This document shows, in pieces, positions 1 to 64,000 of a DNA stretch of 64,000 nt. A program made the translations under genes and the position numbers. How positions within the stretch are numbered: the stretch's first letter is position 1; each line of letters starts with the position of its first letter. Source of the stretch: Desulfosediminicola ganghwensis (GTDB lineage Bacteria; Desulfobacterota; Desulfobulbia; Desulfobulbales; Desulfocapsaceae); contig NZ_CP050699.1 of NCBI RefSeq assembly GCF_005116675.2, forward strand, positions 434,001 to 498,000, given 5' to 3'. The notes beneath the pieces were generated by a model that did not search any database, was not told the DNA's origin, and saw only the letters and a program-made list of their open reading frames with translations.

Positions 1-639
1 ATAGGGAGAGCTGCCCGATGCAGACGTCCATATCCCGGGCAGTCAGCCGGAATTTCACGGAAAATTGCAATATAAGCAAAGGGAGGGAGCGATTAATTCC
101 GAAGACGACTTAGAGGGATGGCGTGAATACGCCGTAAATCTTTGTTGAGTTGGAAATACCTATTGTTGATGGTTCCATCGAGGACAAGCCATCTGTTATC
201 GGTAAACATCCCGGTGGTGGCCTGAATGGAGCCATAGACCTCGACACCTATTGCCCGAATATCGATTGTTTTTTCGTCTCAATACTCCTCTGCACTGAAC
301 AGGGAGACAATATCCACATCACCGTGGGTTCATACTGTCTACTTATCGCCGCTTTTTTTCCGGCCACATCTCCACCCGACATCAAACGAAGTGCTTTATA
401 TTTAAAATGTTACGAAAACAATATATTAAGCCAAACACACTCCTTCTTATCCATAAAAAACAGGTTGCTTTATGCCTCTGTGTTCTTCCCGCCACGTCCT
501 CATTGTCGATTATTCACCAGAGAACAGCAATAGCCCTTGAGCGCTGACATTATTGCGGTTTTAATAGAACATTCAACCACTCATCATTACGCCGTCTCAT
601 TCACTGAAGTCTTCGAAAAATCTAACTATCGAGGAACAT
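1..639. other. Leader region without a convincing gene
   Basis: No confident coding region was found. A plus-strand TTG-started reading frame at 150-533 has no ribosome site and atypical composition, so it is not called. On the minus strand the frame from 278 down to 93 (61 codons, no clear start, bounded upstream by TGA at 279-281) has a protein-like composition, and a plus-strand frame over 5-148 also looks partly coding. Either may be a decayed gene end. Neither resembles a family I recognise. Confidence 0.3.
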
Positions 640-1710
640 ATGAAAGCAGGAATAGTTGGCCTCCCCCAAACCGGCAAGAAAACACTCTTCCAGGTTCTCA
701 CCGGCAGCGAAATCCGGGACCAGACCGGTGCCGCCAAACCCATCCCCGGCACAGCAGACATCACAGACAGCCGTTTTGACACCCTTGTCTCCATGTATAA
801 CCCCAAAAAAGAAACAAAAGCCCGGCTGGATCTGGTGCTGCTGCCCAAAATCGAGCAGGAGACCATAGCCAGAGGCGATATCTTTCGAGAGATAAATGAT
901 GTGGATGCGATCTGCCATATCGTGCGCGCCTTTGAAGATGAGTCAATTTACCATGAGGCCGGCTCGGTTGATCCCATCCGGGATGTGGAAATGGTCAACT
1001 CGGAGCTGCTGATGCACGATCAGATTTTTATCGAAAAGCGCATCGAGCGCCTTGAGACGACTATCAAAAAGATAAAAGACGATAAAAGCGTTAAAGAGCT
1101 GGAACTGCTGCAGCGGATGCAGGCCCACCTGGAGGGAGAACAACCGTTACGCCTGATGGAATTTACCGAAGACGAAGACCTGATGATTCGCAGCTACCCG
1201 CTTATCACCAGAAAAGAATTGATCCTCGCCTTTAATGTCGCTGAAGACCAGCTCGACGATACGACCCTGCTCGAGCAGGTTCAATCAATCTGTGAAACAC
1301 AGAAAATTGAGGCGATGCTGGTCTCGGCCCAGGTTGAGGCTGAGATCAGCCAACTCGACAGTGAAGAGGAGAAGCAGGAATTCAGGCAGGATCTCGGTAT
1401 CGAACGTCCGGCGTTGGAGATCCTGACCTCCCTCTGCCTCAAAGCTTTGGGCAGGATTTCCTTTTTTACCGTGGGCCCTGATGAAGTTCACCAGTGGCTG
1501 GTGCGGGTCAACTCACCCGCCCCGGTTGCTGCGGGGGCTATCCATTCCGATCTGCAACGTGGCTTTATACGGGCGGAGGTCATAAAATATGACGAGCTGA
1601 TCGAGCACGGCAGCGAAGCCGAGCTGAAGAAGGTCGGAAAGTTTTACCTGCAGGGCAAGGATTATATTGTGGTCGACGGTGACATCCTCAATATTCGTTT
1701 CAAGGTCTAG
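640..1710 (+). CDS. YchF-like (Obg-class) GTPase/ATPase paralogue
   Basis: A 356-residue P-loop nucleotide-binding protein of the YchF/Ola1 group, which acts on or near ribosomes. The N-terminal G domain begins GIVGLPQTGKKTL, a central coiled-coil segment lies around residues 110-170, and the NVAE motif (YchF G4 equivalent) is near residue 200. The C-terminal TGS/DUF933 domain has the family signature FFTVGPDEVHQW and ends in the GDILNIRFKV type of tail. The P-loop is unusual: the residue after GK is Lys instead of Ser/Thr, so Mg-nucleotide binding may be altered. Start ATG at 640 follows GAGG at good spacing. Canonical YchF is about 363 residues, so length fits, but the divergence suggests a paralogue rather than the housekeeping copy. 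Confidence 0.85.
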   Translation: MKAGIVGLPQTGKKTLFQVLTGSEIRDQTGAAKPIPGTADITDSRFDTLVSMYNPKKETKARLDLVLLPKIEQETIARGDIFREINDVDAICHIVRAFEDESIYHEAGSVDPIRDVEMVNSELLMHDQIFIEKRIERLETTIKKIKDDKSVKELELLQRMQAHLEGEQPLRLMEFTEDEDLMIRSYPLITRKELILAFNVAEDQLDDTTLLEQVQSICETQKIEAMLVSAQVEAEISQLDSEEEKQEFRQDLGIERPALEILTSLCLKALGRISFFTVGPDEVHQWLVRVNSPAPVAAGAIHSDLQRGFIRAEVIKYDELIEHGSEAELKKVGKFYLQGKDYIVVDGDILNIRFKV

Positions 1711-1816
1711 TACGAATTTCTCTCGGAAATTATCTCGGTTTTACAATTGGATCAACGACCCTGAAGTACTGCAAAATACTCCCCGGCTACCCCGAAGGGT
1801 AGGATCATAAAAGATA

Positions 1817-1849
1817 AAAAGGGGGTATCGATAAGCCGATACCCCCTTT
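1817..1849. terminator. Bidirectional rho-independent terminator
   Basis: A perfect 10-bp stem (GGGGGTATCG / CGATACCCCC) with a 6-nt loop, flanked by an A-run on the left and a T-run on the right. It lies between the convergent YchF-like gene and htpX and can serve both strands. Confidence 0.85.
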
Positions 1850-1878
1850 CACTTCCCACACGTCCCGATCACTGCCAA

Positions 1879-2778
1879 TTACAGATTACGCAGTGCCTCG
1901 ATTCGTTTATCGATTGGCGGGTGGCTTCGGAAGAATTCAGCCATACCACCTTTTCTCGGCCGAATACCGAACGCAGCGACCTGCTCTGGCAACTGTGATG
2001 GTTCATGATGCGCCTGCAACCGCTGCAGCGCGCCGATCATCTTGTCCTTGCTGGTCAGATATGCTGCACCGCGGTCGGCGGTAAATTCCCGTTTTCGTGA
2101 AAACCACATGACGATCATCGAGGCAAAAAGTCCAAACACGATCTCCAACACGATGACGACTGCTATATAACCGAAAAAGCCGAGGCCGCCCCCTTCCTCG
2201 TCACCCAGGAAATTACTGATAACATTCGCTGCGATGCGGGACAGGAAGATAACAAATGTATTCAATACCCCCTGAATTAGAGTGAGGGTTACCATATCAC
2301 CGCACGCGACGTGGGTCATCTCGTGGGCCAGTACCGCCTCGACCTCATCGCGTGACATATTCGCCAGCAGACCAGTGGATACGGCAACCAGTGCATCGTT
2401 TTTCTTCATGCCTGTGGCAAAGGCGTTCATGGCTGGCGAATTGTAAATCGCCACCTCCGGCATACCGATCTCTGCTTCCTTTGCCATGCGGGCTACGGTA
2501 TCGTACAACCATTTCTCAGTCGGATTAGCCGGTTGTTCGATGACATGGGCTCCGGTTGATTTCTTGGCGATCCATTTCGACATGGCAAGGGAGATAAATG
2601 ACCCACCCATACCAAACAACGCCGCCATAACCAGCAGACCGGATGTAGATCTGGAGTCAATCCCCAGAACACTCATTACTACCCCCAGCAATACCAGTAT
2701 TGCCAGGTTGGTTGCGAGAAACAGACCTATTCGTAGCACGCTTCGCCTCCTTTGGAAAATTTGGACGTTCTGAAACAT
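1879..2778 (-). CDS. htpX: Membrane zinc metalloprotease HtpX (M48)
   Basis: HtpX degrades misfolded inner-membrane proteins. The 299-residue product has two N-terminal membrane segments (about 15-38 and 47-68), the zinc site HEMTH at residues 152-156, a second hydrophobic pair (about 165-225), and the downstream Glu-containing region [13 protein letters not shown] that supplies the third zinc ligand. The C-terminus ([15 protein letters not shown]) is typical for bacterial HtpX. Length matches the family. It is a monocistronic gene, convergent with the YchF-like gene. Confidence 0.95.
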
Positions 2779-2965
2779 TTCATTTTAATATTCAATTTCA
2801 GAACATTACCTGTCATAATTATATTCGGAATTTGCACAGAATAATAACCATCCTGTTATACGGTACAAGGAGTTAATTATAATTTAATGCCAAAGAATGT
2901 TTGTTTGTTTTTTCGTTCATTCATTGTAGCCGCCCCTTAACTTTTTTCAATTATGCCAACAGACA

Positions 2966-3364
2966 GTGAAAGGACAAATTGCACTTTCCCATGGAAGATG
3001 GATAGCCTCCCGTAAACTTGACTGTTCCGCTGACAAGGCCTGGCTCCTGATTACAGATACCACTCTCTGGTCGACGTGGGGGCCTTCGGTGACCTCTGTT
3101 GCCTGTCGGGATACCTTCATCACTGCTGACAGCCATGGCCAGGTCGTTACAGCTCTGGGACTTCGCCTGCCTTTTGCTATCACTCGTTACGATAAAGGAA
3201 AGTTCTGGAGCTGGCGGGTCGGCAAATTCAAAGCAACCGGCCACAGGGTTATTCCCCTGACTGATTACACCTGCAGGCTGGAGTTTGATATGCCCTGGTG
3301 GGCCGCTGCCTATATCCCAGTCTGTCTTGTCGCCCTGGACAGAATCGTCAGCCTCTCCGAGTGA
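2966..3364 (+). CDS. SRPBCC (START-like) family small protein
   Basis: A 132-residue protein that resembles SRPBCC/polyketide-cyclase-like folds. Evidence is the N-terminal SADKAWLLITD helix, a WSTWGP turn, alternating strands, and a C-terminal hydrophobic helix (about 108-128). Ligand and role are unknown. The start is a GTG without a clear Shine-Dalgarno; no other in-frame start exists between it and the stop at 2927-2929. It is convergent with, and almost abuts, the selenoprotein gene. Family call is from pattern only. Confidence 0.55.
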   Translation: MKGQIALSHGRWIASRKLDCSADKAWLLITDTTLWSTWGPSVTSVACRDTFITADSHGQVVTALGLRLPFAITRYDKGKFWSWRVGKFKATGHRVIPLTDYTCRLEFDMPWWAAAYIPVCLVALDRIVSLSE

Positions 3365-3370
3365 TTTTCT

Positions 3371-3916
3371 TCAGGCCGTTTGACCAAGAGTTTTCAACAT
3401 CAGCTCAGGATCAGGATGATCACCCGCCTCCTTGCTTATATAGTGATAGATAACCTCGCCACCAGTGTTAACAATAGCGGCACCACCCAGCTGCAAGGCA
3501 CTCCCCTGCAGTGAACCTGGAGAAAAACCAGCTTTAAGAGCAGAAAACGCACGGGAAAGAGGCTTCAACCCAAATACCTTGCTCACGCCACTCTGAAACT
3601 GGAAGAGCCGAAACGATTCCCTGTCCGGATCTGTGTAGAGCTCTCCTGTGTATCCTGTGGCTCTGCGTAACGCCGGGAAATGTGCGCTATCACCTGAACC
3701 GATTACTGCCAACCGCACCTTAAGTGTATCAAATTCCGCTTTTCTTTTTTCAAGTTCAGCGACCTGCTGACGACAAAAGACTCAGCCAAAATGGCGCACG
3801 AAAACCAAAACCGCCGTCCTCTCCTCCCAGAGGCTGTTCAGCTTTATTGGCTCCCCCTGCCCGGTATACAGCCGAATTGAATCTGTCTTTTCAGTGGAGA
3901 GGTTCTGGACATTCAT
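3371..3916 (-). CDS. Selenocysteine-containing peroxiredoxin-like (AhpC/TSA, PRXL2-type) protein
   Basis: Reading from ATG at 3916 through an in-frame TGA at 3784-3782 to TGA at 3373-3371 gives 181 residues, with the TGA as selenocysteine (residue 45). The context is RHFG-U-VFC-RQQ; homologues of the AhpC/TSA_2 (PRXL2/SelL-related) family have a CxxC redox motif at this place, so the site is UxxC. The rest fits the thioredoxin fold: RLAVIGSGDSAHFPALRR, GELYTDPDR, GGAAIVNTGGEVIYHY. A SECIS-type hairpin follows the UGA (3756-3770). A conventional gene call would begin at the GTG at 3718 and lose the active site. GGAG precedes the ATG. Likely role: peroxide or disulfide redox chemistry (inferred). 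Confidence 0.88.
3756..3770 (-). promoter_or_regulatory. Bacterial SECIS element
   Basis: Immediately downstream of the in-frame UGA, the mRNA can form a perfect 5-bp stem TCAGC/GCTGA closing a 5-nt loop AGGTC. The loop carries the GGU seen in SelB-bound bacterial SECIS elements. The loop GU lies 19-20 nt after the UGA, in the usual distance range. A SelB/SelC system should exist elsewhere in the genome. Confidence 0.8.
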
Positions 3917-4287
3917 GATTTCGCCTCCGGGAAGAGTATTGTTGGAGATTTCAGACCGTAATGGCGCAAGTCATTATCAGATCATACCACGTATATAATA
4001 ATCATATAATTTTCAGGAGAAAGTGCATGTTCTGCTGCAACCCGAATGCTTGACGCCAACTGTATACTCTACTGCAATAGTGTCATATTATAACATTTTT
4101 GAGCTCTTCCCCCCGTGAACGTCTTCCGTAGCATCCGCTCCCTGCTTTTCAACCACCGGCCCTTCCTTGCAGAATTACCAAGGAATTGCTGACAAAATTG
4201 CCCTGGTTCTCTACCTGGCACGGCTGTTGCTTAATGTGAATCATAATCAGGTAAACAATTATTCCAGTCAGAACCAGTGAGGACGAT
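3917..4287. other. Divergent intergenic region with sigma-54 promoter
   Basis: This 371-bp gap separates the selenoprotein (minus) from the Nif11-type gene (plus). It holds the sigma-54 promoter listed separately and an imperfect palindrome at 4081-4095 (TGTCATATTATAACA, arms of 7 around a central T), about 150 nt before the predicted start point. The palindrome could be an enhancer-protein site, but it is AT-rich and the match may be chance. Confidence 0.4.
4216..4231 (+). promoter_or_regulatory. Sigma-54 (-24/-12) promoter for the Nif11-type gene
   Basis: TGGCACGGCTGTTGCT matches the sigma-54 consensus TGGCACG-N4-TTGCW at every defined position, with the GG and GC exactly 12 bp apart. The predicted transcript would start near 4242, giving a ~46-nt leader before the ATG at 4288. 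This implies activation by an AAA+ enhancer-binding protein. Confidence 0.8.
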
Positions 4288-4509
4288 ATGGCAAAAGCAC
4301 AAGTAGAAGAGTTGTTAATCGCAGGAGGAACGGATTCGAATTTGCGCATGAAGTATGATGCACTGAAAACGATGGATGATTTCCTGGCCGCCGCCGAGAG
4401 CGATGGTTACGAGTTCAGCGCCGATGAGCTGGAAGAAGTGCTGAGGGAGTCGGGTGACTCATTCGAATCCTTTGGAAATCCACCAAAGAGAATGATCTGG
4501 TGGTTTTAG
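4288..4509 (+). CDS. Nif11-domain small protein (leader-peptide-like)
   Basis: A 73-residue acidic protein with a Nif11/NHLP-type helical region over residues 1-55 (AQVEELLIAG, LKTMDDFLAAAESDGYEFS, ADELEEVLRES). Nif11 domains occur as leaders of ribosomal peptide precursors and as free-standing proteins near nitrogen-fixation genes. Here there is no Gly-Gly cleavage motif, no Cys/Ser-rich core and no maturation enzyme nearby. The tail is a short basic-aromatic segment, PPKRMIWWF. GTGAGG precedes the ATG. The perfect sigma-54 promoter upstream and a strong terminator downstream make this a regulated single-gene unit, so a free-standing role is more likely than a peptide precursor. Confidence 0.75.
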   Translation: MAKAQVEELLIAGGTDSNLRMKYDALKTMDDFLAAAESDGYEFSADELEEVLRESGDSFESFGNPPKRMIWWF

Positions 4510-4627
4510 CCCCCATTATTTCAACATGTACTCTGTTAGAACAGGCCACGAGAATTTACTGCGGAGAATTTCGTCCCAGTCCTGCCCGGGCTAATGGGAA
4601 ATCGAAACCAGAAGTAAAAAAGCAGAC

Positions 4628-4666
4628 AAAAACGGGGTTACCGGCAGTTCCGGCAACCCCGTTTTT
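4628..4666. terminator. Bidirectional rho-independent terminator
   Basis: Long stem AACGGGGTT-A-CCGG against CCGG-C-AACCCCGTT with a 5-nt loop and A/T runs on both sides. It ends the Nif11-type gene and, from the other side, the Ldh-family dehydrogenase gene. Confidence 0.88.
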
Positions 4667-4707
4667 GCTAAGACGATTTCAGCGCAAATATGACACCGCA
4701 GTCAAAG

Positions 4708-5715
4708 TTATGCTGCCGCCAGTTGTCTGAGCTGATTATACTCCGCCGGGTTAAGCTTAAGCCCTTGCTGCCGCGCCTCATCACGTAATCCAAGCCTTCT
4801 CTCACCGGGAAGCCTGGTATTGTCCTGGCCCAGGATCTCTGCAAACAGCGCTTCAATACGTGAATAAAACGCCTCGCCGGATAGTGGGCCGGGAAAAATT
4901 GCCATCAGCAATTGCCCCACGTTGGGCGGTTTGCCATCCGCCTCAAAGAATGAACTGGCCTCGTAGCCAAAATTGGATCCAGTCACCGCTGCCGCCAGAA
5001 TCTCAACCATCAAAACCAGGGCTGCGCCCTTGGCATCTCCCATCGGCAACATGGTGCCGCCCAGTGCCCTGGCCGAATCGGTGGTCGGGTTGCCCTCCGA
5101 ATCCAGCGCCCAGCCCTCCGGGATATCCCTGTTCTCTTTGCTCGCTACCATGATCTTGCCACGCGCCACCTTGCTTAACGCCAGATCAATCACCATCGGC
5201 TCACGATCTTTTCCCGGCACACCAAAAGCAATCGGGTTGGTTCCGAACAGGGCCTGACTGCCGCCCCAGGGGGCTATCGCCTTAGGCGTGTTCGCAAAGA
5301 GCAGACCCACGAGCCCTTCCCTGGCCAACTTCTCAACATGATATCCCGCAGCACCGCAGTGATGGGAGTTGGTTATTGCGGCCACAGCAACACCCATTTC
5401 AGGTGCAAGCGCTGTCAGCTCCGAAACAGCCAATTCCATGGCCGGGTAAGCAAAACCATTACCCGCATCCACCCGAACCGCTGCGCCGCGGACCCTGGTT
5501 GCCACCGGCTCCGCATTTCCATCTACTTTGCCGCTGGCAGCCTGACCGCAATAGGATACAAGGCGCGACAAGCCGTGGCCGCGCAGGCCATCCATCTCTG
5601 CTGCGATAAGTGCATCAGCTACTGCTTCTGCATTTATCCGGCTACTGTTATGGTGAACCAGTGCCTGAATTACAAGCTGCCTGATATCAGCTACCGGATA
5701 CATCTTCTCGTCCAT
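4708..5715 (-). CDS. Ldh family NAD(P)-dependent 2-hydroxyacid dehydrogenase
   Basis: A 335-residue member of the non-Rossmann malate/L-lactate/sulfolactate dehydrogenase family. Landmarks are the N-terminal RGHGLSR substrate-loop motif (about residue 47), ITNSHHCGAAGYHVE with the catalytic His region (about 117), FANTPKAIAPWGG (about 140), and FGTNPIAFGVP with the nucleotide-binding loop. Substrate cannot be told from sequence; malate, sulfolactate, lactate and ureidoglycolate dehydrogenases all share the fold. AGGAAGAA precedes the ATG. A 55-residue zinc-ribbon gene lies 24 bp upstream on the same strand, suggesting co-transcription. Confidence 0.85.
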   Translation of the reverse strand: MDEKMYPVADIRQLVIQALVHHNSSRINAEAVADALIAAEMDGLRGHGLSRLVSYCGQAASGKVDGNAEPVATRVRGAAVRVDAGNGFAYPAMELAVSELTALAPEMGVAVAAITNSHHCGAAGYHVEKLAREGLVGLLFANTPKAIAPWGGSQALFGTNPIAFGVPGKDREPMVIDLALSKVARGKIMVASKENRDIPEGWALDSEGNPTTDSARALGGTMLPMGDAKGAALVLMVEILAAAVTGSNFGYEASSFFEADGKPPNVGQLLMAIFPGPLSGEAFYSRIEALFAEILGQDNTRLPGERRLGLRDEARQQGLKLNPAEYNQLRQLAAA

Positions 5716-5739
5716 ATTTCTTCCTGCCCTCTGTAGCGA

Positions 5740-5907
5740 TCAATCCTCAATGTCGTAATCGCCTTTGCCGCAAATTGAACAACGCAGCACCTGGTCATGC
5801 TTTTCGAAGATATGCTCCCACTTCTTCTCTTCAATCATCTCACGCTCTTCTTCGTCACAATGGATGCAAATCCAGCGATCGCCTTTTTCTGTTTCATATA
5901 GATGCAT
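5740..5907 (-). CDS. 55-residue double-CxxC zinc-ribbon protein
   Basis: A short gene easily missed by length filters. The product begins MHLYETEKGDRWICIHC and carries two CxxC knuckles, CIHC (residues 14-17) and CSIC (43-46), separated by an acidic helical linker rich in Glu and Lys. This is the layout of a treble-clef or rubredoxin-like zinc ribbon. AGAGGA lies upstream of the ATG at proper spacing. It precedes the Ldh-family gene by 24 bp on the same strand. Function unknown; metal binding is inferred from the Cys pattern. Confidence 0.75.
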   Translation of the reverse strand: MHLYETEKGDRWICIHCDEEEREMIEEKKWEHIFEKHDQVLRCSICGKGDYDIED

Positions 5908-6023
5908 TTCTTTCCTCTAATTTTTTATTATCAATATCTAGCACGATGATACGTGTACATCGCACCGAATTTTCAACCTTCGCCCCGGGCATCCTATTGT
6001 ATTTTTTCGCCGATAGCTATAAT

Positions 6024-6407
6024 TCACTCCCCGATTCGACTCAAACTGAGCAGGTACAATGTCACCGCCCCTCCCAGACTCACCAGCATTGCTCTCAGCC
6101 ACCAGTGCGGAACCAGCAGGCAACTGATGGTGAGTCCCGCCCATAAAGTAATCAGCGCCCGTCGCAAAATCCTGCCTGAGATGCTCTTATCACGCAGGAA
6201 ATTTCTGATGGTCTCACCAAATTGCGGATGCCTCAACAGCCAGCGCCGCAATTTCGGGGAGGAGCGAAAACTGAGGATTGTGGCCAGAATAAAAAAAGGC
6301 ACAGTTGGCAGGACAGGCAGAAACACGCCAAGTACACCGAGCCCGATACAGGTATACGCTGCAGCAGCCGTGAGGTATCTGATAATGGGTCGGGAGATCT
6401 TTGTCAT
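6024..6407 (-). CDS. YbaN-like (DUF454) inner-membrane protein
   Basis: A DUF454 membrane protein. Landmarks are an N-terminal membrane hairpin (AYTCIGLGVLGVFLPVLPTVPFF), the signature PVLPTVPFFILA, the basic RSSPKLRRWLLRHPQFG segment, and C-terminal membrane segments around WAGLTISCLLV and AMLVSLGGAVTLYLL. I chose the internal ATG (MTKISRP, 127 residues) because the longer frame begins with TTG and no ribosome site. Role unknown. Confidence 0.75.
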   Translation of the reverse strand: MTKISRPIIRYLTAAAAYTCIGLGVLGVFLPVLPTVPFFILATILSFRSSPKLRRWLLRHPQFGETIRNFLRDKSISGRILRRALITLWAGLTISCLLVPHWWLRAMLVSLGGAVTLYLLSLSRIGE

Positions 6408-6576
6408 AACTGAAGACAGGGACACATGCCAACGCCGGGGCAATTGCAACCGGCCGGGTGAAATTTCAACAGCAGGCTGCCAGGAACAGGTTTATTCAAG
6501 GCGGATATTGCCTGAAACAGAATACAGATACATGAAAGCGTCGGCTTTTGCCAGCAAATAGGCCGGTAGCAATTGT

Positions 6577-8697
6577 TTATGCGCCAGTTGCCCGTCTCAT
6601 AAACATCTCATGGGCAGAGCGTTTCTCCTCCCCTTTTGCCGGGACCCTCCTGCGATAACTGCCATCAGGATGCATATCCCAGGCGCTGCAGTTATCTTTC
6701 TTGAGTATATTCAGGATCTCATCGAGTTGTACCTTGAGGATACTATCTACAACGGGCACTATGGTTTCCATCCGTCTATTGAGGTTGCGACGCATCCAAT
6801 CGGCTGAGCCGATGAAAAACTCAGGGTCTCCTCCATTTTCAAAACGATAAATGCGGGAGTGCTCCAGAAACCTGCCAATTGTTGAATAGACCCTGATATT
6901 ATCCGATAACCCGGGAACTCCCGCACGCAAACAGCAAAGTCCCCGAATATTCAATTCAATCGGCACGCCGGCCGAACTCGCCATATACAACTCGCGAATC
7001 ATATCGCAATCCTGCAATTGATTCATTTTCGCGAAAATACCGCAAGAGCGCCCACCCCTGGCATGGGCGACCTCCCTGTGGATCAGTTCCACGAAGCGCT
7101 CTCTCAGATTGTGTGGAGCCACCATCAACATATCATAACCATGAGATGATACCCCACCGGTAAGTTCATTGAATAGAGCGGCCACGTTTTCCCCGAGCAA
7201 CCGATTACAGCTGAGAATACCAAGGTCTTCGTAAACTTTTGCGGTTTGCACATTGTAATTGCCAGTGGAGACATGGACATAACGACGAATACCGCTCTGC
7301 TCCTCACGAATTACCATGGCCAGCTTCACATGGGTCTTCAAACGTTCCATTCCATACACAACGTGAACTCCAGCCCTCTCCAGCTTCTTGCCCCAGGCGA
7401 TATTCGGCGCTTCGTCAAAACGCGCGGTGATTTCCACCAACACTACAACCTGTTTCCCCCTGCCGGCGGCCTCCATCAGCGCCTGCATGATCGGCGAATC
7501 CTTGCTGGTCCGATAAATTGTCAGTTTAATGGCCAGAACCTTCGGGTCTGAGGCAGCGTAACGGATAAAGCGGAGGACTGAGGTGTCAAAACATTGGTAT
7601 GGAAGGTGGACAAGGATATCGCCAGCCCGGATCTCCTGAAAAAAGGTCTCCGGATCATCCATGGCGGGATCAGCCAGGCGGGGGTGGGGAGTCGGGGTAA
7701 AAGGCGGGTCACGCAGGTCAGACCGCCCCTCCACATTGAACTTCATCAGGTCTGCTGTCGCCAGCAGTCCCTTGATTGCTATAATATCGTCAGGGTCCAT
7801 CTGCAACTGACTCGCCAGCCATAATTGTAGATTTTCAGGCATATCTTCGCTTACCTGCAGAAGAGTAACACCGGCGAACTTTCTGTAGGTCAGTTCGGCG
7901 GTGACCATACCGATGATACAGCCTGGCTGCAATTCCTGCTCATGCTCATCCACATCAAGCCGCTCCCAGGGATTATCCTTTGCCGCCCGTATCACCCTGA
8001 AAAAATAGGTCTTCAGCTTTTTCCAGTCCGGGAAAAAACGGCAGACGTTGGCAGCGACAACCTGCTCAAGCGGTACAGCCACCTGGCTGCTGGCTCCAGC
8101 TGCCGGCAGTTTCACCCAGCGCGGCCGGTTGGCAGGTATCTTCAGGCGGACGAATTTGCCCCGTCCGCTTTTTTTGCCCTCACCGGTGACGGCTACATTC
8201 AAGCCCAGGTTGCTGATGAATGGGAATGGGTGACTGGCATCAACCGCCAGCGGGGTCAGGATGGGTTCGACCGCATCACGATAAAACCTGTCCGCATATC
8301 TCCTCTGTTCGACATCCAGATTCTCATAGTCGAGTAGCGCAATTCCCGCCTGGTTCATGGCTGGTCGCAGATGCGACTCCACCAGCCTGCCGACCTTATC
8401 GCTCTGCTGGCGCAACTCCTCCCGGCAGGCAATGATCTCTTCGCCGGGAGTACGCCCGCCATCGAGCACTTTGTTTGGTTTTCGTCTTTTTATGTTTCTC
8501 AGGCCACCCAGTCGTTTCATGGCAAATTCATCATGCAGCATCCCCATGATTCCTGCAAACTTCACTTTTTCAAGCAAGGGTAGGTCCGGGCTGGCCGTCA
8601 GCTCCAGCACTCGCAGGGCGAAGTTGAGCCAGCTCAGCTCCCTGCTGATGAAATATTTTGAATCCTTGACTGGAAGGGCTGCTCTGTTTTCTGTCAT
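6577..8697 (-). CDS. ppk1: Polyphosphate kinase 1
   Basis: Catalyses reversible transfer of the ATP gamma-phosphate to polyphosphate. The 706-residue product has the four PPK1 parts: N-terminal helical domain (FISRELSWLNFALRVLEL), the head domain with HPFPFISNLGLN, and the two phospholipase-D-like C domains. His475 in YVHVSTGNYN corresponds to the autophosphorylated His, and His613 in LEHSRIYRF to the second conserved His. KLTIYRTSKDS and VEITARFDEAPNI are further signatures. Length is normal. The gene stands alone, with YbaN-like downstream and the nap cluster upstream, all on minus but with a 142-bp gap from napH. Confidence 0.96.
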   Translation of the reverse strand: MTENRAALPVKDSKYFISRELSWLNFALRVLELTASPDLPLLEKVKFAGIMGMLHDEFAMKRLGGLRNIKRRKPNKVLDGGRTPGEEIIACREELRQQSDKVGRLVESHLRPAMNQAGIALLDYENLDVEQRRYADRFYRDAVEPILTPLAVDASHPFPFISNLGLNVAVTGEGKKSGRGKFVRLKIPANRPRWVKLPAAGASSQVAVPLEQVVAANVCRFFPDWKKLKTYFFRVIRAAKDNPWERLDVDEHEQELQPGCIIGMVTAELTYRKFAGVTLLQVSEDMPENLQLWLASQLQMDPDDIIAIKGLLATADLMKFNVEGRSDLRDPPFTPTPHPRLADPAMDDPETFFQEIRAGDILVHLPYQCFDTSVLRFIRYAASDPKVLAIKLTIYRTSKDSPIMQALMEAAGRGKQVVVLVEITARFDEAPNIAWGKKLERAGVHVVYGMERLKTHVKLAMVIREEQSGIRRYVHVSTGNYNVQTAKVYEDLGILSCNRLLGENVAALFNELTGGVSSHGYDMLMVAPHNLRERFVELIHREVAHARGGRSCGIFAKMNQLQDCDMIRELYMASSAGVPIELNIRGLCCLRAGVPGLSDNIRVYSTIGRFLEHSRIYRFENGGDPEFFIGSADWMRRNLNRRMETIVPVVDSILKVQLDEILNILKKDNCSAWDMHPDGSYRRRVPAKGEEKRSAHEMFMRRATGA

Positions 8698-8839
8698 AAC
8701 AGTTGCTCAAAGTTGTGGATTCTTGACCTGTTACCGTAGATGCCACCGTTGACACACATAATTTATTCAATCAAGACCTATACTTAAAACAATTTACGCT
8801 CTCTTTATCAGAAGAAGTGAAAAGCTGTAACAGTGACAA

Positions 8840-9712
8840 TTACACATTTTCCCTACCCAGCCATCGAAAGTGCAGAGAACCATGGTTGCAGCTCTGGACA
8901 CACTCTCCACAGTTCCAGCAATACGCTCCCGATGCTTCACCGAGACTGGGCCGAATGCCCATGGGGCAACTATAATCACAGATTTTACAGGCGGTGCAGC
9001 TCTCTTGCTCCCGAACAACCCTCAGGCGGCGACGAGTACCTATCAGCGCCAGTAGAGCTCCGAGCGGGCAAAAGCTGCGGCAATAACAGCGACGGGTAAA
9101 AAGCTCCAATGCCAGAACAATCAACAGGATCCCCCCTTCCAGTGCCAGCTTATGAAAAAAGACCAGCATCATCAGTTCGCGGCCGATAAGGCCGGGCGGA
9201 GAGAGAAATACAAAGAGCGGTGCCCCAAGAATGAGGCTGACCAGAATCTCCACAATCAGGGTGAACCAGAGCACTTTTTTGGCAACAACCAGTCGATTGT
9301 ACAAAAAGCGTTGTTTAATGATTTTTCTGCGACCCAGCTCAATCAGCTCCAGAAAGAAGCTCACCGGGCAAAGCCATGAACAGAAGACCCGGCCAAGGCA
9401 GAGAGCGATCAATACCGGGATCAGCATACCTATCAGTGATGGCAGATAGATGCCCCTGGTAATAAGCAGCGATTCAAGCCCCTCCAGCGGTGATACAAAC
9501 CAGAGATCACCGACTCCCAGGGACTGGTACCAACCCTGAATGAAATTGATATGGAAATGAAAATTCAGCAGCGGGTTCATTGCTATAAGTAAAAAGGCCA
9601 GCGTCAGAACCAGCAGCCTGAGCCTTCCCCACCTGAAACCTGCCCGTCTTTCCCCATGGTGGTGTTGCTTGATTTCAGTAGAAGACTCAACATCGCTCAC
9701 CGGCTGCATCAT
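8840..9712 (-). CDS. napH: Quinol dehydrogenase membrane component NapH
   Basis: Integral membrane iron-sulfur protein that, with NapG, oxidises menaquinol and feeds electrons to periplasmic nitrate reductase. The 290-residue product has several membrane segments (about 28-46, 78-105, 140-175 and 185-202). Two C-terminal [4Fe-4S] motifs follow: CTACKICDYSCPMG and CWNCGECVQSC. The membrane-embedded CxxxCP motif (SWLCPVS, FCPLG) of the NapH/NosR/RdxA group is present. Its ATG directly follows the napG stop codon, so the two are translationally coupled. Confidence 0.92.
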   Translation of the reverse strand: MMQPVSDVESSTEIKQHHHGERRAGFRWGRLRLLVLTLAFLLIAMNPLLNFHFHINFIQGWYQSLGVGDLWFVSPLEGLESLLITRGIYLPSLIGMLIPVLIALCLGRVFCSWLCPVSFFLELIELGRRKIIKQRFLYNRLVVAKKVLWFTLIVEILVSLILGAPLFVFLSPPGLIGRELMMLVFFHKLALEGGILLIVLALELFTRRCYCRSFCPLGALLALIGTRRRLRVVREQESCTACKICDYSCPMGIRPSLGEASGAYCWNCGECVQSCNHGSLHFRWLGRENV

Positions 9713-10312
9713 CTACTCCCCCTCGGCCCCGGCATAGATGGGTTCGACATTGATCGCCTTGAACCCGTTGCCATCCGTCACCGGGCAGGCATGGGTGCAG
9801 AGGCCACATCCCGTACAATGGTTTTCGTCGACCACCGGGCGCAGTTGATCCAGCCGGATCGCTTTTTCCACATAAGGGCACTTGTCGTAACAGGTTCTGC
9901 AGAGACTCACCCCCGCATAGGTATAGCAGGTGAAGGTGTTAATCACCGCAAGCCCCATCCGGGTCTCCTGCTGGCGTATCGGCAGCAGGCTACCGGTGGG
10001 GCAGACCACAACGCATTTCATACAGAGATAACAGGGAATTTTTTCCGCCTCGACAAGTGGTGTGCCCGCATGGATCCCATGCCGGATATCAAGCATGATG
10101 ATTGATCGATATGGACACACCTCAACGCACCGGCCACAGCGAATGCACCTGGCAGGAAATTGTTTCTCCGAGACAGCACCCGGCGGCCGCAACCGATTTG
10201 TCTGTACCGGGCTTGCAACCAGCCCGGCAGTGGCTGGCGATGTTGCGACAGCCTCTGTTGCGGCAGCGATAAGCCCCGAAACTATCAGACGAAAAAAATC
10301 ACGCCGGGTCAC
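9713..10312 (-). CDS. napG: Ferredoxin-type protein NapG
   Basis: Periplasmic iron-sulfur partner of NapH. The 199-residue product starts with a twin-arginine signal (TRRDFFRLIVSGL) and carries four [4Fe-4S] clusters: CIRCGRCVEVCP, CYLCMKCVVVCP, CRTCYDKCP and CTGCGLCTHACP. Length and order match NapG. The ATG overlaps the napD stop by 4 bp. Confidence 0.93.
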   Translation of the reverse strand: MTRRDFFRLIVSGLIAAATEAVATSPATAGLVASPVQTNRLRPPGAVSEKQFPARCIRCGRCVEVCPYRSIIMLDIRHGIHAGTPLVEAEKIPCYLCMKCVVVCPTGSLLPIRQQETRMGLAVINTFTCYTYAGVSLCRTCYDKCPYVEKAIRLDQLRPVVDENHCTGCGLCTHACPVTDGNGFKAINVEPIYAGAEGE

Positions 10313-10614
10313 GAGCCTTCATCAGAAGCCAGTTTAAAACCGAAGGGCCTGGCCAGACTCTCACCCTGTGCCAACTGCGCCGCCTCGTCTTCGGCGTTTA
10401 AATAGGTCATTCCCACGTTAAGAACATCCTCATTCCCGGTTATCAGCGCAATCACCTTTTCCATCTCTTCAGAAGTTGTGGTGTCGAGAACCGCCACTAC
10501 ATTGCCTGCCCTGTCGTGTCCGAAAATATCTACACTTTCAAGCTGCTGCAGTCTCTTCATTACTCTCCAGGTTCTCTCAGGAATACTGGAAATAACAACT
10601 CCGCTGATCGGCAT
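10309..10614 (-). CDS. napD: Nitrate reductase assembly chaperone NapD
   Basis: A 101-residue cytoplasmic chaperone that binds the NapA Tat signal peptide. The ferredoxin-like beta-alpha-beta fold can be seen in ISGVVISSIPERTWRVMKRL, VDIFGHDRAGNVVAVL and EEMEKVIALITGNEDVLNVGMTY, as in other NapD proteins. It has a longer C-terminal tail than the ~85-residue enterobacterial form. GGAGG precedes the ATG. It overlaps napG by 4 bp. Confidence 0.9.
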   Translation of the reverse strand: MPISGVVISSIPERTWRVMKRLQQLESVDIFGHDRAGNVVAVLDTTTSEEMEKVIALITGNEDVLNVGMTYLNAEDEAAQLAQGESLARPFGFKLASDEGS

Positions 10615-10635
10615 AGCTTACCTCCGGCAAAAATT

Positions 10636-10728
10636 TTATGTATTCACCATGGCCTTGCCGCCTGAACTCCCGGTGGTCAATGCCTTTTGCTTCTCTATAG
10701 CTGCCACAGTCTCGGCCAGGTAACTCAC
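10636..10728 (-). CDS. Possible 30-residue peptide between napA and napD
   Basis: A GTG codon overlaps the napA stop (GTGA) and opens a 30-codon frame ending in TAA 21 bp before napD. The peptide begins MSYLAETVAAIEKQK, which is helix-prone, and ends TTGSSGGKAMVNT. There is no separate ribosome site, so translation would rely on coupling to napA. No known nap-associated peptide (NapE, NapF, NapL) matches. It may equally be a chance frame. Confidence 0.3.
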   Translation of the reverse strand: MSYLAETVAAIEKQKALTTGSSGGKAMVNT

Positions 10729-13112
10729 GCGATATACGGCTTGAGCGGTTTCGGTCCCGAGACCCGTTTTACCTGTACTGCACAGATCTTGAACTCGGGT
10801 TCAAATGAACCTGGGTCATAGGCATCTTTAGTGACTTTGTTGATCATTCGATCCTGGTGCTGATCATGCCAATAGACGAAGACCATACCTTCAAGCGGGC
10901 CTTCATACACCTTGGCGGGCAACACATTTACCCCACGGCGTGATTTCACTTCCACCATATCACCGGGCTTGATACCAAGGCGGGCGGCGTCTTTCGGATT
11001 CACCTCGACGAAGGCATACGGGTTGGCCCTCAGCAGCTCAGGTACCCGGCCTGTCATTGACATGGTGTGCCAATGGTCAACGATACGCCCTGTGGAAAGA
11101 TAGAAGGGATAGTCAGCATCCGGTGTTTCGGCCGGGTCTTCCTGCTCCCGCAGCCAGATCCAGAGCTTTCTATCTTTGTGCGCTTCCCCGTAGAACTGAT
11201 ACGGCTTGTCATCCTTTGCTTCCGTATCCGCCATCGGGTCACGCCCGCGCACAAATTTTTTCACCGTGCCGCCGGTACTGGCCCACGCTTCATCGGGTGC
11301 AGGCCACTGCACACCATCTGCCATTTTCGCAAGTACATCATACGTTGCTCCCCGCAGATCATTATCCCTGTGCGCCGTGAGCTTCTGGCTGTATTCATCC
11401 CAGATTGCCTTGGGCAGTTCGTAACCTTCTTCAAGGCCGTCAAAGCCTTCATAGCATTTCGCAATAACAGGATCGTCGAGCAGCTTGGCCAGCCTCTTGG
11501 CCCATTCCAGGACAATCCACACTTCCGGCTTAGCCCCGGCTGGTGAGTCTATGGCTTTTCTGGTCAACTGCGAACGCCGTTCGGTGCACCCGTAGACACC
11601 TGTTTTTTCGAAATGAAACGAAGTCGGCAGCAACAGGTTAGCCTTCTGGGTTGTCAGGGTTGGGAAGATATCAGTACAGACGATAAAAACATCCTCCCTG
11701 TCCATTCCCTTGTTATAGAGATTGCAGTTCGGCAAACTCTGTACCGGGCTGGTGCAGTTAATCCAGAGGGCTTTGATTTTTCCTTCGTTTACTGCCGAAA
11801 ACATCGCCATGGTGTGCAGACCAGGTTTGGGTGGAATGCGCCCTTCCGGTACGCCCCAGAGTTTTTCCACCTCGTTACGGAGTTTGTCATTGCCGACACC
11901 GCGGTGCCCCGGCAGGATATGACACAATCCCCCACCCTCGCGCACACCGCCACAGGCGTTCGGTTGGCCGGTCAGGGAGAGACTGTCCGCCCCGTCCGTG
12001 CAGAGTTGTCCGGTCAGAATGTGGAGGTTATGAACCAGATTATTCGCCCACACTCCACGCTTACGCTGGTTGAGCCCCATGGTCCAGAGGCTGAGGGTGC
12101 CTTTGGAAGTGGCAAACCATCGCGCTGCCTGACGAAGCTCATCCTGGGTAAAGGCCTTGCCACACATCTCTACCACCTTGTCCGGGGTATATTGGGCTAC
12201 CTGGCTGGCATATTCCTCAAAAGAGGCGTCCTCACCCTTACCTTTCTTGAAGCTGGTGTAATTGTCGAGAAACTCCTGGTCATACAACTTCTCTGCAATG
12301 ATTACATTGGCCATGCCGTTTAACAGCGCCAGATCCGTGCCCGGATCAAACTGCAGATGCATATCTGCGATTCGTGAGGTCTGGGACAGCCTCGGATCGA
12401 CGTTGATAATCTTGACCAGATCAGGATTATCCATCTTGCGCCGCATGATGCGCCTGAACAGCACCGGGTGCGCCTCCGCCGTGTTGGAACCGATAATAAA
12501 AAAGCAGTGCGCCTTCTCTATGTCGGAATAGCCACCAATCGGCTCATCCGCCCCGAATGAGGTCATATAGCCGCCAACGGCACTGGCCATGCAGAGCCGT
12601 GGATTCCCTTCCACATTGTTTGATTGCAGCCCGGCACGCATCACTTTCTGGAAGAAATAGGTCTCCTCTGTCAGGGCCTGGCCGGAGCCATAGTAGGCGA
12701 CAGCCTCACCGCCTCCGGCCTTGTGGGCTTCGGCAAATTTCCCCGCAGCGATATCGAGGGCTTCATCCCAGCTGATCTCTTTGAATTTGTCGGTCTTCTT
12801 TTTTCGATACATTGGCTTTGTCAACCGATCAGGATGACGCATGCAGCGCCAGAAGTACATGCCCTTCATGCAGACATAGCCGAAGTTGGTACGTGAGTCC
12901 GTGATCCCCCGAACGCCAATCGGGTTACCATCTCTGACTCCCAGATCAACCCGGCAACCAACTCCGCAGAGCCTGCAACTGCCCGGGTGCCAGGTAACAC
13001 CCTCGTCCGCCCTCACGCTATTCATGCTGTCGATTGGCAAACTCATTCCCACATAGGATGCAGCCGATAACGCTGCAGCCTTCTTGATGAAATCTCGTCT
13101 TGTCTGTGCCAT
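10725..13112 (-). CDS. napA: Periplasmic nitrate reductase catalytic subunit NapA
   Basis: Molybdenum bis-MGD enzyme reducing nitrate to nitrite in the periplasm. A Tat signal (TRRDFIKKAAALSAASYVG) is followed by the [4Fe-4S] site CRLCGVGCRVDLG...YVCMKG. The Mo-ligand Cys is in NPRLCMASAVGGY. Also present are GSNTAEAHPVLFRRI and LTGQPNACGGVREGGG, which are NapA-type rather than formate dehydrogenase motifs. The C-terminal cofactor domain contains YLSTGRIVDHWHT. I start at MAQTRRDF (GGAG 8-9 bp upstream) rather than the longer frame at 13145. About 795 residues, longer than the ~755-residue Desulfovibrio enzyme. Confidence 0.93.
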   Translation of the reverse strand: MAQTRRDFIKKAAALSAASYVGMSLPIDSMNSVRADEGVTWHPGSCRLCGVGCRVDLGVRDGNPIGVRGITDSRTNFGYVCMKGMYFWRCMRHPDRLTKPMYRKKKTDKFKEISWDEALDIAAGKFAEAHKAGGGEAVAYYGSGQALTEETYFFQKVMRAGLQSNNVEGNPRLCMASAVGGYMTSFGADEPIGGYSDIEKAHCFFIIGSNTAEAHPVLFRRIMRRKMDNPDLVKIINVDPRLSQTSRIADMHLQFDPGTDLALLNGMANVIIAEKLYDQEFLDNYTSFKKGKGEDASFEEYASQVAQYTPDKVVEMCGKAFTQDELRQAARWFATSKGTLSLWTMGLNQRKRGVWANNLVHNLHILTGQLCTDGADSLSLTGQPNACGGVREGGGLCHILPGHRGVGNDKLRNEVEKLWGVPEGRIPPKPGLHTMAMFSAVNEGKIKALWINCTSPVQSLPNCNLYNKGMDREDVFIVCTDIFPTLTTQKANLLLPTSFHFEKTGVYGCTERRSQLTRKAIDSPAGAKPEVWIVLEWAKRLAKLLDDPVIAKCYEGFDGLEEGYELPKAIWDEYSQKLTAHRDNDLRGATYDVLAKMADGVQWPAPDEAWASTGGTVKKFVRGRDPMADTEAKDDKPYQFYGEAHKDRKLWIWLREQEDPAETPDADYPFYLSTGRIVDHWHTMSMTGRVPELLRANPYAFVEVNPKDAARLGIKPGDMVEVKSRRGVNVLPAKVYEGPLEGMVFVYWHDQHQDRMINKVTKDAYDPGSFEPEFKICAVQVKRVSGPKPLKPYIA

Positions 13113-13186
13113 CTGTTCGATCTCCAGGCTATCGGCCTCCAGCAAAGGCAGGTGTTGCCAGCCGGACCGTTTTCAACAGTTATCAG

Positions 13187-13570
13187 CTACTCCTGAACCT
13201 TGAAGGTATGGGGAATATGACACTCATAACATGGTGTGTCCGGCTCCTTTTCCAGCATATCCGCATGGCAGGTCGCACAGTTGTCTCGTTGCGGGCTCAC
13301 CACAAAACTCTCGAAAGTGCCGTGGCAGAGATAACACTTGATCATCGCCACACCATGGACCGATTCATACCACTCTGCATACACACTGGGCGTTGCCTCA
13401 CTATGGCAGTCAGCACAGTCGACATACTGTTCCTGCTCGCTCAATTCCGGATGTTGTTCCTGCTCGTGGCCAGCACCGAAAACAGCGAATGGCTGCGCCA
13501 AAAGAAACAGGCTCAAAAACAACAAGGCCGCCGAAAAGATAGCGATTCTCACCATGTCTTTTTTCACCAT
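13187..13570 (-). CDS. napM: Tetraheme cytochrome c NapM
   Basis: A 127-residue secreted cytochrome with an N-terminal signal/anchor segment (about 7-32) and four CxxCH heme sites: CADCH, CYLCH, CATCH and CYECH. It heads the nap cluster, as NapM does in Desulfovibrio-type napCMADGH, and probably relays electrons from the membrane to NapA. No napC precedes it here, so NapGH is the likely quinol oxidase. ATG follows GAGG. Confidence 0.82.
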   Translation of the reverse strand: MVKKDMVRIAIFSAALLFLSLFLLAQPFAVFGAGHEQEQHPELSEQEQYVDCADCHSEATPSVYAEWYESVHGVAMIKCYLCHGTFESFVVSPQRDNCATCHADMLEKEPDTPCYECHIPHTFKVQE

Positions 13571-13779
13571 GACCTCCTCATTAAATTCAGCAAATTGACA
13601 CCATCATGTTTGCACGACAACTGGCATCCGTTACGGCACATGATTCATTATATGCGCGGCGTTTTCTTTAATCCAGAAATGAGTTAGGGTCGGGGCGGAG
13701 CAGATAGAAGATAGGCTTTGAAAGGCAGTAAATACTTTGAATCAGATGGAATTGTCGCTAAAGCATAGAAGACAACAGA

Positions 13780-13809
13780 CACTGTCGGCAAAAAAAGCTG
13801 CCGACAGTG
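13780..13809 (-). terminator. Stem-loop terminator
   Basis: An 11-bp perfect stem CACTGTCGGCA / TGCCGACAGTG with an A-rich 8-nt loop, just after the 3' end of the minus-strand dehydrogenase gene. It lacks a strong T-run on minus, so its efficiency is uncertain. Confidence 0.6.
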
Positions 13810-13845
13810 CCTGAAGAGGTTGCAATTGTGACCTGTAGTGAACGA

Positions 13846-14724
13846 TCAGCGATAGAGTTTAAACAGGGCCTGGGTTCCGTTATCCGCGCCACCCTCTTCA
13901 GCCAACTTCTGGTACAGCTGGCGGGCCAGTTTCAAGCCAGGCAGGTCGAGACCCATGGCATCTGCAGATTCAATGGCAATGGTCATGTCCTTGATGAAGT
14001 GCTTGACAAAAAAGCCCGGGGCATAGTCGCCATCGATAATTCGCGGGGCAAGGTTGGAAAGAGACCAGCTGCCGGCAGCACCCGTCTCGATACTCTTGAG
14101 CACATTTTTCGGATCAAGTCCTGATTTTTCCGCATAGGCAAGGGACTCGCAGATACCCATCATTCCGGCAGCGATGGCGATCTGGTTGCACATTTTAGTG
14201 TGCTGACCGCTGCCCGCTTTGCCTTGATAAACGATATTTTTGCCCATCAGCTCAAACAATGCCAGGACCGCTGCAAAAGCTGCCTCTTCACCTCCCACCA
14301 TAATGGAGAGCCGTGCTTCGCGGGCACCGATATCTCCGCCGGAAACAGGAGCATCCAGGGAGTGAAGATTCTTTTTCTCAGCCTCAGCAAAAATGCGTGC
14401 CGCCAGATCTGGTCTGGAAGTGGTCATATCGACCACATAGCCGCCTTCTTTCATGTTGGCAAGAATTCCGCTCTCACCCAGATACACCTCTTCTACATCG
14501 GGCGGAAAACCGACAATGGTAAAAATCACCTGGCATTTTGCCGCAAGTGATGCCACTGAATCTTCCCAGACTGCACCTTCAGCCACCAAGTCTTCAGCTT
14601 TCGCCTTGGTGCGGGTATATATATGGGTGGTACAACCACCGTTCATTAAATGACGAGCCATGCTTTTGCCCATCACTCCGATGCCGATAAAACCTACGGT
14701 TGTCTGCTGTGGTTCCAATACCAT
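13846..14724 (-). CDS. 3-hydroxyisobutyrate dehydrogenase-family NAD(P) oxidoreductase
   Basis: A 292-residue beta-hydroxyacid dehydrogenase. Rossmann start GFIGIGVMGKSMARHL, DAPVSGGDIGAREARLSIMVGG substrate motif (about residue 122), and GSGQHTKMCNQ with the catalytic Lys (about 170). Candidate substrates include tartronate semialdehyde, 3-hydroxyisobutyrate, succinic semialdehyde and glyoxylate; the sequence does not decide. It stands alone between the nap cluster and a lipoprotein gene. Confidence 0.88.
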   Translation of the reverse strand: MVLEPQQTTVGFIGIGVMGKSMARHLMNGGCTTHIYTRTKAKAEDLVAEGAVWEDSVASLAAKCQVIFTIVGFPPDVEEVYLGESGILANMKEGGYVVDMTTSRPDLAARIFAEAEKKNLHSLDAPVSGGDIGAREARLSIMVGGEEAAFAAVLALFELMGKNIVYQGKAGSGQHTKMCNQIAIAAGMMGICESLAYAEKSGLDPKNVLKSIETGAAGSWSLSNLAPRIIDGDYAPGFFVKHFIKDMTIAIESADAMGLDLPGLKLARQLYQKLAEEGGADNGTQALFKLYR

Positions 14725-14932
14725 GATGTCTCCTGATGGTTCCTGTCGATTGAGCTATTCAACCTGTTTCATAACGCTGTGACGCCGATATTTCTGCTGA
14801 CTGCTCCTTGAGTCGTGCCACTTCCTTTCGGGCGGAATTTCGTCTCCAAGGACCTGGTAATACCAGCGAATTCAAAAAATAACAAACATTGCGGTACCCG
14901 GCAATAGCTGTCGTGCCGACTTCCAGGCATAA

Positions 14933-15484
14933 TCAGATAGGCGGGTACTGGGACAAAATAGAGCTAACCATTTTGTTGACGAATTCTGTCGTCTTTTCGG
15001 GAGTGGGGTTGCTGCTGACGATCTCCGAGCCGGTACCACGCCAGATCAGGGCTCCGGTCCGGGCGTCATAAAAGTCGATTACCAGGATACCAACATCGTA
15101 CTGGCGTATCATTCCACCCGTACCAAAAGCAACACCGCTGTAGCGGTAACTCCTGCCATAACCATAACCGACACTGGTAGAATACGGCTCGGACTGAATG
15201 CGTGTTTCAATCCGGTAATTATAGGTGACAAGAAAATCAGGAGCACCAGGGAAAAGCCCACGACCAGCAAGCCCGGCATTTATTGCCTGCTGAAAGCGCT
15301 CATGCAGCAAGGGGTTCTGAACCCGCATGTCTTCACTGGTAGAAGCTGCAGGCTGCTGCCAATGATAGCTGCGATATTGAGAAAAATTTGTACCAGGTTT
15401 GTAATCCTGATTGACCCGCACAGTGGAGCAACCTCCCAAGAGCAGAGCAAAGGCCGCTAAGCAGCAGACAAGCATGTTCTTCAT
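14933..15484 (-). CDS. DUF4136 outer-membrane-type lipoprotein
   Basis: A 183-residue lipoprotein. The signal MKNMLVCCLAAFALLLGGC has a lipobox ending LLGGC, so the lipidated Cys is residue 19. The mature part has the DUF4136 pattern: VRVNQDYKPGTNFSQYRSYHW, DFLVTYNYRIETR, GILVIDFYDARTGALIWRG. The ATG at 15484 was chosen over the longer frame because GGAGGGG precedes it. Role unknown; family members sit in the envelope. Confidence 0.85.
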   Translation of the reverse strand: MKNMLVCCLAAFALLLGGCSTVRVNQDYKPGTNFSQYRSYHWQQPAASTSEDMRVQNPLLHERFQQAINAGLAGRGLFPGAPDFLVTYNYRIETRIQSEPYSTSVGYGYGRSYRYSGVAFGTGGMIRQYDVGILVIDFYDARTGALIWRGTGSEIVSSNPTPEKTTEFVNKMVSSILSQYPPI

Positions 15485-15725
15485 ATTCCCCTCCACACTA
15501 TCTGGAAAATCTTTTGGGCAAAGCCTTTTAGCACTTTCAACACCGACACCGAACTTCTGCACATTTCCGCCTGCCACGTATCAACATTTTGCTTAAAAGA
15601 ACCGGTCTTTCACTAGATGATAATTCTTTCTACAACTGGCCGCAATTGTCCGTGAAATCACGATACCATCTGACTCCGGGCAGATTCGCCGTTCCGCTAC
15701 TATTCAGGGGAGACAACCACCCGCA

Positions 15726-16388
15726 TCAGCCGCGAATTGGTATCACATAGAGCAATATTGCAAAATAGTGAAAGATGGTACCTGCCAGCACAAAAAGATG
15801 CCAGATAGCATGATTGAATGGGATTGACTGCTTGATATAGAACGGTACGCCAAGGGTATAGCAGAGCCCTCCGATCAACAACAGCCACAAGCCCCCGGCA
15901 TCTACCGCAGAAAGCATCGGTTTAACGGCAATAACCACTGCCCAGCCCATGGCTATATAGAGAGCTATGGTGATCCAGCGCAGTCTTTTGGTTAAAAAAA
16001 TCTCCAGAATGATGCCACAAACCGCAAGCCCCCAGATTGTGCCGAAGAGCGACCATCCCCAGGGCCCACGTAAACTGACCAGGGTAAAAGGGGTATATGT
16101 TCCCGCAATCAGGAGGAAGATTGCAGAATGATCAAGAATTCTGAAAATTTCCTTGGCGCTCCTCGATTGAACCGAGTGATAAAGCGTTGAGGCAGTATAG
16201 AGCAGGATCATGGTCCCACCGAATACGCTGCAGGCAACAATATGCCATACGGTGCCATGGAGGCTGGCAAAAGCTGTCATTACCGCGAGACCGGCAATGG
16301 CCAGAAGGGCACCAATACCATGGATGACAGAGTTAGCGATCTCTTCCGGCATACTGTAACGCGGTAAAATCGCCGTTTTGGTTTTCAT
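15726..16388 (-). CDS. Hemolysin III / YqfA-family membrane protein
   Basis: A 220-residue seven-helix membrane protein of the PAQR-like hemolysin III family. Signatures are EEIANSVIHGIGALLA near the N-terminus, STLYHSVQS, LDHSAIFLLIAGTYTPF, and the C-terminal FNHAIWHLFVLAGTIFHYF. The His, Asp and Ser residues are placed as in the PAQR metal site. The name does not prove hemolytic activity; roles in lipid homeostasis are proposed for the family. Confidence 0.9.
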   Translation of the reverse strand: MKTKTAILPRYSMPEEIANSVIHGIGALLAIAGLAVMTAFASLHGTVWHIVACSVFGGTMILLYTASTLYHSVQSRSAKEIFRILDHSAIFLLIAGTYTPFTLVSLRGPWGWSLFGTIWGLAVCGIILEIFLTKRLRWITIALYIAMGWAVVIAVKPMLSAVDAGGLWLLLIGGLCYTLGVPFYIKQSIPFNHAIWHLFVLAGTIFHYFAILLYVIPIRG

Positions 16389-16770
16389 AATATATCCAGA
16401 AATATATAGGTTATCAGCAGCATACGAATTATTGCCGCCAGAATACTTCGTTTCGATCAGTCCATAGTACGCTTTAATTCTGAACGCGCCAATAATTTCC
16501 GTACAACAATCTGCGTTTCAGGCCAATGCCGGACCCCTCTGCCTATTTCCGGAACAGACCCTCTAGCCAACGAAACGACCTACCAACCTGATATATATCA
16601 TATATCTATAGAAATGAGAGAACAATGCAGTTCAGACACTGCAACATTCATTTTCCATCATTACCGATATTTCCACACTGTTCAACAACACCTTTTTTAT
16701 GTTATTGTATTGACATTATCTGCAGTTGTTTGCGCAATGATAACCCGCTCTTTTTTACCTGGGATAGTAC
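16389..16770. other. Divergent intergenic region with AT-rich palindrome
   Basis: A 382-bp spacer between the divergent hemolysin III gene and the acetoacetyl-CoA synthetase gene. It contains a perfect 12-bp palindrome TGATATATATCA (16589-16600), which could bind a regulator of either gene. No coding frame stands out and no clear -35/-10 pair could be fixed. Confidence 0.35.
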
Positions 16771-18729
16771 ATGACACAATCCAAACCTCTCTGGGTTCCG
16801 GATCGCGAAAGAACTGAAAACAGTCTGCTCAAAGCCTTCATGCGATTTGTCGGCCAACAGCTCGGTGCACCAATTGAAGACTACTCAAGGCTCTATGACT
16901 GGTCAATTTCCGACTCGCCGGCATTCTGGTCGGCCTTGTGGGACTTTTGCGGTGTGATTGGTGACAAGGGTGTAAAAATTCTCGACCGTGGTAACGAGAT
17001 TGAGCGGGCATGCTGGTTCAGTGATGCAAAACTTAACTTTGCTGAAAACCTGTTGAAAAGACGAGACGATGAGCCTGCCCTTATCTTTTACGCAGAAGAC
17101 AAGGTGCACTACAACCTCAGTTTCAATGAGCTGTATAACCAGACTGCCGCTATGGCCGCCTGGCTGAAATCAATCGGTATTGAACCTGGCGACAGGGTCG
17201 CCGCATATCTGCCGAACATGCCGGAGACGGTGGTCGCCATGCTGGCGGCAACCAGTATCGGAGCAATCTGGAGCTCAACTTCGCCCGATTTCGGCTTCGA
17301 GAGCGTAGTGGACCGCTTTGGCCAGATAGAACCCAAGGTGCTTTTTCGGGTTGATGGATATTTTTACAACGGCAAAACCATTGATCTGGGTGAGCGCGGG
17401 GAACGTATCATCCAGGCCTTACCTTCGATAGCGCATGATGTGCTGGTGCCGCTGCTGAAGAGGTCTTCTGAATCATCGCGCCCATGTCCTGCATCCACCG
17501 AGAAGTGGGGAGAGCTCCTTGAACGATTTGCGGGCAGTGAGTTGCAGTTCGAACGTCGGCCCTTCAACATCCCGTTGTGCATTCTCTACTCTTCCGGAAC
17601 CACCGGAAAACCGAAATGCATAACCCATAAGGCCGGCGGTGTATTGCTGCAGCATTTGAAGGAGCATCAGCTTCATTGCGATATACAGCCAGGTGACCGT
17701 GTTTTTTACTTTACGACCTGTGGCTGGATGATGTGGAACTGGCTGGTAAGCGCACTTGGTTCCGAGGCTTCGCTCGTTCTCTATGATGGTTCTCCATTCT
17801 CACCGGATAACGAGATACTTTGGCGATTGGCCGAAAAAGAGAGCATTACTCTTTTTGGAACGTCTGCCAAGTATATAGATACCATGAAAAAGTTGGAGAT
17901 GGTGCCGGTGGAGCGCGTTCACCTCCCCTCCCTGCGAACGCTTTGCTCCACCGGCTCCGTCCTCACTCCGGAAAGTTTTGACTATGTATATGAGTCAATA
18001 AAAAGAGATATTTGCCTTTCTTCAATATCAGGGGGCACCGACATCATTTCCTGCTTTGTGCTCGGCAATCCGATCTTGCCTGTATATCGTGGAGAATGTC
18101 AATGCCGCGGCCTTGGTATGGCCGTTCAGGTATACAATGCAGAAGGAGAAGCTGTGGTGAACGAAAAGGGCGAGCTGGTTTGTACCCGAACATTTCCCTC
18201 TCAGCCCGTATACTTCTGGAATGACCGTAACGGCAACAAATATCACAATGCATATTTCGCCAGGTTTCAAAATGTATGGTATCACGGAGACTATGTCAAA
18301 CTGACTCCCAACGGCGGTGTGATCATATACGGCCGCTCCGATGCCACACTGAACCCTGGCGGCGTGCGTATCGGCACCGCAGAAATTTACAGATATGTAG
18401 AAGACTTGGATGAAGTTGCCGAGTCAATAGTTGTGGCCCAGGACTGGCAGAACGACCAGCGCATAATCCTCTTCGTGGTACTGCGGAACGGTACTGAACT
18501 CACTGACAAATTGACCGAAAAAATAAAAACAACCCTGCGGGAAAAATGCAGCCCCCGTCACGTGCCTGCCAAAGTGGTGCAAATTGATGAGATCCCAAGA
18601 ACAAAATCTGGTAAAATAGTTGAACTCGCTGTTCGGGAGATTATTCATAACCGGGATGTGAAGAACATCGGCTCACTGGCCAACCCTGAAGCCCTGGAAG
18701 CATTCAGGGATATTCCTGAACTCAGGTAA
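16771..18729 (+). CDS. aacS: Acetoacetyl-CoA synthetase
   Basis: Activates acetoacetate to acetoacetyl-CoA with ATP. The 652-residue ANL-superfamily enzyme has the N-terminal cap ([24 protein letters not shown]) and [11 protein letters not shown]. The P-loop [14 protein letters not shown] lies near residue 272, then [21 protein letters not shown] and [21 protein letters not shown]. The catalytic Lys is in [14 protein letters not shown] near the C-terminus. The TDIISCF segment and length favour acetoacetate over acetate. It is followed after 17 bp by a macro-domain gene. A thiolase and an SDR reductase at the right end of the window use the same C4 intermediates. Confidence 0.92.
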
Positions 18730-18746
18730 TTCATCCAGGAGTTTTT

Positions 18747-19271
18747 ATGCTGAGAATTGCCGTAGAACTAATCGATATAACCCAGCTTGGTGTGGACGCG
18801 ATTGTCAATGCTGCCAATAACAGCCTGATGGGCGGTGGCGGAGTTGACGGAGCCATCCATAAGGCAGCAGGTCCCGATTTGCTTGCTGAATGCATTGAAA
18901 TCGGAGGCTGCGAAACAGGTTCGGCGGTCATCACCGGCGGTTATAATCTGCCGGCAAAATTCATTATTCATACAGTCGGCCCGATCTGGCGGGGTGGTCA
19001 TCAAAAAGAAGAGAAACTACTCGCCTCCTGTTATCGCTCCTGTATGGAACTGGCAATCGCCAACTCCATTCACTCCATCGCCTTTCCAGCTATAAGTTGC
19101 GGAGTCTATGGTTTTCCCATCCGGCGTGCCTGTGAGATCGCCTTCAGGGAAGTCAGCACAATGCTCGACTCCCACGGTTCCATCCGCAGGGTAATTTTTG
19201 CCTGTTTCGATAACACTGTCTATCATGAGTTGAGTAAACAACTCGCTAAACTGGAAGCACGGGGACATTAA
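18747..19271 (+). CDS. Macro-domain ADP-ribose deacetylase (YmdB-like)
   Basis: A 174-residue stand-alone macro domain that binds ADP-ribose and likely hydrolyses O-acetyl-ADP-ribose. Motifs are [20 protein letters not shown], with the catalytic Asn/Asp and Gly-rich loop, [15 protein letters not shown], and [17 protein letters not shown] precedes the ATG. It sits 17 bp behind acetoacetyl-CoA synthetase, so it is probably co-transcribed; a metabolic link is not evident. Confidence 0.92.
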
Positions 19272-19611
19272 TACAGCTGTATCGAATAACCAGCGTGCAC
19301 TAAAACCCTGGCTCCCCGGAGATCTCCTTACTCACAACTCATCCCCGGCACTCAGCTCCCGGGAATTGCCTGCAGACCTGCAGTCGCATAACATTATAGG
19401 GTTATATTCTTCAGGTTCCGTATCTATTTCTGGGCCATTGCCCCTTTTCTATGGCAAATTACTACAACCCTCTTAAAATAACAGTCCATACTCCAAGCCG
19501 GAATGCCTGAAATACTAAGCGCTCATGGCATCCCGCCCGCAGTTTTCTCCATTATGGCCGACTCGATCCTGGCCATATCCGGAGCCGACCATCCATGAGG
19601 TTGTTTTTGTT
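19272..19611. other. Intergenic region, no feature recognised
   Basis: A 340-bp gap between the macro-domain gene and letA. Short inverted repeats around CTGCAG and CCCGG sites are present but none forms a convincing terminator or operator, and no coding frame stands out. Confidence 0.4.
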
Positions 19612-20934
19612 ATGATTTCAAGTCCGACACCTAATGTTTCAGCCTGCCCGCAATGCGATATCCTGCTCCAGCACCATGAAACGCCGGACCACCACGCCTC
19701 AGTCTGCCCGCGCTGTGGGTTTGTGATGAGAAATAACCGGCCGGGAACGGTGGATAAGGTTCTGGCGCTCAGCATTACCGGCCTGCTGGTCTACCTGCCC
19801 GCTATTCTGCTGCCGCTGATCACCCTTGAAAAGCTTGGTATGAGTGACAAGGCCAATGTGGTTGACACTGTACTCCAGTTCTTTGCCAACAAATATTATT
19901 TCGTCTCCTTCATGACGCTCGTCTCCACAATAGTTTTCCCACTGATGCTACTGCTGCTCACCTTTATCATCAGCCTGCAGTTAAAACGCAATCATCCCTC
20001 GAAGATGCTGGCCAGGCTGTTTCGTGCGTATTGTCATCTCGAGGAATGGGCCATGGTTGAGGTTTTCCTGCTGGCCATCCTTATTTCGATCTTTAAAATG
20101 ATTCACACGGCAAATATTGTGTTTAATGCCGGACTGTTCTGCTTCATTGCCCTGGTATTCGTCACCTTTGGAATTTGCGTCGTACTGGATAAGGTTCGCT
20201 ACTGGGAATTGCTGGACCCGACAGAAACAGCCCCAGCCACATTACTCGTTAAAGAAAATCAGCGGCTTGATAAGCAGCCGGAACTTACAGCAGCTCAGGC
20301 CGGTTTCGCCCTCTGCCTTACCTGCCATAAGCTCCTGCCAACAACGAATAGGTCTACAGAATTCTCCGGCCAGTGCAGTCGTTGCGGCGAGAAAGTTCAT
20401 CTTCGCAAACCCGGTGCCATGTCACGTACCCTTGCCCTGGTGATTACCTCGACTCTGCTCTTGCTCCCGGCCAATCTGTTGCCGATTATGCAGGTTGATT
20501 TTCTCGGCGTGCCCGATCGATCCACCATTCTGGATGGCATCCTCTATTTTCTTAAGACCGGCTCCTACCTGATCGGTATCATTATCATGGTTGCCTCCAT
20601 ATTCGTGCCGCTTTTCAAGGTGGTTGGCCTCTCCATACTGCTCTGTTCCGCCCATTTCGGCATGCCCTATTTTCTTCGACAGAAATCGAAAATGTTTCGC
20701 ATAATCTCCTTTATAGGTAGGTGGTCCATGCTTGATATTTTCGTGATAGCGCTGTTGATTTCCTTGGTGGACTTTGGTTTTTTCACCTCTATTCACGTTG
20801 CCCCGGCCTCAACATTCTTCTGTATGGCTGTAGCCACAACCATGCTCGCCGCCATCACTTTCGACCCACGGATTCTCTGGGACAAATGCAGCCCGGGCTC
20901 CGCGACGAACAACTCCAATACACTGAACCAATGA
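19612..20934 (+). CDS. letA: LetA/PqiA-family membrane protein
   Basis: Inner-membrane partner of a multi-MCE lipid-transport bridge. Two tandem PqiA modules are visible, each starting with a zinc ribbon: CPQCDILL...CPRCG (residues 10-38), and CLTCHKLL...CSRCG in the second half. Each ribbon is followed by about four membrane segments; LALSITGLLVYLPAILLPLI and LALVITSTLLLLPANLLPIM are equivalent repeats. The ATG at 19612 has GAGG upstream; the longer frame from 19525 has none and adds a non-homologous extension. The stop overlaps the start of letB (ATGA). Confidence 0.85.
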   Translation: MISSPTPNVSACPQCDILLQHHETPDHHASVCPRCGFVMRNNRPGTVDKVLALSITGLLVYLPAILLPLITLEKLGMSDKANVVDTVLQFFANKYYFVSFMTLVSTIVFPLMLLLLTFIISLQLKRNHPSKMLARLFRAYCHLEEWAMVEVFLLAILISIFKMIHTANIVFNAGLFCFIALVFVTFGICVVLDKVRYWELLDPTETAPATLLVKENQRLDKQPELTAAQAGFALCLTCHKLLPTTNRSTEFSGQCSRCGEKVHLRKPGAMSRTLALVITSTLLLLPANLLPIMQVDFLGVPDRSTILDGILYFLKTGSYLIGIIIMVASIFVPLFKVVGLSILLCSAHFGMPYFLRQKSKMFRIISFIGRWSMLDIFVIALLISLVDFGFFTSIHVAPASTFFCMAVATTMLAAITFDPRILWDKCSPGSATNNSNTLNQ

Positions 20935-23672
20935 CCGATACCAGTCAAAATCCGGATAATGAACTATCCCCGCATCCCCAGATTGCCCAGCCAGAAATCA
21001 GGGGCAACAAGGGCATTTCCGTTCTCTGGACCTTGCCGTTGCTGGCACTCGTAATCTGCGGCTGGCTGCTCTATCAGGCTATTACCAACGCAGGGATTGA
21101 GGTTACTGTCTATTTTGACGACGCGACGGGAATCACTTCAGGAAAAACCCAGGTCATGAACAAAGGCATCCCTGTCGGCCTGGTTAAAAACCTGCAACCC
21201 GACATCAGGAAGAACAAGGTGAAGGCCACCATTGTCATGGACAAGTCCATGGCCGAAAGTTTAGTGGAGGACACCCTGTTCTGGATAGTCAGCCCAGAAC
21301 TTTCGGCAGCAAGCATCAGGGGGCTGGATACTATCGTATCGGGGGCTTATATAGCCATAAGGCAAGGTGTCTCGGACCGGGAGCAACGTGTCTATAACGG
21401 CCTGGATTCCGCTCCGCCGGTAGGCCCGGAAGCCCCGGGGCTCCATCTCACACTGAAAGCAGACGAACTCGGTTCTATCCAGAAATCCACTGGAATTTAT
21501 TATAAGAACATTGAAATAGGCAAGGTTCAGGGCTATGAGCTCGCCTACGATAAGACCATCCTGATTCATGTTTACATCACTCCCGAATACAGTGATCTGA
21601 TACATACCGAGAGCCGCTTCTGCAATGCCAGCGGATTCTCTGTTTCCGGCGAACTGCCAAATATAAAAGTTCAGATGGAATCCCTTTCCGCTCTGCTGCG
21701 CGGCGGCATTCTGGTGCACACCCCCAAGGAGCTGAGCACAAGCCCCGCCGCAACAAATGGCTCCGAGTTCAAGTTATACAAAAACTTTGAGGATGCGGAC
21801 TATGGTATACCAATGACGATGCAGCTTGCTTCCGGCAGCGGTATTGTCGAAGGCTCCACCAAAATTGTCTACCGTGGCATTGATGCGGGGTTTGTTAAAG
21901 ATATTCTTATCAATAACGATGAAAACAAATCCGTGACCGCAAATATTCTACTGGACCCCAGAGCGGAATTTATTCTCCGCGAGAACACAACCTTCTGGAT
22001 CGTTAACCCATCCATCAGTGCCAGCGGCGTCAAAAATTTCAGAAACTTTCTTACCGGGTCACACATCACCTTTAAACCCGGTGATGGTGATTTCAAGAAT
22101 CACTTCACCATTCTCCCCGAACCACCGCCCCAGACACCACTCAGACCCGGCAGCCATGTACAGCTCAAATCATCCAACGGTGTAAATCTCAGCAATGGTA
22201 CCGCAGTCTACTACAAGGAAATCAAGGTTGGCGAGGTTGTTTCCGTGTCTCTCGAACCCGACTCCGATGAAGTTCTGCTCACCCTTTTCCTCTATGAACC
22301 TTACGGAAAACTCGTCTTCGACTCCAGTATCTTCTGGTTGCAAAGTGGTGTCGACATAGAGGCCGGAATCAATGGTCTCAAGGTTGATACAGGCCCGCTG
22401 ACCCGGATATTGAGCGGCGGGGTTGTCTTCACCACGCCCGACAGAGATGGAACAGAATTAAACGAAACCGAATTGCAGGATAAAGTTTTCAGGCTTTATG
22501 GGAATTACGATAGTGCCGTCGCAGCCACTCCAGCCTTACAGCCGGCGGGCGTGCAGTTTCAGCTTATTACCGACGACGCGTCCAGCCTCAGTCCCGGCAC
22601 CCCGGTACTGAACAAGAGTCTGAAAATAGGGCATATCACCGGCTTCAGCTTTACCCGGGATCAAGAATCCGTACTCATCGACTGTTTTGTGCAGGACCAG
22701 TACCGCCATCTCATTCACGACAGCACCAGATTTTATAAGACAGGCTCTGTTGAGATGAGTGGTGGCCTCGGCGGGCTTGATCTGAAATTCGGCTCTCTTG
22801 AGTCAATATTCAAGGGTGGTATTAACACCATCACCACCCCTGGCAATGAAGCCGACAGTACCGCCGGCAAATTGCAGCAGCCCCTGCCCCTTTATGCTGA
22901 TTTCGACTCCGCCCTGCACGCCGGAGACAGGACCATAACCGTCAGATTTGAAGAAGGTATCAGTATAGAAGAAGGGTCCCAGGTACGCTATAAGGGTGTT
23001 CCTGTCGGCCAGGTCACCAGGATACGTTTTGGTGAAGATCTGCAATCGGTGGATGTCGAGTTCAGGATTGAGCCCGGGGTCGCCCCACTTTTCAAGACTA
23101 CCACCCGGATCTGGCAGGTTACCCCGGAGATTTCACTCGCCGGTATCAAGAACATCGAGACAGCCATCACTGGCGCGTACCTGACATTTCTTCCCGGTGC
23201 CGGTAAGCCTACACGGAGGTTCACCGGCCTCTCCCAGCCACCGCAGCCCGGTTATCTGGAAGACGATAGCCTGCAACTCATCCTCGAGGCATCACATCTC
23301 GGTTCACTCTCCATGGGGTCCCCGCTCTACTATCGCGATCTGAAGGTTGGCGAAGTAACCGGCTTTGAGCTCTCACCCTCTTTTCGTATTGTCTATGTTT
23401 TCATTCGCATCGAGCCAAGATACGCTGCCATCGTCCGGGAAAACAGCAAGTTCTGGAATGTGAGTGGCGCCAGGGTGACAGGCGGTATTTTCTCCGGCAT
23501 TACCGTCTCAACCGGCTCAGTTGAAGCTATCGTCCGCGGTGGCATTAATATCGCGACACCGATAAATGAGCCCGCGCAAAAAGCCGTGGAGAAAGGACAC
23601 AAATTTTTGCTCCATGATGAAGCGGATCCTGAATGGCTGGACTGGACGTCAAAAATGAATAGCCGACAATAG
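20931..23672 (+). CDS. letB: LetB/YebT-type seven-MCE-domain protein
   Basis: A 913-residue envelope-spanning lipid-transport protein. After an N-terminal membrane anchor (SVLWTLPLLALVICGWLLY) there are seven MCE repeats, each with the fingerprint of a strand, a Gly-turn and V(G/K)xV, e.g. MNKGIPVGLV, YYKNIEIGKV, VYRGIDAGFV, YYKEIKVGEV, LNKSLKIGHI, RYKGVPVGQV and YYRDLKVGEV. Seven domains point to LetB rather than three-domain PqiB. It overlaps letA by 4 bp and no third subunit (PqiC) follows, again like let rather than pqi. Confidence 0.9.
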   Translation: MTDTSQNPDNELSPHPQIAQPEIRGNKGISVLWTLPLLALVICGWLLYQAITNAGIEVTVYFDDATGITSGKTQVMNKGIPVGLVKNLQPDIRKNKVKATIVMDKSMAESLVEDTLFWIVSPELSAASIRGLDTIVSGAYIAIRQGVSDREQRVYNGLDSAPPVGPEAPGLHLTLKADELGSIQKSTGIYYKNIEIGKVQGYELAYDKTILIHVYITPEYSDLIHTESRFCNASGFSVSGELPNIKVQMESLSALLRGGILVHTPKELSTSPAATNGSEFKLYKNFEDADYGIPMTMQLASGSGIVEGSTKIVYRGIDAGFVKDILINNDENKSVTANILLDPRAEFILRENTTFWIVNPSISASGVKNFRNFLTGSHITFKPGDGDFKNHFTILPEPPPQTPLRPGSHVQLKSSNGVNLSNGTAVYYKEIKVGEVVSVSLEPDSDEVLLTLFLYEPYGKLVFDSSIFWLQSGVDIEAGINGLKVDTGPLTRILSGGVVFTTPDRDGTELNETELQDKVFRLYGNYDSAVAATPALQPAGVQFQLITDDASSLSPGTPVLNKSLKIGHITGFSFTRDQESVLIDCFVQDQYRHLIHDSTRFYKTGSVEMSGGLGGLDLKFGSLESIFKGGINTITTPGNEADSTAGKLQQPLPLYADFDSALHAGDRTITVRFEEGISIEEGSQVRYKGVPVGQVTRIRFGEDLQSVDVEFRIEPGVAPLFKTTTRIWQVTPEISLAGIKNIETAITGAYLTFLPGAGKPTRRFTGLSQPPQPGYLEDDSLQLILEASHLGSLSMGSPLYYRDLKVGEVTGFELSPSFRIVYVFIRIEPRYAAIVRENSKFWNVSGARVTGGIFSGITVSTGSVEAIVRGGINIATPINEPAQKAVEKGHKFLLHDEADPEWLDWTSKMNSRQ

Positions 23673-23899
23673 CTTTAAAGCCTTAGCCAACAACACCCCG
23701 GTGGTCGAGACAAAGTCCATTGTTTTCGGCCGCGGGTTTTCAGGAATTGTGGGCTGTCATCCCCCTAATCTTTCGAAAAAGCGGTTCATCATCAATCCCC
23801 TTGGAAACACCCCGCTATTCTGATACGATTTTAACATAAACCGTTGTGCTCTCGTGCCCGATATTCCTGAAAACTCTTCCACACATGCCGGAGGGGCTT

Positions 23900-24334
23900 A
23901 TGCGTATCACCAAAATATTCGTTCCGCTCGACCTTGATCAGAATTCTCAAAACATAGTAGATTACGCGCTGTTTGTCGCCCGAACCTTCGATGCCGAGGT
24001 AGTTTTTTTCCATGCCGTTGAATTTACCACCAGCGGAGAAATGGCTCTCGGCAACCTGGCCTATGATGACATCAACACCACACGGCTTGAAGCCGTTAGA
24101 GAGCAACTCGCTAAAATAACCAGAAATGCTCATGATAAATGCAAAAAATGTTCGTATCATGCCCTCATAGGGGATGTAGTCGATGAAATCCTCGATTATG
24201 CCCAAAAAGAGCAGGCCGATATTATCATCATGGGAACCCGCAGTAAACGCGGTATTAAAAAGGTCCTGCTCGGCAGCGTAGCTGAACGTGTACTGAAAAA
24301 AGCCCACTGCCCGGTCATGGTGGTAAAACCCTAG
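23900..24334 (+). CDS. Universal stress protein (UspA family)
   Basis: A 144-residue single-domain Usp. The N-terminal strand ITKIFVPLDLDQNSQNIVDYA and the ATP-binding signature IIIMGTRSKRGIKKVLLGSVAERVLKKA (Gly-2x-Gly-9x-Gly-Ser type) are present, ending CPVMVVKP. The ATG at 23900 has GGAGGGG in front; upstream in-frame codons look non-coding. Monocistronic and convergent with eutC. Confidence 0.9.
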   Translation: MRITKIFVPLDLDQNSQNIVDYALFVARTFDAEVVFFHAVEFTTSGEMALGNLAYDDINTTRLEAVREQLAKITRNAHDKCKKCSYHALIGDVVDEILDYAQKEQADIIIMGTRSKRGIKKVLLGSVAERVLKKAHCPVMVVKP

Positions 24335-24385
24335 AAGTGATCCCCGGGGTTAACCTGAATACCTTCTGATCCCTTGCCTTTCTTG

Positions 24386-25183
24386 CTAAAGACTGGGGAT
24401 CAGTCCTTGCAATGGCAGATAACTGCTGCTCATCTTATCTTTCAACTCCACACCGGTCTTACCCAGAGCCAAACCCGATTCAACCAGATAGGTTATTTTT
24501 CGCACTCCCTCTGCTATACTCATCCCCCCTGTACGAATATTGGAGATGCAATTCCGGGCTTCATCGGTTATTCCAGGCTTTGGTTCATAGGTTATATAGG
24601 CCCCCAGGGAGTTCGATGAACTCAGCCCGGGCCGCTCACCCACCAATAGAATCATCATTTTACAGCCAAGCAGGTGGCCGATCTCATCACCAATTGCCAC
24701 CCTACCATTGGTCACCAGGCAGACGGGTGCAACCCTCAGCTCTGTTTTGGCAACACACTCTAAAAAACCACTCACGCCCTCATACGCATTTTCATGGATT
24801 GCCGGACCCGATAAGCCGTCGCAAACCGTGATGCCTATATCAAAATTTCTCTGGCCATGATGCTGCAGCGCTATTGACGATGTCTCGCTCAGCAGTCTGC
24901 CCTTATCCGGACGAACCAGATATTCCATTCTGTCGACAACAGAACTTTCCAGCTGAATTGTAGAGTATCCCTGCAGCTCGAGTTGGTTGGCAAGTGAAAC
25001 CATGTCGGCCGGGACCAAAACGGCATCCCTGGCTCTGGCATGGGCCAGCTTGAACTCAAGGCTCTCCTTTACCGGCAGACTGGTGCCGCAGCGCCCAAGA
25101 GCAATGCGGGCGTCGGTAAAAGTGCGCAGCTTCGACCATGGATCGGAGGTTATGATCGGCTTTCCCGTGCTGTCATTGTTCAT
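24386..25183 (-). CDS. eutC: Ethanolamine ammonia-lyase small subunit
   Basis: Small subunit of the adenosylcobalamin enzyme that splits ethanolamine to acetaldehyde and ammonia. The 265-residue product has the EutC pattern ARIALGRCGTSLP, LAHARARDAVL, DIGITVCDGLSG, LVGERPGLSSSNSLGAYITYEPKPG and RNCISNIRTGGMS. Its start overlaps the eutB stop by 4 bp. No microcompartment shell, reactivase EutA or aldehyde dehydrogenase gene is nearby. Confidence 0.95.
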   Translation of the reverse strand: MNNDSTGKPIITSDPWSKLRTFTDARIALGRCGTSLPVKESLEFKLAHARARDAVLVPADMVSLANQLELQGYSTIQLESSVVDRMEYLVRPDKGRLLSETSSIALQHHGQRNFDIGITVCDGLSGPAIHENAYEGVSGFLECVAKTELRVAPVCLVTNGRVAIGDEIGHLLGCKMMILLVGERPGLSSSNSLGAYITYEPKPGITDEARNCISNIRTGGMSIAEGVRKITYLVESGLALGKTGVELKDKMSSSYLPLQGLIPSL

Positions 25184-26553
25184 TTGCCCTCCTCCCGTGA
25201 CATGGCCAGCAGCCTGTTGCTTACGTCAACGGGCTGCAGCACTCCTGCGCTGTTATGTATCTCCATACTCTCCAGCCATGCCTGAAACTCCGGAGCAGGT
25301 TTCAAGCCAAGAAGCTTACGTATATATGCCGCATCATGAAAAGAGGTGGACTGGTAATTGAGCATAATGTCGTCAGCCCCCGGGACTCCCATAATGAAGT
25401 TGCAGCCGGCATTGCCAAGCAAGGTCAACAGCACATCCATATCATCCTGATCTGCTTCGGCATGATTCGTGTAGCAGATATCGACTCCCATCGGCACGCC
25501 CAGCAGTTTACCGCAGAAATGGTCTTCTAAACCAGCTCGTTGAATCTGCTTGCCGTTATAGAGATATTCCGGCCCGATAAAACCAACCACCGAATTCACC
25601 AACAGTGGATTGTAGACTCTTGCCACCGCATAGGCACGGGCCTCAAGGGTCTGCTGGTCCACCCCATGGTGGGCGTTTGCCGATAGCGCGCTGCCCTGAC
25701 CCGTTTCAAAGTACATCACGTTATTGCCGACAGTTCCCCTGCCGAGGGCGAGGGTTGCTTCATTGGCCTCCTGCAGCATCGCCAGATTCACCCCGAAGCT
25801 CCTGTTCGCCTGCTCGGTACCGGCAATTGACTGAAAACATAAATCAACCGGTGCTCCCGCCTTTATCGCCTCCATGGTGGTGGTGACATGGGTCAGCACA
25901 CAACTCTGGGTGGGAATGGAGTATGTGTCGATCAGCGAATCGAGCATCTGCATCAGCCGAACGATGTTCTCCACATTATCTGTGGCCGGGTTGATGCCGA
26001 TCACGGCATCGCCGCAACCATAACAGAGGCCATCAAGGGTGGACGCGGCAATGCCCTGCAAATCGTCTGTGGGATGATTTGGCTGGAGACGAACAGAAAA
26101 CGTGCCCGCCTTGCCGATGGTATTTCTAAAGCTGGTAACCACCCTGCATTTTGCTGCCACTAAAACCAGATCCTGCATACGCATCAGTTTAGAGACCGCC
26201 GCAGCCATCTCGGGCGTGATACCCGGTGCCAGTTCCGCCAACGACTCGATGTCCGCTTCATCGCCAAGCAGCCAATCCCTGAATTCCCCGACCGTAAAAC
26301 CACTGATTGGCGCAAATGCCTCGCTGTCATGGCTGTCAATGATCAGCCTTGTTACCTCATCCTTCTCATAGGGGATAACAGCTTCAGACAAAAAACGTCG
26401 AAGAGGAACCTCAGCCAGAGCCATCTGCGCCCTGACCCGCTCCTCCTCACTTTTGGCGGCAACACCAGCCAACTCATCACCCGATCTCCGGGGTGTCGCT
26501 TTGGCAAGCAATTCCTTCAGGCTCATTTCCCTGAAATTTCTACCTGTTGACAT
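25180..26553 (-). CDS. eutB: Ethanolamine ammonia-lyase large subunit
   Basis: A 457-residue TIM-barrel subunit carrying the substrate and cobalamin contacts. Recognisable segments are AKCRVVTSFRNTIG, RLQPNHPTDDLQGIAASTLDGLCYGCGDAVIGINP, VLTHVTTTMEAIKAGAPVDLCFQSIAGTE, FETGQGSALSANAHHGVDQQTLEARAYA and MGVDICYTNHAEADQDDMD. Length is standard. It follows dctM on the same strand across a 78-bp gap holding a GC-rich hairpin, so the lyase appears to be part of the TRAP operon. Confidence 0.96.
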   Translation of the reverse strand: MSTGRNFREMSLKELLAKATPRRSGDELAGVAAKSEEERVRAQMALAEVPLRRFLSEAVIPYEKDEVTRLIIDSHDSEAFAPISGFTVGEFRDWLLGDEADIESLAELAPGITPEMAAAVSKLMRMQDLVLVAAKCRVVTSFRNTIGKAGTFSVRLQPNHPTDDLQGIAASTLDGLCYGCGDAVIGINPATDNVENIVRLMQMLDSLIDTYSIPTQSCVLTHVTTTMEAIKAGAPVDLCFQSIAGTEQANRSFGVNLAMLQEANEATLALGRGTVGNNVMYFETGQGSALSANAHHGVDQQTLEARAYAVARVYNPLLVNSVVGFIGPEYLYNGKQIQRAGLEDHFCGKLLGVPMGVDICYTNHAEADQDDMDVLLTLLGNAGCNFIMGVPGADDIMLNYQSTSFHDAAYIRKLLGLKPAPEFQAWLESMEIHNSAGVLQPVDVSNRLLAMSREEGK

Positions 26554-26593
26554 ATCGTGTTCTCTCGTTTCTACCGGGAACTAGTACAAGATA

Positions 26594-26620
26594 GCGGGCT
26601 CCGACTGCGGTGGAGCCCGC
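26594..26620 (-). promoter_or_regulatory. Intercistronic hairpin between dctM and eutB
   Basis: A perfect 9-bp stem GCGGGCTCC / GGAGCCCGC with a 9-nt loop and no T-run on minus. It fits an mRNA-stability or partial-attenuation element rather than a full terminator. Confidence 0.5.
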
Positions 26621-26631
26621 CTGCTGATTCT

Positions 26632-27954
26632 TTAGCGTGCATAATACGTTTGCGGGAGCCAAAGTGCAATATCCGGAAATATCATGATAATACCGAGACC
26701 GATACACATCAGTATAACAAAAGGCACGATTGAGGAGTAGATGTCCACCAGCGTTACCTCTTTCGGTGCCATCGCTTTCATCAAAAAGAGGTTGTAACCG
26801 AAAGGCGGCGTCATATATGCGATCTGACAAGTAATGGTGTAGAGCACACCGTACCAGATCGGGTTGAAGCCGAGCGCCTTTATCAGTGGAATATAGAGCG
26901 GTGCCACGATCACCAGCATCGCCGTATCATCTAAGAACATGCCCATGATAATATACGAGACCTGCATCATGATCAGAATCTGCCAGGGACTGAGCCCCCA
27001 GGTATCGAGGAAAAGGCTCTCGATAGCGTGCACCGCCCCAAGCCCGTCGAAAACGGCACCAAAGCAGAGTGCTGCCAGAATGATCCACATGAACATGCAG
27101 CTCACGGCAAGGGTCTTGTGGAGAGTATCATCCATCACTTTCCGGGTGAGACGTTTCTTGAGGATGGCAGCCACAGTAGCCGCTGCCGCGCCCACTGCCG
27201 AACTCTCGACCAGGCTGGTGACACCCATGATGAAGAGGCCGGTGACCGAAAAGATGATCGCCAGCGGCAGGATTCCTGCGCCCAGCAACCTGATCTTTTC
27301 TCCTCGGGGCATCTCACGCTCTTCCGCCGGCAGGCTCGGTCCCAACTCCGGCTGCATCTTACAGCGAACCACAATATAGATGATAAACATGGACGCCAGA
27401 AGCAGGCCGGGAAAGACACCCGCCATCCAGAGCTGACTCACCGGTTGCCTGGCAATCATCCCGTAAAGGACCAGAACAATGCTTGGCGGTACCATTATGC
27501 CCAGCGAGCTTCCCGCCTGGATAACACCGGTGACCATGCGCTTGTCGTAACCGCGCTTCAGCATCTCCGGCAGGGCGATACTGGTGCCGATAGCCATACC
27601 TGCCACTGACAGACCGTTCATAGCGGAGATAGCCACCATCAGGAATATGGTGCCAATAGCCAGACCACCGTTGAGTGAGCCCATCCAGACATGGAACATT
27701 TTATAGAGATCACCTGCAATTCCCGACTCCGAGAGCATATAGCCCATGAAGATAAAGAGCGGCAAAGTGATTAACGGATACCAGTTCAATAACACAATGC
27801 TGGCGTTAAAGGGCATCTCGTAACCGCCCTGGCCCCACAGAACCATGGAGGCCGCAGCTGCGACAAAACCAACGGCGCCAAAAACCCGCTGACCCGTGAG
27901 CAGCATCAGCATCAGAGTCGAAAACATAAGGAGTGCGATCATTTCATAACTCAT
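26632..27954 (-). CDS. TRAP transporter large permease (DctM/SiaM family)
   Basis: A 440-residue, ~12-helix membrane subunit of a sodium-driven TRAP importer. Family marks are NWYPLITLPLFIFMGYMLSESGIAGDLY, MNGLSVAGMAIGTSIALPEMLKRGYD, AGSSLGIMVPPSIVLVLYG, and the C-terminal TPPFGYNLFLMKAMAP. It overlaps dctQ by 4 bp. Its place ahead of eutBC suggests uptake of ethanolamine or a precursor (inference). Confidence 0.92.
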   Translation of the reverse strand: MSYEMIALLMFSTLMLMLLTGQRVFGAVGFVAAAASMVLWGQGGYEMPFNASIVLLNWYPLITLPLFIFMGYMLSESGIAGDLYKMFHVWMGSLNGGLAIGTIFLMVAISAMNGLSVAGMAIGTSIALPEMLKRGYDKRMVTGVIQAGSSLGIMVPPSIVLVLYGMIARQPVSQLWMAGVFPGLLLASMFIIYIVVRCKMQPELGPSLPAEEREMPRGEKIRLLGAGILPLAIIFSVTGLFIMGVTSLVESSAVGAAAATVAAILKKRLTRKVMDDTLHKTLAVSCMFMWIILAALCFGAVFDGLGAVHAIESLFLDTWGLSPWQILIMMQVSYIIMGMFLDDTAMLVIVAPLYIPLIKALGFNPIWYGVLYTITCQIAYMTPPFGYNLFLMKAMAPKEVTLVDIYSSIVPFVILMCIGLGIIMIFPDIALWLPQTYYAR

Positions 27955-28463
27955 GACAATTTCACCCCTCGCACTTTGGCCAAATCCTTAAAAAAGGTGG
28001 CGATTGACTGCAACAGCATCAGAACAATACCGATAACCATGATGATTTTGATAGGTGCCACAGGCGGAGCCCAGGCAGAATAATTGCGCTGCCCATACTC
28101 AAGTGAATAGGCGGTACTGGAGATTCCTCCGGCCAGCAAAACAACGAGGTAGAAAATCAGGCAGAACACTGTCACAAGATCCATCGTTGCCCGTTTTTTC
28201 GGGGCCCAGCTGCCATAAAGGACATCCATTCTCACATGGGCGCCCATGTAGAGCGAAAACCCGCCGCCCAGCATATAGTACGCGGCCATTGTGAACTGGG
28301 TCATCTCAACCGCCCAGGTATAGGGAACATTGAAGACCGTCCGTGAGATCGAGGCAAAGAGCAGAATGCCCATCATCATGAACACCAGGTACATGGCGAA
28401 TGTACCGACTCGTTTATTCAGTGCGTCCACATAGCGCACATAACTATGGATAATCTTAGGCAC
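27951..28463 (-). CDS. TRAP transporter small permease (DctQ family)
   Basis: A 170-residue protein with four membrane segments. The DctQ signature RTVFNVPYTWAVEMTQFTMAAYYMLGGGFSLYMGAHVRMDVLY is present. It sits between dctP and dctM, with a 4-bp overlap with dctM, giving the usual P-Q-M order. Confidence 0.9.
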   Translation of the reverse strand: MPKIIHSYVRYVDALNKRVGTFAMYLVFMMMGILLFASISRTVFNVPYTWAVEMTQFTMAAYYMLGGGFSLYMGAHVRMDVLYGSWAPKKRATMDLVTVFCLIFYLVVLLAGGISSTAYSLEYGQRNYSAWAPPVAPIKIIMVIGIVLMLLQSIATFFKDLAKVRGVKLS

Positions 28464-28521
28464 AACAGATCCTTATTTCGCAAATTCAAGAGATTGGCAG
28501 AAAACAACAACCGAATGCAGC

Positions 28522-28567
28522 AACACTGCCACCCATATCAACTCGAGCAAATATGAGCGGCAGTGTT
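28522..28567 (-). promoter_or_regulatory. Intercistronic stem-loop between dctP and dctQ
   Basis: A 9-bp perfect stem AACACTGCC / GGCAGTGTT, extended inward by CATAT / ATATG. It lies in the 125-bp dctP-dctQ gap. Such hairpins often give higher expression of the binding protein than of the permease. No T-run follows. Confidence 0.5.
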
Positions 28568-28588
28568 ACCAGCGGGGAATTTTACAGA

Positions 28589-29647
28589 TCAGGAGTAACG
28601 GTACGGACGACCAGCTTTCTCCATCGTTGCCGCATACTTCTTGAGAATCTCGACAACTTTTGCACTACGTGGAGATTTGGCAGCAATCTCGTCCCAATAT
28701 TTGAGGGCTTCCTGCTCAACAGTCGCCCATTCGGAATCCGGGATGGAGGTCAACTGCAGCTTGCCACCTGTCGCACGGTAATGTGCCTCGCCCCACCAGT
28801 ACCAGTGCAGGCGATAGTAGTGTGAACTGTCGATGGACATCTTGAACAGAGCCTTCAGGTGTTCAGGCAGGGCATCCCACTTCTCGGAGTTGGCGAAGTA
28901 TGATCCCGCCCAGGCTCCGGAGATATTGTTGGTGAGGTAATAATTCGTAACATCGGCCCAGCCTACGGTGTAATCTTCGGTAATACCGGACCAGGCAATA
29001 CCATCAAGCTCGCCCGTCTGAATCGCCACCTCAATATCCTCCCATGGCAGAGTTACAGGTACTACTCCGAAACGTTTGAGGAATTTACCACCGGTAGGGA
29101 ACGTAAAGATGCGCTTGCCTTTCAGGTCGGCCAGCTTGTTGATAGGATCCACTGTGGCAAAGTTACATGGGTCCCAGGCGCCAGCACTCAGCCACTGCAC
29201 ACCCTTTACCTCTTTATACGCCTCCTCCCAGATCTCATTCAAACCATAGTGGTTGAACAGTACCGGTACATCGAGGGAGTAACGGGACGCAAAAGGGAAA
29301 TAGGCACCAAACATTGAAACATCTACCGGCGCCGCAATGGAGTCATCGTCACTCTGAACCGCATCAATGGTACCGCGCTGCATGGCACGGAACAATTCGC
29401 CTGTGGGCACCAGCTGATCGGCGTAATAGAGCTCGATATACATCTCGTTTTTGGCGATCTTGTTGAAGGCATCAATCTGAGGCTTGATCACATACTCGGC
29501 CAAAGCAGGGCCGGCATAAGTTTGCAGGCGCCATTTGATAGGGGTTTTCTTTGCTGCATGGACAAAAGGTGCCTTGCTGATGGTTGTTGCTGCAACCGCC
29601 GCTGCGGCTCCTAATCCTGCCTTTTTCAGAAATTCTCGACGTTCCAT
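28589..29647 (-). CDS. TRAP transporter substrate-binding protein (DctP family), Tat-exported
   Basis: A 352-residue periplasmic binding protein. The Tat signal ERREFLKKAGLGAAAAVAATTISKAPFVHA is followed by the DctP pattern: KWRLQTYAGP, LYYADQLVPTGELFRAMQRGTIDA, LKGKRIFTFPTGGKFLKRFGVVPVTLPWEDIEVAIQTGELDGIAWSG. The position of the conserved ligand Arg could not be set with certainty. I start at the ATG with GGAGAGGAG upstream (29647) rather than at 29734. It heads the five-gene operon. Confidence 0.9.
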   Translation of the reverse strand: MERREFLKKAGLGAAAAVAATTISKAPFVHAAKKTPIKWRLQTYAGPALAEYVIKPQIDAFNKIAKNEMYIELYYADQLVPTGELFRAMQRGTIDAVQSDDDSIAAPVDVSMFGAYFPFASRYSLDVPVLFNHYGLNEIWEEAYKEVKGVQWLSAGAWDPCNFATVDPINKLADLKGKRIFTFPTGGKFLKRFGVVPVTLPWEDIEVAIQTGELDGIAWSGITEDYTVGWADVTNYYLTNNISGAWAGSYFANSEKWDALPEHLKALFKMSIDSSHYYRLHWYWWGEAHYRATGGKLQLTSIPDSEWATVEQEALKYWDEIAAKSPRSAKVVEILKKYAATMEKAGRPYRYS

Positions 29648-29802
29648 TTTCTCCTCTCCTTGTACTGCATGTGCTTGGTATTGTGGCTCAAACAGGTGAC
29701 ACGAGTCACCCATGGCCACTGTTCTACTGTTCACAACCGTAACTATTGTTAGGATTCATTAAATAATCCCAATACGTTGTCAGCATCATCTGAGATACAT
29801 AA

Positions 29803-29818
29803 GGCAAGCACTGTGCCA
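29803..29818 (-). promoter_or_regulatory. Sigma-54 (-24/-12) promoter for dctPQM-eutBC
   Basis: On minus, TGGCACAGTGCTTGCC matches the consensus TGGCACG-N4-TTGCW except for G7 to A and the last position. GG and GC have the required 12-bp spacing. The start point would be near 29792, giving a ~145-nt leader. The gene order and the palindrome upstream support it. Confidence 0.72.
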
Positions 29819-29911
29819 CAAATAGCACTATCTCGGATTTTCACTGTATATCGGCGACATACCCTCAAACATCGCTGAACAATAGTGTAAAAGGAGAATG
29901 ACCAATCATTT

Positions 29912-29938
29912 CGCTATTGTTGCTATTCAACAATAGCG
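29912..29938 (-). promoter_or_regulatory. Palindromic upstream activator site
   Basis: A perfect inverted repeat with 11-bp arms, CGCTATTGTTG-N5-CAACAATAGCG, centred roughly 130 bp upstream of the predicted sigma-54 start point. That is where enhancer-binding proteins usually bind. A related half-site, AACAATAG, lies at 29879-29886. The regulator gene is not in the window. Confidence 0.65.
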
Positions 29939-30080
29939 TCGGTACTTTTTACAAATTTGTGAAGTGTTGAATAGGGCCGAATATCCAAAGGATTGGAGCA
30001 TAAACAGGTTCAACCCGAATCACCGTTGGCTGATGAGTTCGGGCTGATATCCTTTATATTCAGAAGGGAAGGGGACTCGT

Positions 30081-31022
30081 TTAGACAGCTTGCGCTTGCT
30101 TGAATCGCACAAGTGAGGCGAGCAGGTCGCAGGTCGGGGTCGGTACATTATGTTTTGCACCCATGGCACTTACATAGCCTGCCAACCCATCAACCTCAGT
30201 TGGTTTACCATTCTCCAGATCCTGGAGCATTGATGGGCGATGGTGATATGTTGCAGGGATAAGTTTGGCGTAAAAGATCTCGCGGTATTCATCTGCGCTT
30301 TGCCACGGAGTCGTTCCCCCTGTGGCGGTGATTATGGCAAAGGTTTCTGTAATTACCTCATCAATTATTGCCCTGGTTTCCTCCCGTTCAACCAGGGCAC
30401 CATAGTGCACGCCGAGAATCGCTCCCAATGGATTGAGGCTGCAGTTGTATAACAATTTGGCATATAGCGACTGGTGGATATCCGGCACAGCCAGACATTC
30501 ATGGCCTGCAGAACTGATCGCCTCGGCAAGTAAACTGGCACTTGCCGGAATTTCTCCTCCACTGCTGCTGCCCACATGAATAGCATCCGCCGAGACTGTG
30601 ATTTTCACCAAACCAGGCTCAACGATCTCAAAACCGGTGATCACCCTGCTGCCCAGGACCCGCTCTGAGCCAAAACGCTCAACCAGCTGTTCGATATTGC
30701 CACAGCCGTTCTGCATGGAGACGAGAGTTTTGATTTGGCCGTCGATTAAGCCGAGATCATGCACCGCCTGCCGGGTATCGTAGGTCTTGGTGGTGATGAG
30801 CGCATAATCATAACTCTTCCGGGCCTGGCTGACATCTGGCAATAGGCCGAGGCTCGTAACCGGCCCGTAATCACCAAAAATGCCGGTAACTTTAAGACCG
30901 TTCTCCTTAAGGATCGGAATAAAACGCTCTCGTAAAATCAGGTCCACCTCGTGGCCTTCTGCAGCCAGCATACAACCCAGCGCCTGGCCTAAGGCACCGG
31001 CCCCGTATATAAGAATCTTCAC
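30081..31022 (-). CDS. 2-dehydropantoate 2-reductase family (PanE/ApbA-like)
   Basis: A 313-residue NADPH-dependent reductase. N-terminal ILIYGAGALGQALGCMLAAEGHEVDLI is the Rossmann motif. QNGCGNIEQL, KLLYNCSLNPLGAI with the catalytic Lys, and the C-terminal PSMLQDLENGKPTEVDGLAGYV with its conserved Ser/Glu follow. The GTG at 31022 is preceded by GGGAGG, so the upstream TTG is unlikely. Many PanE-like paralogues act on other 2-oxo acids, so a role in pantothenate synthesis is not certain. Confidence 0.85.
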   Translation of the reverse strand: MKILIYGAGALGQALGCMLAAEGHEVDLILRERFIPILKENGLKVTGIFGDYGPVTSLGLLPDVSQARKSYDYALITTKTYDTRQAVHDLGLIDGQIKTLVSMQNGCGNIEQLVERFGSERVLGSRVITGFEIVEPGLVKITVSADAIHVGSSSGGEIPASASLLAEAISSAGHECLAVPDIHQSLYAKLLYNCSLNPLGAILGVHYGALVEREETRAIIDEVITETFAIITATGGTTPWQSADEYREIFYAKLIPATYHHRPSMLQDLENGKPTEVDGLAGYVSAMGAKHNVPTPTCDLLASLVRFKQAQAV

Positions 31023-31222
31023 ATATCCTCCCAGATGAAAGCACAACAAATGATAGTGACTCTAACCGGAATTTCTCATCAGTTCAGGCAGAGTCAAATT
31101 GATTAAACGATATCGTTGCAAGACGAATACCACGCTCACAACACATGCGGAGGTAACTATAGAGAACAAATAGAGATCACGCAAGCCAAGCAGATGAATG
31201 ACAAGGTGGCGAACGGGTCAGG

Positions 31223-32554
31223 CTACCGTGCGCGGTTGCCAACAAAAGCATCATAGAGAGTGGTCACGGTTGCCTCATACTCCGACTCCGCAACTCCGAT
31301 GATGATATTCATCTCTGACGCACCCTGGTTAATAACCCTGATGTTGATGCCGGCACTACCCAGTGCCGAAAAGACCTTGCCGGCAATTCCGACAGTGCGC
31401 ACCATGCCCTCACCAACGACTGCCACCAGCGCCAGGTTCTTTTCGATGTAGAGTGAATCAGGCTCAAGTTGTCTGTGAATCTGCTCCAGCAGCACATCAT
31501 CAAGGCCACGAAGCTGTTGTTCCTCAACAATGACACTGACCGAGTCAATCGATGCCGGGAATTGCTCGAAACTTACCCCATGCTCATTGAGAATACCGAG
31601 CAGGCGGTAGACAAAGCCTGTCTCCCGATTCATCAACGACTTCTCCAGGCATATCATCGAAAATCCTTTTTTGCCGGCTATACCGGCAACTTCAGTGGAC
31701 TTCAACTCCGACTCACTGAGTTTGGGTACTATCATTGTTCCTGGATCTTCCGGCCTGTTGGTGTTTCTGATACGGATAGGAATCCCCGCTTCGCGTACCG
31801 GCAGAATAGCCTCATCATGAAAAACCGAGGCCCCCATATAGGCCATTTCCCTGATCTCGCGAAAGGTAATCTCGGTGATGGGCTGCGGATTGTCAATTAT
31901 GCGAGGATCAGCCATCAGGATTCCCGAGGTATCGGTCCAGTTTTCGTAGAGCACTGCACCGGCGGCTCTGGCTGCTATTGCCCCAGTAATATCAGAGCCG
32001 CCACGGGAAAAGGTTTTCACCTCACCATCACGGTCACGGCCATAGAAACCTGGAATAACGTAAATCTGCTCCTGGTCATTCAGCCGCTCGCCCAATAACC
32101 TGTAACTCTCCCTGGCAATAGTGGTATTGGCCCGAACAATGATTGCATTGGCGGGATCAACAAATTCCGCCCCGAGGTAATCAGCGATGAGACGGGCGGA
32201 AAAATATTCGCCCCGGGAAACAGTGTAGTCGCGACTACAACCTCGAAGCAGATCTTCCTGGAACTCCTCCAACTCAGTCAGGACACCATTTTCAATACCA
32301 AGTTCTCTGCTGATTTCTGTAAAACGATTGCGAATGAGCTGAAATGGCTCCGTGGGGTCTGTGTCCATTGCTACCATCTCATGACAAAGGTAGAGCAAGT
32401 CTGTAAGTTTACTCTCACCAGCATGGCGCTTGCCGGGGGCGGAGACAACGACAATCCTACGCCTGTGATCAGCTTCAACAATTGCCTTTACCTTTCTGAT
32501 CTGCTCTGCATCGGCAACGCTAGACCCACCGAACTTAACTACAATTCTTTCCAT
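31223..32554 (-). CDS. lysC: Aspartate kinase
   Basis: Phosphorylates aspartate as the first step to lysine, threonine and methionine. The 443-residue monofunctional enzyme starts VVKFGGSSVADAEQIRKV, has SRGGSDITGAIAARAAGA and ENWTDTSGILMADPRI in the catalytic domain, and two ACT domains at the C-terminus (AGKKGFSMICLEK and LALVAVVGEGM...INIRVINQGASEMNIIIGV). It resembles the lysine-sensitive LysC type. The ATG at 32554 follows CCGGAG; the longer frame from 32644 overlaps the upstream gene. It lies 19 bp after the YkgJ-type gene. Confidence 0.93.
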   Translation of the reverse strand: MERIVVKFGGSSVADAEQIRKVKAIVEADHRRRIVVVSAPGKRHAGESKLTDLLYLCHEMVAMDTDPTEPFQLIRNRFTEISRELGIENGVLTELEEFQEDLLRGCSRDYTVSRGEYFSARLIADYLGAEFVDPANAIIVRANTTIARESYRLLGERLNDQEQIYVIPGFYGRDRDGEVKTFSRGGSDITGAIAARAAGAVLYENWTDTSGILMADPRIIDNPQPITEITFREIREMAYMGASVFHDEAILPVREAGIPIRIRNTNRPEDPGTMIVPKLSESELKSTEVAGIAGKKGFSMICLEKSLMNRETGFVYRLLGILNEHGVSFEQFPASIDSVSVIVEEQQLRGLDDVLLEQIHRQLEPDSLYIEKNLALVAVVGEGMVRTVGIAGKVFSALGSAGINIRVINQGASEMNIIIGVAESEYEATVTTLYDAFVGNRAR

Positions 32555-32573
32555 TCGATCACTCCGGATATTA

Positions 32574-33092
32574 TCAACAGACACAATCGGCCAGGGGAAT
32601 TCGCACACTGCAATCGATATCGTTTTCAGTGCAGTATTGCACATTCAACTGGGCCAGGCGACCGTTGTAAGAATCCATAAACATCAACTCGTCATGGGAT
32701 AACGGATAATCGTCGGGGAAATTCACCGGGCATGCCGATACTTCAATTGCGCCAGCCTCTTCATCAATATAGGCCAGGGGCAGCCCTTGCGTTCTACAAA
32801 TAACAGGGCGCACTTCGTATACACTGCAAAGTCCATCCTTCAGCAGACTGCAACTTTCTCCATTATTTTCAGCAGTGACGTTCTTCGCTACTGCTGCCTC
32901 TGCAACAATGGCAGCTTCAAGCGGCAGTACACTAAACTGGATACAACAGCCATCACATCCCGGCCCACACTTAAGCTGCTTCTGCAATTGTGTGGCTGAA
33001 ATTTCTGATATTCTCTCATCCAATTCCATTATCAGTTGGATATAGGCATGGCTAATTGCCGGTGATAATCGTTTGAGTCTTTTTCCAATCAT
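32574..33092 (-). CDS. YkgJ-family cysteine-cluster protein
   Basis: A ~172-residue protein with the YkgJ (CxxxCxxCC) pattern CGPGCDGCCIQFSVLPLEA, then CSLLKDGLCSVYEVRPVICR, the usual Cys ligands for zinc or an iron-sulfur cluster. The product is unassigned biochemically. I prefer the ATG at 33092; a GTG three codons upstream is possible. It precedes lysC by 19 bp and is probably co-transcribed. Confidence 0.85.
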   Translation of the reverse strand: MIGKRLKRLSPAISHAYIQLIMELDERISEISATQLQKQLKCGPGCDGCCIQFSVLPLEAAIVAEAAVAKNVTAENNGESCSLLKDGLCSVYEVRPVICRTQGLPLAYIDEEAGAIEVSACPVNFPDDYPLSHDELMFMDSYNGRLAQLNVQYCTENDIDCSVRIPLADCVC

Positions 33093-33334
33093 ACAACACA
33101 CCTTATTTATCTATCATGTTCATATTCCAACAATCCAGCAACCTGCACCGCCAATTACCAGCACCCACCTAACAACAAAAAGCCCTTGAAAATAATAGCT
33201 ATTTCCGTATTATCCAAACAGAGGTACACGATCATTTAACCAGCTACCATGCCGCTTAGTTGTATCCGGGCTGATTAGCTTATAGCAAATATGCTCTACT
33301 TTGCATCTTAATTCATTCCAGAGGGACCACGAGC

Positions 33335-36300
33335 ATGAAAACTTATCTCCGCCATCCGGCAACAATTACAGCCTTGGTCTTTTTCGGCCTCATCGTTCTC
33401 TTTTTGTTGTTTCTCCCACTCGGCAGCAAAATCTACCTCACGCATTGGCTGACAAAAAATGGCGCAGACAAGGCCACCATTGAAAAATTGAATTTCAATC
33501 CTTTCAACGGAACACTGACCCTCAATGGAGTCCTCGTCCAGACCGGAGATACGGAACCAATACGCCACGACACCCTCATTGTGGATCTTGGCCTTGGCTC
33601 ACTGTTTAAGAAAAATGTACTCATTGAGCGCATAACCTACCGTGATCTCTATTTTGAAATGGAACAATATGATGATGGTTCATGGCGTTACGGCTCATAC
33701 ACACTCAAAAGCGACCCTGCAATCAGGAACCAGAGTGCCCAGGAAACTATCGAACAAGCCTCAGCCAATGCTACGCCCTGGGCTCTTGCTGCCGATATGG
33801 CTGTATTGGAAAATTGTACCATCCATTTCAAAACCCCTGCACTGGATTTCACAATCAGCGTTGACCAGGCCCTGCTCGATAATTTTTCCACCCGTGGCGG
33901 TCAGCCGGACGGTACGCTATCCCTCACCGGCTCGGTGAATGGCAGCCCTGTAACTCTTGATCTCAGCAGCCTGCGAATTTCCCCGGAGTTGTTTTTTGAG
34001 GGGAAGATACAAATAGATGAATTTGGTCTTGATAACCTGCAAACGTTACTTCAGGACGTATTCCCCACGTTTGCAGGCAAAGCGGGTATCAACGGGCAAG
34101 CGACATTTAGCCTCAATCGCGAAGGCGAAATGGTTGTTGATTACGACGGAGTTATCGCAGGTACGGGTATCGAGATGCGCTCTGAACCGTATTCAAATGC
34201 TGTCCCAGAGGTTAACTGGCAAGGTAAGGTCAAATATACTCAAGGGGCAGCCAACCCCATTCTCATAAAAACCGATGGAACACTTACAGCCAATGACATC
34301 AGCCTGGAAGTTCCCGCTGCAAGCCTGACCCTCAGCGATGGAAGCCTGAAGAAAACCGGGACAGCAACCATTTCCATAAGCGATGGGGTTGCGGTTGATA
34401 CTGATGGCGAGCTCAACGTCTCCACTATTCAAATGGCCATTGGCGACATGTCTTTCAATGAGGAGAGTATCGACTGGCAGGGTGTTGTACACTATTCTTC
34501 CGGTTCTGAAATACCAATGACTGTTCAAACGGATGGTGTTCTTGAAGGTTCGCAAATAGGTATTCAAATACCGGCTGCACAGCTTGCTATTCCAGCAGTA
34601 GACCTCAAACTCACCGGTAAGGCAAAAGTAACGATAGACGATCTTGTAGCTGTCGACCACGAAGGTACGCTCGGGACCAATATCGCCTCCATGGAGTTTG
34701 CTCAACTTGCAGCCAAGGAACATCAACTGAATTGGACTGGAAAACTCCATTGGGATTCAGAAAGCGTTGGAAATCTCGCAATCGCAGGAGACGCTGACAG
34801 CAATCTCGCCTCCCTTAATACCGGTGGCAGCACTCCAATTTCTATTGGATTTGAAAATATTAATTTCGTTGGATTGCAAGGTGAAGGAATATCGAATTTC
34901 AAGGCAAACCAGGTTGTCGCGGACAGCCTGAACGCATCAATTTCCGGCAAAATGCCACTCAACCTTGTGGTAGAAAACACTAAAATTGACGGCCTGCAGC
35001 TGAGTGATCTAAAGGATATCACGGCTAAAACAATTTCTTTAACACAGTTCAGTGCCGCTTCAGAAAAAGCCGGCAATAACCTTGCGACGTTTGAATCCCT
35101 TAAGCTTGATACTGTTTCAGCATCCACTGCACCTTCTTTTGATACAGAAACAGTTGCTCTGCAAAACATTTCATACCTGCCGGCGACCGGCAAAAGCGGG
35201 CATGACTTTTTAAAACTGGCGTCCCTGATGGCCAACAGTATCCACTACGATGCCGAAAACCTCAACGGAACCACTATAAAGCTATCCGACCTTCTGGTAG
35301 ATATGAGACGCGAGAAGGATGGTGCCATGTACTTCAGTAAACGCATGGCAGATATGCAGTCAGGTACCCCTCCCAGCACAGAAGAGACAAAATCGGAAGA
35401 TAAACAGCAACCCACTCCTGAATCACCTGCCATTCATATAAAATTTGACAGTATAGAGGTGGGTGGCAACTCATCACTCGCTTTTAAGGATCAATCCCTC
35501 ACCAAACCATATAGTACAGAGCTCAAACTCAGCGAACTCAAGATTTCAGAGGTCGATTCTGCCAGAAAAGACAAACAACTCGATCTCAACTTAAAAGGCA
35601 CTTTTGAAAAAGTTGCGCCCTTTAGCATATCAGGCACTGCAACACCTTTCACCCGTGAGAAAAACTCCGATCTCGAAATATCATTAAAGAATTACCCTCT
35701 GAAGAGCTTATCTCCATACACCATCGAATCCGTGGGAACTGCTTTGGCCAGCGGCAGTTTGAAAGTAAAGAGCGATTTAAAACTGAAAGGGAATACCCTT
35801 GAGTTACAAAACGACCTCCACTTAGAGCAGATCAAAACATCAACAGTCGACCCGGCATTAGCCGCCCAGCTCGACAAAAAACTGCCAGTACCGCTAGACG
35901 CAGCCCTTGGCATGTTGAGTGACAGTAAAGGCAACATTGACCTGCAGATACCTGTAGAAGGCAAGCTCGACGACCTCGATATTGGGATAGGCGACGTTGT
36001 TGTAACCGCCTTAAGTAAGTCTATTGTCTCTGCAGCCTCCAGCTATTTTCTCTATGCGCTGGGTCCATACGGGGCACTTGCTTATGTGGGCATGAAGGTT
36101 GGAGAGGGATTGCTGGATATACAACTGCCGACAGTTCCCTTCACCGCTGGCAGCGCAGATATTATTCCTGAGCAGATTGATTATCTCGATCGTATAGCTA
36201 CGATACTCAAAGAAAAACCAAATATGGATTTATATATCAAGCCGCATGTGAGTCCTTGGGAGGTATATACAAAAAGGGAAATGAAGAAGTATGAAGGAGG

Positions 36301-36484
36301 TCAGGCAATTATCGACGATGAAATCCAACAACGCCTTGATGCTTTGGCTGCCGCGAGGGTGAATGCCATCAAAGACTATCTCGTGAAAACTCATGCCGTC
36401 TCTACTGACAGGCTACTATCTGACACTACTTCGGTTGAGCTCAAGAAAGACGGGAAAATAGAGGTAGGGTTGGAAATCAGGTGA
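33335..36484 (+). CDS. DUF748 / AsmA-like large envelope protein
   Basis: A 1049-residue protein with one N-terminal membrane segment (about 11-31) and the DUF748 start LTKNGADKATIEKLNFNPFNGTLTLNGV. A long beta-rich body follows, as in AsmA/TamB-like bridge proteins. Internal repeats occur around residues 280-480 (WQGKVKYTQGA, WQGVVHYSSGS, WTGKLHWDSES, each followed by a similar module), so the middle has grown by duplication of ~100-residue units. The C-terminal 130 residues (IIPEQIDYLDRIATILKEKPN...LDALAAARVNAIKDYLV) resemble an OmpA-like peptidoglycan-binding segment. Likely an envelope lipid-transport or integrity factor (inference). Confidence 0.82.
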   Translation: MKTYLRHPATITALVFFGLIVLFLLFLPLGSKIYLTHWLTKNGADKATIEKLNFNPFNGTLTLNGVLVQTGDTEPIRHDTLIVDLGLGSLFKKNVLIERITYRDLYFEMEQYDDGSWRYGSYTLKSDPAIRNQSAQETIEQASANATPWALAADMAVLENCTIHFKTPALDFTISVDQALLDNFSTRGGQPDGTLSLTGSVNGSPVTLDLSSLRISPELFFEGKIQIDEFGLDNLQTLLQDVFPTFAGKAGINGQATFSLNREGEMVVDYDGVIAGTGIEMRSEPYSNAVPEVNWQGKVKYTQGAANPILIKTDGTLTANDISLEVPAASLTLSDGSLKKTGTATISISDGVAVDTDGELNVSTIQMAIGDMSFNEESIDWQGVVHYSSGSEIPMTVQTDGVLEGSQIGIQIPAAQLAIPAVDLKLTGKAKVTIDDLVAVDHEGTLGTNIASMEFAQLAAKEHQLNWTGKLHWDSESVGNLAIAGDADSNLASLNTGGSTPISIGFENINFVGLQGEGISNFKANQVVADSLNASISGKMPLNLVVENTKIDGLQLSDLKDITAKTISLTQFSAASEKAGNNLATFESLKLDTVSASTAPSFDTETVALQNISYLPATGKSGHDFLKLASLMANSIHYDAENLNGTTIKLSDLLVDMRREKDGAMYFSKRMADMQSGTPPSTEETKSEDKQQPTPESPAIHIKFDSIEVGGNSSLAFKDQSLTKPYSTELKLSELKISEVDSARKDKQLDLNLKGTFEKVAPFSISGTATPFTREKNSDLEISLKNYPLKSLSPYTIESVGTALASGSLKVKSDLKLKGNTLELQNDLHLEQIKTSTVDPALAAQLDKKLPVPLDAALGMLSDSKGNIDLQIPVEGKLDDLDIGIGDVVVTALSKSIVSAASSYFLYALGPYGALAYVGMKVGEGLLDIQLPTVPFTAGSADIIPEQIDYLDRIATILKEKPNMDLYIKPHVSPWEVYTKREMKKYEGGQAIIDDEIQQRLDALAAARVNAIKDYLVKTHAVSTDRLLSDTTSVELKKDGKIEVGLEIR

Positions 36485-36998
36485 TTATTGGGAAGAAACA
36501 ACAGACTTCTATCTGGCTTCAAGTAATTAGTACATCAGACTTGCAGCCTTTCCAGTGTTTTTTACAAAAGTGGTGCCGCTTTTAGAACGTAAGCGGTAAT
36601 TAAACCCAACTCCCAGTACCAGTTATTCCTAAATCATCAGCTTTCAAGTTCATCGGCAGTAGCTTCAATAGATCTGAACGAGATTTTGCAAACGACAATT
36701 TCTCAAACAGGTATCTCAGATAATTATACGGTTCCAAATTGTCGTTTGGCAGTTTCAACCAGACTATCGAGCGCAGCGCTTGCTTTCGCACCTCCCTGTG
36801 TGCCAGCAAACAGCCAGTTTTTTCTACCGATCACAAATGAGCGTATTGCATTTTCAGCCGCGTTATTGTCAGGGGTCATTTCAGGTAAATCGAGATAGAC
36901 AAGTAAACGTTTCCATTGATTGGGGGTGTAATTCACACCAGCTCCAAGCAGGTTCTTCGGTGCCACTTTGATCTTGCAACAATAAAGTGGAACCCTAG

Positions 36999-37879
36999 TT
37001 AAGCCGTTTTGTCCCTATCCCACCACTCCTGCTCAAAAAGAGCTGGTGCTTTGTAACCGTTCGTCGAGTGCTTCCTCTGACGATTAAAATAGACCTCTAT
37101 ATAGTTGAACAGTGAATGCTCGGCTTCCAATTTGTCGCGAAATTTCACGTGATGAGTCAGCTGTGTCTTCAAAGAGGCAAAGAAGGATTCAGCGACTGCA
37201 TTATCCCAACAATTTCCCTTGCGACTCATGCTTTGAATATATCCATTCTGTGTTAGTACAGCCCTGAAACTGGAACTTGCATACTGAATGCCACATCACT
37301 ATGGATCATCAAACCTGGTGCAGGCCTGCGCCTCATTATTGCTTTTTTAAGTGCATATATTGCAGATTTACTCTCCAGGGAATCGCTCAGATCCCAGCCA
37401 ACAATCGCGCGAGAGAATAGATCAATAAACACTGTGAGATAATGCCATTTTGCACCGACCTTGATGTAGGTGATATCGCTCACCCAGGCGGTGTTTGGAG
37501 CTGAAACTGAGAATTTACGATCGAGCAGATTCGACGCTACAGGTTGCTTATGTTTTGAATCGGTTGTTACTACGAATTTCTTTGTTGTTTTGCACCTCAA
37601 CCCCATTTCTTTCATTAATCGCGCAACGCGAGGCCGACTAACGCTGGAAAATTCACGCTCATCTCGCAAGTCAGCGGTAACAAGCGGGCTGCCGACCATG
37701 CCTTTATGAGCGCTAAAGATTTCCTTCACGCGCTCTTTAATCCGTATATTTTCTCGTTTTCGCGTGGAGATAGGGGCTTTCTCCCAACGATAGAAACCAC
37801 TCGGGGTAACTTCTAAAGCCTGGCACATCTTCTTCACCGGAAATGCTGAGCGGTTCTTTTCAATGAATCTATATTTCAT
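36999..37879 (-). pseudogene. IS3 OrfB (DDE transposase), copy 1, frameshifted
   Basis: The rve-domain transposase starts KYRFIEKNRSAFPVKKMCQAL and shows the first Asp in WVSDITYIKVG. Compared with copy 2, one G is missing near 37292 (GCCACATCAC here against GCCACGATCAC), which shifts the frame after LMIHSD. The remainder (SRKGNCWDNAVAESFFASLK, with the catalytic Glu) continues in another frame to 36999. The copy is therefore inactive by itself. Confidence 0.9.
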
Positions 37880-38178
37880 TTCGGTGCTCTGCTGAAGATG
37901 GCCACAGCTTTTTTTAGGATATCTCGTTCCATCTCGGCATCCTTGAGCTTTTTCTCAAGGTCCCTGATTTTCTTTTCCTGCTCAGTCAGAGCCTCACGAC
38001 CGTTCCCAGGGAAAGCTAGTTCTTCTTTGGCTCGAAACTCACGCCTCCACTTGTAGAGAAGGTCTTTAGAGATACCGAGACTGTCGGCTACATCTTGCAC
38101 TGACCTGCCGGGATCATCGGTCAGCTGAACTGCATTGCGCTTGAAATCTGGATCGTATCTTCTTCTTTGAACACTCAT
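37876..38178 (-). CDS. IS3 OrfA (transposase DNA-binding subunit), copy 1
   Basis: A 100-residue helix-turn-helix protein with RRRYDPDFKRNAVQL, DVADSLGISKDLLYKWRREF and a C-terminal leucine-zipper-like coil (EKKIRDLEKKLKDAEMERDILKKA). It overlaps the orfB start by 4 bp and is identical in length to the copy at 56853-57155. Confidence 0.92.
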   Translation of the reverse strand: MSVQRRRYDPDFKRNAVQLTDDPGRSVQDVADSLGISKDLLYKWRREFRAKEELAFPGNGREALTEQEKKIRDLEKKLKDAEMERDILKKAVAIFSRAPK

Positions 38179-39342
38179 ATCTTCCTCCTGCCAATCTCTT
38201 TAATATTGGCTTATCTGAGTGTCCACTCTTTTATAGCAGGATCACTTGGTCTGTCTTTTTGCTAAGCCAAAAGAAGAACTCGTCCAGAGCAGGCTTGGCC
38301 TTTTTGCGACGCAAGGACAGCGACTCCTCACTAGAAAGCTTATATTTTTCCGACTCTTTCTCCACAGCATAAAGCCGTCGAATATAGTTCAAAGCTACGT
38401 CTGTACTGCCGGCCTTTTTGTGCATCGACAAATTTACGGCGAACATGTGCCCAACAACCAGCATGGGCAATATCCGGTTGTGCATCAAGAAAATTATATG
38501 CTGCGTAACCATCTGATTGCACAGCTCCCTGGCACCCTTCAAGCAGTTCTTTAGCAATCCTTGCTGAACGGCTTGGAGCGTAGTGATAGAGGAGTCCTAG
38601 GTGGTGTGGATCACCACCACGACATATCCACATATACGATTTACTTGTTGGCGCCCGTCCCGGTTTAGCCAAGACCTGGAGCGAAGTTTCATCGATATTG
38701 ATTAACGGACCGGAATGAACCTCCAGCACAGTAGTTCGAGAAGCAGCGTGCAGGCATTTGCAGCTTTAATAGCCCGGTTGGCCATGGTTGCCCTGGATAT
38801 TTCAGCTCCCAAGCAGGCAAATTGCCGTTCCTGCCGATAACAAGGCAGTGCATCGCAGAATTTTGCATTAAGTATATGGGCGAGTAAGTCTGCAGTGGCG
38901 ATACCTTTGCTGATAATCTGCCTTGGTGGTGGGGCGATTTTCACAACCGTTCCTTCAGCCTCCAGCCCTTCAAAGGTCGGGTACTATTTCGACCCGTGGC
39001 AGGTTGGCCGACAATGGCTTGCTTCCTCTTTTGGCTCGAGTATGTTCAGGAACTTCTACAACCGATTTTACCTCAGGTTCAGGAATGTCAAATAGTGATA
39101 ACTGCATCACGCCTGCTACTACTGCACCTTTTTCACTTTTCTTGCAAAACAGTCTGGCATAGAGCAGGCGGATCTACTCTCTCAATAACTCTGCTTCCCT
39201 CTCGTAACGACGTTGGGTTACAACGAGAAGGCGTTTGAGATCTGATGGATCATCAGGAAGGGTTGCTGTTTTAAACTCATCCCTGCAATACACCACACAA
39301 AAATTGTGACAACAGCTATTTCAAGGAATATTTCTATAAATA

Positions 39343-39690
39343 TTAAACTACTGAATTGTACCTAAGCTGCTTGTGTAGTTTTTGCAAATCACGGCCATCC
39401 AAGAGCCACTGCAATGCCGTCTCATGAATTTCGATCACCTCTTCTTCGGATTCAAGCCAGCGAAACATATCTGCCTCCAACCGCTTCTGCCAGATGCATA
39501 AACCGTTTTGATACCAGTAAAGAATCTTGACCATATCCATTCTACGGTCGCATAAATCGAAAAGACTCGCTGAGAAAAGATCGCGCTCAAACTAATCTTC
39601 CACCAAAAGATAGAGGCCGTTTATCGACTTGGGCATATCTGTAACTCCAAGAGCGATGTAGATTCGAACATTTTCCGGAGTCGGAATCAT
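39343..39690 (-). pseudogene. IS66 accessory gene tnpB with premature stop
   Basis: The frame begins IPTPENVRIYIALGVTDM and continues to MVKILYWYQNGLCIWQKRLE and ALQWLLDGRDL, the TnpB pattern. An in-frame TAG falls after LYLLVED, so only the downstream half could be translated from an internal ATG. Confidence 0.8.
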
Positions 39691-40030
39691 CTAAGCTGCT
39701 CCAGAGCTGTCACAACTTTTTTCAACTGCTCAGGACAAATGTCACCGCGAATTTCAAGCTTGAAGCGATCAATATGCAGAGGAAGGTTCGCAGGCGATGT
39801 CATAACATTTTGGCAGGATTTGGAGATGGCACGGTAAGTGACTAAAACGTAGTCTCTTTTAGGTTCCTGCCACTCAGTTTGCATTTCCAGTAGCAAAATG
39901 TTGCTAAAGCAATGCGGTTTGACTGACAAGAAGCTTTCTGGCTTTGGCTACTTGATTGCCAGGCTCTGATATGTTTTGCTAGTAGTCCTGTTTCTGTTGA
40001 TGTTTCGGAATGTTGATGTTCACGATGCAT
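39687..40030 (-). pseudogene. IS66 accessory gene tnpA, frameshifted
   Basis: N-terminal frame has AKHIRAWQSSSQSQKASC and ALATFCYWKCKL, the TnpA helix-turn-helix type. The C-terminal half (HIDRFKLEIRGDICPEQLKKVVTALEQL) continues in a second frame, so a frameshift lies around 39850-39890. It overlaps tnpB by 4 bp. Confidence 0.7.
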
Positions 40031-40118
40031 ACCTCCTTGGCTATGGTGAGGTATACAGGAACATGATTTTATTGGCTTGAAAAGATGTGGTTAACTAGGC
40101 GCTTACGGCATATCAGAT

Positions 40119-40265
40119 CTAGTTATAAAGCTTCAGCGTGTTGCCGAGGTTTTCATGGAATGTCACACGATCTACATCCGCCCGGTAGATACTCTCCTGC
40201 CGGTTCCCCCTTGAAGTTAGATGATATACCGCGCCTGAATATTGTAGCCTGAGTAGTCTGGTCAT
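40119..40265 (-). pseudogene. N-terminal fragment of a REP-associated (Y1) transposase
   Basis: A 48-codon frame from ATG at 40265 starts MTRLLRLQYSGAVYHLTSRG and continues with NRQESIYRADVDR. This is the beginning of TnpA_REP (RAYT, Y1 HUH) proteins. The frame stops 13 bp before the IS66 end, so the rest of the gene was lost. Too short for the catalytic HUH and Tyr motifs. Confidence 0.7.
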
Positions 40266-40422
40266 TATTGGATATGCAAGCAGAGAGTGGACCAAGATTC
40301 ACGACCTGCCCCATGTATTCCGGATATTGCTGCTGTTCACAATGCGCACTTCCGTGGACAGGATAGACTATACTGGAACACGAATTTATTGGATTCAAAA
40401 GATGGGGATTATTAGCGCTTAC
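40266..40422 (-). repeat. Left-over end of a second IS66-type element
   Basis: This segment resembles the tnpA start and end of the neighbouring IS66 (compare TATACTGGAACACGAATTTA with TATACAGGAACATGATTTTA) and finishes with the same inverted AGCGCTTAC terminus at 40414-40422. It contains a diverged start of tnpA. It marks an earlier, related insertion. Confidence 0.55.
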
Positions 40423-40673
40423 ATACCGAATAAGGATAGATTGTGTGAGCAAAGCGAACCACAATCTTATCCGTGGTTGGACAAGCACGAACTATAAGAA
40501 GGAATTATATTTTTTGAGAAACTTCCCAGAAGTGCAATTGAAAAAATACCGCAATTCTCAGGGCGCACGTATCCCTTCACCTTTGCAGGTGTGTCAAAAA
40601 ACAAACTCTATTGCATAGAGAGTACAAGTTCCCCCTGCAGTAGTTGGTGGTATCGCCTCGCCAGGATGACCTG

Positions 40674-41723
40674 TTAACCCGTCCTACGGATGTCCCTGCG
40701 GAAACCGATAACCAGCATTGAATTTTTACAGCAAGGGCACTTAAAGGTTGGCCTAGTCCGCGGGGAAAGTAGCGCAGTGATCACGTGTAGTATCATCTGC
40801 ACTAGAGTGAGTAGCTTTTTTGCATTGCTATGTAGGAAGCCGTAATCTCTTACTCTCCTAAAGCCTTTCGGTAGCACGTGTGTTACTACGAGGTTTAAGA
40901 ATGCCTCGCCTCGAAGAGTCCGCTGTTTTGTTTCTCCGGTTGTGCTGTCGACATATTTGAATGTGACTTTACCATCCCGATTTTCGATGATGTTTTTTTC
41001 GCTTATCACACCACGGTAGAGATACCGTGACAAATATTTAAGAGCTGCCATGCCTTTTCCCGCATAGTCGCAGTGTACCACCCATTCTTTCGGAAGATTT
41101 TGCGGTATTTTTAACCCTGCTCCTTTTAACGCATCCAGGAATCGAGCCCGAAACACTTTAGCCAAAGCGTTTCCATTGAACAGGTAATTGTGTTGAGTCT
41201 TTTTCCAATACCTACGCCGCCTGTCTATACCACCTCCTGGGATAACAGCATGAATGTGTGGATGGAAATCAAGTGGTCTACTGTTGGTATGGAGCACCAT
41301 GGTCATGCCGATCTCTGCGCCCAAGTTTTTTGGATTCAAGCCAAAATCTTTCAAAGTCACGGAAACAACCTTGAACATCAGATCGTAAACCGCTTTCTGA
41401 TTAAACCAGGCTAAAGGCCTTAGCTCTCTAGGCAAGGTGAATGTTGCCATGAAATATGGCACAGGCAGGAGCTTTTGTTGTTGCCTGTCAAGCCACTGAC
41501 TTGTGTTGTGATTCTGGCATTTGGGGCAATGTCTGTTCCCACAAGACAGGGGGCGCCATTCTGCGTGGTTGCAGTCTGGGCATTGCACATGCAACTCACC
41601 TGAAGCAGGTGTTCGGCAGCTGATAATGGCAGTGAAGGTTTTCAGGTGCCCTGGAAGAGCGGTGGAGCCGTAGCTGGAAAGGTATGCATCCAGATATTCT
41701 TCTACGATTGTCGCCATTTCCAT
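40674..41723 (-). CDS. IS91-family HUH transposase
   Basis: A 349-residue Y2/HUH rolling-circle transposase. The N-terminal zinc finger CPDCNHAEWRPLSCGNRHCPKCQ is followed by the HUH motif HPHIHAVIPGGGI and the tyrosine region YAGKGMAALKYLSRYLYRGVI. The C-terminal cysteines (CPCCKNSM) are present. Full length is plausible. It starts 1 bp after the stop of the upstream integrase pseudogene, the usual partner order in this IS91 branch. Confidence 0.9.
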   Translation of the reverse strand: MEMATIVEEYLDAYLSSYGSTALPGHLKTFTAIISCRTPASGELHVQCPDCNHAEWRPLSCGNRHCPKCQNHNTSQWLDRQQQKLLPVPYFMATFTLPRELRPLAWFNQKAVYDLMFKVVSVTLKDFGLNPKNLGAEIGMTMVLHTNSRPLDFHPHIHAVIPGGGIDRRRRYWKKTQHNYLFNGNALAKVFRARFLDALKGAGLKIPQNLPKEWVVHCDYAGKGMAALKYLSRYLYRGVISEKNIIENRDGKVTFKYVDSTTGETKQRTLRGEAFLNLVVTHVLPKGFRRVRDYGFLHSNAKKLLTLVQMILHVITALLSPRTRPTFKCPCCKNSMLVIGFRRDIRRTG

Positions 41724-41724
41724 T

Positions 41725-42629
41725 TCACACCCCCTCGATATTGAGCTGCAGAGTGTCGTTTAACCTGTTGATAGCTTGCCAGTTATCTTTTTCCGTAACG
41801 TTGGTGAGATGGGTGTAGCGTGCGGTTGTATTAGGGCTGGCATGACCAAGCAGGGCCTGGATGTGACGAAGGCTCAAACCATGTTCAAGTAGGTGGGTTG
41901 AAAAGCTATGTCGTAGAGAGTGGATAGATATTTTTTTTTAATGTTGCATGCTGCCATAACGATCTTCAGGGCATTTTGTGTCCCTCCTTTATCCATGTGA
42001 GTGGTAGAATTTCGAATAGTTTCAGCTGAGCATTTTCGGTTCGGAAAGATAAGTGACGGATGCCGATGCCAGCACCAGTAGAGCCGTAAGGCCTGAAGGG
42101 CTCAGTCCGGCAACGGAACCATTCGATCCTTATGGCCTTTTCCTCGTCTTATATGCACCAGCTTTCGCTCGGCATCGATATCCCCAACATGCAAAGACAG
42201 TGCTTCCTCGAGACGCAGTCCCATTGAATATGTGGTCAAAAAAAATACGCGGTAGGGCAGTTTTTGGGTAGCACCGAGGATCCGTTCAATTTCTTTATGG
42301 GTAAGAATGTCAGGGATGGATTTGATCTTAGGTGGTTTTACAATGTTCAGCCATTTCCATTCCGTATCAAGTACATGCTTCCAGAAAAACTGGAGGCCTA
42401 GCCTGTCAAGCTTGACGGTACTCCATGAATGGCTCTCCACCAGTTGTAGAAAATAGTTTTCCAATTCCTCCTGAGTCAATACATCAGGGCAACAGTCAAA
42501 ATGACCACTCACTCATCGGACAGCACGGGAATAAGCATCGATCGTCGAACTACTTTTACCCTGGAGTTTGAGCAAGTTCTGGTGACGCTGATACAGGGAT
42601 TCAAATCGTTTTACTTCTTTGGGGTTCAT
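41725..42629 (-). pseudogene. Tyrosine recombinase associated with IS91, degraded
   Basis: The gene can be followed from MNPKEVKRFESLYQRHQ at 42629. An in-frame TGA falls after AYSRAVR, then come VLTQEELENYFLQLVE and LTTYSMGLRLEEALSLHVGDI (catalytic Arg). A second TGA follows MVPLPD, and a frameshift occurs in an A-run near 41935. After it come the catalytic [15 protein letters not shown] and [18 protein letters not shown]. Both TGA codons sit where Arg (CGA) would fit, so they look like C-to-T decay. Confidence 0.85.
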
Positions 42630-42693
42630 GGTATACTTCGTTTTATTGTAAGTGTATGGAATTATACGCTTACAGGAGTTATACACTGTATTG

Positions 42694-42730
42694 GTTGTTC
42701 TCCGCCGCGGGAGCGGCTTCGTCCAACAAC
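42694..42730. repeat. Two-tier stem-loop beside the IS91/integrase module
   Basis: Outer stem GTTGTT / AACAAC and inner stem GCCGC / GCGGC around a 4-nt loop, separated by unpaired bulges. Placed just upstream of the integrase start, it may be an end (origin-type) structure of the IS91 element. The remaining sequence to 43036 has no recognised feature. Confidence 0.45.
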
Positions 42731-43036
42731 TTGGATAATTAGATTGCATTCATCAATGCCTCCCCAATTTACATGTGCCTTGTCTTACAGTTAGAAGACA
42801 CCTAACCCTCACATGCCCCACTCGAGGATTATCAACTATCTAAACTCTTTGTAAAGAGCATCTTTTAGTACTCACTATCGAGGACTTAAAAGGATTGCAG
42901 GACTTATATCTTCTATTCACAATAAATGGACTTGATATTTTTTGGACTTTGTAGAAGATTACCCAGTTAACGAGATAAAGGACCACACTATCTAACAGTT
43001 CCTTTGCGCATAATAATTTCAACAAATTATCTATAG

Positions 43037-43864
43037 ATGACGAATTGCATTAAACCTGATCAGTATGTAATTATTTTGGGTGCAATGAAGTGCGGGACAA
43101 CTTCTCTATACACTTACTTGGAGCAACACCCTGAGATATGCCCATCGATGAACAAAGAACCTTTTTATTTCCCTAATTATTTTGCTCCCAAATCTAACAT
43201 CAAGGAATATCATAAACTTTGGAAATTTGATAGCAAAAGGCACAAATACGCATTAGAGGCATCTACTTGCTATACCGCATACCCTAGTGTTAAAAATGTT
43301 CCTGAAAGTATGTACAATTATGGTATTCGACCCAAATTTATTTACATTGTTAGGGATCCATTTGAAAGAATTCTATCTCATTTCAACCATATAAAAACCG
43401 ACCCCTCCTTGATGTTTCAAGAAGAACACCAACAACCTATCCATACATGCATGTACTGGACACAGATCAATTCTTACTTTGATTATTTTCATCAAGATAG
43501 TTTTTTGTTCGTAGACTTTGATGATCTAAAATTTAAACCTGCACTAGTCATGACTAAAGTATATGAGCACCTTGAGATCTCAAAAGATCATTATCCTAAG
43601 CGATATATGATTAAAAATGCTGCAAAAAATGGATCACATTTCCAAAACACTCTAAGGAAACTTTTCCCGCAATTAAGTTATTATGAAAAAAGTAACATTG
43701 TTTCAAAAGTTCGGGACTCAATTTCTTCACGCTTGTTTCCACCTGTAGAAAAGCGTAGTCTTACTAAGTCGGAAAAAGATTTTATATATTTACAACTTCG
43801 AGAGGATATGATCCTCCTAAAATCCAACACAAATATACCCGTCAACAAATGGGGTTTTAACTAA
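43037..43864 (+). CDS. Sulfotransferase-domain protein
   Basis: A 275-residue PAPS-dependent sulfotransferase. The 5'-phosphosulfate loop is VIILGAMKCGTTSLYTYLEQHP (residues 11-32), with KEPFYFP next, and the 3'-phosphate site FIYIVRDPFERILSHFNH around residues 97-114. Probable role: sulfation of a surface glycan. AT-rich codon use unlike the genes outside the island. First of four plus-strand glycan genes. Confidence 0.88.
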   Translation: MTNCIKPDQYVIILGAMKCGTTSLYTYLEQHPEICPSMNKEPFYFPNYFAPKSNIKEYHKLWKFDSKRHKYALEASTCYTAYPSVKNVPESMYNYGIRPKFIYIVRDPFERILSHFNHIKTDPSLMFQEEHQQPIHTCMYWTQINSYFDYFHQDSFLFVDFDDLKFKPALVMTKVYEHLEISKDHYPKRYMIKNAAKNGSHFQNTLRKLFPQLSYYEKSNIVSKVRDSISSRLFPPVEKRSLTKSEKDFIYLQLREDMILLKSNTNIPVNKWGFN

Positions 43865-43886
43865 TTTTTATTATCGAATTTCATTA

Positions 43887-44804
43887 ATGCAATTTTTAAA
43901 AGCAATTTTAACTAAAAACTCGGGCTTTCTTGATCCAATCACGCATAAATCAATTTGTCATCTGTATAGAATTAGAAATGGGAAGGTCGATAATTTAAAA
44001 AGCGATTTTCCCTTGAGAGATGTTTATTCTCAACCAACTAAAACCATACAAGAACCTGTATTTTATGCTGGTACAAAATTCGACCATTATGGCCATTTCA
44101 TCCTAGAAAGTCTCGCAAGGTTAAGCAATTACAATGGAAGCCCTCCTTTAGTATGGCATTGCAACGAACCTGGATTTAAAAATTGGCAAAAGGAAATACT
44201 ATCTTTTTGGAACTTAAACAAGCGAAAACACATATTTATCACCAAACCTACATTGTTCGAAAAAATAAAATTGACCGAACCGCAATATTTGATCTGGGAT
44301 AAATTCACAGATCAGCACAATAACTTCATGTCGGTTATCGACAAAAATGATAACATTTTTGAGAATAGAAAAATTTGGCTTTCACGCAATTCAAATAGAA
44401 CAAATTTTCATCCCAAAACGTTTAACAATGAAGAAGAAATTGAAGCGCTTCTCACTATGCGTGGCTGGGTGGTTGTAAATCCTTTGGATTTATCCATCAA
44501 GAAACAAGTTTCACTATTTTATAATGCAAAACACATAGCAGGAATCGAAGGGTCTGCTTTTCACAGTCTAATTTTCTGTAAAAAAATACCAGCTAAAGTT
44601 ACAATTTTCACTAGAAAGAAACAACCCAATGGCAACTTTACTTTAATTGACAAAATTAAGAATTCTAATCAAAATTTTCATTATTGCCGGCTGGGTAAAT
44701 CTTTGAATCCAAAATCAGTACTAAACGTTCTGTTCCGTGACCAAGAACCTAAACTAAGGCTACTAAACTACCTTTCAAGTGTTTTCCAGAAAATCCGTCT
44801 ATAA
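43887..44804 (+). CDS. Glycosyltransferase family 61 protein
   Basis: A 305-residue GT61 (EOGT/xylosyltransferase-like) enzyme. Signatures are HYGHFILESLARL (residues 69-81), KIWLSRNSNRTNF and HIAGIEGSAFHSLIFC. Donor and acceptor unknown. It follows the sulfotransferase after 22 bp and precedes a GT2 gene by 36 bp. Confidence 0.85.
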   Translation: MQFLKAILTKNSGFLDPITHKSICHLYRIRNGKVDNLKSDFPLRDVYSQPTKTIQEPVFYAGTKFDHYGHFILESLARLSNYNGSPPLVWHCNEPGFKNWQKEILSFWNLNKRKHIFITKPTLFEKIKLTEPQYLIWDKFTDQHNNFMSVIDKNDNIFENRKIWLSRNSNRTNFHPKTFNNEEEIEALLTMRGWVVVNPLDLSIKKQVSLFYNAKHIAGIEGSAFHSLIFCKKIPAKVTIFTRKKQPNGNFTLIDKIKNSNQNFHYCRLGKSLNPKSVLNVLFRDQEPKLRLLNYLSSVFQKIRL

Positions 44805-44840
44805 CTATCATCTTTTTCTTTATAGCTTTGCCCTATAACC

Positions 44841-45758
44841 ATGCCCCTCAAATCACCATTAGTATCAATAATAATACCTGTATACAACACTGAAAAATAT
44901 ATAAGACACTGCATAGTCTCCGCCTTACGGCAAACCTACAATAAAATAGAATTGATCATTATTAATGACGGCTCAACAGACAATTCCGAGGAAATAATAC
45001 TCAACTACCAAAAAAAACATAATAATGTTTTTTATTTTCTCCAACGGAACAATGGGCAATCAGCCGCTAGAAACAAAGGATTAACATTAGCTAATGGAGA
45101 GTATATATTCTTTTTAGACTCTGATGACTGGATAGCTGAAAACACAATAAGAGCAATGGTACAGTCTGCAGTTGAACATAATTACGATGTAATTACATGC
45201 GGTATTATACATTGTTTTGAATCAAACAACACATTTCGATATGTAAATACTAGAAGACAAACCGGCTTTATAAAACAAAGGGCAGGAAATCTCTTCAAGG
45301 TTGAAACTGCGTTGTGCAACAAGCTATATAAAAAAGATATATTTGAGCACATAAAGTTTTCGCCAGGTTTACTCTATGAGGACGAAGAAATTTTCTGGAA
45401 GATATTCTCAAAAGAAATAAATATCTACGCACACGACGAGTATTTTTATAATTACCGGCAGCGTAATGGGTCAACCACGAACTCCTCAAATTATCCTAGA
45501 AACCATCAGTCTAATTTCATTAAGATAATGGATTCAACATGGAATGTTGCTCATAACAACTACATATTGGAGCTTGAACACAAATTGCTTGCTTTTAAAT
45601 TTCTAAAAATAGCTAATAAAAAAAATATAGAAATCTCAGACTTCAAGAAACATATTTTCGAAACTTATAGTATCAGACCATCCCATCTATTTAAACTATA
45701 CATTAAAACTCTAATATTGCGACACAATATATTTCACATGATCTTTAATCGTTCGTAG
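44841..45758 (+). CDS. GT2 family glycosyltransferase
   Basis: A 305-residue GT-A enzyme. N-terminal VSIIIPVYNTEKYIRHCIVSAL, LIIINDGSTDNSEEI, NGQSAARNKGL and FLDSDDW with the metal-binding DxD are all present within the first 100 residues. The C-terminal half has LYEDEEIFWKIF, as in enzymes extending exopolysaccharide. Part of the AT-rich plus-strand set. Confidence 0.93.
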   Translation: MPLKSPLVSIIIPVYNTEKYIRHCIVSALRQTYNKIELIIINDGSTDNSEEIILNYQKKHNNVFYFLQRNNGQSAARNKGLTLANGEYIFFLDSDDWIAENTIRAMVQSAVEHNYDVITCGIIHCFESNNTFRYVNTRRQTGFIKQRAGNLFKVETALCNKLYKKDIFEHIKFSPGLLYEDEEIFWKIFSKEINIYAHDEYFYNYRQRNGSTTNSSNYPRNHQSNFIKIMDSTWNVAHNNYILELEHKLLAFKFLKIANKKNIEISDFKKHIFETYSIRPSHLFKLYIKTLILRHNIFHMIFNRS

Positions 45759-46004
45759 TAACTACCTGATCAGGTTTGTTATGATTCACTCGGCAAACGA
45801 CTGCCTGGACCAGTGAATGTAGAATTTAACCGCAGGTTGATTACCCTACAATAAGATATTTTCATTACATGGGTGTCGAGAGAGTCAAAAATTTAGAGCA
45901 CCTGTTAAGGTGCCATAATTTGTCACGAAAGTTTTACAACTTAATTGATATTCAACAAGACTGCTTTATATCTCTAACTTAATAGAGGCAGAGGGGAAGT
46001 AAGG

Positions 46005-46898
46005 ATGTTAAACTTTATAAAAAGACATTTCCCTAAGAAAAGTAAGTTAAAGTTAGTGATGACTTTACTCGTTAAGAATGAATCGCATTTAATCGAGAAT
46101 AATCTAATATTCCACAAACAAATGGGTGTTGATGGCTTTATTGTTACCGATAATAAATCAACAGATGGGACTCGACAAATCTTAGAAAAATACGTAAATA
46201 AAGGTTGGATTTATGAGATTATCGACGAACCGTCTCAGGATTATAGGCAGTCTGAATGGGTTGACAGAATGATCAATGTTGCAACAAGAGTCTATTTAGC
46301 AGATTGGGTAATTAATTCGGATGCTGATGAGTTTTGGCATTCTAAATCGCATGATTTAAAAAAAGCATTAACTAAAACAAAAGCAAATGTCATAAAGTGT
46401 TACTGGAAAAATATGGTTCCAGTTACAGAAGAACAAACATTCTGGAAAAATCGATATGTAGTTAAAAAGATTTTAAAGGAAACAGGTGAATACGACTTGT
46501 CAAAGTGGAACATATATGATTTTAAATACCACAAGGTGATACATAGAACGAGGGGCTATATAAAAATAGCTGCAGGGAATCATAATGTTGAAATTGACAA
46601 TAAAATTAATCAGAAAAGCAATGATGTATCAATATATCATTATTCCACTCAAAATTATGAACAATTCAAGCGGAAAGTGATTACAGGTGGAGAGGCGTTA
46701 AGCCGTAATGCCATCTCGAAACAAGAAACAGGTAGTCATTGGCGTTATTTTTACGAATGTTATAAAGCAGGAAAATTGTATGAAGAATATGAAAGAATGA
46801 TAGGACGAAAATATCATGTTGAGTTTATAAAAAAAGGAATCTTAAAAGAAGATAAAACAATATATGATTATTTTATAAATCAAGAACAGATAAATTGA
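46005..46898 (+). CDS. Glycosyltransferase family 2 / GT92-like protein
   Basis: A 297-residue enzyme with LVMTLLVKNESHLIENNL, DNKSTDGTRQILEKY, and the metal site WVINSDADEFW around residue 103. The C-terminal SHWRYFYECYKAG is typical of this subfamily (Glyco_tranf_2_4). Separated by 246 bp from the preceding GT2 gene, so it probably has its own promoter; AGAGGGGAAG precedes the ATG. Confidence 0.85.
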   Translation: MLNFIKRHFPKKSKLKLVMTLLVKNESHLIENNLIFHKQMGVDGFIVTDNKSTDGTRQILEKYVNKGWIYEIIDEPSQDYRQSEWVDRMINVATRVYLADWVINSDADEFWHSKSHDLKKALTKTKANVIKCYWKNMVPVTEEQTFWKNRYVVKKILKETGEYDLSKWNIYDFKYHKVIHRTRGYIKIAAGNHNVEIDNKINQKSNDVSIYHYSTQNYEQFKRKVITGGEALSRNAISKQETGSHWRYFYECYKAGKLYEEYERMIGRKYHVEFIKKGILKEDKTIYDYFINQEQIN

Positions 46899-47242
46899 CA
46901 GGGAAGAACGAAAGAAAAAGTAACATTTAAACATAAATAATTCTGATTGCGTGTAAATTTCGGCCATGTTTATGATTTGGTTTTAGTACAATCAATTCAA
47001 GAACTCTTTCAGGTATTTAACTATTGGGTGTTTTTCAGTATGGGTTAAGAGAGATTTCATCATTGGAACCATCTTTATTGGAATGATGAGTGTGTAGCGT
47101 TAAGTCACAGATACCACAGATGTGGTGAGGCAGCTTTTTCTGTGGTCGAAAATTTGGCTGGGTTTCATATGTGATCTGAAAAATATTTGTTAGCTTGTAA
47201 CTTCTATTCAAGAACCTGCATTGGCTTAGCAACCGCGCAGTA
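46899..47242. other. Intergenic region, no gene recognised
   Basis: A 344-bp AT-rich spacer between the last plus-strand glycosyltransferase and a decayed IS1595 transposase. No convincing coding frame, repeat or terminator was seen. Confidence 0.4.
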
Positions 47243-48023
47243 TCAAGTAAGTGAGCTAACCATGGTTCCCATATATAAACGGTTGTTGAAACGAAAACAG
47301 AATTCAGCCTGACACCTCAGCAAATGCTTGAAACTCATAGCATGATGTGCGCATTGTATGGCCCGTTTGACATTGCCGATCATCGTGTTGAACCAATGGA
47401 AAATCGTGTTGTCGGGGTTGCGATAAATCTCACTTGTATTGGACAGGGCCGCGGCAAGCAACGCTATCAGTAACCCCTCGCGACGGGCCATATTCATATG
47501 AAGCAACGACACTTTCGTGGCAAGAATGTTTCAACGACTACTTGCGAACTCCCAGGGAAGAAAAGGAGTTCAACTTGCTCATTTTCATATAAATCGAATG
47601 GCCTTTTTCGTTACGGAGTATGGCAGCGAAAAGTGGGATTTCGGCTTGGTTCCACGACCATGCTTACCACCGGTTCTTTTAACGCACCAATATGCGTCAT
47701 CAAGTTCAACTAGGCCATTGAGGGCAAAGACTGTCATCGGCGACTTTCATAACCTGCTGGAGCTTGTTCTTCATTTTCTTAGCAACATTGATTGAAATAT
47801 CATGCAATCGTCGCAGATTAAGCGCTGACAGACCATCTTTAGATTGGGCAATAAAGAAAAAATCTGAGGAACCAAGTAGCAAGAGGCAGCTTTGATATGG
47901 CAAATATTGTGTCGTTTGTAGTGAACACTGGTAACGGCATTGATATAAATTTCGGGTTTTATACCATGCAGTACCTGGTATATCCGCATCTCTGAAATTT
48001 ATATCCAGAAGGCCAACGAGCAT
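47243..48023 (-). pseudogene. Decayed IS1595-type transposase
   Basis: Pieces match the intact-coded IS1595 transposase halves at 54324-57837 but in broken frames: FIAQSKDGLSALNLRRLHDISINVAKKMKNKLQQVMKVADDSL, then a ...DDAYWCVKRTGGKHGRG stretch, and FHWFNTMIGNVKRAIQCAHHAMSFKHLLRCQAEFCFRFNNR. Sequence divergence shows it is an older, separate insertion. The N-terminal third is missing. Confidence 0.75.
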
Positions 48024-48084
48024 TGAAAATGCTTTCTCGCCACTGCTCTACAGCGCTTGATATATTGATAAATCTATTCAAACT

Positions 48085-49348
48085 CACTGCTGTCTCATAG
48101 TTAATTCCACAATGCAAGTTGTGGCGAAAATTGTGTTTTTCCTGGTTTGTCAGGCGGCTTTAACAAGTCAGCCAACGGTCTTCTTTCAAAAATGTTCAAT
48201 TGCAATAGCCTGAGCAGTTGCGTGAGCGATCCTTTGAATTTGGCCATGAATTTAAAATACGACAGCATTAGATAGACACAGAGGGCAATCCATAGCTGTG
48301 TAAGTACTGCGTTTTCAGATGTTCCAAGAAACGTCTTCACTTTTAGTTGTTGCTTGATCCACTTAAAGAACAGTTCGATTTGCCAGCGTTCTTTATAAAT
48401 TGCAGCAACCTCTGATGCTTTGAGTTTCCTCGAATTTGTCACAAACTGATACTCAATGCCCGTTTCTGGATCAACATAGATAATCCGTCGAAAAGTGAAC
48501 TGATATCCTGGAATTTTTATCTTTTGGTCTTCAAGAACATCAGGAGAATCGGGTTTACGTCGGTTGCCGTAGCGATAGACTTTTGCATTACTTTTAAGCC
48601 GTGTTACGAACGTTATTTTGCGTTTGTCGAGGGTCTCGTACCAAGTGTAATCGGTGAACCCTCGGTCAAAAACTACACAAGAACCGGCAGGCAGGTTAAG
48701 AGATCGTGCCCATTCGATTTCATGTTTTTTGCCCTCCGTCATATCCATGAAGACTGGAAGATAGCCACTTGCATCAAGGCCAAAATGCAATTTCATGGCA
48801 CCCTTGGTTTTGCGGTAGTTAGCCCACGGAAACACTGAGAGACAGAGATTGACCATCGTTGCATCGAGTAAATAAATTTTACCCTTGAACTTGAACCTAT
48901 GCTTCGGAGCATTCGCCTGGCACTTATGCAAAAGCTGAAAGAACATGGCTTTGAAAGTCTCATAAGGCTGTTGCTCATTGACACGAGCCAAGGTGGCCCG
49001 ACTAGTTGGCCTCATACCCAAATGATACAAACGAGACTTTTGAACGGCCAGGTTGCTGACTAAGTCACGAAGGCTCTTTCTGGAAGTGAGTTGGGCTATA
49101 GTCATGGCGAGAAACTGGCTCCATCTGTTGAAGGAGCGAAACTTTTGTCCATGATGATGCTTTCTTGCCAGTTTCTCAAAATCATGTCTTGGGAAAAATG
49201 AAGCAATCTGATTTAGGATTGTGCTAGAATGAGCCATGGCTCGGATCTCCTTGTTATTATATTGTTTTTCGCAAATTCACTATAACACAAGAAGCTCTCC
49301 GAGCCTTTATTTATCCGTAATCACGTTATTATTTGTGAGACAGCAGTG
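48085..49348 (-). mobile_element. Intact IS4-family element
   Basis: A 1264-bp element with terminal inverted repeats starting CACTGCTGTCTCA and a 9-bp target duplication ATTCAAACT (48076-48084 and 49349-49357). It contains one intact transposase gene. Intact duplications and an unbroken gene mark it as recent. Confidence 0.93.
48101..49237 (-). CDS. IS4-family transposase
   Basis: A 378-residue DDE transposase. The first Asp lies in YLLDATMVNLCLSVFPWA, the second in VVFDRGFTDYTWYE, and the Y(2)R(3)E(6)K signature is YKERWQIELFFKWIK. All catalytic residues are in place, so the element may be active. Confidence 0.93.
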   Translation of the reverse strand: MAHSSTILNQIASFFPRHDFEKLARKHHHGQKFRSFNRWSQFLAMTIAQLTSRKSLRDLVSNLAVQKSRLYHLGMRPTSRATLARVNEQQPYETFKAMFFQLLHKCQANAPKHRFKFKGKIYLLDATMVNLCLSVFPWANYRKTKGAMKLHFGLDASGYLPVFMDMTEGKKHEIEWARSLNLPAGSCVVFDRGFTDYTWYETLDKRKITFVTRLKSNAKVYRYGNRRKPDSPDVLEDQKIKIPGYQFTFRRIIYVDPETGIEYQFVTNSRKLKASEVAAIYKERWQIELFFKWIKQQLKVKTFLGTSENAVLTQLWIALCVYLMLSYFKFMAKFKGSLTQLLRLLQLNIFERRPLADLLKPPDKPGKTQFSPQLALWN

Positions 49349-49540
49349 ATTCAAACTGAAATCTTTTTGAAATTGAACTGTATTCTTTGGCCTGTCATTT
49401 CTTCCTACGAATATTATCTAGGTGATTATGACATGCCATTGGTATCATATAGTGATCACCTTCAAAGATTTTTCCCGTGCTGGGCTTTAGGGATAATCAT
49501 CAATTTAAAAAAACTTGATAAGTTCATTGTATCGTCAAAA

Positions 49541-50497
49541 TCATAAACAACTTTCAACAATTCGCTGATAATACTTTTTTTTATCTGTTATTTTTTTTAC
49601 TACCCCCAAAGTAACCATCTTTAAGAGCTTATATTTTCGAAGTTTTAACTTGGCGATTTTAAAATAATCAACCTGTTTATAATTATTAAATTCCCAATCC
49701 ACATTTTCAAAAGGAAGCATTTTATAATATTTATACCACTCCTGAAAGAAGAAGTGGTTCTTGTAATTCCACGGCTTGTATCTATCGACAAAATGATAAA
49801 TATACGCGTCTTTCAACACTTCTTCAATTCTAGCACCAAAACATCTCTCCAAATACCTGACGGGGTGATTACTTTGTAGCAAAATATTATATTTAAAATC
49901 TACATATTCGGTTCGCCCATTAGTTAAAATATTCAATGGATCCTGAGTAGGCCTTTCAAATTCATTATTTCCTATTAAATCAATCAATTCTCTTTGGGCA
50001 GACACTTCATCCCATTTGTTAATATTAAACAACAAGACTCCTGCATTATAATACTCGTTCACGGACACAAAATCTTGTTTCATAGGCGGATTCATGCGAG
50101 CAGCAGCAACTATATTCTCACCCAAATCTAGCTTAAACAAATCCGAAATGTCTCGATTTACTACTACATCTACATCAATCCATAAAACTTTATCTAAGGT
50201 CGACAATAACGTTGGTATCGCAAATCTATTATAATTTGATATTGTCAGATGCTTTTTTTCTACAGCGCCTTCCATCACGGGTAACGGTCGTAAAAATTCG
50301 TAAGAATGCCTCGGATATTTTTCGAATATTTTCTCAATATAGGGCAATGAATACTCTGCACAAGGGCCATCAGTTATAATATACAACTTGTAGAACGTTT
50401 GAGGAAAAGCGTTTTCCAACAAAGAACAAATTGTCACACAAGCGGGAAATAAATAGTTCTCATCAAATGATATACAAACAGGGTAGTCAACATTCAT
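49541..50497 (-). CDS. GT8 family glycosyltransferase
   Basis: A 318-residue retaining glycosyltransferase (LgtC/WaaJ type). YPVCISFDENYLFPACVTICSLL opens the GT8 domain, DKVLWIDVDVVVNRDISDLF holds the DxD, and YYNAGVLLFNINKW is the second signature. C-terminal HFVDRYKPWNY carries the third metal ligand. The start is uncertain: a GTG at 50548 would add 17 residues and neither start has a strong ribosome site. Last gene of the minus-strand glycan set. Confidence 0.87.
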   Translation of the reverse strand: MNVDYPVCISFDENYLFPACVTICSLLENAFPQTFYKLYIITDGPCAEYSLPYIEKIFEKYPRHSYEFLRPLPVMEGAVEKKHLTISNYNRFAIPTLLSTLDKVLWIDVDVVVNRDISDLFKLDLGENIVAAARMNPPMKQDFVSVNEYYNAGVLLFNINKWDEVSAQRELIDLIGNNEFERPTQDPLNILTNGRTEYVDFKYNILLQSNHPVRYLERCFGARIEEVLKDAYIYHFVDRYKPWNYKNHFFFQEWYKYYKMLPFENVDWEFNNYKQVDYFKIAKLKLRKYKLLKMVTLGVVKKITDKKKYYQRIVESCL

Positions 50498-50622
50498 ATT
50501 CAAATCTTTTTTAAAGTTAAAATCAATAAATTCCTTATTTAAACGCACATCCAGTTTGGCCCAAGAAAATTTCCCTATTCCACAAAAACCGTCAACATCT
50601 ATCGATCATATTTTTGTTCACA

Positions 50623-51501
50623 TTACGTTCGACGATATTCACTGTCACAGGCATATTCCTTTTTGCAGTTCCTCTTATTTATAAATTGTCTAAATAAAGA
50701 AACAGAAATCATTTTTTCATATTCACTCAATAAGCCTTCATTCTTCAGATATTCTAGAACATATTCTGAATTATATTCAAAACAGTTCCTATTAACCACA
50801 GTCATCCATTGAGACAACTCATTGCAATCCAAAACCGTTCTTTCATTCTGCTTAAAAATCGCTTTTTTCATAAACGGAAAGCCATCAACTATCAAATCTA
50901 ATGCGTTAAAATTTCTTGCACTATACTTTTCCCCATAAAATAACCCCTTTGAACAATACCCTTGATTGTGTAAAACTTTCGACAAACCATACTCATACTT
51001 TGTCACAATTTCATCACGAGTATCAAGTTTGGTTATATTTAACACAAAATCCCTGAAACAATCTGACTCAAAAACATTCTTTTTAAACACTGTGTAAAAA
51101 GACTGAATATGCTCTATATCTTTTTTAACAATTTTGAACATTCCCCAAAAATCGCACGAATGATGAGCATCAAAATTATTATATATTTTCTCTATGTTAT
51201 ACAGAGGGCCAAAAACAGAATCGTTACAAAACGTCAAACTATCGTATTTTTTCAGAATATCATTTTCAAGAGCCCATACGAAACCGCGTTTATATGACCC
51301 GAAATCATATTCTCCATGATGCTTCGAGATGGATTTTACTGCATATTTATTAATCTCATCAATAGTGTCATTATTGAAATAATTATCAAAGACGACAATG
51401 ACATCCGAAATCTCGTTAAGTTTATTTAGGTAATGAATTACATATGAATGCAAGATTTGTTTTTCGCTATAACCTGCAAATATTACTAACCGCTTCATCA
51501 A
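50623..51501 (-). CDS. Rhamnan synthesis F (RgpF)-like glycan protein
   Basis: A 292-residue protein of the RgpF family found with polyrhamnose and other surface glycans. It has LVIFAGYSEKQILHSYVIHYLNKL, VIVVFDNYF, EYDFGSYKRGF and LTFCNDSVFGPLYN. It is very AT-rich. Its ATG overlaps the stop of the methyltransferase gene by 4 bp. Confidence 0.85.
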   Translation of the reverse strand: MMKRLVIFAGYSEKQILHSYVIHYLNKLNEISDVIVVFDNYFNNDTIDEINKYAVKSISKHHGEYDFGSYKRGFVWALENDILKKYDSLTFCNDSVFGPLYNIEKIYNNFDAHHSCDFWGMFKIVKKDIEHIQSFYTVFKKNVFESDCFRDFVLNITKLDTRDEIVTKYEYGLSKVLHNQGYCSKGLFYGEKYSARNFNALDLIVDGFPFMKKAIFKQNERTVLDCNELSQWMTVVNRNCFEYNSEYVLEYLKNEGLLSEYEKMISVSLFRQFINKRNCKKEYACDSEYRRT

Positions 51502-52118
51502 TGATCACACTTAACGTCAGGGGCTAGTAAAAATCTTATTTGTGATGCATGAAATATCTTGCAAAATCTTCTTTCGAACAACAACTGAGTAAACAAATTC
51601 AAATTGACCAACTTTTCTATTGTAGACGCAAATATTTTGTCTACAATACCCATTCTATAGAAATCTACTTTCAATCCCTTCACAACAAATTTCGCATTAC
51701 TATAATAGTCTGGGACCTTCCTTTCGAACGGTTGCTTAGACTTATTCACAAAGTAAAACATTGTAAGAATGCCAAAAAAACGAATATGGGTTGGATCAGA
51801 AAATGCCAATACATTTGAAAAATGTGGGACAATAATTTCAATTTCCCCACCAGGAATTACTATCCTATGCAACTCTTCCATTAATTGTATTAAATTATCT
51901 ACATGCTCAAAAGCATGCCTGCTATAAATATATTCAACACTATGATCGGGAATCCCAGATAATGGCTTATTCAAGTCACATATCACATCAACACCATCAA
52001 GATCTACTTGGTCAAGAGAATAGCAACCTTTTTTGGGATTACTCCCACATCCAAGATCTATCTTCAATAGTTTCCCGTTTTCTAAATCTGACAAAAAATT
52101 ACTATTTCTCACAATCAT
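51498..52118 (-). CDS. Class I SAM-dependent methyltransferase
   Basis: A 206-residue enzyme of the Methyltransf_11 group: LLKIDLGCGSNPKKGCYSLD (SAM-binding motif I), VICDLNKPL, VEYIYSRHAFEHVDNLIQLMEELHRIVIPGGEIEIIVPHF. Placed at the head of the methyltransferase-RgpF-GT8 set, it probably methylates a glycan or glycan precursor. GGAGGG lies 11 bp before the ATG. Confidence 0.88.
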   Translation of the reverse strand: MIVRNSNFLSDLENGKLLKIDLGCGSNPKKGCYSLDQVDLDGVDVICDLNKPLSGIPDHSVEYIYSRHAFEHVDNLIQLMEELHRIVIPGGEIEIIVPHFSNVLAFSDPTHIRFFGILTMFYFVNKSKQPFERKVPDYYSNAKFVVKGLKVDFYRMGIVDKIFASTIEKLVNLNLFTQLLFERRFCKIFHASQIRFLLAPDVKCDH

Positions 52119-52250
52119 AACGGTTCAATCCCTCCATTACATGACGGCTTAAGTTAATTAGATTTCAATATCAAGTTCTCTCTTGACACAAGAGTTCAAC
52201 CACCGAAACAAATTACAATAGTACCTACACAATGTACACCCAAAAAGAAT

Positions 52251-53577
52251 GGCTCTTCGACGAAATGAGTGGAATTGTTTATAATCGCCGTTTTCAAAAA
52301 TCCTTATATTGAGACGGTATGAACACAAATGACATCATGGTTTTGGGACTTGGCCTGCAAGCCCCATGGCGACTAGTTGATCAGCATCTAGACCTTGAAA
52401 AGAAGCCTCACGAATTGCAACTTGAGATTGCTGCTGATCGTGGAAGCCAATACCCTTGTCCGCAATGTCAAAAAATGTGTTCGGCTCATGATTTCACAGA
52501 GAAAAAATGGCGACATCTCAATTTTTTCCAACATCATTGTTACATAACTGCACGCGTGCCTAGAGTGATATGCCCAGAGCATGGTGTTCGGCTCGTGAAG
52601 GTGCCGTGGGCACGAGAAGGTAGCGGTTTCACCCTGTTGTTTGAACAAGCAGCACTTACCCTGGTTAGAGAAATGCCAGTAAATGCTGCAGCAAGGATCA
52701 TTGGCATTACTGACAAAAGGCTTTGGCGCATTGTTTTTCATTATGTTAACAAAGCATTGTCTCAATTCGATTTCTCTGAAGTCCGCTCTATTGGACTCGA
52801 CGAAACGGCAAGTAAGCGTGGCCACAATTATGTAACTACCTTTATTGATATGGAGAAGTCTTCTGAGCCCGTTCTTTTTGTAACCTCAGGAAAAGGGAAG
52901 AAAACTGTTCAAGAGTTCACAACATTCCTTGAAGCCAAAGGTGGCAAAGTTGACAACATAGCAGAGGTTGTGTGTGACATGTCACCTGCCTTTTTAAGTG
53001 CTGTAAAAGAACATCTTCCTAAAAGCAATGTTACTATCGACTGGTTTCATATCGTTCAGAAATTTGTCAAATCTGTCGATGATACACGTAAACTTGAGCA
53101 TCGTTTTATCAATCTTCCTCCAGGTTCAAGATATGCAGTTCTCAAAGGGAAAAACAAACGTCTGACCTCAAAGCAGGTTACCGCATTGAGTACTTTGCTG
53201 GAAACCAAATGCGAAACAGCCACAGCATGGCAAATCAAGGAGTCTTTGGCCTGGATTAGAAACGCAGAAAGTATCGAGCAAGCTGAAGAGCGAATCAATG
53301 TTTTCATAGAGAAAGCGACACTCCTTGTTAAAGGGAACAAATACACTGCAAGCGTTCTAGATGCTCTTGCTACACTGAAAAAGCATGCAAACCAAGTGAT
53401 TCAAAGATGGGCTTCAACTTATACTAATGCTCGACTTGAGGGACTCAATAGCCTCTTCCAAGCAGCAAGGAATCGTGCACGAGGTTACCGGAACAATGAA
53501 ACGTTCATTGCCATGATTTACATGATCGCGAGTCCTGCTGGTTCAATATTGAAATCCATATGAAACGTCGAAGAACC
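52251..53577 (+). mobile_element. Intact ISL3-family element
   Basis: A 1327-bp element with terminal inverted repeats GG(C/T)TCTTCGACG and an 8-bp target duplication AAAAGAAT (52243-52250 and 53578-53585), the length typical for ISL3. One intact transposase gene lies inside. Confidence 0.94.
52319..53563 (+). CDS. ISL3-family transposase
   Basis: A 414-residue DDE transposase. The N-terminal zinc ribbon CPQCQKMC, a helix-turn-helix around AARIIGITDKRLW, and DDE residues in SIGLDETASKRGHNY, VVCDMSPAFLSAV and the C-terminal NARLEGLNSLFQAARNRARGY are visible. No defects, so possibly active. Confidence 0.95.
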   Translation: MNTNDIMVLGLGLQAPWRLVDQHLDLEKKPHELQLEIAADRGSQYPCPQCQKMCSAHDFTEKKWRHLNFFQHHCYITARVPRVICPEHGVRLVKVPWAREGSGFTLLFEQAALTLVREMPVNAAARIIGITDKRLWRIVFHYVNKALSQFDFSEVRSIGLDETASKRGHNYVTTFIDMEKSSEPVLFVTSGKGKKTVQEFTTFLEAKGGKVDNIAEVVCDMSPAFLSAVKEHLPKSNVTIDWFHIVQKFVKSVDDTRKLEHRFINLPPGSRYAVLKGKNKRLTSKQVTALSTLLETKCETATAWQIKESLAWIRNAESIEQAEERINVFIEKATLLVKGNKYTASVLDALATLKKHANQVIQRWASTYTNARLEGLNSLFQAARNRARGYRNNETFIAMIYMIASPAGSILKSI

Positions 53578-54999
53578 AAAAGAATTTACTTAATTTGCGC
53601 GTGCTTAATTCACGTAATAAGCAATATACTCTATTTGTTTTTCACCAGCTGCGCCACACCAACTATCACACAATTACAATCAATTAGAGAACAGAAAATC
53701 TTCTTACAATATAAGAAATTTACTAAAAAAAATGGTTCCCCAACGTATCAAGTGGATTGCTGGATTAGTACAATAAGTGCAACAGACTGAAAGTGGAAAA
53801 GTGAGTGAGTTTTCAATGGTTTCAGCTCCTACACTTAACCAAGGTCTGGATTGCATGAAACAACACCAACACTACCGACAACTCACTCATGAACAAAGAT
53901 ACCAGACCTCAGGACTTCGTAAAGCAGGGATGAGTAGCAGATCCATAACTGATGGGCTTGAGTCAGTTACAGCACTGTAAGCAGGGAACTTAGGAGGAAC
54001 TCTACCACTGATGGTTATGACGCTGATGCTGCGCAATTATCAACCGATAAAAGACGCCCAGAAAGCCATAAACATAACAAACGCTCTCCTGAAAGTGATC
54101 GTATTATTTCCGAATCTGTAGCGCTTGGCTGGTCTTCTGAAGCAATCAGTCAGAGGATGAAAGTTGAATTGTCACCTGAATCGGCCCTATGCCATAGCAC
54201 TATCTAAACATGTATCTGATTACCACTAAAGTTCAGCCAAGCTCAAAAAACTACACAGGGGTATCACTATATGACCACCCATCCATGTCATAATTCTCTA
54301 AAAACACAAAGGGGGTATATGGCATGGGTAAAAGAAATAAGGTCCAATTTCAGCCTGGCGTGAGCGTTCAACGATTTCTCAAGCAGTTTGGAACAGAGGC
54401 CCAATGCCGTGAACAGGTTTTTCGCTCCAAGTGGCCTACTGGATACAAGTGCCCACGCTGCACCAACGAAAAGAGTTATTATATCGAAACAAGAGCTCTT
54501 TTTCAGTGTGCTGCTTGTCGGCATCAAACCTCTCTACTGAGTGGGACTATTTTCGCTTCATCAAAACTGCCATTAACAACGTGGTTTCTAGCCATCTATT
54601 TTGTAAGCCAATCCAAAGAAGGAATACCTGCTTTAAAGCTTATGCGTTTGCTCGGGATTTCTGATCTTGCAACAATAAAGTGGAACCCTAGTTAAGCCGT
54701 TTTTTCCCTATCCCACCACTCCTGCTCAAAAAGAGCTGGTGCTTTGTAACCGTTCGTCGAGTGCTTCCTCTGACGATTAAAATAGACCTCTATATAGTTG
54801 AACAGTGAATGCTCGGCTTCCAATTTGTCGCGAAATTTCACATGATGAGTCAGCTGTGTCTTCAAAGAGGCAAAGAAGGATTCAGCGACTGCATTGACGC
54901 TCCTATGTCAAGAGGTCAAGGCGGCATCTTCCAAATCAGCCAAAATTAATGGGTACAATTCTCTGACAATATAACGTTTCAAACAACGATGTATCTCTT

Positions 55000-55965
55000 T
55001 CACGGATTTTCTTCTGCAGTTCTACGAGCGACATAAACCTGGGTGCGTGGATCACTCCTCATGCGTACCATGGCGATCGTCCAGAGAGCATTGTTTGCAG
55101 CTCGGTTACCACCTCTATTCAGGCGGTGACGGACTGTTTTCCCAGAAGATGCTTCCAAAGGGTTAACACCGCACAACGATGCAAGTGCTGATTCACTTCG
55201 TAAACGTTCAGGATTATCGCCGGCTACAGATAGCAATATGGCAGCTGTTTGAGGCCCGACACCAAACTGCTTACGCACCCGCGTAGCTGCTTTTGCAGTC
55301 AATTGTTCCAGATCTTTGTCTAATAACTTCAGTTCTTCTGTCAAGTATAACCAGCGCTTAGCAAGGAGGCGAAGTGTTGTTGCCAAGGTTTTCGACCAGT
55401 TTGTTTCACCCAAAGAACGAAGGCGTGCACAGCATTTCGCACACTCGGCAGCATTTGATTTCCATAATCTTGATCTTATTTCATCTGGCGCAGAAATTAA
55501 CAAGCCTCTTAGCTGGTTGATTGTCTGTGTCCTGGATTTAACCGTGCTACGTCGAGCAACTGAAATAATACGCATTGCTTCTGCTGCACCTGACTGTGAT
55601 TTTGGAACTGCACAGTCGGTACCTGATAAAACGGTGCGGGCTGCACTCTCAGCATCTGTTGGATCAGATTTTCCACGAAATCGGCGCATTGAACGATCTG
55701 GTCGATTAATTTCCAGAACTAAAACATCCTCCGCAGCAAGATACCTGGCCAGGCCCGCACCATAAGTTCCAGTACCTTCAATCCCCGCTCTTTGCAGGTC
55801 TCCAAAAGATCGAGCCCATTTAGCTAATTGTTTATATCCTTTTGAATTAGCTGTAACTGATAAATGACCTAAAAGTTTGCCTACGCTATCAATGACGACT
55901 CCAATGTGCTGGTCCAAGTGGGTATCAACACCAAGGATTACCTCACGTGTCAGTTGGCTGCTCAT
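55000..55965 (-). CDS. IS110-family DEDD/Ser transposase, 3' end frameshifted
   Basis: A 321-residue RuvC-like transposase. DEDD residues are in ILGVDTHLDQH, AGIEGTGTYG and GKSDPTDAESAA. The C-terminal Tnp domain has the conserved Ser in GVNPLEASSGKTVRHRLNRGGNRAAN. The frame ends at ARRTAEENP. In the next frame the family-typical tail VKEIHRCLKRYIVRELYP continues to a stop at 54908-54910. A single missing base near 55003 explains this. About 35 C-terminal residues are lost; catalytic residues remain. AGGAGG precedes the ATG. Confidence 0.9.
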   Translation of the reverse strand: MSSQLTREVILGVDTHLDQHIGVVIDSVGKLLGHLSVTANSKGYKQLAKWARSFGDLQRAGIEGTGTYGAGLARYLAAEDVLVLEINRPDRSMRRFRGKSDPTDAESAARTVLSGTDCAVPKSQSGAAEAMRIISVARRSTVKSRTQTINQLRGLLISAPDEIRSRLWKSNAAECAKCCARLRSLGETNWSKTLATTLRLLAKRWLYLTEELKLLDKDLEQLTAKAATRVRKQFGVGPQTAAILLSVAGDNPERLRSESALASLCGVNPLEASSGKTVRHRLNRGGNRAANNALWTIAMVRMRSDPRTQVYVARRTAEENP

Positions 55966-55979
55966 CGACTACCTCCTAA

Positions 55980-56178
55980 AAGTTTAGTAGGTATCACCAG
56001 CCCGGATTACAGGACAGGACACTCAAGATGCAGGACAAAGCTCCTATTAGGTCACAAGCAATCGGCCCAGTGATGCATGGGGAACGCCAGGGCCAGCCGA
56101 CAGGTCAACGCAAAGGCAATAGAGCCAATCCCAGCACGGGTCAGGCTAGCCTGACATTCAATACCACTATAACTGAGT
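55980..56178 (-). ncRNA. Candidate IS110 bridge RNA
   Basis: In IS110 elements the leading non-coding end encodes a bridge RNA with a 5' hairpin, a target-binding loop and a donor-binding loop. Here a perfect 16-bp palindrome at 56140-56155 gives the hairpin. CTGGGAT (56128-56134) and CTCTATT (56118-56124) can guide the left and right target halves TTGGGAT and AATGCAG. TGGCGTT (56083-56089) and CACTGGG (56066-56072) can pair with the element ends. Each candidate matches 6 of 7 positions when wobble pairs are allowed, except the left target guide, which has 6 direct matches. No transcript evidence. Confidence 0.5.
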
Positions 56179-56852
56179 ATCCCAACAATTTCCCTTGCGA
56201 CTCATGCTTTGAATATATCCATTCTGTGTTAGTACAGCCCTGAAACTGGAACTTGCATACTGAATGCCACGATCACTATGGATCATCAAACCTGGTGCAG
56301 GCCTGCGCCTCATTATTGCTTTTTTAAGTGCATATATTGCAGATTTACTCTCCAGGGAATCGCTCAGATCCCAGCCAACAATCGCGCGAGAGAATAGATC
56401 AATAAACACTGTGAGATAATGCCATTTTGCACCGACCTTGATGTAGGTGATATCGCTCACCCAGGCGGTGTTTGGAGCTGAAACTGAGAATTTACGATCG
56501 AGCAGATTCGACGCTACAGGTTGCTTATGTTTTGAATCGGTTGTTACTACGAATTTCTTTGTTGTTTTGCACCTCAACCCCATTTCTTTCATTAATCGCG
56601 CAACGCGAGGCCGACTAACGCTGGAAAATTCACGCTCATCTCGCAAGTCAGCGGTAACAAGCGGGCTGCCGACCATGCCTTTATGAACGCTAAAGATCTC
56701 CTTCACGCGCTCTTTAATCCGTATATTTTCTCGTTTTCGCTTGGAGATAGGAGCTTTCTCCCAACGATAGAAACCACTCGGGGTAACTTCTAAAGCCTGG
56801 CACATCTTCTTCACCGGAAATGCTGAGCGGTTCTTTTCAATAAATCTATATT

Positions 56853-57155
56853 TCATTTCGGTGCTCTGCTGAAGATGGCCACAGCTTTTTTTAGGATATC
56901 TCGTTCCATCTCGGCATCCTTGAGCTTTTTCTCCAGGTCCCTGATTTTCTTTTCCTGCTCAGTCAGAGCCTCACGACCGTTCCCAGGGAAAGCTAGTTCT
57001 TCTTTGGCTCGAAACTCACGCCTCCACTTGTAGAGAAGGTCTTTAGAGATACCGAGACTGTCGGCTACATCTTGCACTGACCTGCCGGGATCATCGGTCA
57101 GCTGAACTGCATTGCGCTTGAAATCTGGATCGTATCTTCTTCTTTGAACACTCAT
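56853..57155 (-). CDS. IS3 OrfA, copy 2
   Basis: A 100-residue helix-turn-helix protein with the same amino-acid sequence as OrfA of copy 1 (starts SVQRRRYDPDFKRNAVQL). Intact in this copy. Confidence 0.92.
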   Translation of the reverse strand: MSVQRRRYDPDFKRNAVQLTDDPGRSVQDVADSLGISKDLLYKWRREFRAKEELAFPGNGREALTEQEKKIRDLEKKLKDAEMERDILKKAVAIFSRAPK

Positions 57156-58462
57156 ATCTTCCTCCTGCCAATCTCTTTAATATTGGCTTATCTGGGTGTC
57201 CACTCTTTTATAGCAGGATCATTCCTTGAATGCAGCAACGAGGGTAAAACATAAACTCCAAATGGTTATGAAGAAAGCTGATGACTCGATGCCTCTGGGT
57301 GGTCTGGTTCAAGTCGACGACGTCTACTGGGGCGGTAAAAAATCTGGTGGAAAACGTGGCCGGGGCGCACCGGGTAAAACACCATTCATAGCGGCCTTGC
57401 AGCGTAACGAAGCAGGCCACCCAGTATTCATGCGTTTGAGTCGTGTTGGTAGCTACGAATCAGCGGAGATGCTTCGCTGGGCCAAACATCACCTGAGCCC
57501 TGAATCAGTCGTAGTATCCGATGGGCTTGCCTGCTTCAAAAGCGTTGAAAAAACCGGGCATATACACTATCCGATCAAAACCACAGGCCGATATAACACT
57601 CCAAATTTCAGAGTGTTCGATTGGCTCAACACCGTAATTGGTAATGTGAAGAATGCAGTCATTGGCACCTATCATGGCATGAGTCATCGCCATTTACCTA
57701 GATATCTTGGTGAATTTTGTTACCGTTTCAATCGTAGATTCAGGCTTCCCTTATTGCTTACATCGTTGATTGTTGACGCGGTAAACTCGGACCCTATTCC
57801 TCAACATGTTTTGAGTTGTGCTGAGGATTGGTGGTAATCAGAAACATGTATTTATAACGATAAAGCGCGTGGTGGGAGGTTATTCAGTCGACTGCCAAGG
57901 CATGGTAAAAAGCGCTGGAAAGACGGCAAGAGAAGGCATATGGCTGGAGCTTCGTTGATACCTCAACGCCAGGATATCTCTAAAAGACCTGCAATTGTAG
58001 ACAAGCGCAGTCGCATTGGCGACTGGGAAGGTGACACAGTCCACGGCAAGAAGGGTTACCTGGTTACACTCGTTGATCGAATGAGCAGGTTCACATTGGT
58101 CCAACGAGTTTCTAGGAAAACAAAAGGCAAAGTGGCCTCAGCAATGACAGCGTTATTGAGGAAAGTGCCGGAGGTCCGAACGATTACCCTTGATAACGGT
58201 TCGGAATTTGCCGATCATTCAACCGTTTCTGAAGCGACAGGGACGGAAATCTATTTTGCCAAACCACTTGCGAGTTGGCAGCGTGGAACCAATGAAAACA
58301 CAAATGGCAGGATCAGGCGCTTCTGGCCCAAAGGATTTGATATCTCAACTCTGTCTGAGCAGGAAATAGAGGATAGGATTTTATTGTTAAACCTAACACC
58401 GAGAAAGGTACTTGGAGGGCTAACTCCTCTGGAAGTCTTTATAGGTAAGAGTGTTGCACTTA

Positions 58463-60349
58463 TTACTTGAATCTAGCTTGCCGAGTTCTAATAACCATCT
58501 CACATCTATCGCAATCGAACTCCAGATCATAAACCCCGGTATTATCATTTAAGGTATAGTGTCGATTTGGATTGATACTCTCATCAACCTCAAGACTCTC
58601 CACATACTTCTTATTGCTTTTGGGACACCTGCCAAGTTGCGCTTTCAAACAATACCGTGTTCGCATGAGTTCGACATTGCTCCCATCAGCCAACCGAGCC
58701 TTGGAAATTTCAAGTTGGAAGTTTTTTACACCATGTCTCGCATAAAAAGCCTTTGCCTTACTGTTTAGAATGTTGTCGAGATAGGTAACAGTATCCGCAA
58801 GCCATTTATGTGATGATGGTTTCAGATCAAATGTTTGTGACTCATACTTTTCTTTACGCACAAGAAGATGTTGCTCACAAGCTGCTCTACGCAACTCGTT
58901 TATGTCTGAAGCCGCATAAAATGAGTCCTCGCGCACAAAGACTTTCACGACAGCGACCCTGAAAGGCGTCCCCCCGACTTTTTTCATCTGCCGTTCGATA
59001 ACGCTCTCCATCATCCCCGCCTTCCTGGCCTGCTGCGGTTTCACCTCATGGAGCATTTCGGAGCATATTCCATCTTCATCGACTATTTGGCACTTCAAAC
59101 CGCTTTCCGTTTCACCCACAGCGAAACTCACCTCAAGGAAACGACAGTTTTCACTTTGCCTGAGCTCTTTTATAAAGGCGGTGTCAAGATTCCTATAAAC
59201 AACTGCTCCTTTGTGTGGATTCTTACGATCTCGATGAAATATTTTCTGTTCATCTCCCGCACTCTCTGCCCGGTTTGCCTTTACCCCTACCAAATTTCCA
59301 CTTTCATCGAAATAGCAGAGGCCATCACCATTATGTACTGTGATGTGAGTTGCAATAACAAAGCTGCCCTTACCAGTCAGCACAACTTTTCCCAGAAGCT
59401 CTCCAAGCGATTTTGGGGTATCGATGGAACCTGCCCTGTTTCTCTTTTTTGTCAGGAAGTAGTCGGTTTTCCCTCTATTAAAGGACTTGCTTGTATCTGG
59501 AGTGAAGGTAAATCGACAGCGGCCCGATGAAAGCTGCTGGAGATTATCATCCGCATCGATAAGCTCATCCAACGCTTTGCGATAAAAAGCCGTAACGTTC
59601 TTTACATAATCTATGCCCTTGAGTCGCCCTTCAATCTTGAAAGAGCTTACCCCGGCATCGAGTAACGATTTCAGATGATTCGACAGATCAAGGTCTTTCA
59701 ACGACAACAGATACTTGTCCTTGGCCAGGATCTTACCAGAGCCATCCTTAAGCGTAAACTTATGCCGGCAAAACTGCGCACACTCCCCGCGATTGGCACT
59801 CCTGCCTGTCACCACCTCGCTGATATAACACTGGCCGCTATACGAAACACAAAGTGCGCCGTGAATGAAGCATTCCAGAGGTACTGTGCTGTTCTGCCGG
59901 ATCTCACGAATCTGGGCCAGACTCAGCTCACGGGCCAGCACGATCTGCTGAAAACCACATTTCTCCAGGAACTCAACTTTTTCAGGAGTGCGGTTATTAC
60001 ACTGGGTCGAGGCATGCAGGGAAATTGGCGGCAGCTCGCATTCGAGCAGCCCCATATCCTGAATGATCAGGGCATCCGCACCGATATTATAAAGGGAATG
60101 GGCAAGACGGGTCGCCTCCTCAATCTCGTCATCGGTAAGAATGGTATTTAAAGCGATATAGACCCGGGCATTAAAGGTGTGGGCGTGGCGTATCAGCTGT
60201 TCAATATCATGAAGAGAATTGCCCACAGCGGCACGGGCACCGAATTTGGGCGCACCGACATAGACCGCGTCTGCGCCATGGTTGACTGCAGCGACACCGC
60301 AGGCAAGATCCCTGGCGGGAGAAAGTAACTCAATTGGATGTCGCTGCAT
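58463..60349 (-). CDS. U32-family peptidase / tRNA-rRNA hydroxylation protein (RlhA/YegQ-like)
   Basis: A 628-residue U32 protein. ELLSPARDLACGVAAVNHGADAVYVGAPKFGAR opens the TIM-barrel domain. The metal/Fe-S region has CSVSYSGQCYISEVVTGRSANRGECAQFCRHKF-type cysteines, and SFKIEGRLKGIDYVKNVT is the U32 signature. The C-terminal DUF3656-like part ends LEFDCDRCEM. Its stop codon is supplied at the IS30 junction; without the insertion the protein would end one residue later (FKY then TAA). Probably the last gene of a four-gene operon. Confidence 0.88.
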   Translation of the reverse strand: MQRHPIELLSPARDLACGVAAVNHGADAVYVGAPKFGARAAVGNSLHDIEQLIRHAHTFNARVYIALNTILTDDEIEEATRLAHSLYNIGADALIIQDMGLLECELPPISLHASTQCNNRTPEKVEFLEKCGFQQIVLARELSLAQIREIRQNSTVPLECFIHGALCVSYSGQCYISEVVTGRSANRGECAQFCRHKFTLKDGSGKILAKDKYLLSLKDLDLSNHLKSLLDAGVSSFKIEGRLKGIDYVKNVTAFYRKALDELIDADDNLQQLSSGRCRFTFTPDTSKSFNRGKTDYFLTKKRNRAGSIDTPKSLGELLGKVVLTGKGSFVIATHITVHNGDGLCYFDESGNLVGVKANRAESAGDEQKIFHRDRKNPHKGAVVYRNLDTAFIKELRQSENCRFLEVSFAVGETESGLKCQIVDEDGICSEMLHEVKPQQARKAGMMESVIERQMKKVGGTPFRVAVVKVFVREDSFYAASDINELRRAACEQHLLVRKEKYESQTFDLKPSSHKWLADTVTYLDNILNSKAKAFYARHGVKNFQLEISKARLADGSNVELMRTRYCLKAQLGRCPKSNKKYVESLEVDESINPNRHYTLNDNTGVYDLEFDCDRCEMVIRTRQARFK

Positions 60350-60398
60350 AACTTCTACTACTCTGTATGATATTGCCAGGCTTTACGCCTGGCAGGTT

Positions 60399-61052
60399 CT
60401 AGAATCCGAGTTCTTCATTTATGAGAACAACTTTGACCCGGGCCTTCGGAAACGATTTTTCGGTAATAGTCCAGGTATTGCAGATCCTTCCCGGGCTTTT
60501 GCAATCTTCACAGTGACTTGTTTTCACACAAGGCGTCTTGCAATCGAGGCGCATGGCGTTTACCGGCGAGGCATATTCTTTAATCCTGTACATGGCTGAG
60601 TCAAGATCCGGCACAATCTTATTTCTGCCGATGAGGACCACCACGTTTTTCGGACCAAAGGTCAAGGCGCCAACCCGATTGCCGATCATATCCAGGTTCA
60701 CCAGATGCCCGGCCTCGGTAACCGCATTTGTTCCGGTAATATAGAAATCCACGAGCAAGCCCTGCCTTCTGCGCTCGATCTTCTCCTCAAAAGAGAGCCC
60801 TGGCTCATCCGGTCTCAGCAACTCGATGCCTTCACAGGCCAGCAAGGCATCGTGCAATCCGGCTGACTTCATGGTCATGGAACCACCATACGAGACCGAT
60901 TTCGCACCGGTCTCCGGCAGGATTTTGTTCATCACCAGAGCACCGGCCTCTGCGCTGTTCTCTGCTGTAAATACTTCAAAATTATTCTTCTCCAGCTGAA
61001 CACGAAGCTCATCCAGCCGTATCTGCCAATACTGTTCAATCGGGTTTTCCAC
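60399..61052 (-). CDS. LUD-domain (LutC/DUF162-like) protein
   Basis: A 217-residue LUD-superfamily protein related to subunits of lactate-oxidation complexes. SVSYGGSMTMKSAGLHDAL, GTNAVTEAGHLVNLDMIGNRVGALTFGPKNVVVLIGRNKI are family motifs. The C-terminal cysteine group CKTPCVKTSHCEDC...GRIC may bind a cluster. No LutA/LutB partner is nearby. 49 bp upstream of the U32 gene. Confidence 0.87.
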   Translation of the reverse strand: MENPIEQYWQIRLDELRVQLEKNNFEVFTAENSAEAGALVMNKILPETGAKSVSYGGSMTMKSAGLHDALLACEGIELLRPDEPGLSFEEKIERRRQGLLVDFYITGTNAVTEAGHLVNLDMIGNRVGALTFGPKNVVVLIGRNKIVPDLDSAMYRIKEYASPVNAMRLDCKTPCVKTSHCEDCKSPGRICNTWTITEKSFPKARVKVVLINEELGF

Positions 61053-61096
61053 GTGTTTCTCCTAGGATTGTAATCACTTTCTGCTCAGACTCAGGG

Positions 61097-61444
61097 TCAA
61101 AACGTCATTACTTCATAGCCTTCTTTGGTAAAACGTTCAAGGGACGGATGCCCCTGCAGTTCGCTGCCAAAGGTCAACCCCTGCCGAAGGGCCTCATCAT
61201 AGCTCCCCATTTTTTTGGAGCAGGCAAGACAGATACAACCAATCAGCCCCGCTTTGCACACTTTGTCATAAAGCTCGGCAAATGGTTTGCCCGGTTGCCC
61301 AAGATCGGTAATCAATCGGGTAGCAGCACCTTCTATGACCAGTTCGAGCCTATAGCCTTTCTGATGATAATCAAGGCAATAGAGCAGTACATGGGAAAAA
61401 CAGACCAACTCGCCGGTGTAGGCAATTAATGCGATTTTTTTCAT
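61097..61444 (-). CDS. DsrE-like small protein
   Basis: A 115-residue DsrE/TusD-like protein. IALIAYTGELVCFSHVLLYCLDYHQKGYRLELVIEG is the fold's start, and LIGCICLACSKKMGS carries several Cys residues at the place of the family's sulfur-carrying loop. Possibly involved in sulfur transfer (inference). It lies between the DOMON-like and LUD genes with short gaps (24 and 44 bp). Confidence 0.75.
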   Translation of the reverse strand: MKKIALIAYTGELVCFSHVLLYCLDYHQKGYRLELVIEGAATRLITDLGQPGKPFAELYDKVCKAGLIGCICLACSKKMGSYDEALRQGLTFGSELQGHPSLERFTKEGYEVMTF

Positions 61445-61468
61445 GCCGTCCCTCCTGTGAATGATTGT

Positions 61469-62026
61469 TCATGGTCTCGGCAGATCGACAATAAAGCCCG
61501 CCTCATTATGAAAATCCGGTTTCGTACCCGGATGGTGAGCCGCCCAGTAACTTTTCTGATTATCCACACAAGATATTACCGCGCTCAGGCCAACTCGAAA
61601 TGCTCTGCCCGAAAGCTCCAGTTCCGCCAGGGGAATTGTAACATCAAGGCCAACTCTCTCCTGCGACCACTTTGACTTCGAGTAAAGCGACGATACCCGC
61701 TGCTCAGGCCTCATGCCGGCACGATAACCGGTAAACCGATACAGGTTCCAGTCCCCTGCCGGGGACACGTTAACCTCATGGTACGAATCGCAATTCAAAC
61801 CCTGCAGGAAACATTCAAAGCAGGTGGACTCCCAGAGACCGTCCAGCCTTTTGGTACACCTGCCATCATCCCTGGAGGGCATATGAACCTGCTCAATATT
61901 CCCGCTTAGGCGATACCGTAGGGTGAGGGCATCACTCTCTCGGACTATTTCACATTCAAGCGCTATCTGCCAATGGGGCAAAGGATGAAACGGGTAGAGA
62001 GAAACTGTCTGTCGATACACTTCCAC
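61469..62026 (-). CDS. DOMON-like domain protein
   Basis: A 185-residue single-domain protein with the DOMON-like_type9 pattern: GLWESTCFECFLQ, YHEVNVSPAGDWNLYRFTGYRAGM and SYWAAHHPGTKPDFHNEAGF. Such domains bind sugars or heme in other proteins, but this group is uncharacterised. No signal peptide is seen. It is the first gene of the presumed four-gene operon. Confidence 0.8.
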   Translation of the reverse strand: MEVYRQTVSLYPFHPLPHWQIALECEIVRESDALTLRYRLSGNIEQVHMPSRDDGRCTKRLDGLWESTCFECFLQGLNCDSYHEVNVSPAGDWNLYRFTGYRAGMRPEQRVSSLYSKSKWSQERVGLDVTIPLAELELSGRAFRVGLSAVISCVDNQKSYWAAHHPGTKPDFHNEAGFIVDLPRP

Positions 62027-62067
62027 TATTTTTCTGAATTTACCTGAAAAGTCCTGAAGACAAATAG

Positions 62068-62101
62068 AAAAGAGGAAAGGGCCGCTCGCCCTCTCCTCTT
62101 T
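62068..62101 (-). terminator. Rho-independent terminator after the thiolase gene
   Basis: Stem AAAGAGGA-AGGGC / GCCCT-TCCTCTTT with a 5-nt loop and A/T-rich flanks, placed between the thiolase stop and the DOMON-like gene. It separates the SDR-thiolase unit from the downstream operon. Confidence 0.82.
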
Positions 62102-62151
62102 CGCTTAACCGTGCTGCTGTATGGTACCCTAAAATAGTTGCTGATGCTCTA

Positions 62152-63435
62152 TCAACAGTTCTCCAATACCATGGCCATGCCCATACCACCACCGATACAG
62201 AGCGACGCCAGCCCGAGAGACTGATTTTTTCTCTTCATCTGGCCCATCAGAGTCACCAATATGCGGCTACCGGTACAACCAATGGGATGACCAAGAGAAA
62301 TACCGCTGCCATAGACATTGGTCTTTTCAATATCACAGCCCAGCTCACGCATACAGGCCATGGCCTGCACGGCAAAGGCCTCGTTCAGCTCCAGGGAATC
62401 GAAATCTGAAATCGTCAGACCCTCCTTTGCCATCAGCTTACGAACGGCCGGAATAGGGCCGAGCCCCATATAGGCCGGATCAAGACCCGCTGTTGAATGT
62501 GCTTTGATCTTCACCAGTGGAGTCAACCCAAGCTCTTTGGCCTTATCGGCAGACATCAGCAGCAGCGCTGCCGCCGCATCATTGATGCCGGACGCATTAC
62601 CAGCGGTTACTGTGCCATCCTTTATAAAAGCGGGACGAATCCTGCCCATTTTTTCTGCGCTGGTCTCCATGGGCCGCTCATCGACTTTGTAAATAACCGG
62701 GTCGCCTTTTCGCTGGGGAATGACAATCGGCACAATTTCATCTTCAAAGATGCCGGTCTTAATCGCCGCCATGGCCCGCTGATGACTCAGGGCACCGATC
62801 TCATCCTGTTCCTGGCGGCTGATGCCGTACTTGGCAGCGATATTTTCTGCCGTCATCCCCATGTGGTAACCGTAAAACGTTTCGTAAAGACCATCGAAAA
62901 CCATCAGGTCAATCATCTTGCCGTCACCCATCCGCTGTCCCCAGCGAGCGGTGCCAAGACCATACGGCACCCTGCTCATGGATTCCATGCCGCCTGCCAG
63001 AATGACATCAGCGTCACCGCAACGAATGGCGTTGGTTGCCAGCGCCACCGACTCTATGCCGGAAGCACACAGCTTGTTCACGGTAGTTGCGCTGGTCTCT
63101 TTGGGGATACCGGCCCGGATCATGGCCTGCCGGCCGACATTCTGTCCCTGACCTGCACCAAGCACATTGCCCATGATGACCTGATCGATCTCAATGGACT
63201 GCAGCCCGGCATCATAATCGTCATACTGCTGCTCAAGTTCAATCTTCCCTGCACCAGCCAGAGGCTCTGGAGCAAATCTGCTACACTCTTCACTCGTGAC
63301 TGGTCGAAGCCCAGCGGATTTCAGGGTTTCTTTCAGTACTGCCGCGCCAAGATCGACTACAGGTGTGTCTTTAAGGGTGCCGCTATAGGCACCAATTGCA
63401 GTTCGTTTACCACTCACAATTACAACGTCTTTCAT
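62152..63435 (-). CDS. Acetyl-CoA C-acetyltransferase (thiolase) with extra loop
   Basis: Condenses or splits acetoacetyl-CoA. Catalytic residues are present: Cys in [29 protein letters not shown] (His) and [11 protein letters not shown] (Cys). The protein is 427 residues against the usual ~393. About 35 extra residues (roughly 44-78, [18 protein letters not shown]...DAGLQSIEI) sit in the N-terminal domain before [14 protein letters not shown] precedes the ATG. It follows the SDR gene by 39 bp. Confidence 0.92.
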
Positions 63436-63474
63436 TTCCAGCTCCTTTCAATTAAAGATCTGTTTGTACGTCGC

Positions 63475-64000
63475 CTACCCCTTCGATCCGAGCCGCAAAC
63501 CACCGTGAATAAATACCGTTTCCCCAGCCATCGCCTCATTGACATATAACTCTCTTATCAATGACACGACCTCCTCCGGCTCTATCAACCTGCCAATCGG
63601 CACCTGCTCGATGATTTTACCGATAATTCGCTCGTCTATGCTTTTTACCATGGCTGTGCCCACATAACCAGGCGCTACTGCCATGCAACGAATTTTATCG
63701 GCCAGATTTCTCCTGAAAAATTCAGCAGTAAGCACTTTTGGCATCACCGCCATCGCCGCTTTGGACGATGAATAGTTGATCTGGCCTGCCGTGCCCAGAG
63801 AACCGGTGGAAGATACCAGACATACCAGACCTTTCGAGTTATGGTTCACCATCTGCTCAACACATTCACGAACCGTCAGAAACACCCCTGTAAGGTTTAT
63901 ATCTATGACCCTCTGAAACTTCTCGAGAGACATTTTGCCCACCACCTTACCCGTTTCCCGATCAGTTTTTATCATCAGGCCGTCTCCGGTGATTCCGGCA
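63475..64000 (-). CDS. SDR-family reductase (partial, acetoacetyl-CoA/3-oxoacyl reductase-like)
   Basis: The gene enters from the right edge. The visible part reads AGITGDGLMIK, then KFQRVIDINLTGVFLTVRECVEQM, SSTGSLGTAGQINYSSSKAAM with the Ser and Tyr-x3-Lys catalytic residues, and ends VFIHGGLRLGSKG. Reads like FabG/PhaB. The thiolase immediately downstream suggests it acts on acetoacetyl-CoA. The N-terminal Rossmann motif is outside the window. Confidence 0.87.
   Translation of the reverse strand, partial: AGITGDGLMIKTDRETGKVVGKMSLEKFQRVIDINLTGVFLTVRECVEQMVNHNSKGLVCLVSSTGSLGTAGQINYSSSKAAMAVMPKVLTAEFFRRNLADKIRCMAVAPGYVGTAMVKSIDERIIGKIIEQVPIGRLIEPEEVVSLIRELYVNEAMAGETVFIHGGLRLGSKG

Follow-up and report, generated by a model that had tools for sequence, protein, structure and literature searches.

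The window, the whole stretch of DNA that was analysed, covers 64,000 nucleotides from Desulfosediminicola ganghwensis. When TGA is read as selenocysteine (Sec), a gene of 181 codons was identified on the minus strand, running from the ATG at 3916 to codon 181 at 3374. A single internal stop is present within this frame, the TGA of codon 45. The resulting protein of 181 amino acids starts with MNVQ, carries RHFG-U-VFC in the motif context FVRHFGUVFCRQQVAE, and ends with GQTA. Under translation table 11, the ORF listing returns only the shorter frame with a GTG start, in which the active site is missing. The first frame of the plus strand from 3371 to 4065 was also considered and was rejected, as six stops, three of them TGA, interrupt it. 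The features of the locus and its neighbours are listed in Table 1.

Table 1 Positions of the predicted selenoprotein gene, its internal features and the neighbouring genes within the window.
Feature	Position	Strand	Basis or remark
Whole selenoprotein gene (predicted)	3371..3916	-	Translation; PF13911, PF00578 and NF040769 matches; terminal TGA 3373-3371
In-frame TGA, codon 45, first position of UVFC	3782..3784	-	Translation; aligns with Sec or Cys in homologues
TGT of Cys48, the presumed resolving residue in UVFC	3773..3775	-	Translation; codon +3 is Cys in 17/17 close relatives (window included)
GGAGG, Shine-Dalgarno-like, seven bases before ATG 3916	3924..3928	-	Sequence
Apical hairpin of putative bacterial SECIS, stem TCAGC/GCTGA, loop AGGTC	3756..3770	-	Pattern scan; codon restriction in relatives
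115-aa table 11 ORF without active site	3371..3718	-	ORF listing
Protease HtpX	1879..2778	-	
Polyketide_cyc2 protein	2966..3364	+	Ends six bases from the selenoprotein stop codon
Small Nif11-type leader peptide	4288..4509	+	PF07862, E 1.2e-12; TIGR03798, 33.4 bits (cut-off 32.3)

The translated protein matches PF13911 (AhpC-TSA_2) with an E value of 2.9e-14 and 53.8 bits (cut-off 27), and PF00578 with an E value of 1.9e-8 and 34.7 bits (cut-off 26). The first-pass annotation had placed a hidden selenoprotein here without stating the strand. It had claimed that the frame upstream of the GTG at 3718 stays homologous to AhpC/TSA_2 through the TGA, and that standard gene calling would give 115 residues without the active site. 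Both claims are borne out on the minus strand, in a single frame that shows homology before and after the TGA, with the TGA shared by relatives and with the Sec machinery genes in the genome. The gene model is thereby corrected, since plain ORF calling cuts the protein to a fragment that lacks its active site. A true start at GTG 3718 would make the upstream part a relic. This start is the one listed under table 11; however, the 66 upstream codons and the motif are conserved in relatives, and ATG 3916 has a well-spaced GGAGG. The probability that the protein starts at the GTG is therefore negligible.

The relatives were examined at the position of the TGA. A homologue was found in 33 of 97 related genomes, the window's own genome included, with 39 matches that each contain at least one TGA. 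In 38 of the 39 matches, the TGA lies at the same active-site position in an RHxx-U motif; the other match is a more distant peroxiredoxin. Thirty of the 39 were examined as loci, and the motif is UxxC in 29 and UxxU in one (L122, match 1501-1926 on the minus strand), where TGA occupies both motif positions. Among the remaining nine matches, eight carry the TGA in the RHxx-U motif. The ninth, L151 (G004:C5:160937-161212), is the different peroxiredoxin with its TGA in the motif GRWUPFC, and by its sequence it is probably another selenoprotein. A search of genome contigs kept 80 of 92 qualifying stretches; both motif positions are Cys in 80/80 kept loci, a result partly built in by search patterns that included RHFGCVFC, with C for Sec. 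The TGA column is Cys or Sec in all homologues aligned, so that the TGA falls at the first active-site Cys, as had been proposed. A profile search of a phylum sample gave 22 matches in 21 of 198 genomes. One TGA, counted anywhere in the match, is present in 13 of these matches, no stop in eight and a TAA in one. This sample overlaps the set of 97 genomes, and G000 (the window's genome) and G089 are among the genomes with one-TGA matches.

A TGA acting as a true stop would point to a peroxiredoxin-like gene in decay, or else a Cys codon would have been changed to TGA by an error in sequencing. The frame is otherwise intact. In related genomes, 38 matches carry the same TGA, and a single error cannot be common to any two of them. 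Because the relatives share the TGA, it is unlikely that a corrected sequence would read TGC or TGT.

The RNA just downstream of the TGA was examined for a SECIS element. A stem of five pairs is formed by 3770-3766 with 3760-3756, and its loop AGGUC (3765-3761) starts 16 bases after the TGA. A G in the apical loop and a place shortly after the UGA are expected of a bacterial SECIS, and this hairpin has both. It also agrees with the earlier description of a SECIS-type hairpin with GGU in the loop at the right distance. The same hairpin type stands behind 33 of the 2541 TGAs of the window on both strands (1.3%), under rules that were drawn up after the window hairpin was seen. With a looser hairpin, and with at least 30 open codons before and at least 40 after the TGA, 14 window TGAs were retained, and only this one has a Cys two to three residues away. 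At gathering scores, Rfam gave no match anywhere in the window.

The strict hairpin is present in 15 of the 17 close relatives, among them L100 in a shifted register; it is missing in L106 and L108 and in all 13 loci from L110 to L122. Free folding of 54 bases gives the window-type hairpin in most of the 17, and L095, L103, L109 and L108 fold otherwise. The codons within the hairpin were compared with those elsewhere in the same genes, in tests that ignore the kinship of the loci. The Arg codon is CGT in 15/17 close relatives versus 12% elsewhere, the Ala codon GCT in 16/17 versus 19%, the Val codon GTT in 12/16 versus 29%, and the Glu codon GAA in 12/14 versus 48%. The two Gln codons are CAG in 17 and 16 of the 17 close relatives versus 72% elsewhere. 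These hairpin codons are fixed beyond codon usage, which argues strongly against a chance hairpin.

The genes for selenocysteine insertion were searched within the genome of the window. The first-pass annotation had named selB, selC and selD among the genes to look for, and all three are present: tRNA-Sec (selC) with 75.4 bits and anticodon TCA, selB with 384.7 bits, and two selD genes over the cut-off (G000:C1:3466679-3467602, also L123, and G000:C1:4914234-4915163). Each selD has one inner TGA, which suggests that both are probably Sec-containing selenophosphate synthetases. No match to selA was obtained in this genome with TIGR00474 or PF03841, the latter being over its cut-off in 51 of 58 genomes. 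Located by synteny with genomes of the same genus, the place of selA falls in a stretch of N, both in the genome of the window and in one genome of the same genus, for which reason a real loss of selA is not claimed.

At an E value of 1e-60, selB was found in 26 of 33 gene carriers versus 59 of 64 non-carriers, and the co-occurrence of the gene with selB says little. Six of the seven carriers without selB at this threshold were searched again, and none was over the cut-off; a C-terminal selB piece lies near a contig end in two, and no clear piece was seen in four. G014, G028, G038 and G045, all of one genus, carry the TGA gene with no selB over the cut-off in their drafts, and in G050, another genome of this genus, part of selB lies close to the end of a contig. 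The missing selB genes in the carrier drafts are probably assembly gaps.

The selA gene that was not found and the carrier assemblies without a full selB would fit a TGA that is a true stop or an error. Set against them, in addition to the shared TGA and the intact frame, are the constrained hairpin codons and the machinery genes that are present, and a true stop or an error is considered highly improbable. The TGA could also be read through as another residue, such as Cys or Trp, by a suppressor or by a sulfur-charged SelB machinery. Other systems are known to insert Cys at Sec codons, and the column is Cys in distant homologues. However, tRNA-Sec, selB and two selD genes are present and the hairpin is placed where SelB would need it, and insertion of another residue has only a very small chance of being correct.

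Sec insertion at codon 45 is thus strongly indicated by the sequence evidence. With high confidence, the gene is taken to encode a redox selenoprotein with a thioredoxin fold, of the same kind as AhpC-TSA_2, SelL-related and PRXL2 proteins, in which UGA 45 would be read as Sec through SelB, Sec-tRNA and the hairpin. The product is very probably a small protein of antioxidant type whose apparent stop codon encodes selenocysteine. From the family to which it belongs, we infer its redox function, and its fold and redox step are proposed on the same basis. In the proposed mechanism, SelB and Sec-tRNA would decode the UGA of codon 45 as directed by the in-gene hairpin 16 bases downstream. The selenol of Sec45 would then attack an oxidised substrate, which may be a peroxide, a disulfide or an endoperoxide. 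Cys48 and Sec45 would next be joined by an Se-S bond inside UVFC, and the motif would be reset by a thiol reductant of the cell.

The relationship to known families was further compared. NF040769, the NCBIfam SelL-related redox protein, aligns residues 18-176 to positions 10-172 of its 173-position model with an E value of 5.1e-33. All 34 rows of alignment A2, which were chosen by hand, match this model at an E value of 1e-5 or better. Among solved structures, the nearest in sequence is the prostamide/prostaglandin F synthase 9us9, with an E value of 3.8e-18 alone and 1.2e-21 with a profile. In the profile alignment it spans residues 18-180, and its GCVVC faces GCVFC, with Sec sent as C. The kinship to SelL-related and PRXL2 proteins that had been proposed is upheld by the near full-length NF040769 match and by 9us9. 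However, with Sec sent as Cys, the NF040769 score of 114.2 bits is below the cut-off of 120, and the window protein is therefore regarded as a close relative and is not filed as a member. It is a Sec-containing relative of SelL and SelU (PRXL2), a known kind with a new member.

Within the SelU or PRXL2 family, which includes prostamide/prostaglandin F synthase, the solved relative 9us9 aligns across residues 18-180 of the window protein and has Cys where the window protein has Sec. This solved relative makes the question of the substrate testable. SelL is thioredoxin-like with Sec at the first motif position, and UxxU is its mark. The window protein shares the Sec at the first position with SelL of aquatic animals and marine bacteria, but it has one Sec in a UxxC motif. 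Its UVFC lacks the UxxU mark of SelL in the narrow sense, and L122 is the only UxxU form among the relatives. Sec forms of SelU1-3 have been reported in invertebrates, and the SelU3 branch is called prostamide/prostaglandin F synthase (PMC3473315). SelL is counted among Prx-like proteins in PMC2398784, which also describes marine Prx-like UxxC and UxxU forms, and is treated as a family with two Sec in PMC3473315. A Prx-like thiol:disulfide oxidoreductase has been reported in Desulfotalea, Syntrophus and Geobacter species (PMC1794560).

A total of 119 selenoprotein families or subfamilies is given in PMC13188914. They include the Prx-like thiol:disulfide oxidoreductase, entered under PF00578 with UxxC/UxxU, as well as a peroxiredoxin-like cd02970 family with UxxS; NF040769 was not found in its family table in the form available. 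The oxidoreductase has a domain in common with the window protein, in a comparison by description only. The AhpC/TSA selenoprotein of pfam13911 is likewise given with UxxS (PMC9312934). This pfam13911/cd02970 selenoprotein has the same domain as the window protein, whereas UVFC is UxxC and departs from UxxS. A well-supported UxxC Sec clade is thereby added to the family given as UxxS under cd02970 (PMC13188914, Table 1). PxxxTxxU is the motif of Sec-form peroxiredoxins (PMC13188914). The window sequence FVRHFGUVFC has no T three residues before Sec and differs from this typical peroxiredoxin motif, PxxxTxxC/U.

A second placement of the hairpin was identified in 21 loci (L108, L110-L122, L145-L150 and L152), with a loop AGUU from 25 bases after the TGA. 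Codons +9 and +10 from the TGA are CAG TTG in 21/21 of these loci, and Leu is TTG in 12% (28/225) elsewhere in the same genes. The stems have at least five pairs with changing letters in 20 of the 21, such as GGCGC/GCGCC, CTGGTAC/GTACCAG, CTGTCAC/GTGGCAG and CTCTCGC/GCGGGAG; L119 has four pairs. Counted from codon +3, which encodes the second motif residue, the loop begins at 16 bases, and this is the same spacing as from TGA to loop in the window's group. Codon +3 is TGA in L122 and Cys in the other 20 loci.

Phylogenetic analysis was performed on 58 of 110 rows with the motif residues masked; 30 of the 80 Cys rows were picked by hand, and the partial Sec rows L109 and L110 were dropped. Fifteen Sec rows including the window form a clade (100/99); it nests together with Cys rows from Myxococcota, Dormiibacterota and Actinomycetota (97/80). 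Another clade (100/100) consists of 12 rows with the second placement, and L108 falls outside both clades, weakly supported. A tree in which all 28 Sec rows are held together is disfavoured (p-AU 0.03), which is modest evidence given the long branches and the hand-chosen Cys rows. The tree is silent on gain versus loss of Sec. The SECIS placements at 16 and at 25 bases from the TGA may thus sit in separate lineages. Should both be confirmed in a wider set, they would make the history of Sec in the family readable. Tentatively, and with somewhat less than even confidence, it is proposed that at least two separate lineages of the superfamily have Sec at this residue, and that every one of them has a SECIS of its own. 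A UxxU (diselenide) form with its SECIS set for the second Sec would be the ancestor of the AGUU group; in most members, Cys would now stand at that position and the first UGA would be decoded across the longer distance. If this is true, the place of the RNA element would record the gain and loss of Sec.

The surroundings of the gene were also compared. A conserved operon was rejected after ORF clustering of 17 loci with flanks of about 1.5 kb, in which no neighbour was common to more than three loci; only the gene itself and one loose cluster, drawn from eight loci and made up mainly of ORFs overlapping the gene, were more widespread. A relative of the Polyketide_cyc2 neighbour is found near the gene in L102 as well. 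Judged by its profile matches, the Nif11-type peptide is a possible RiPP precursor.
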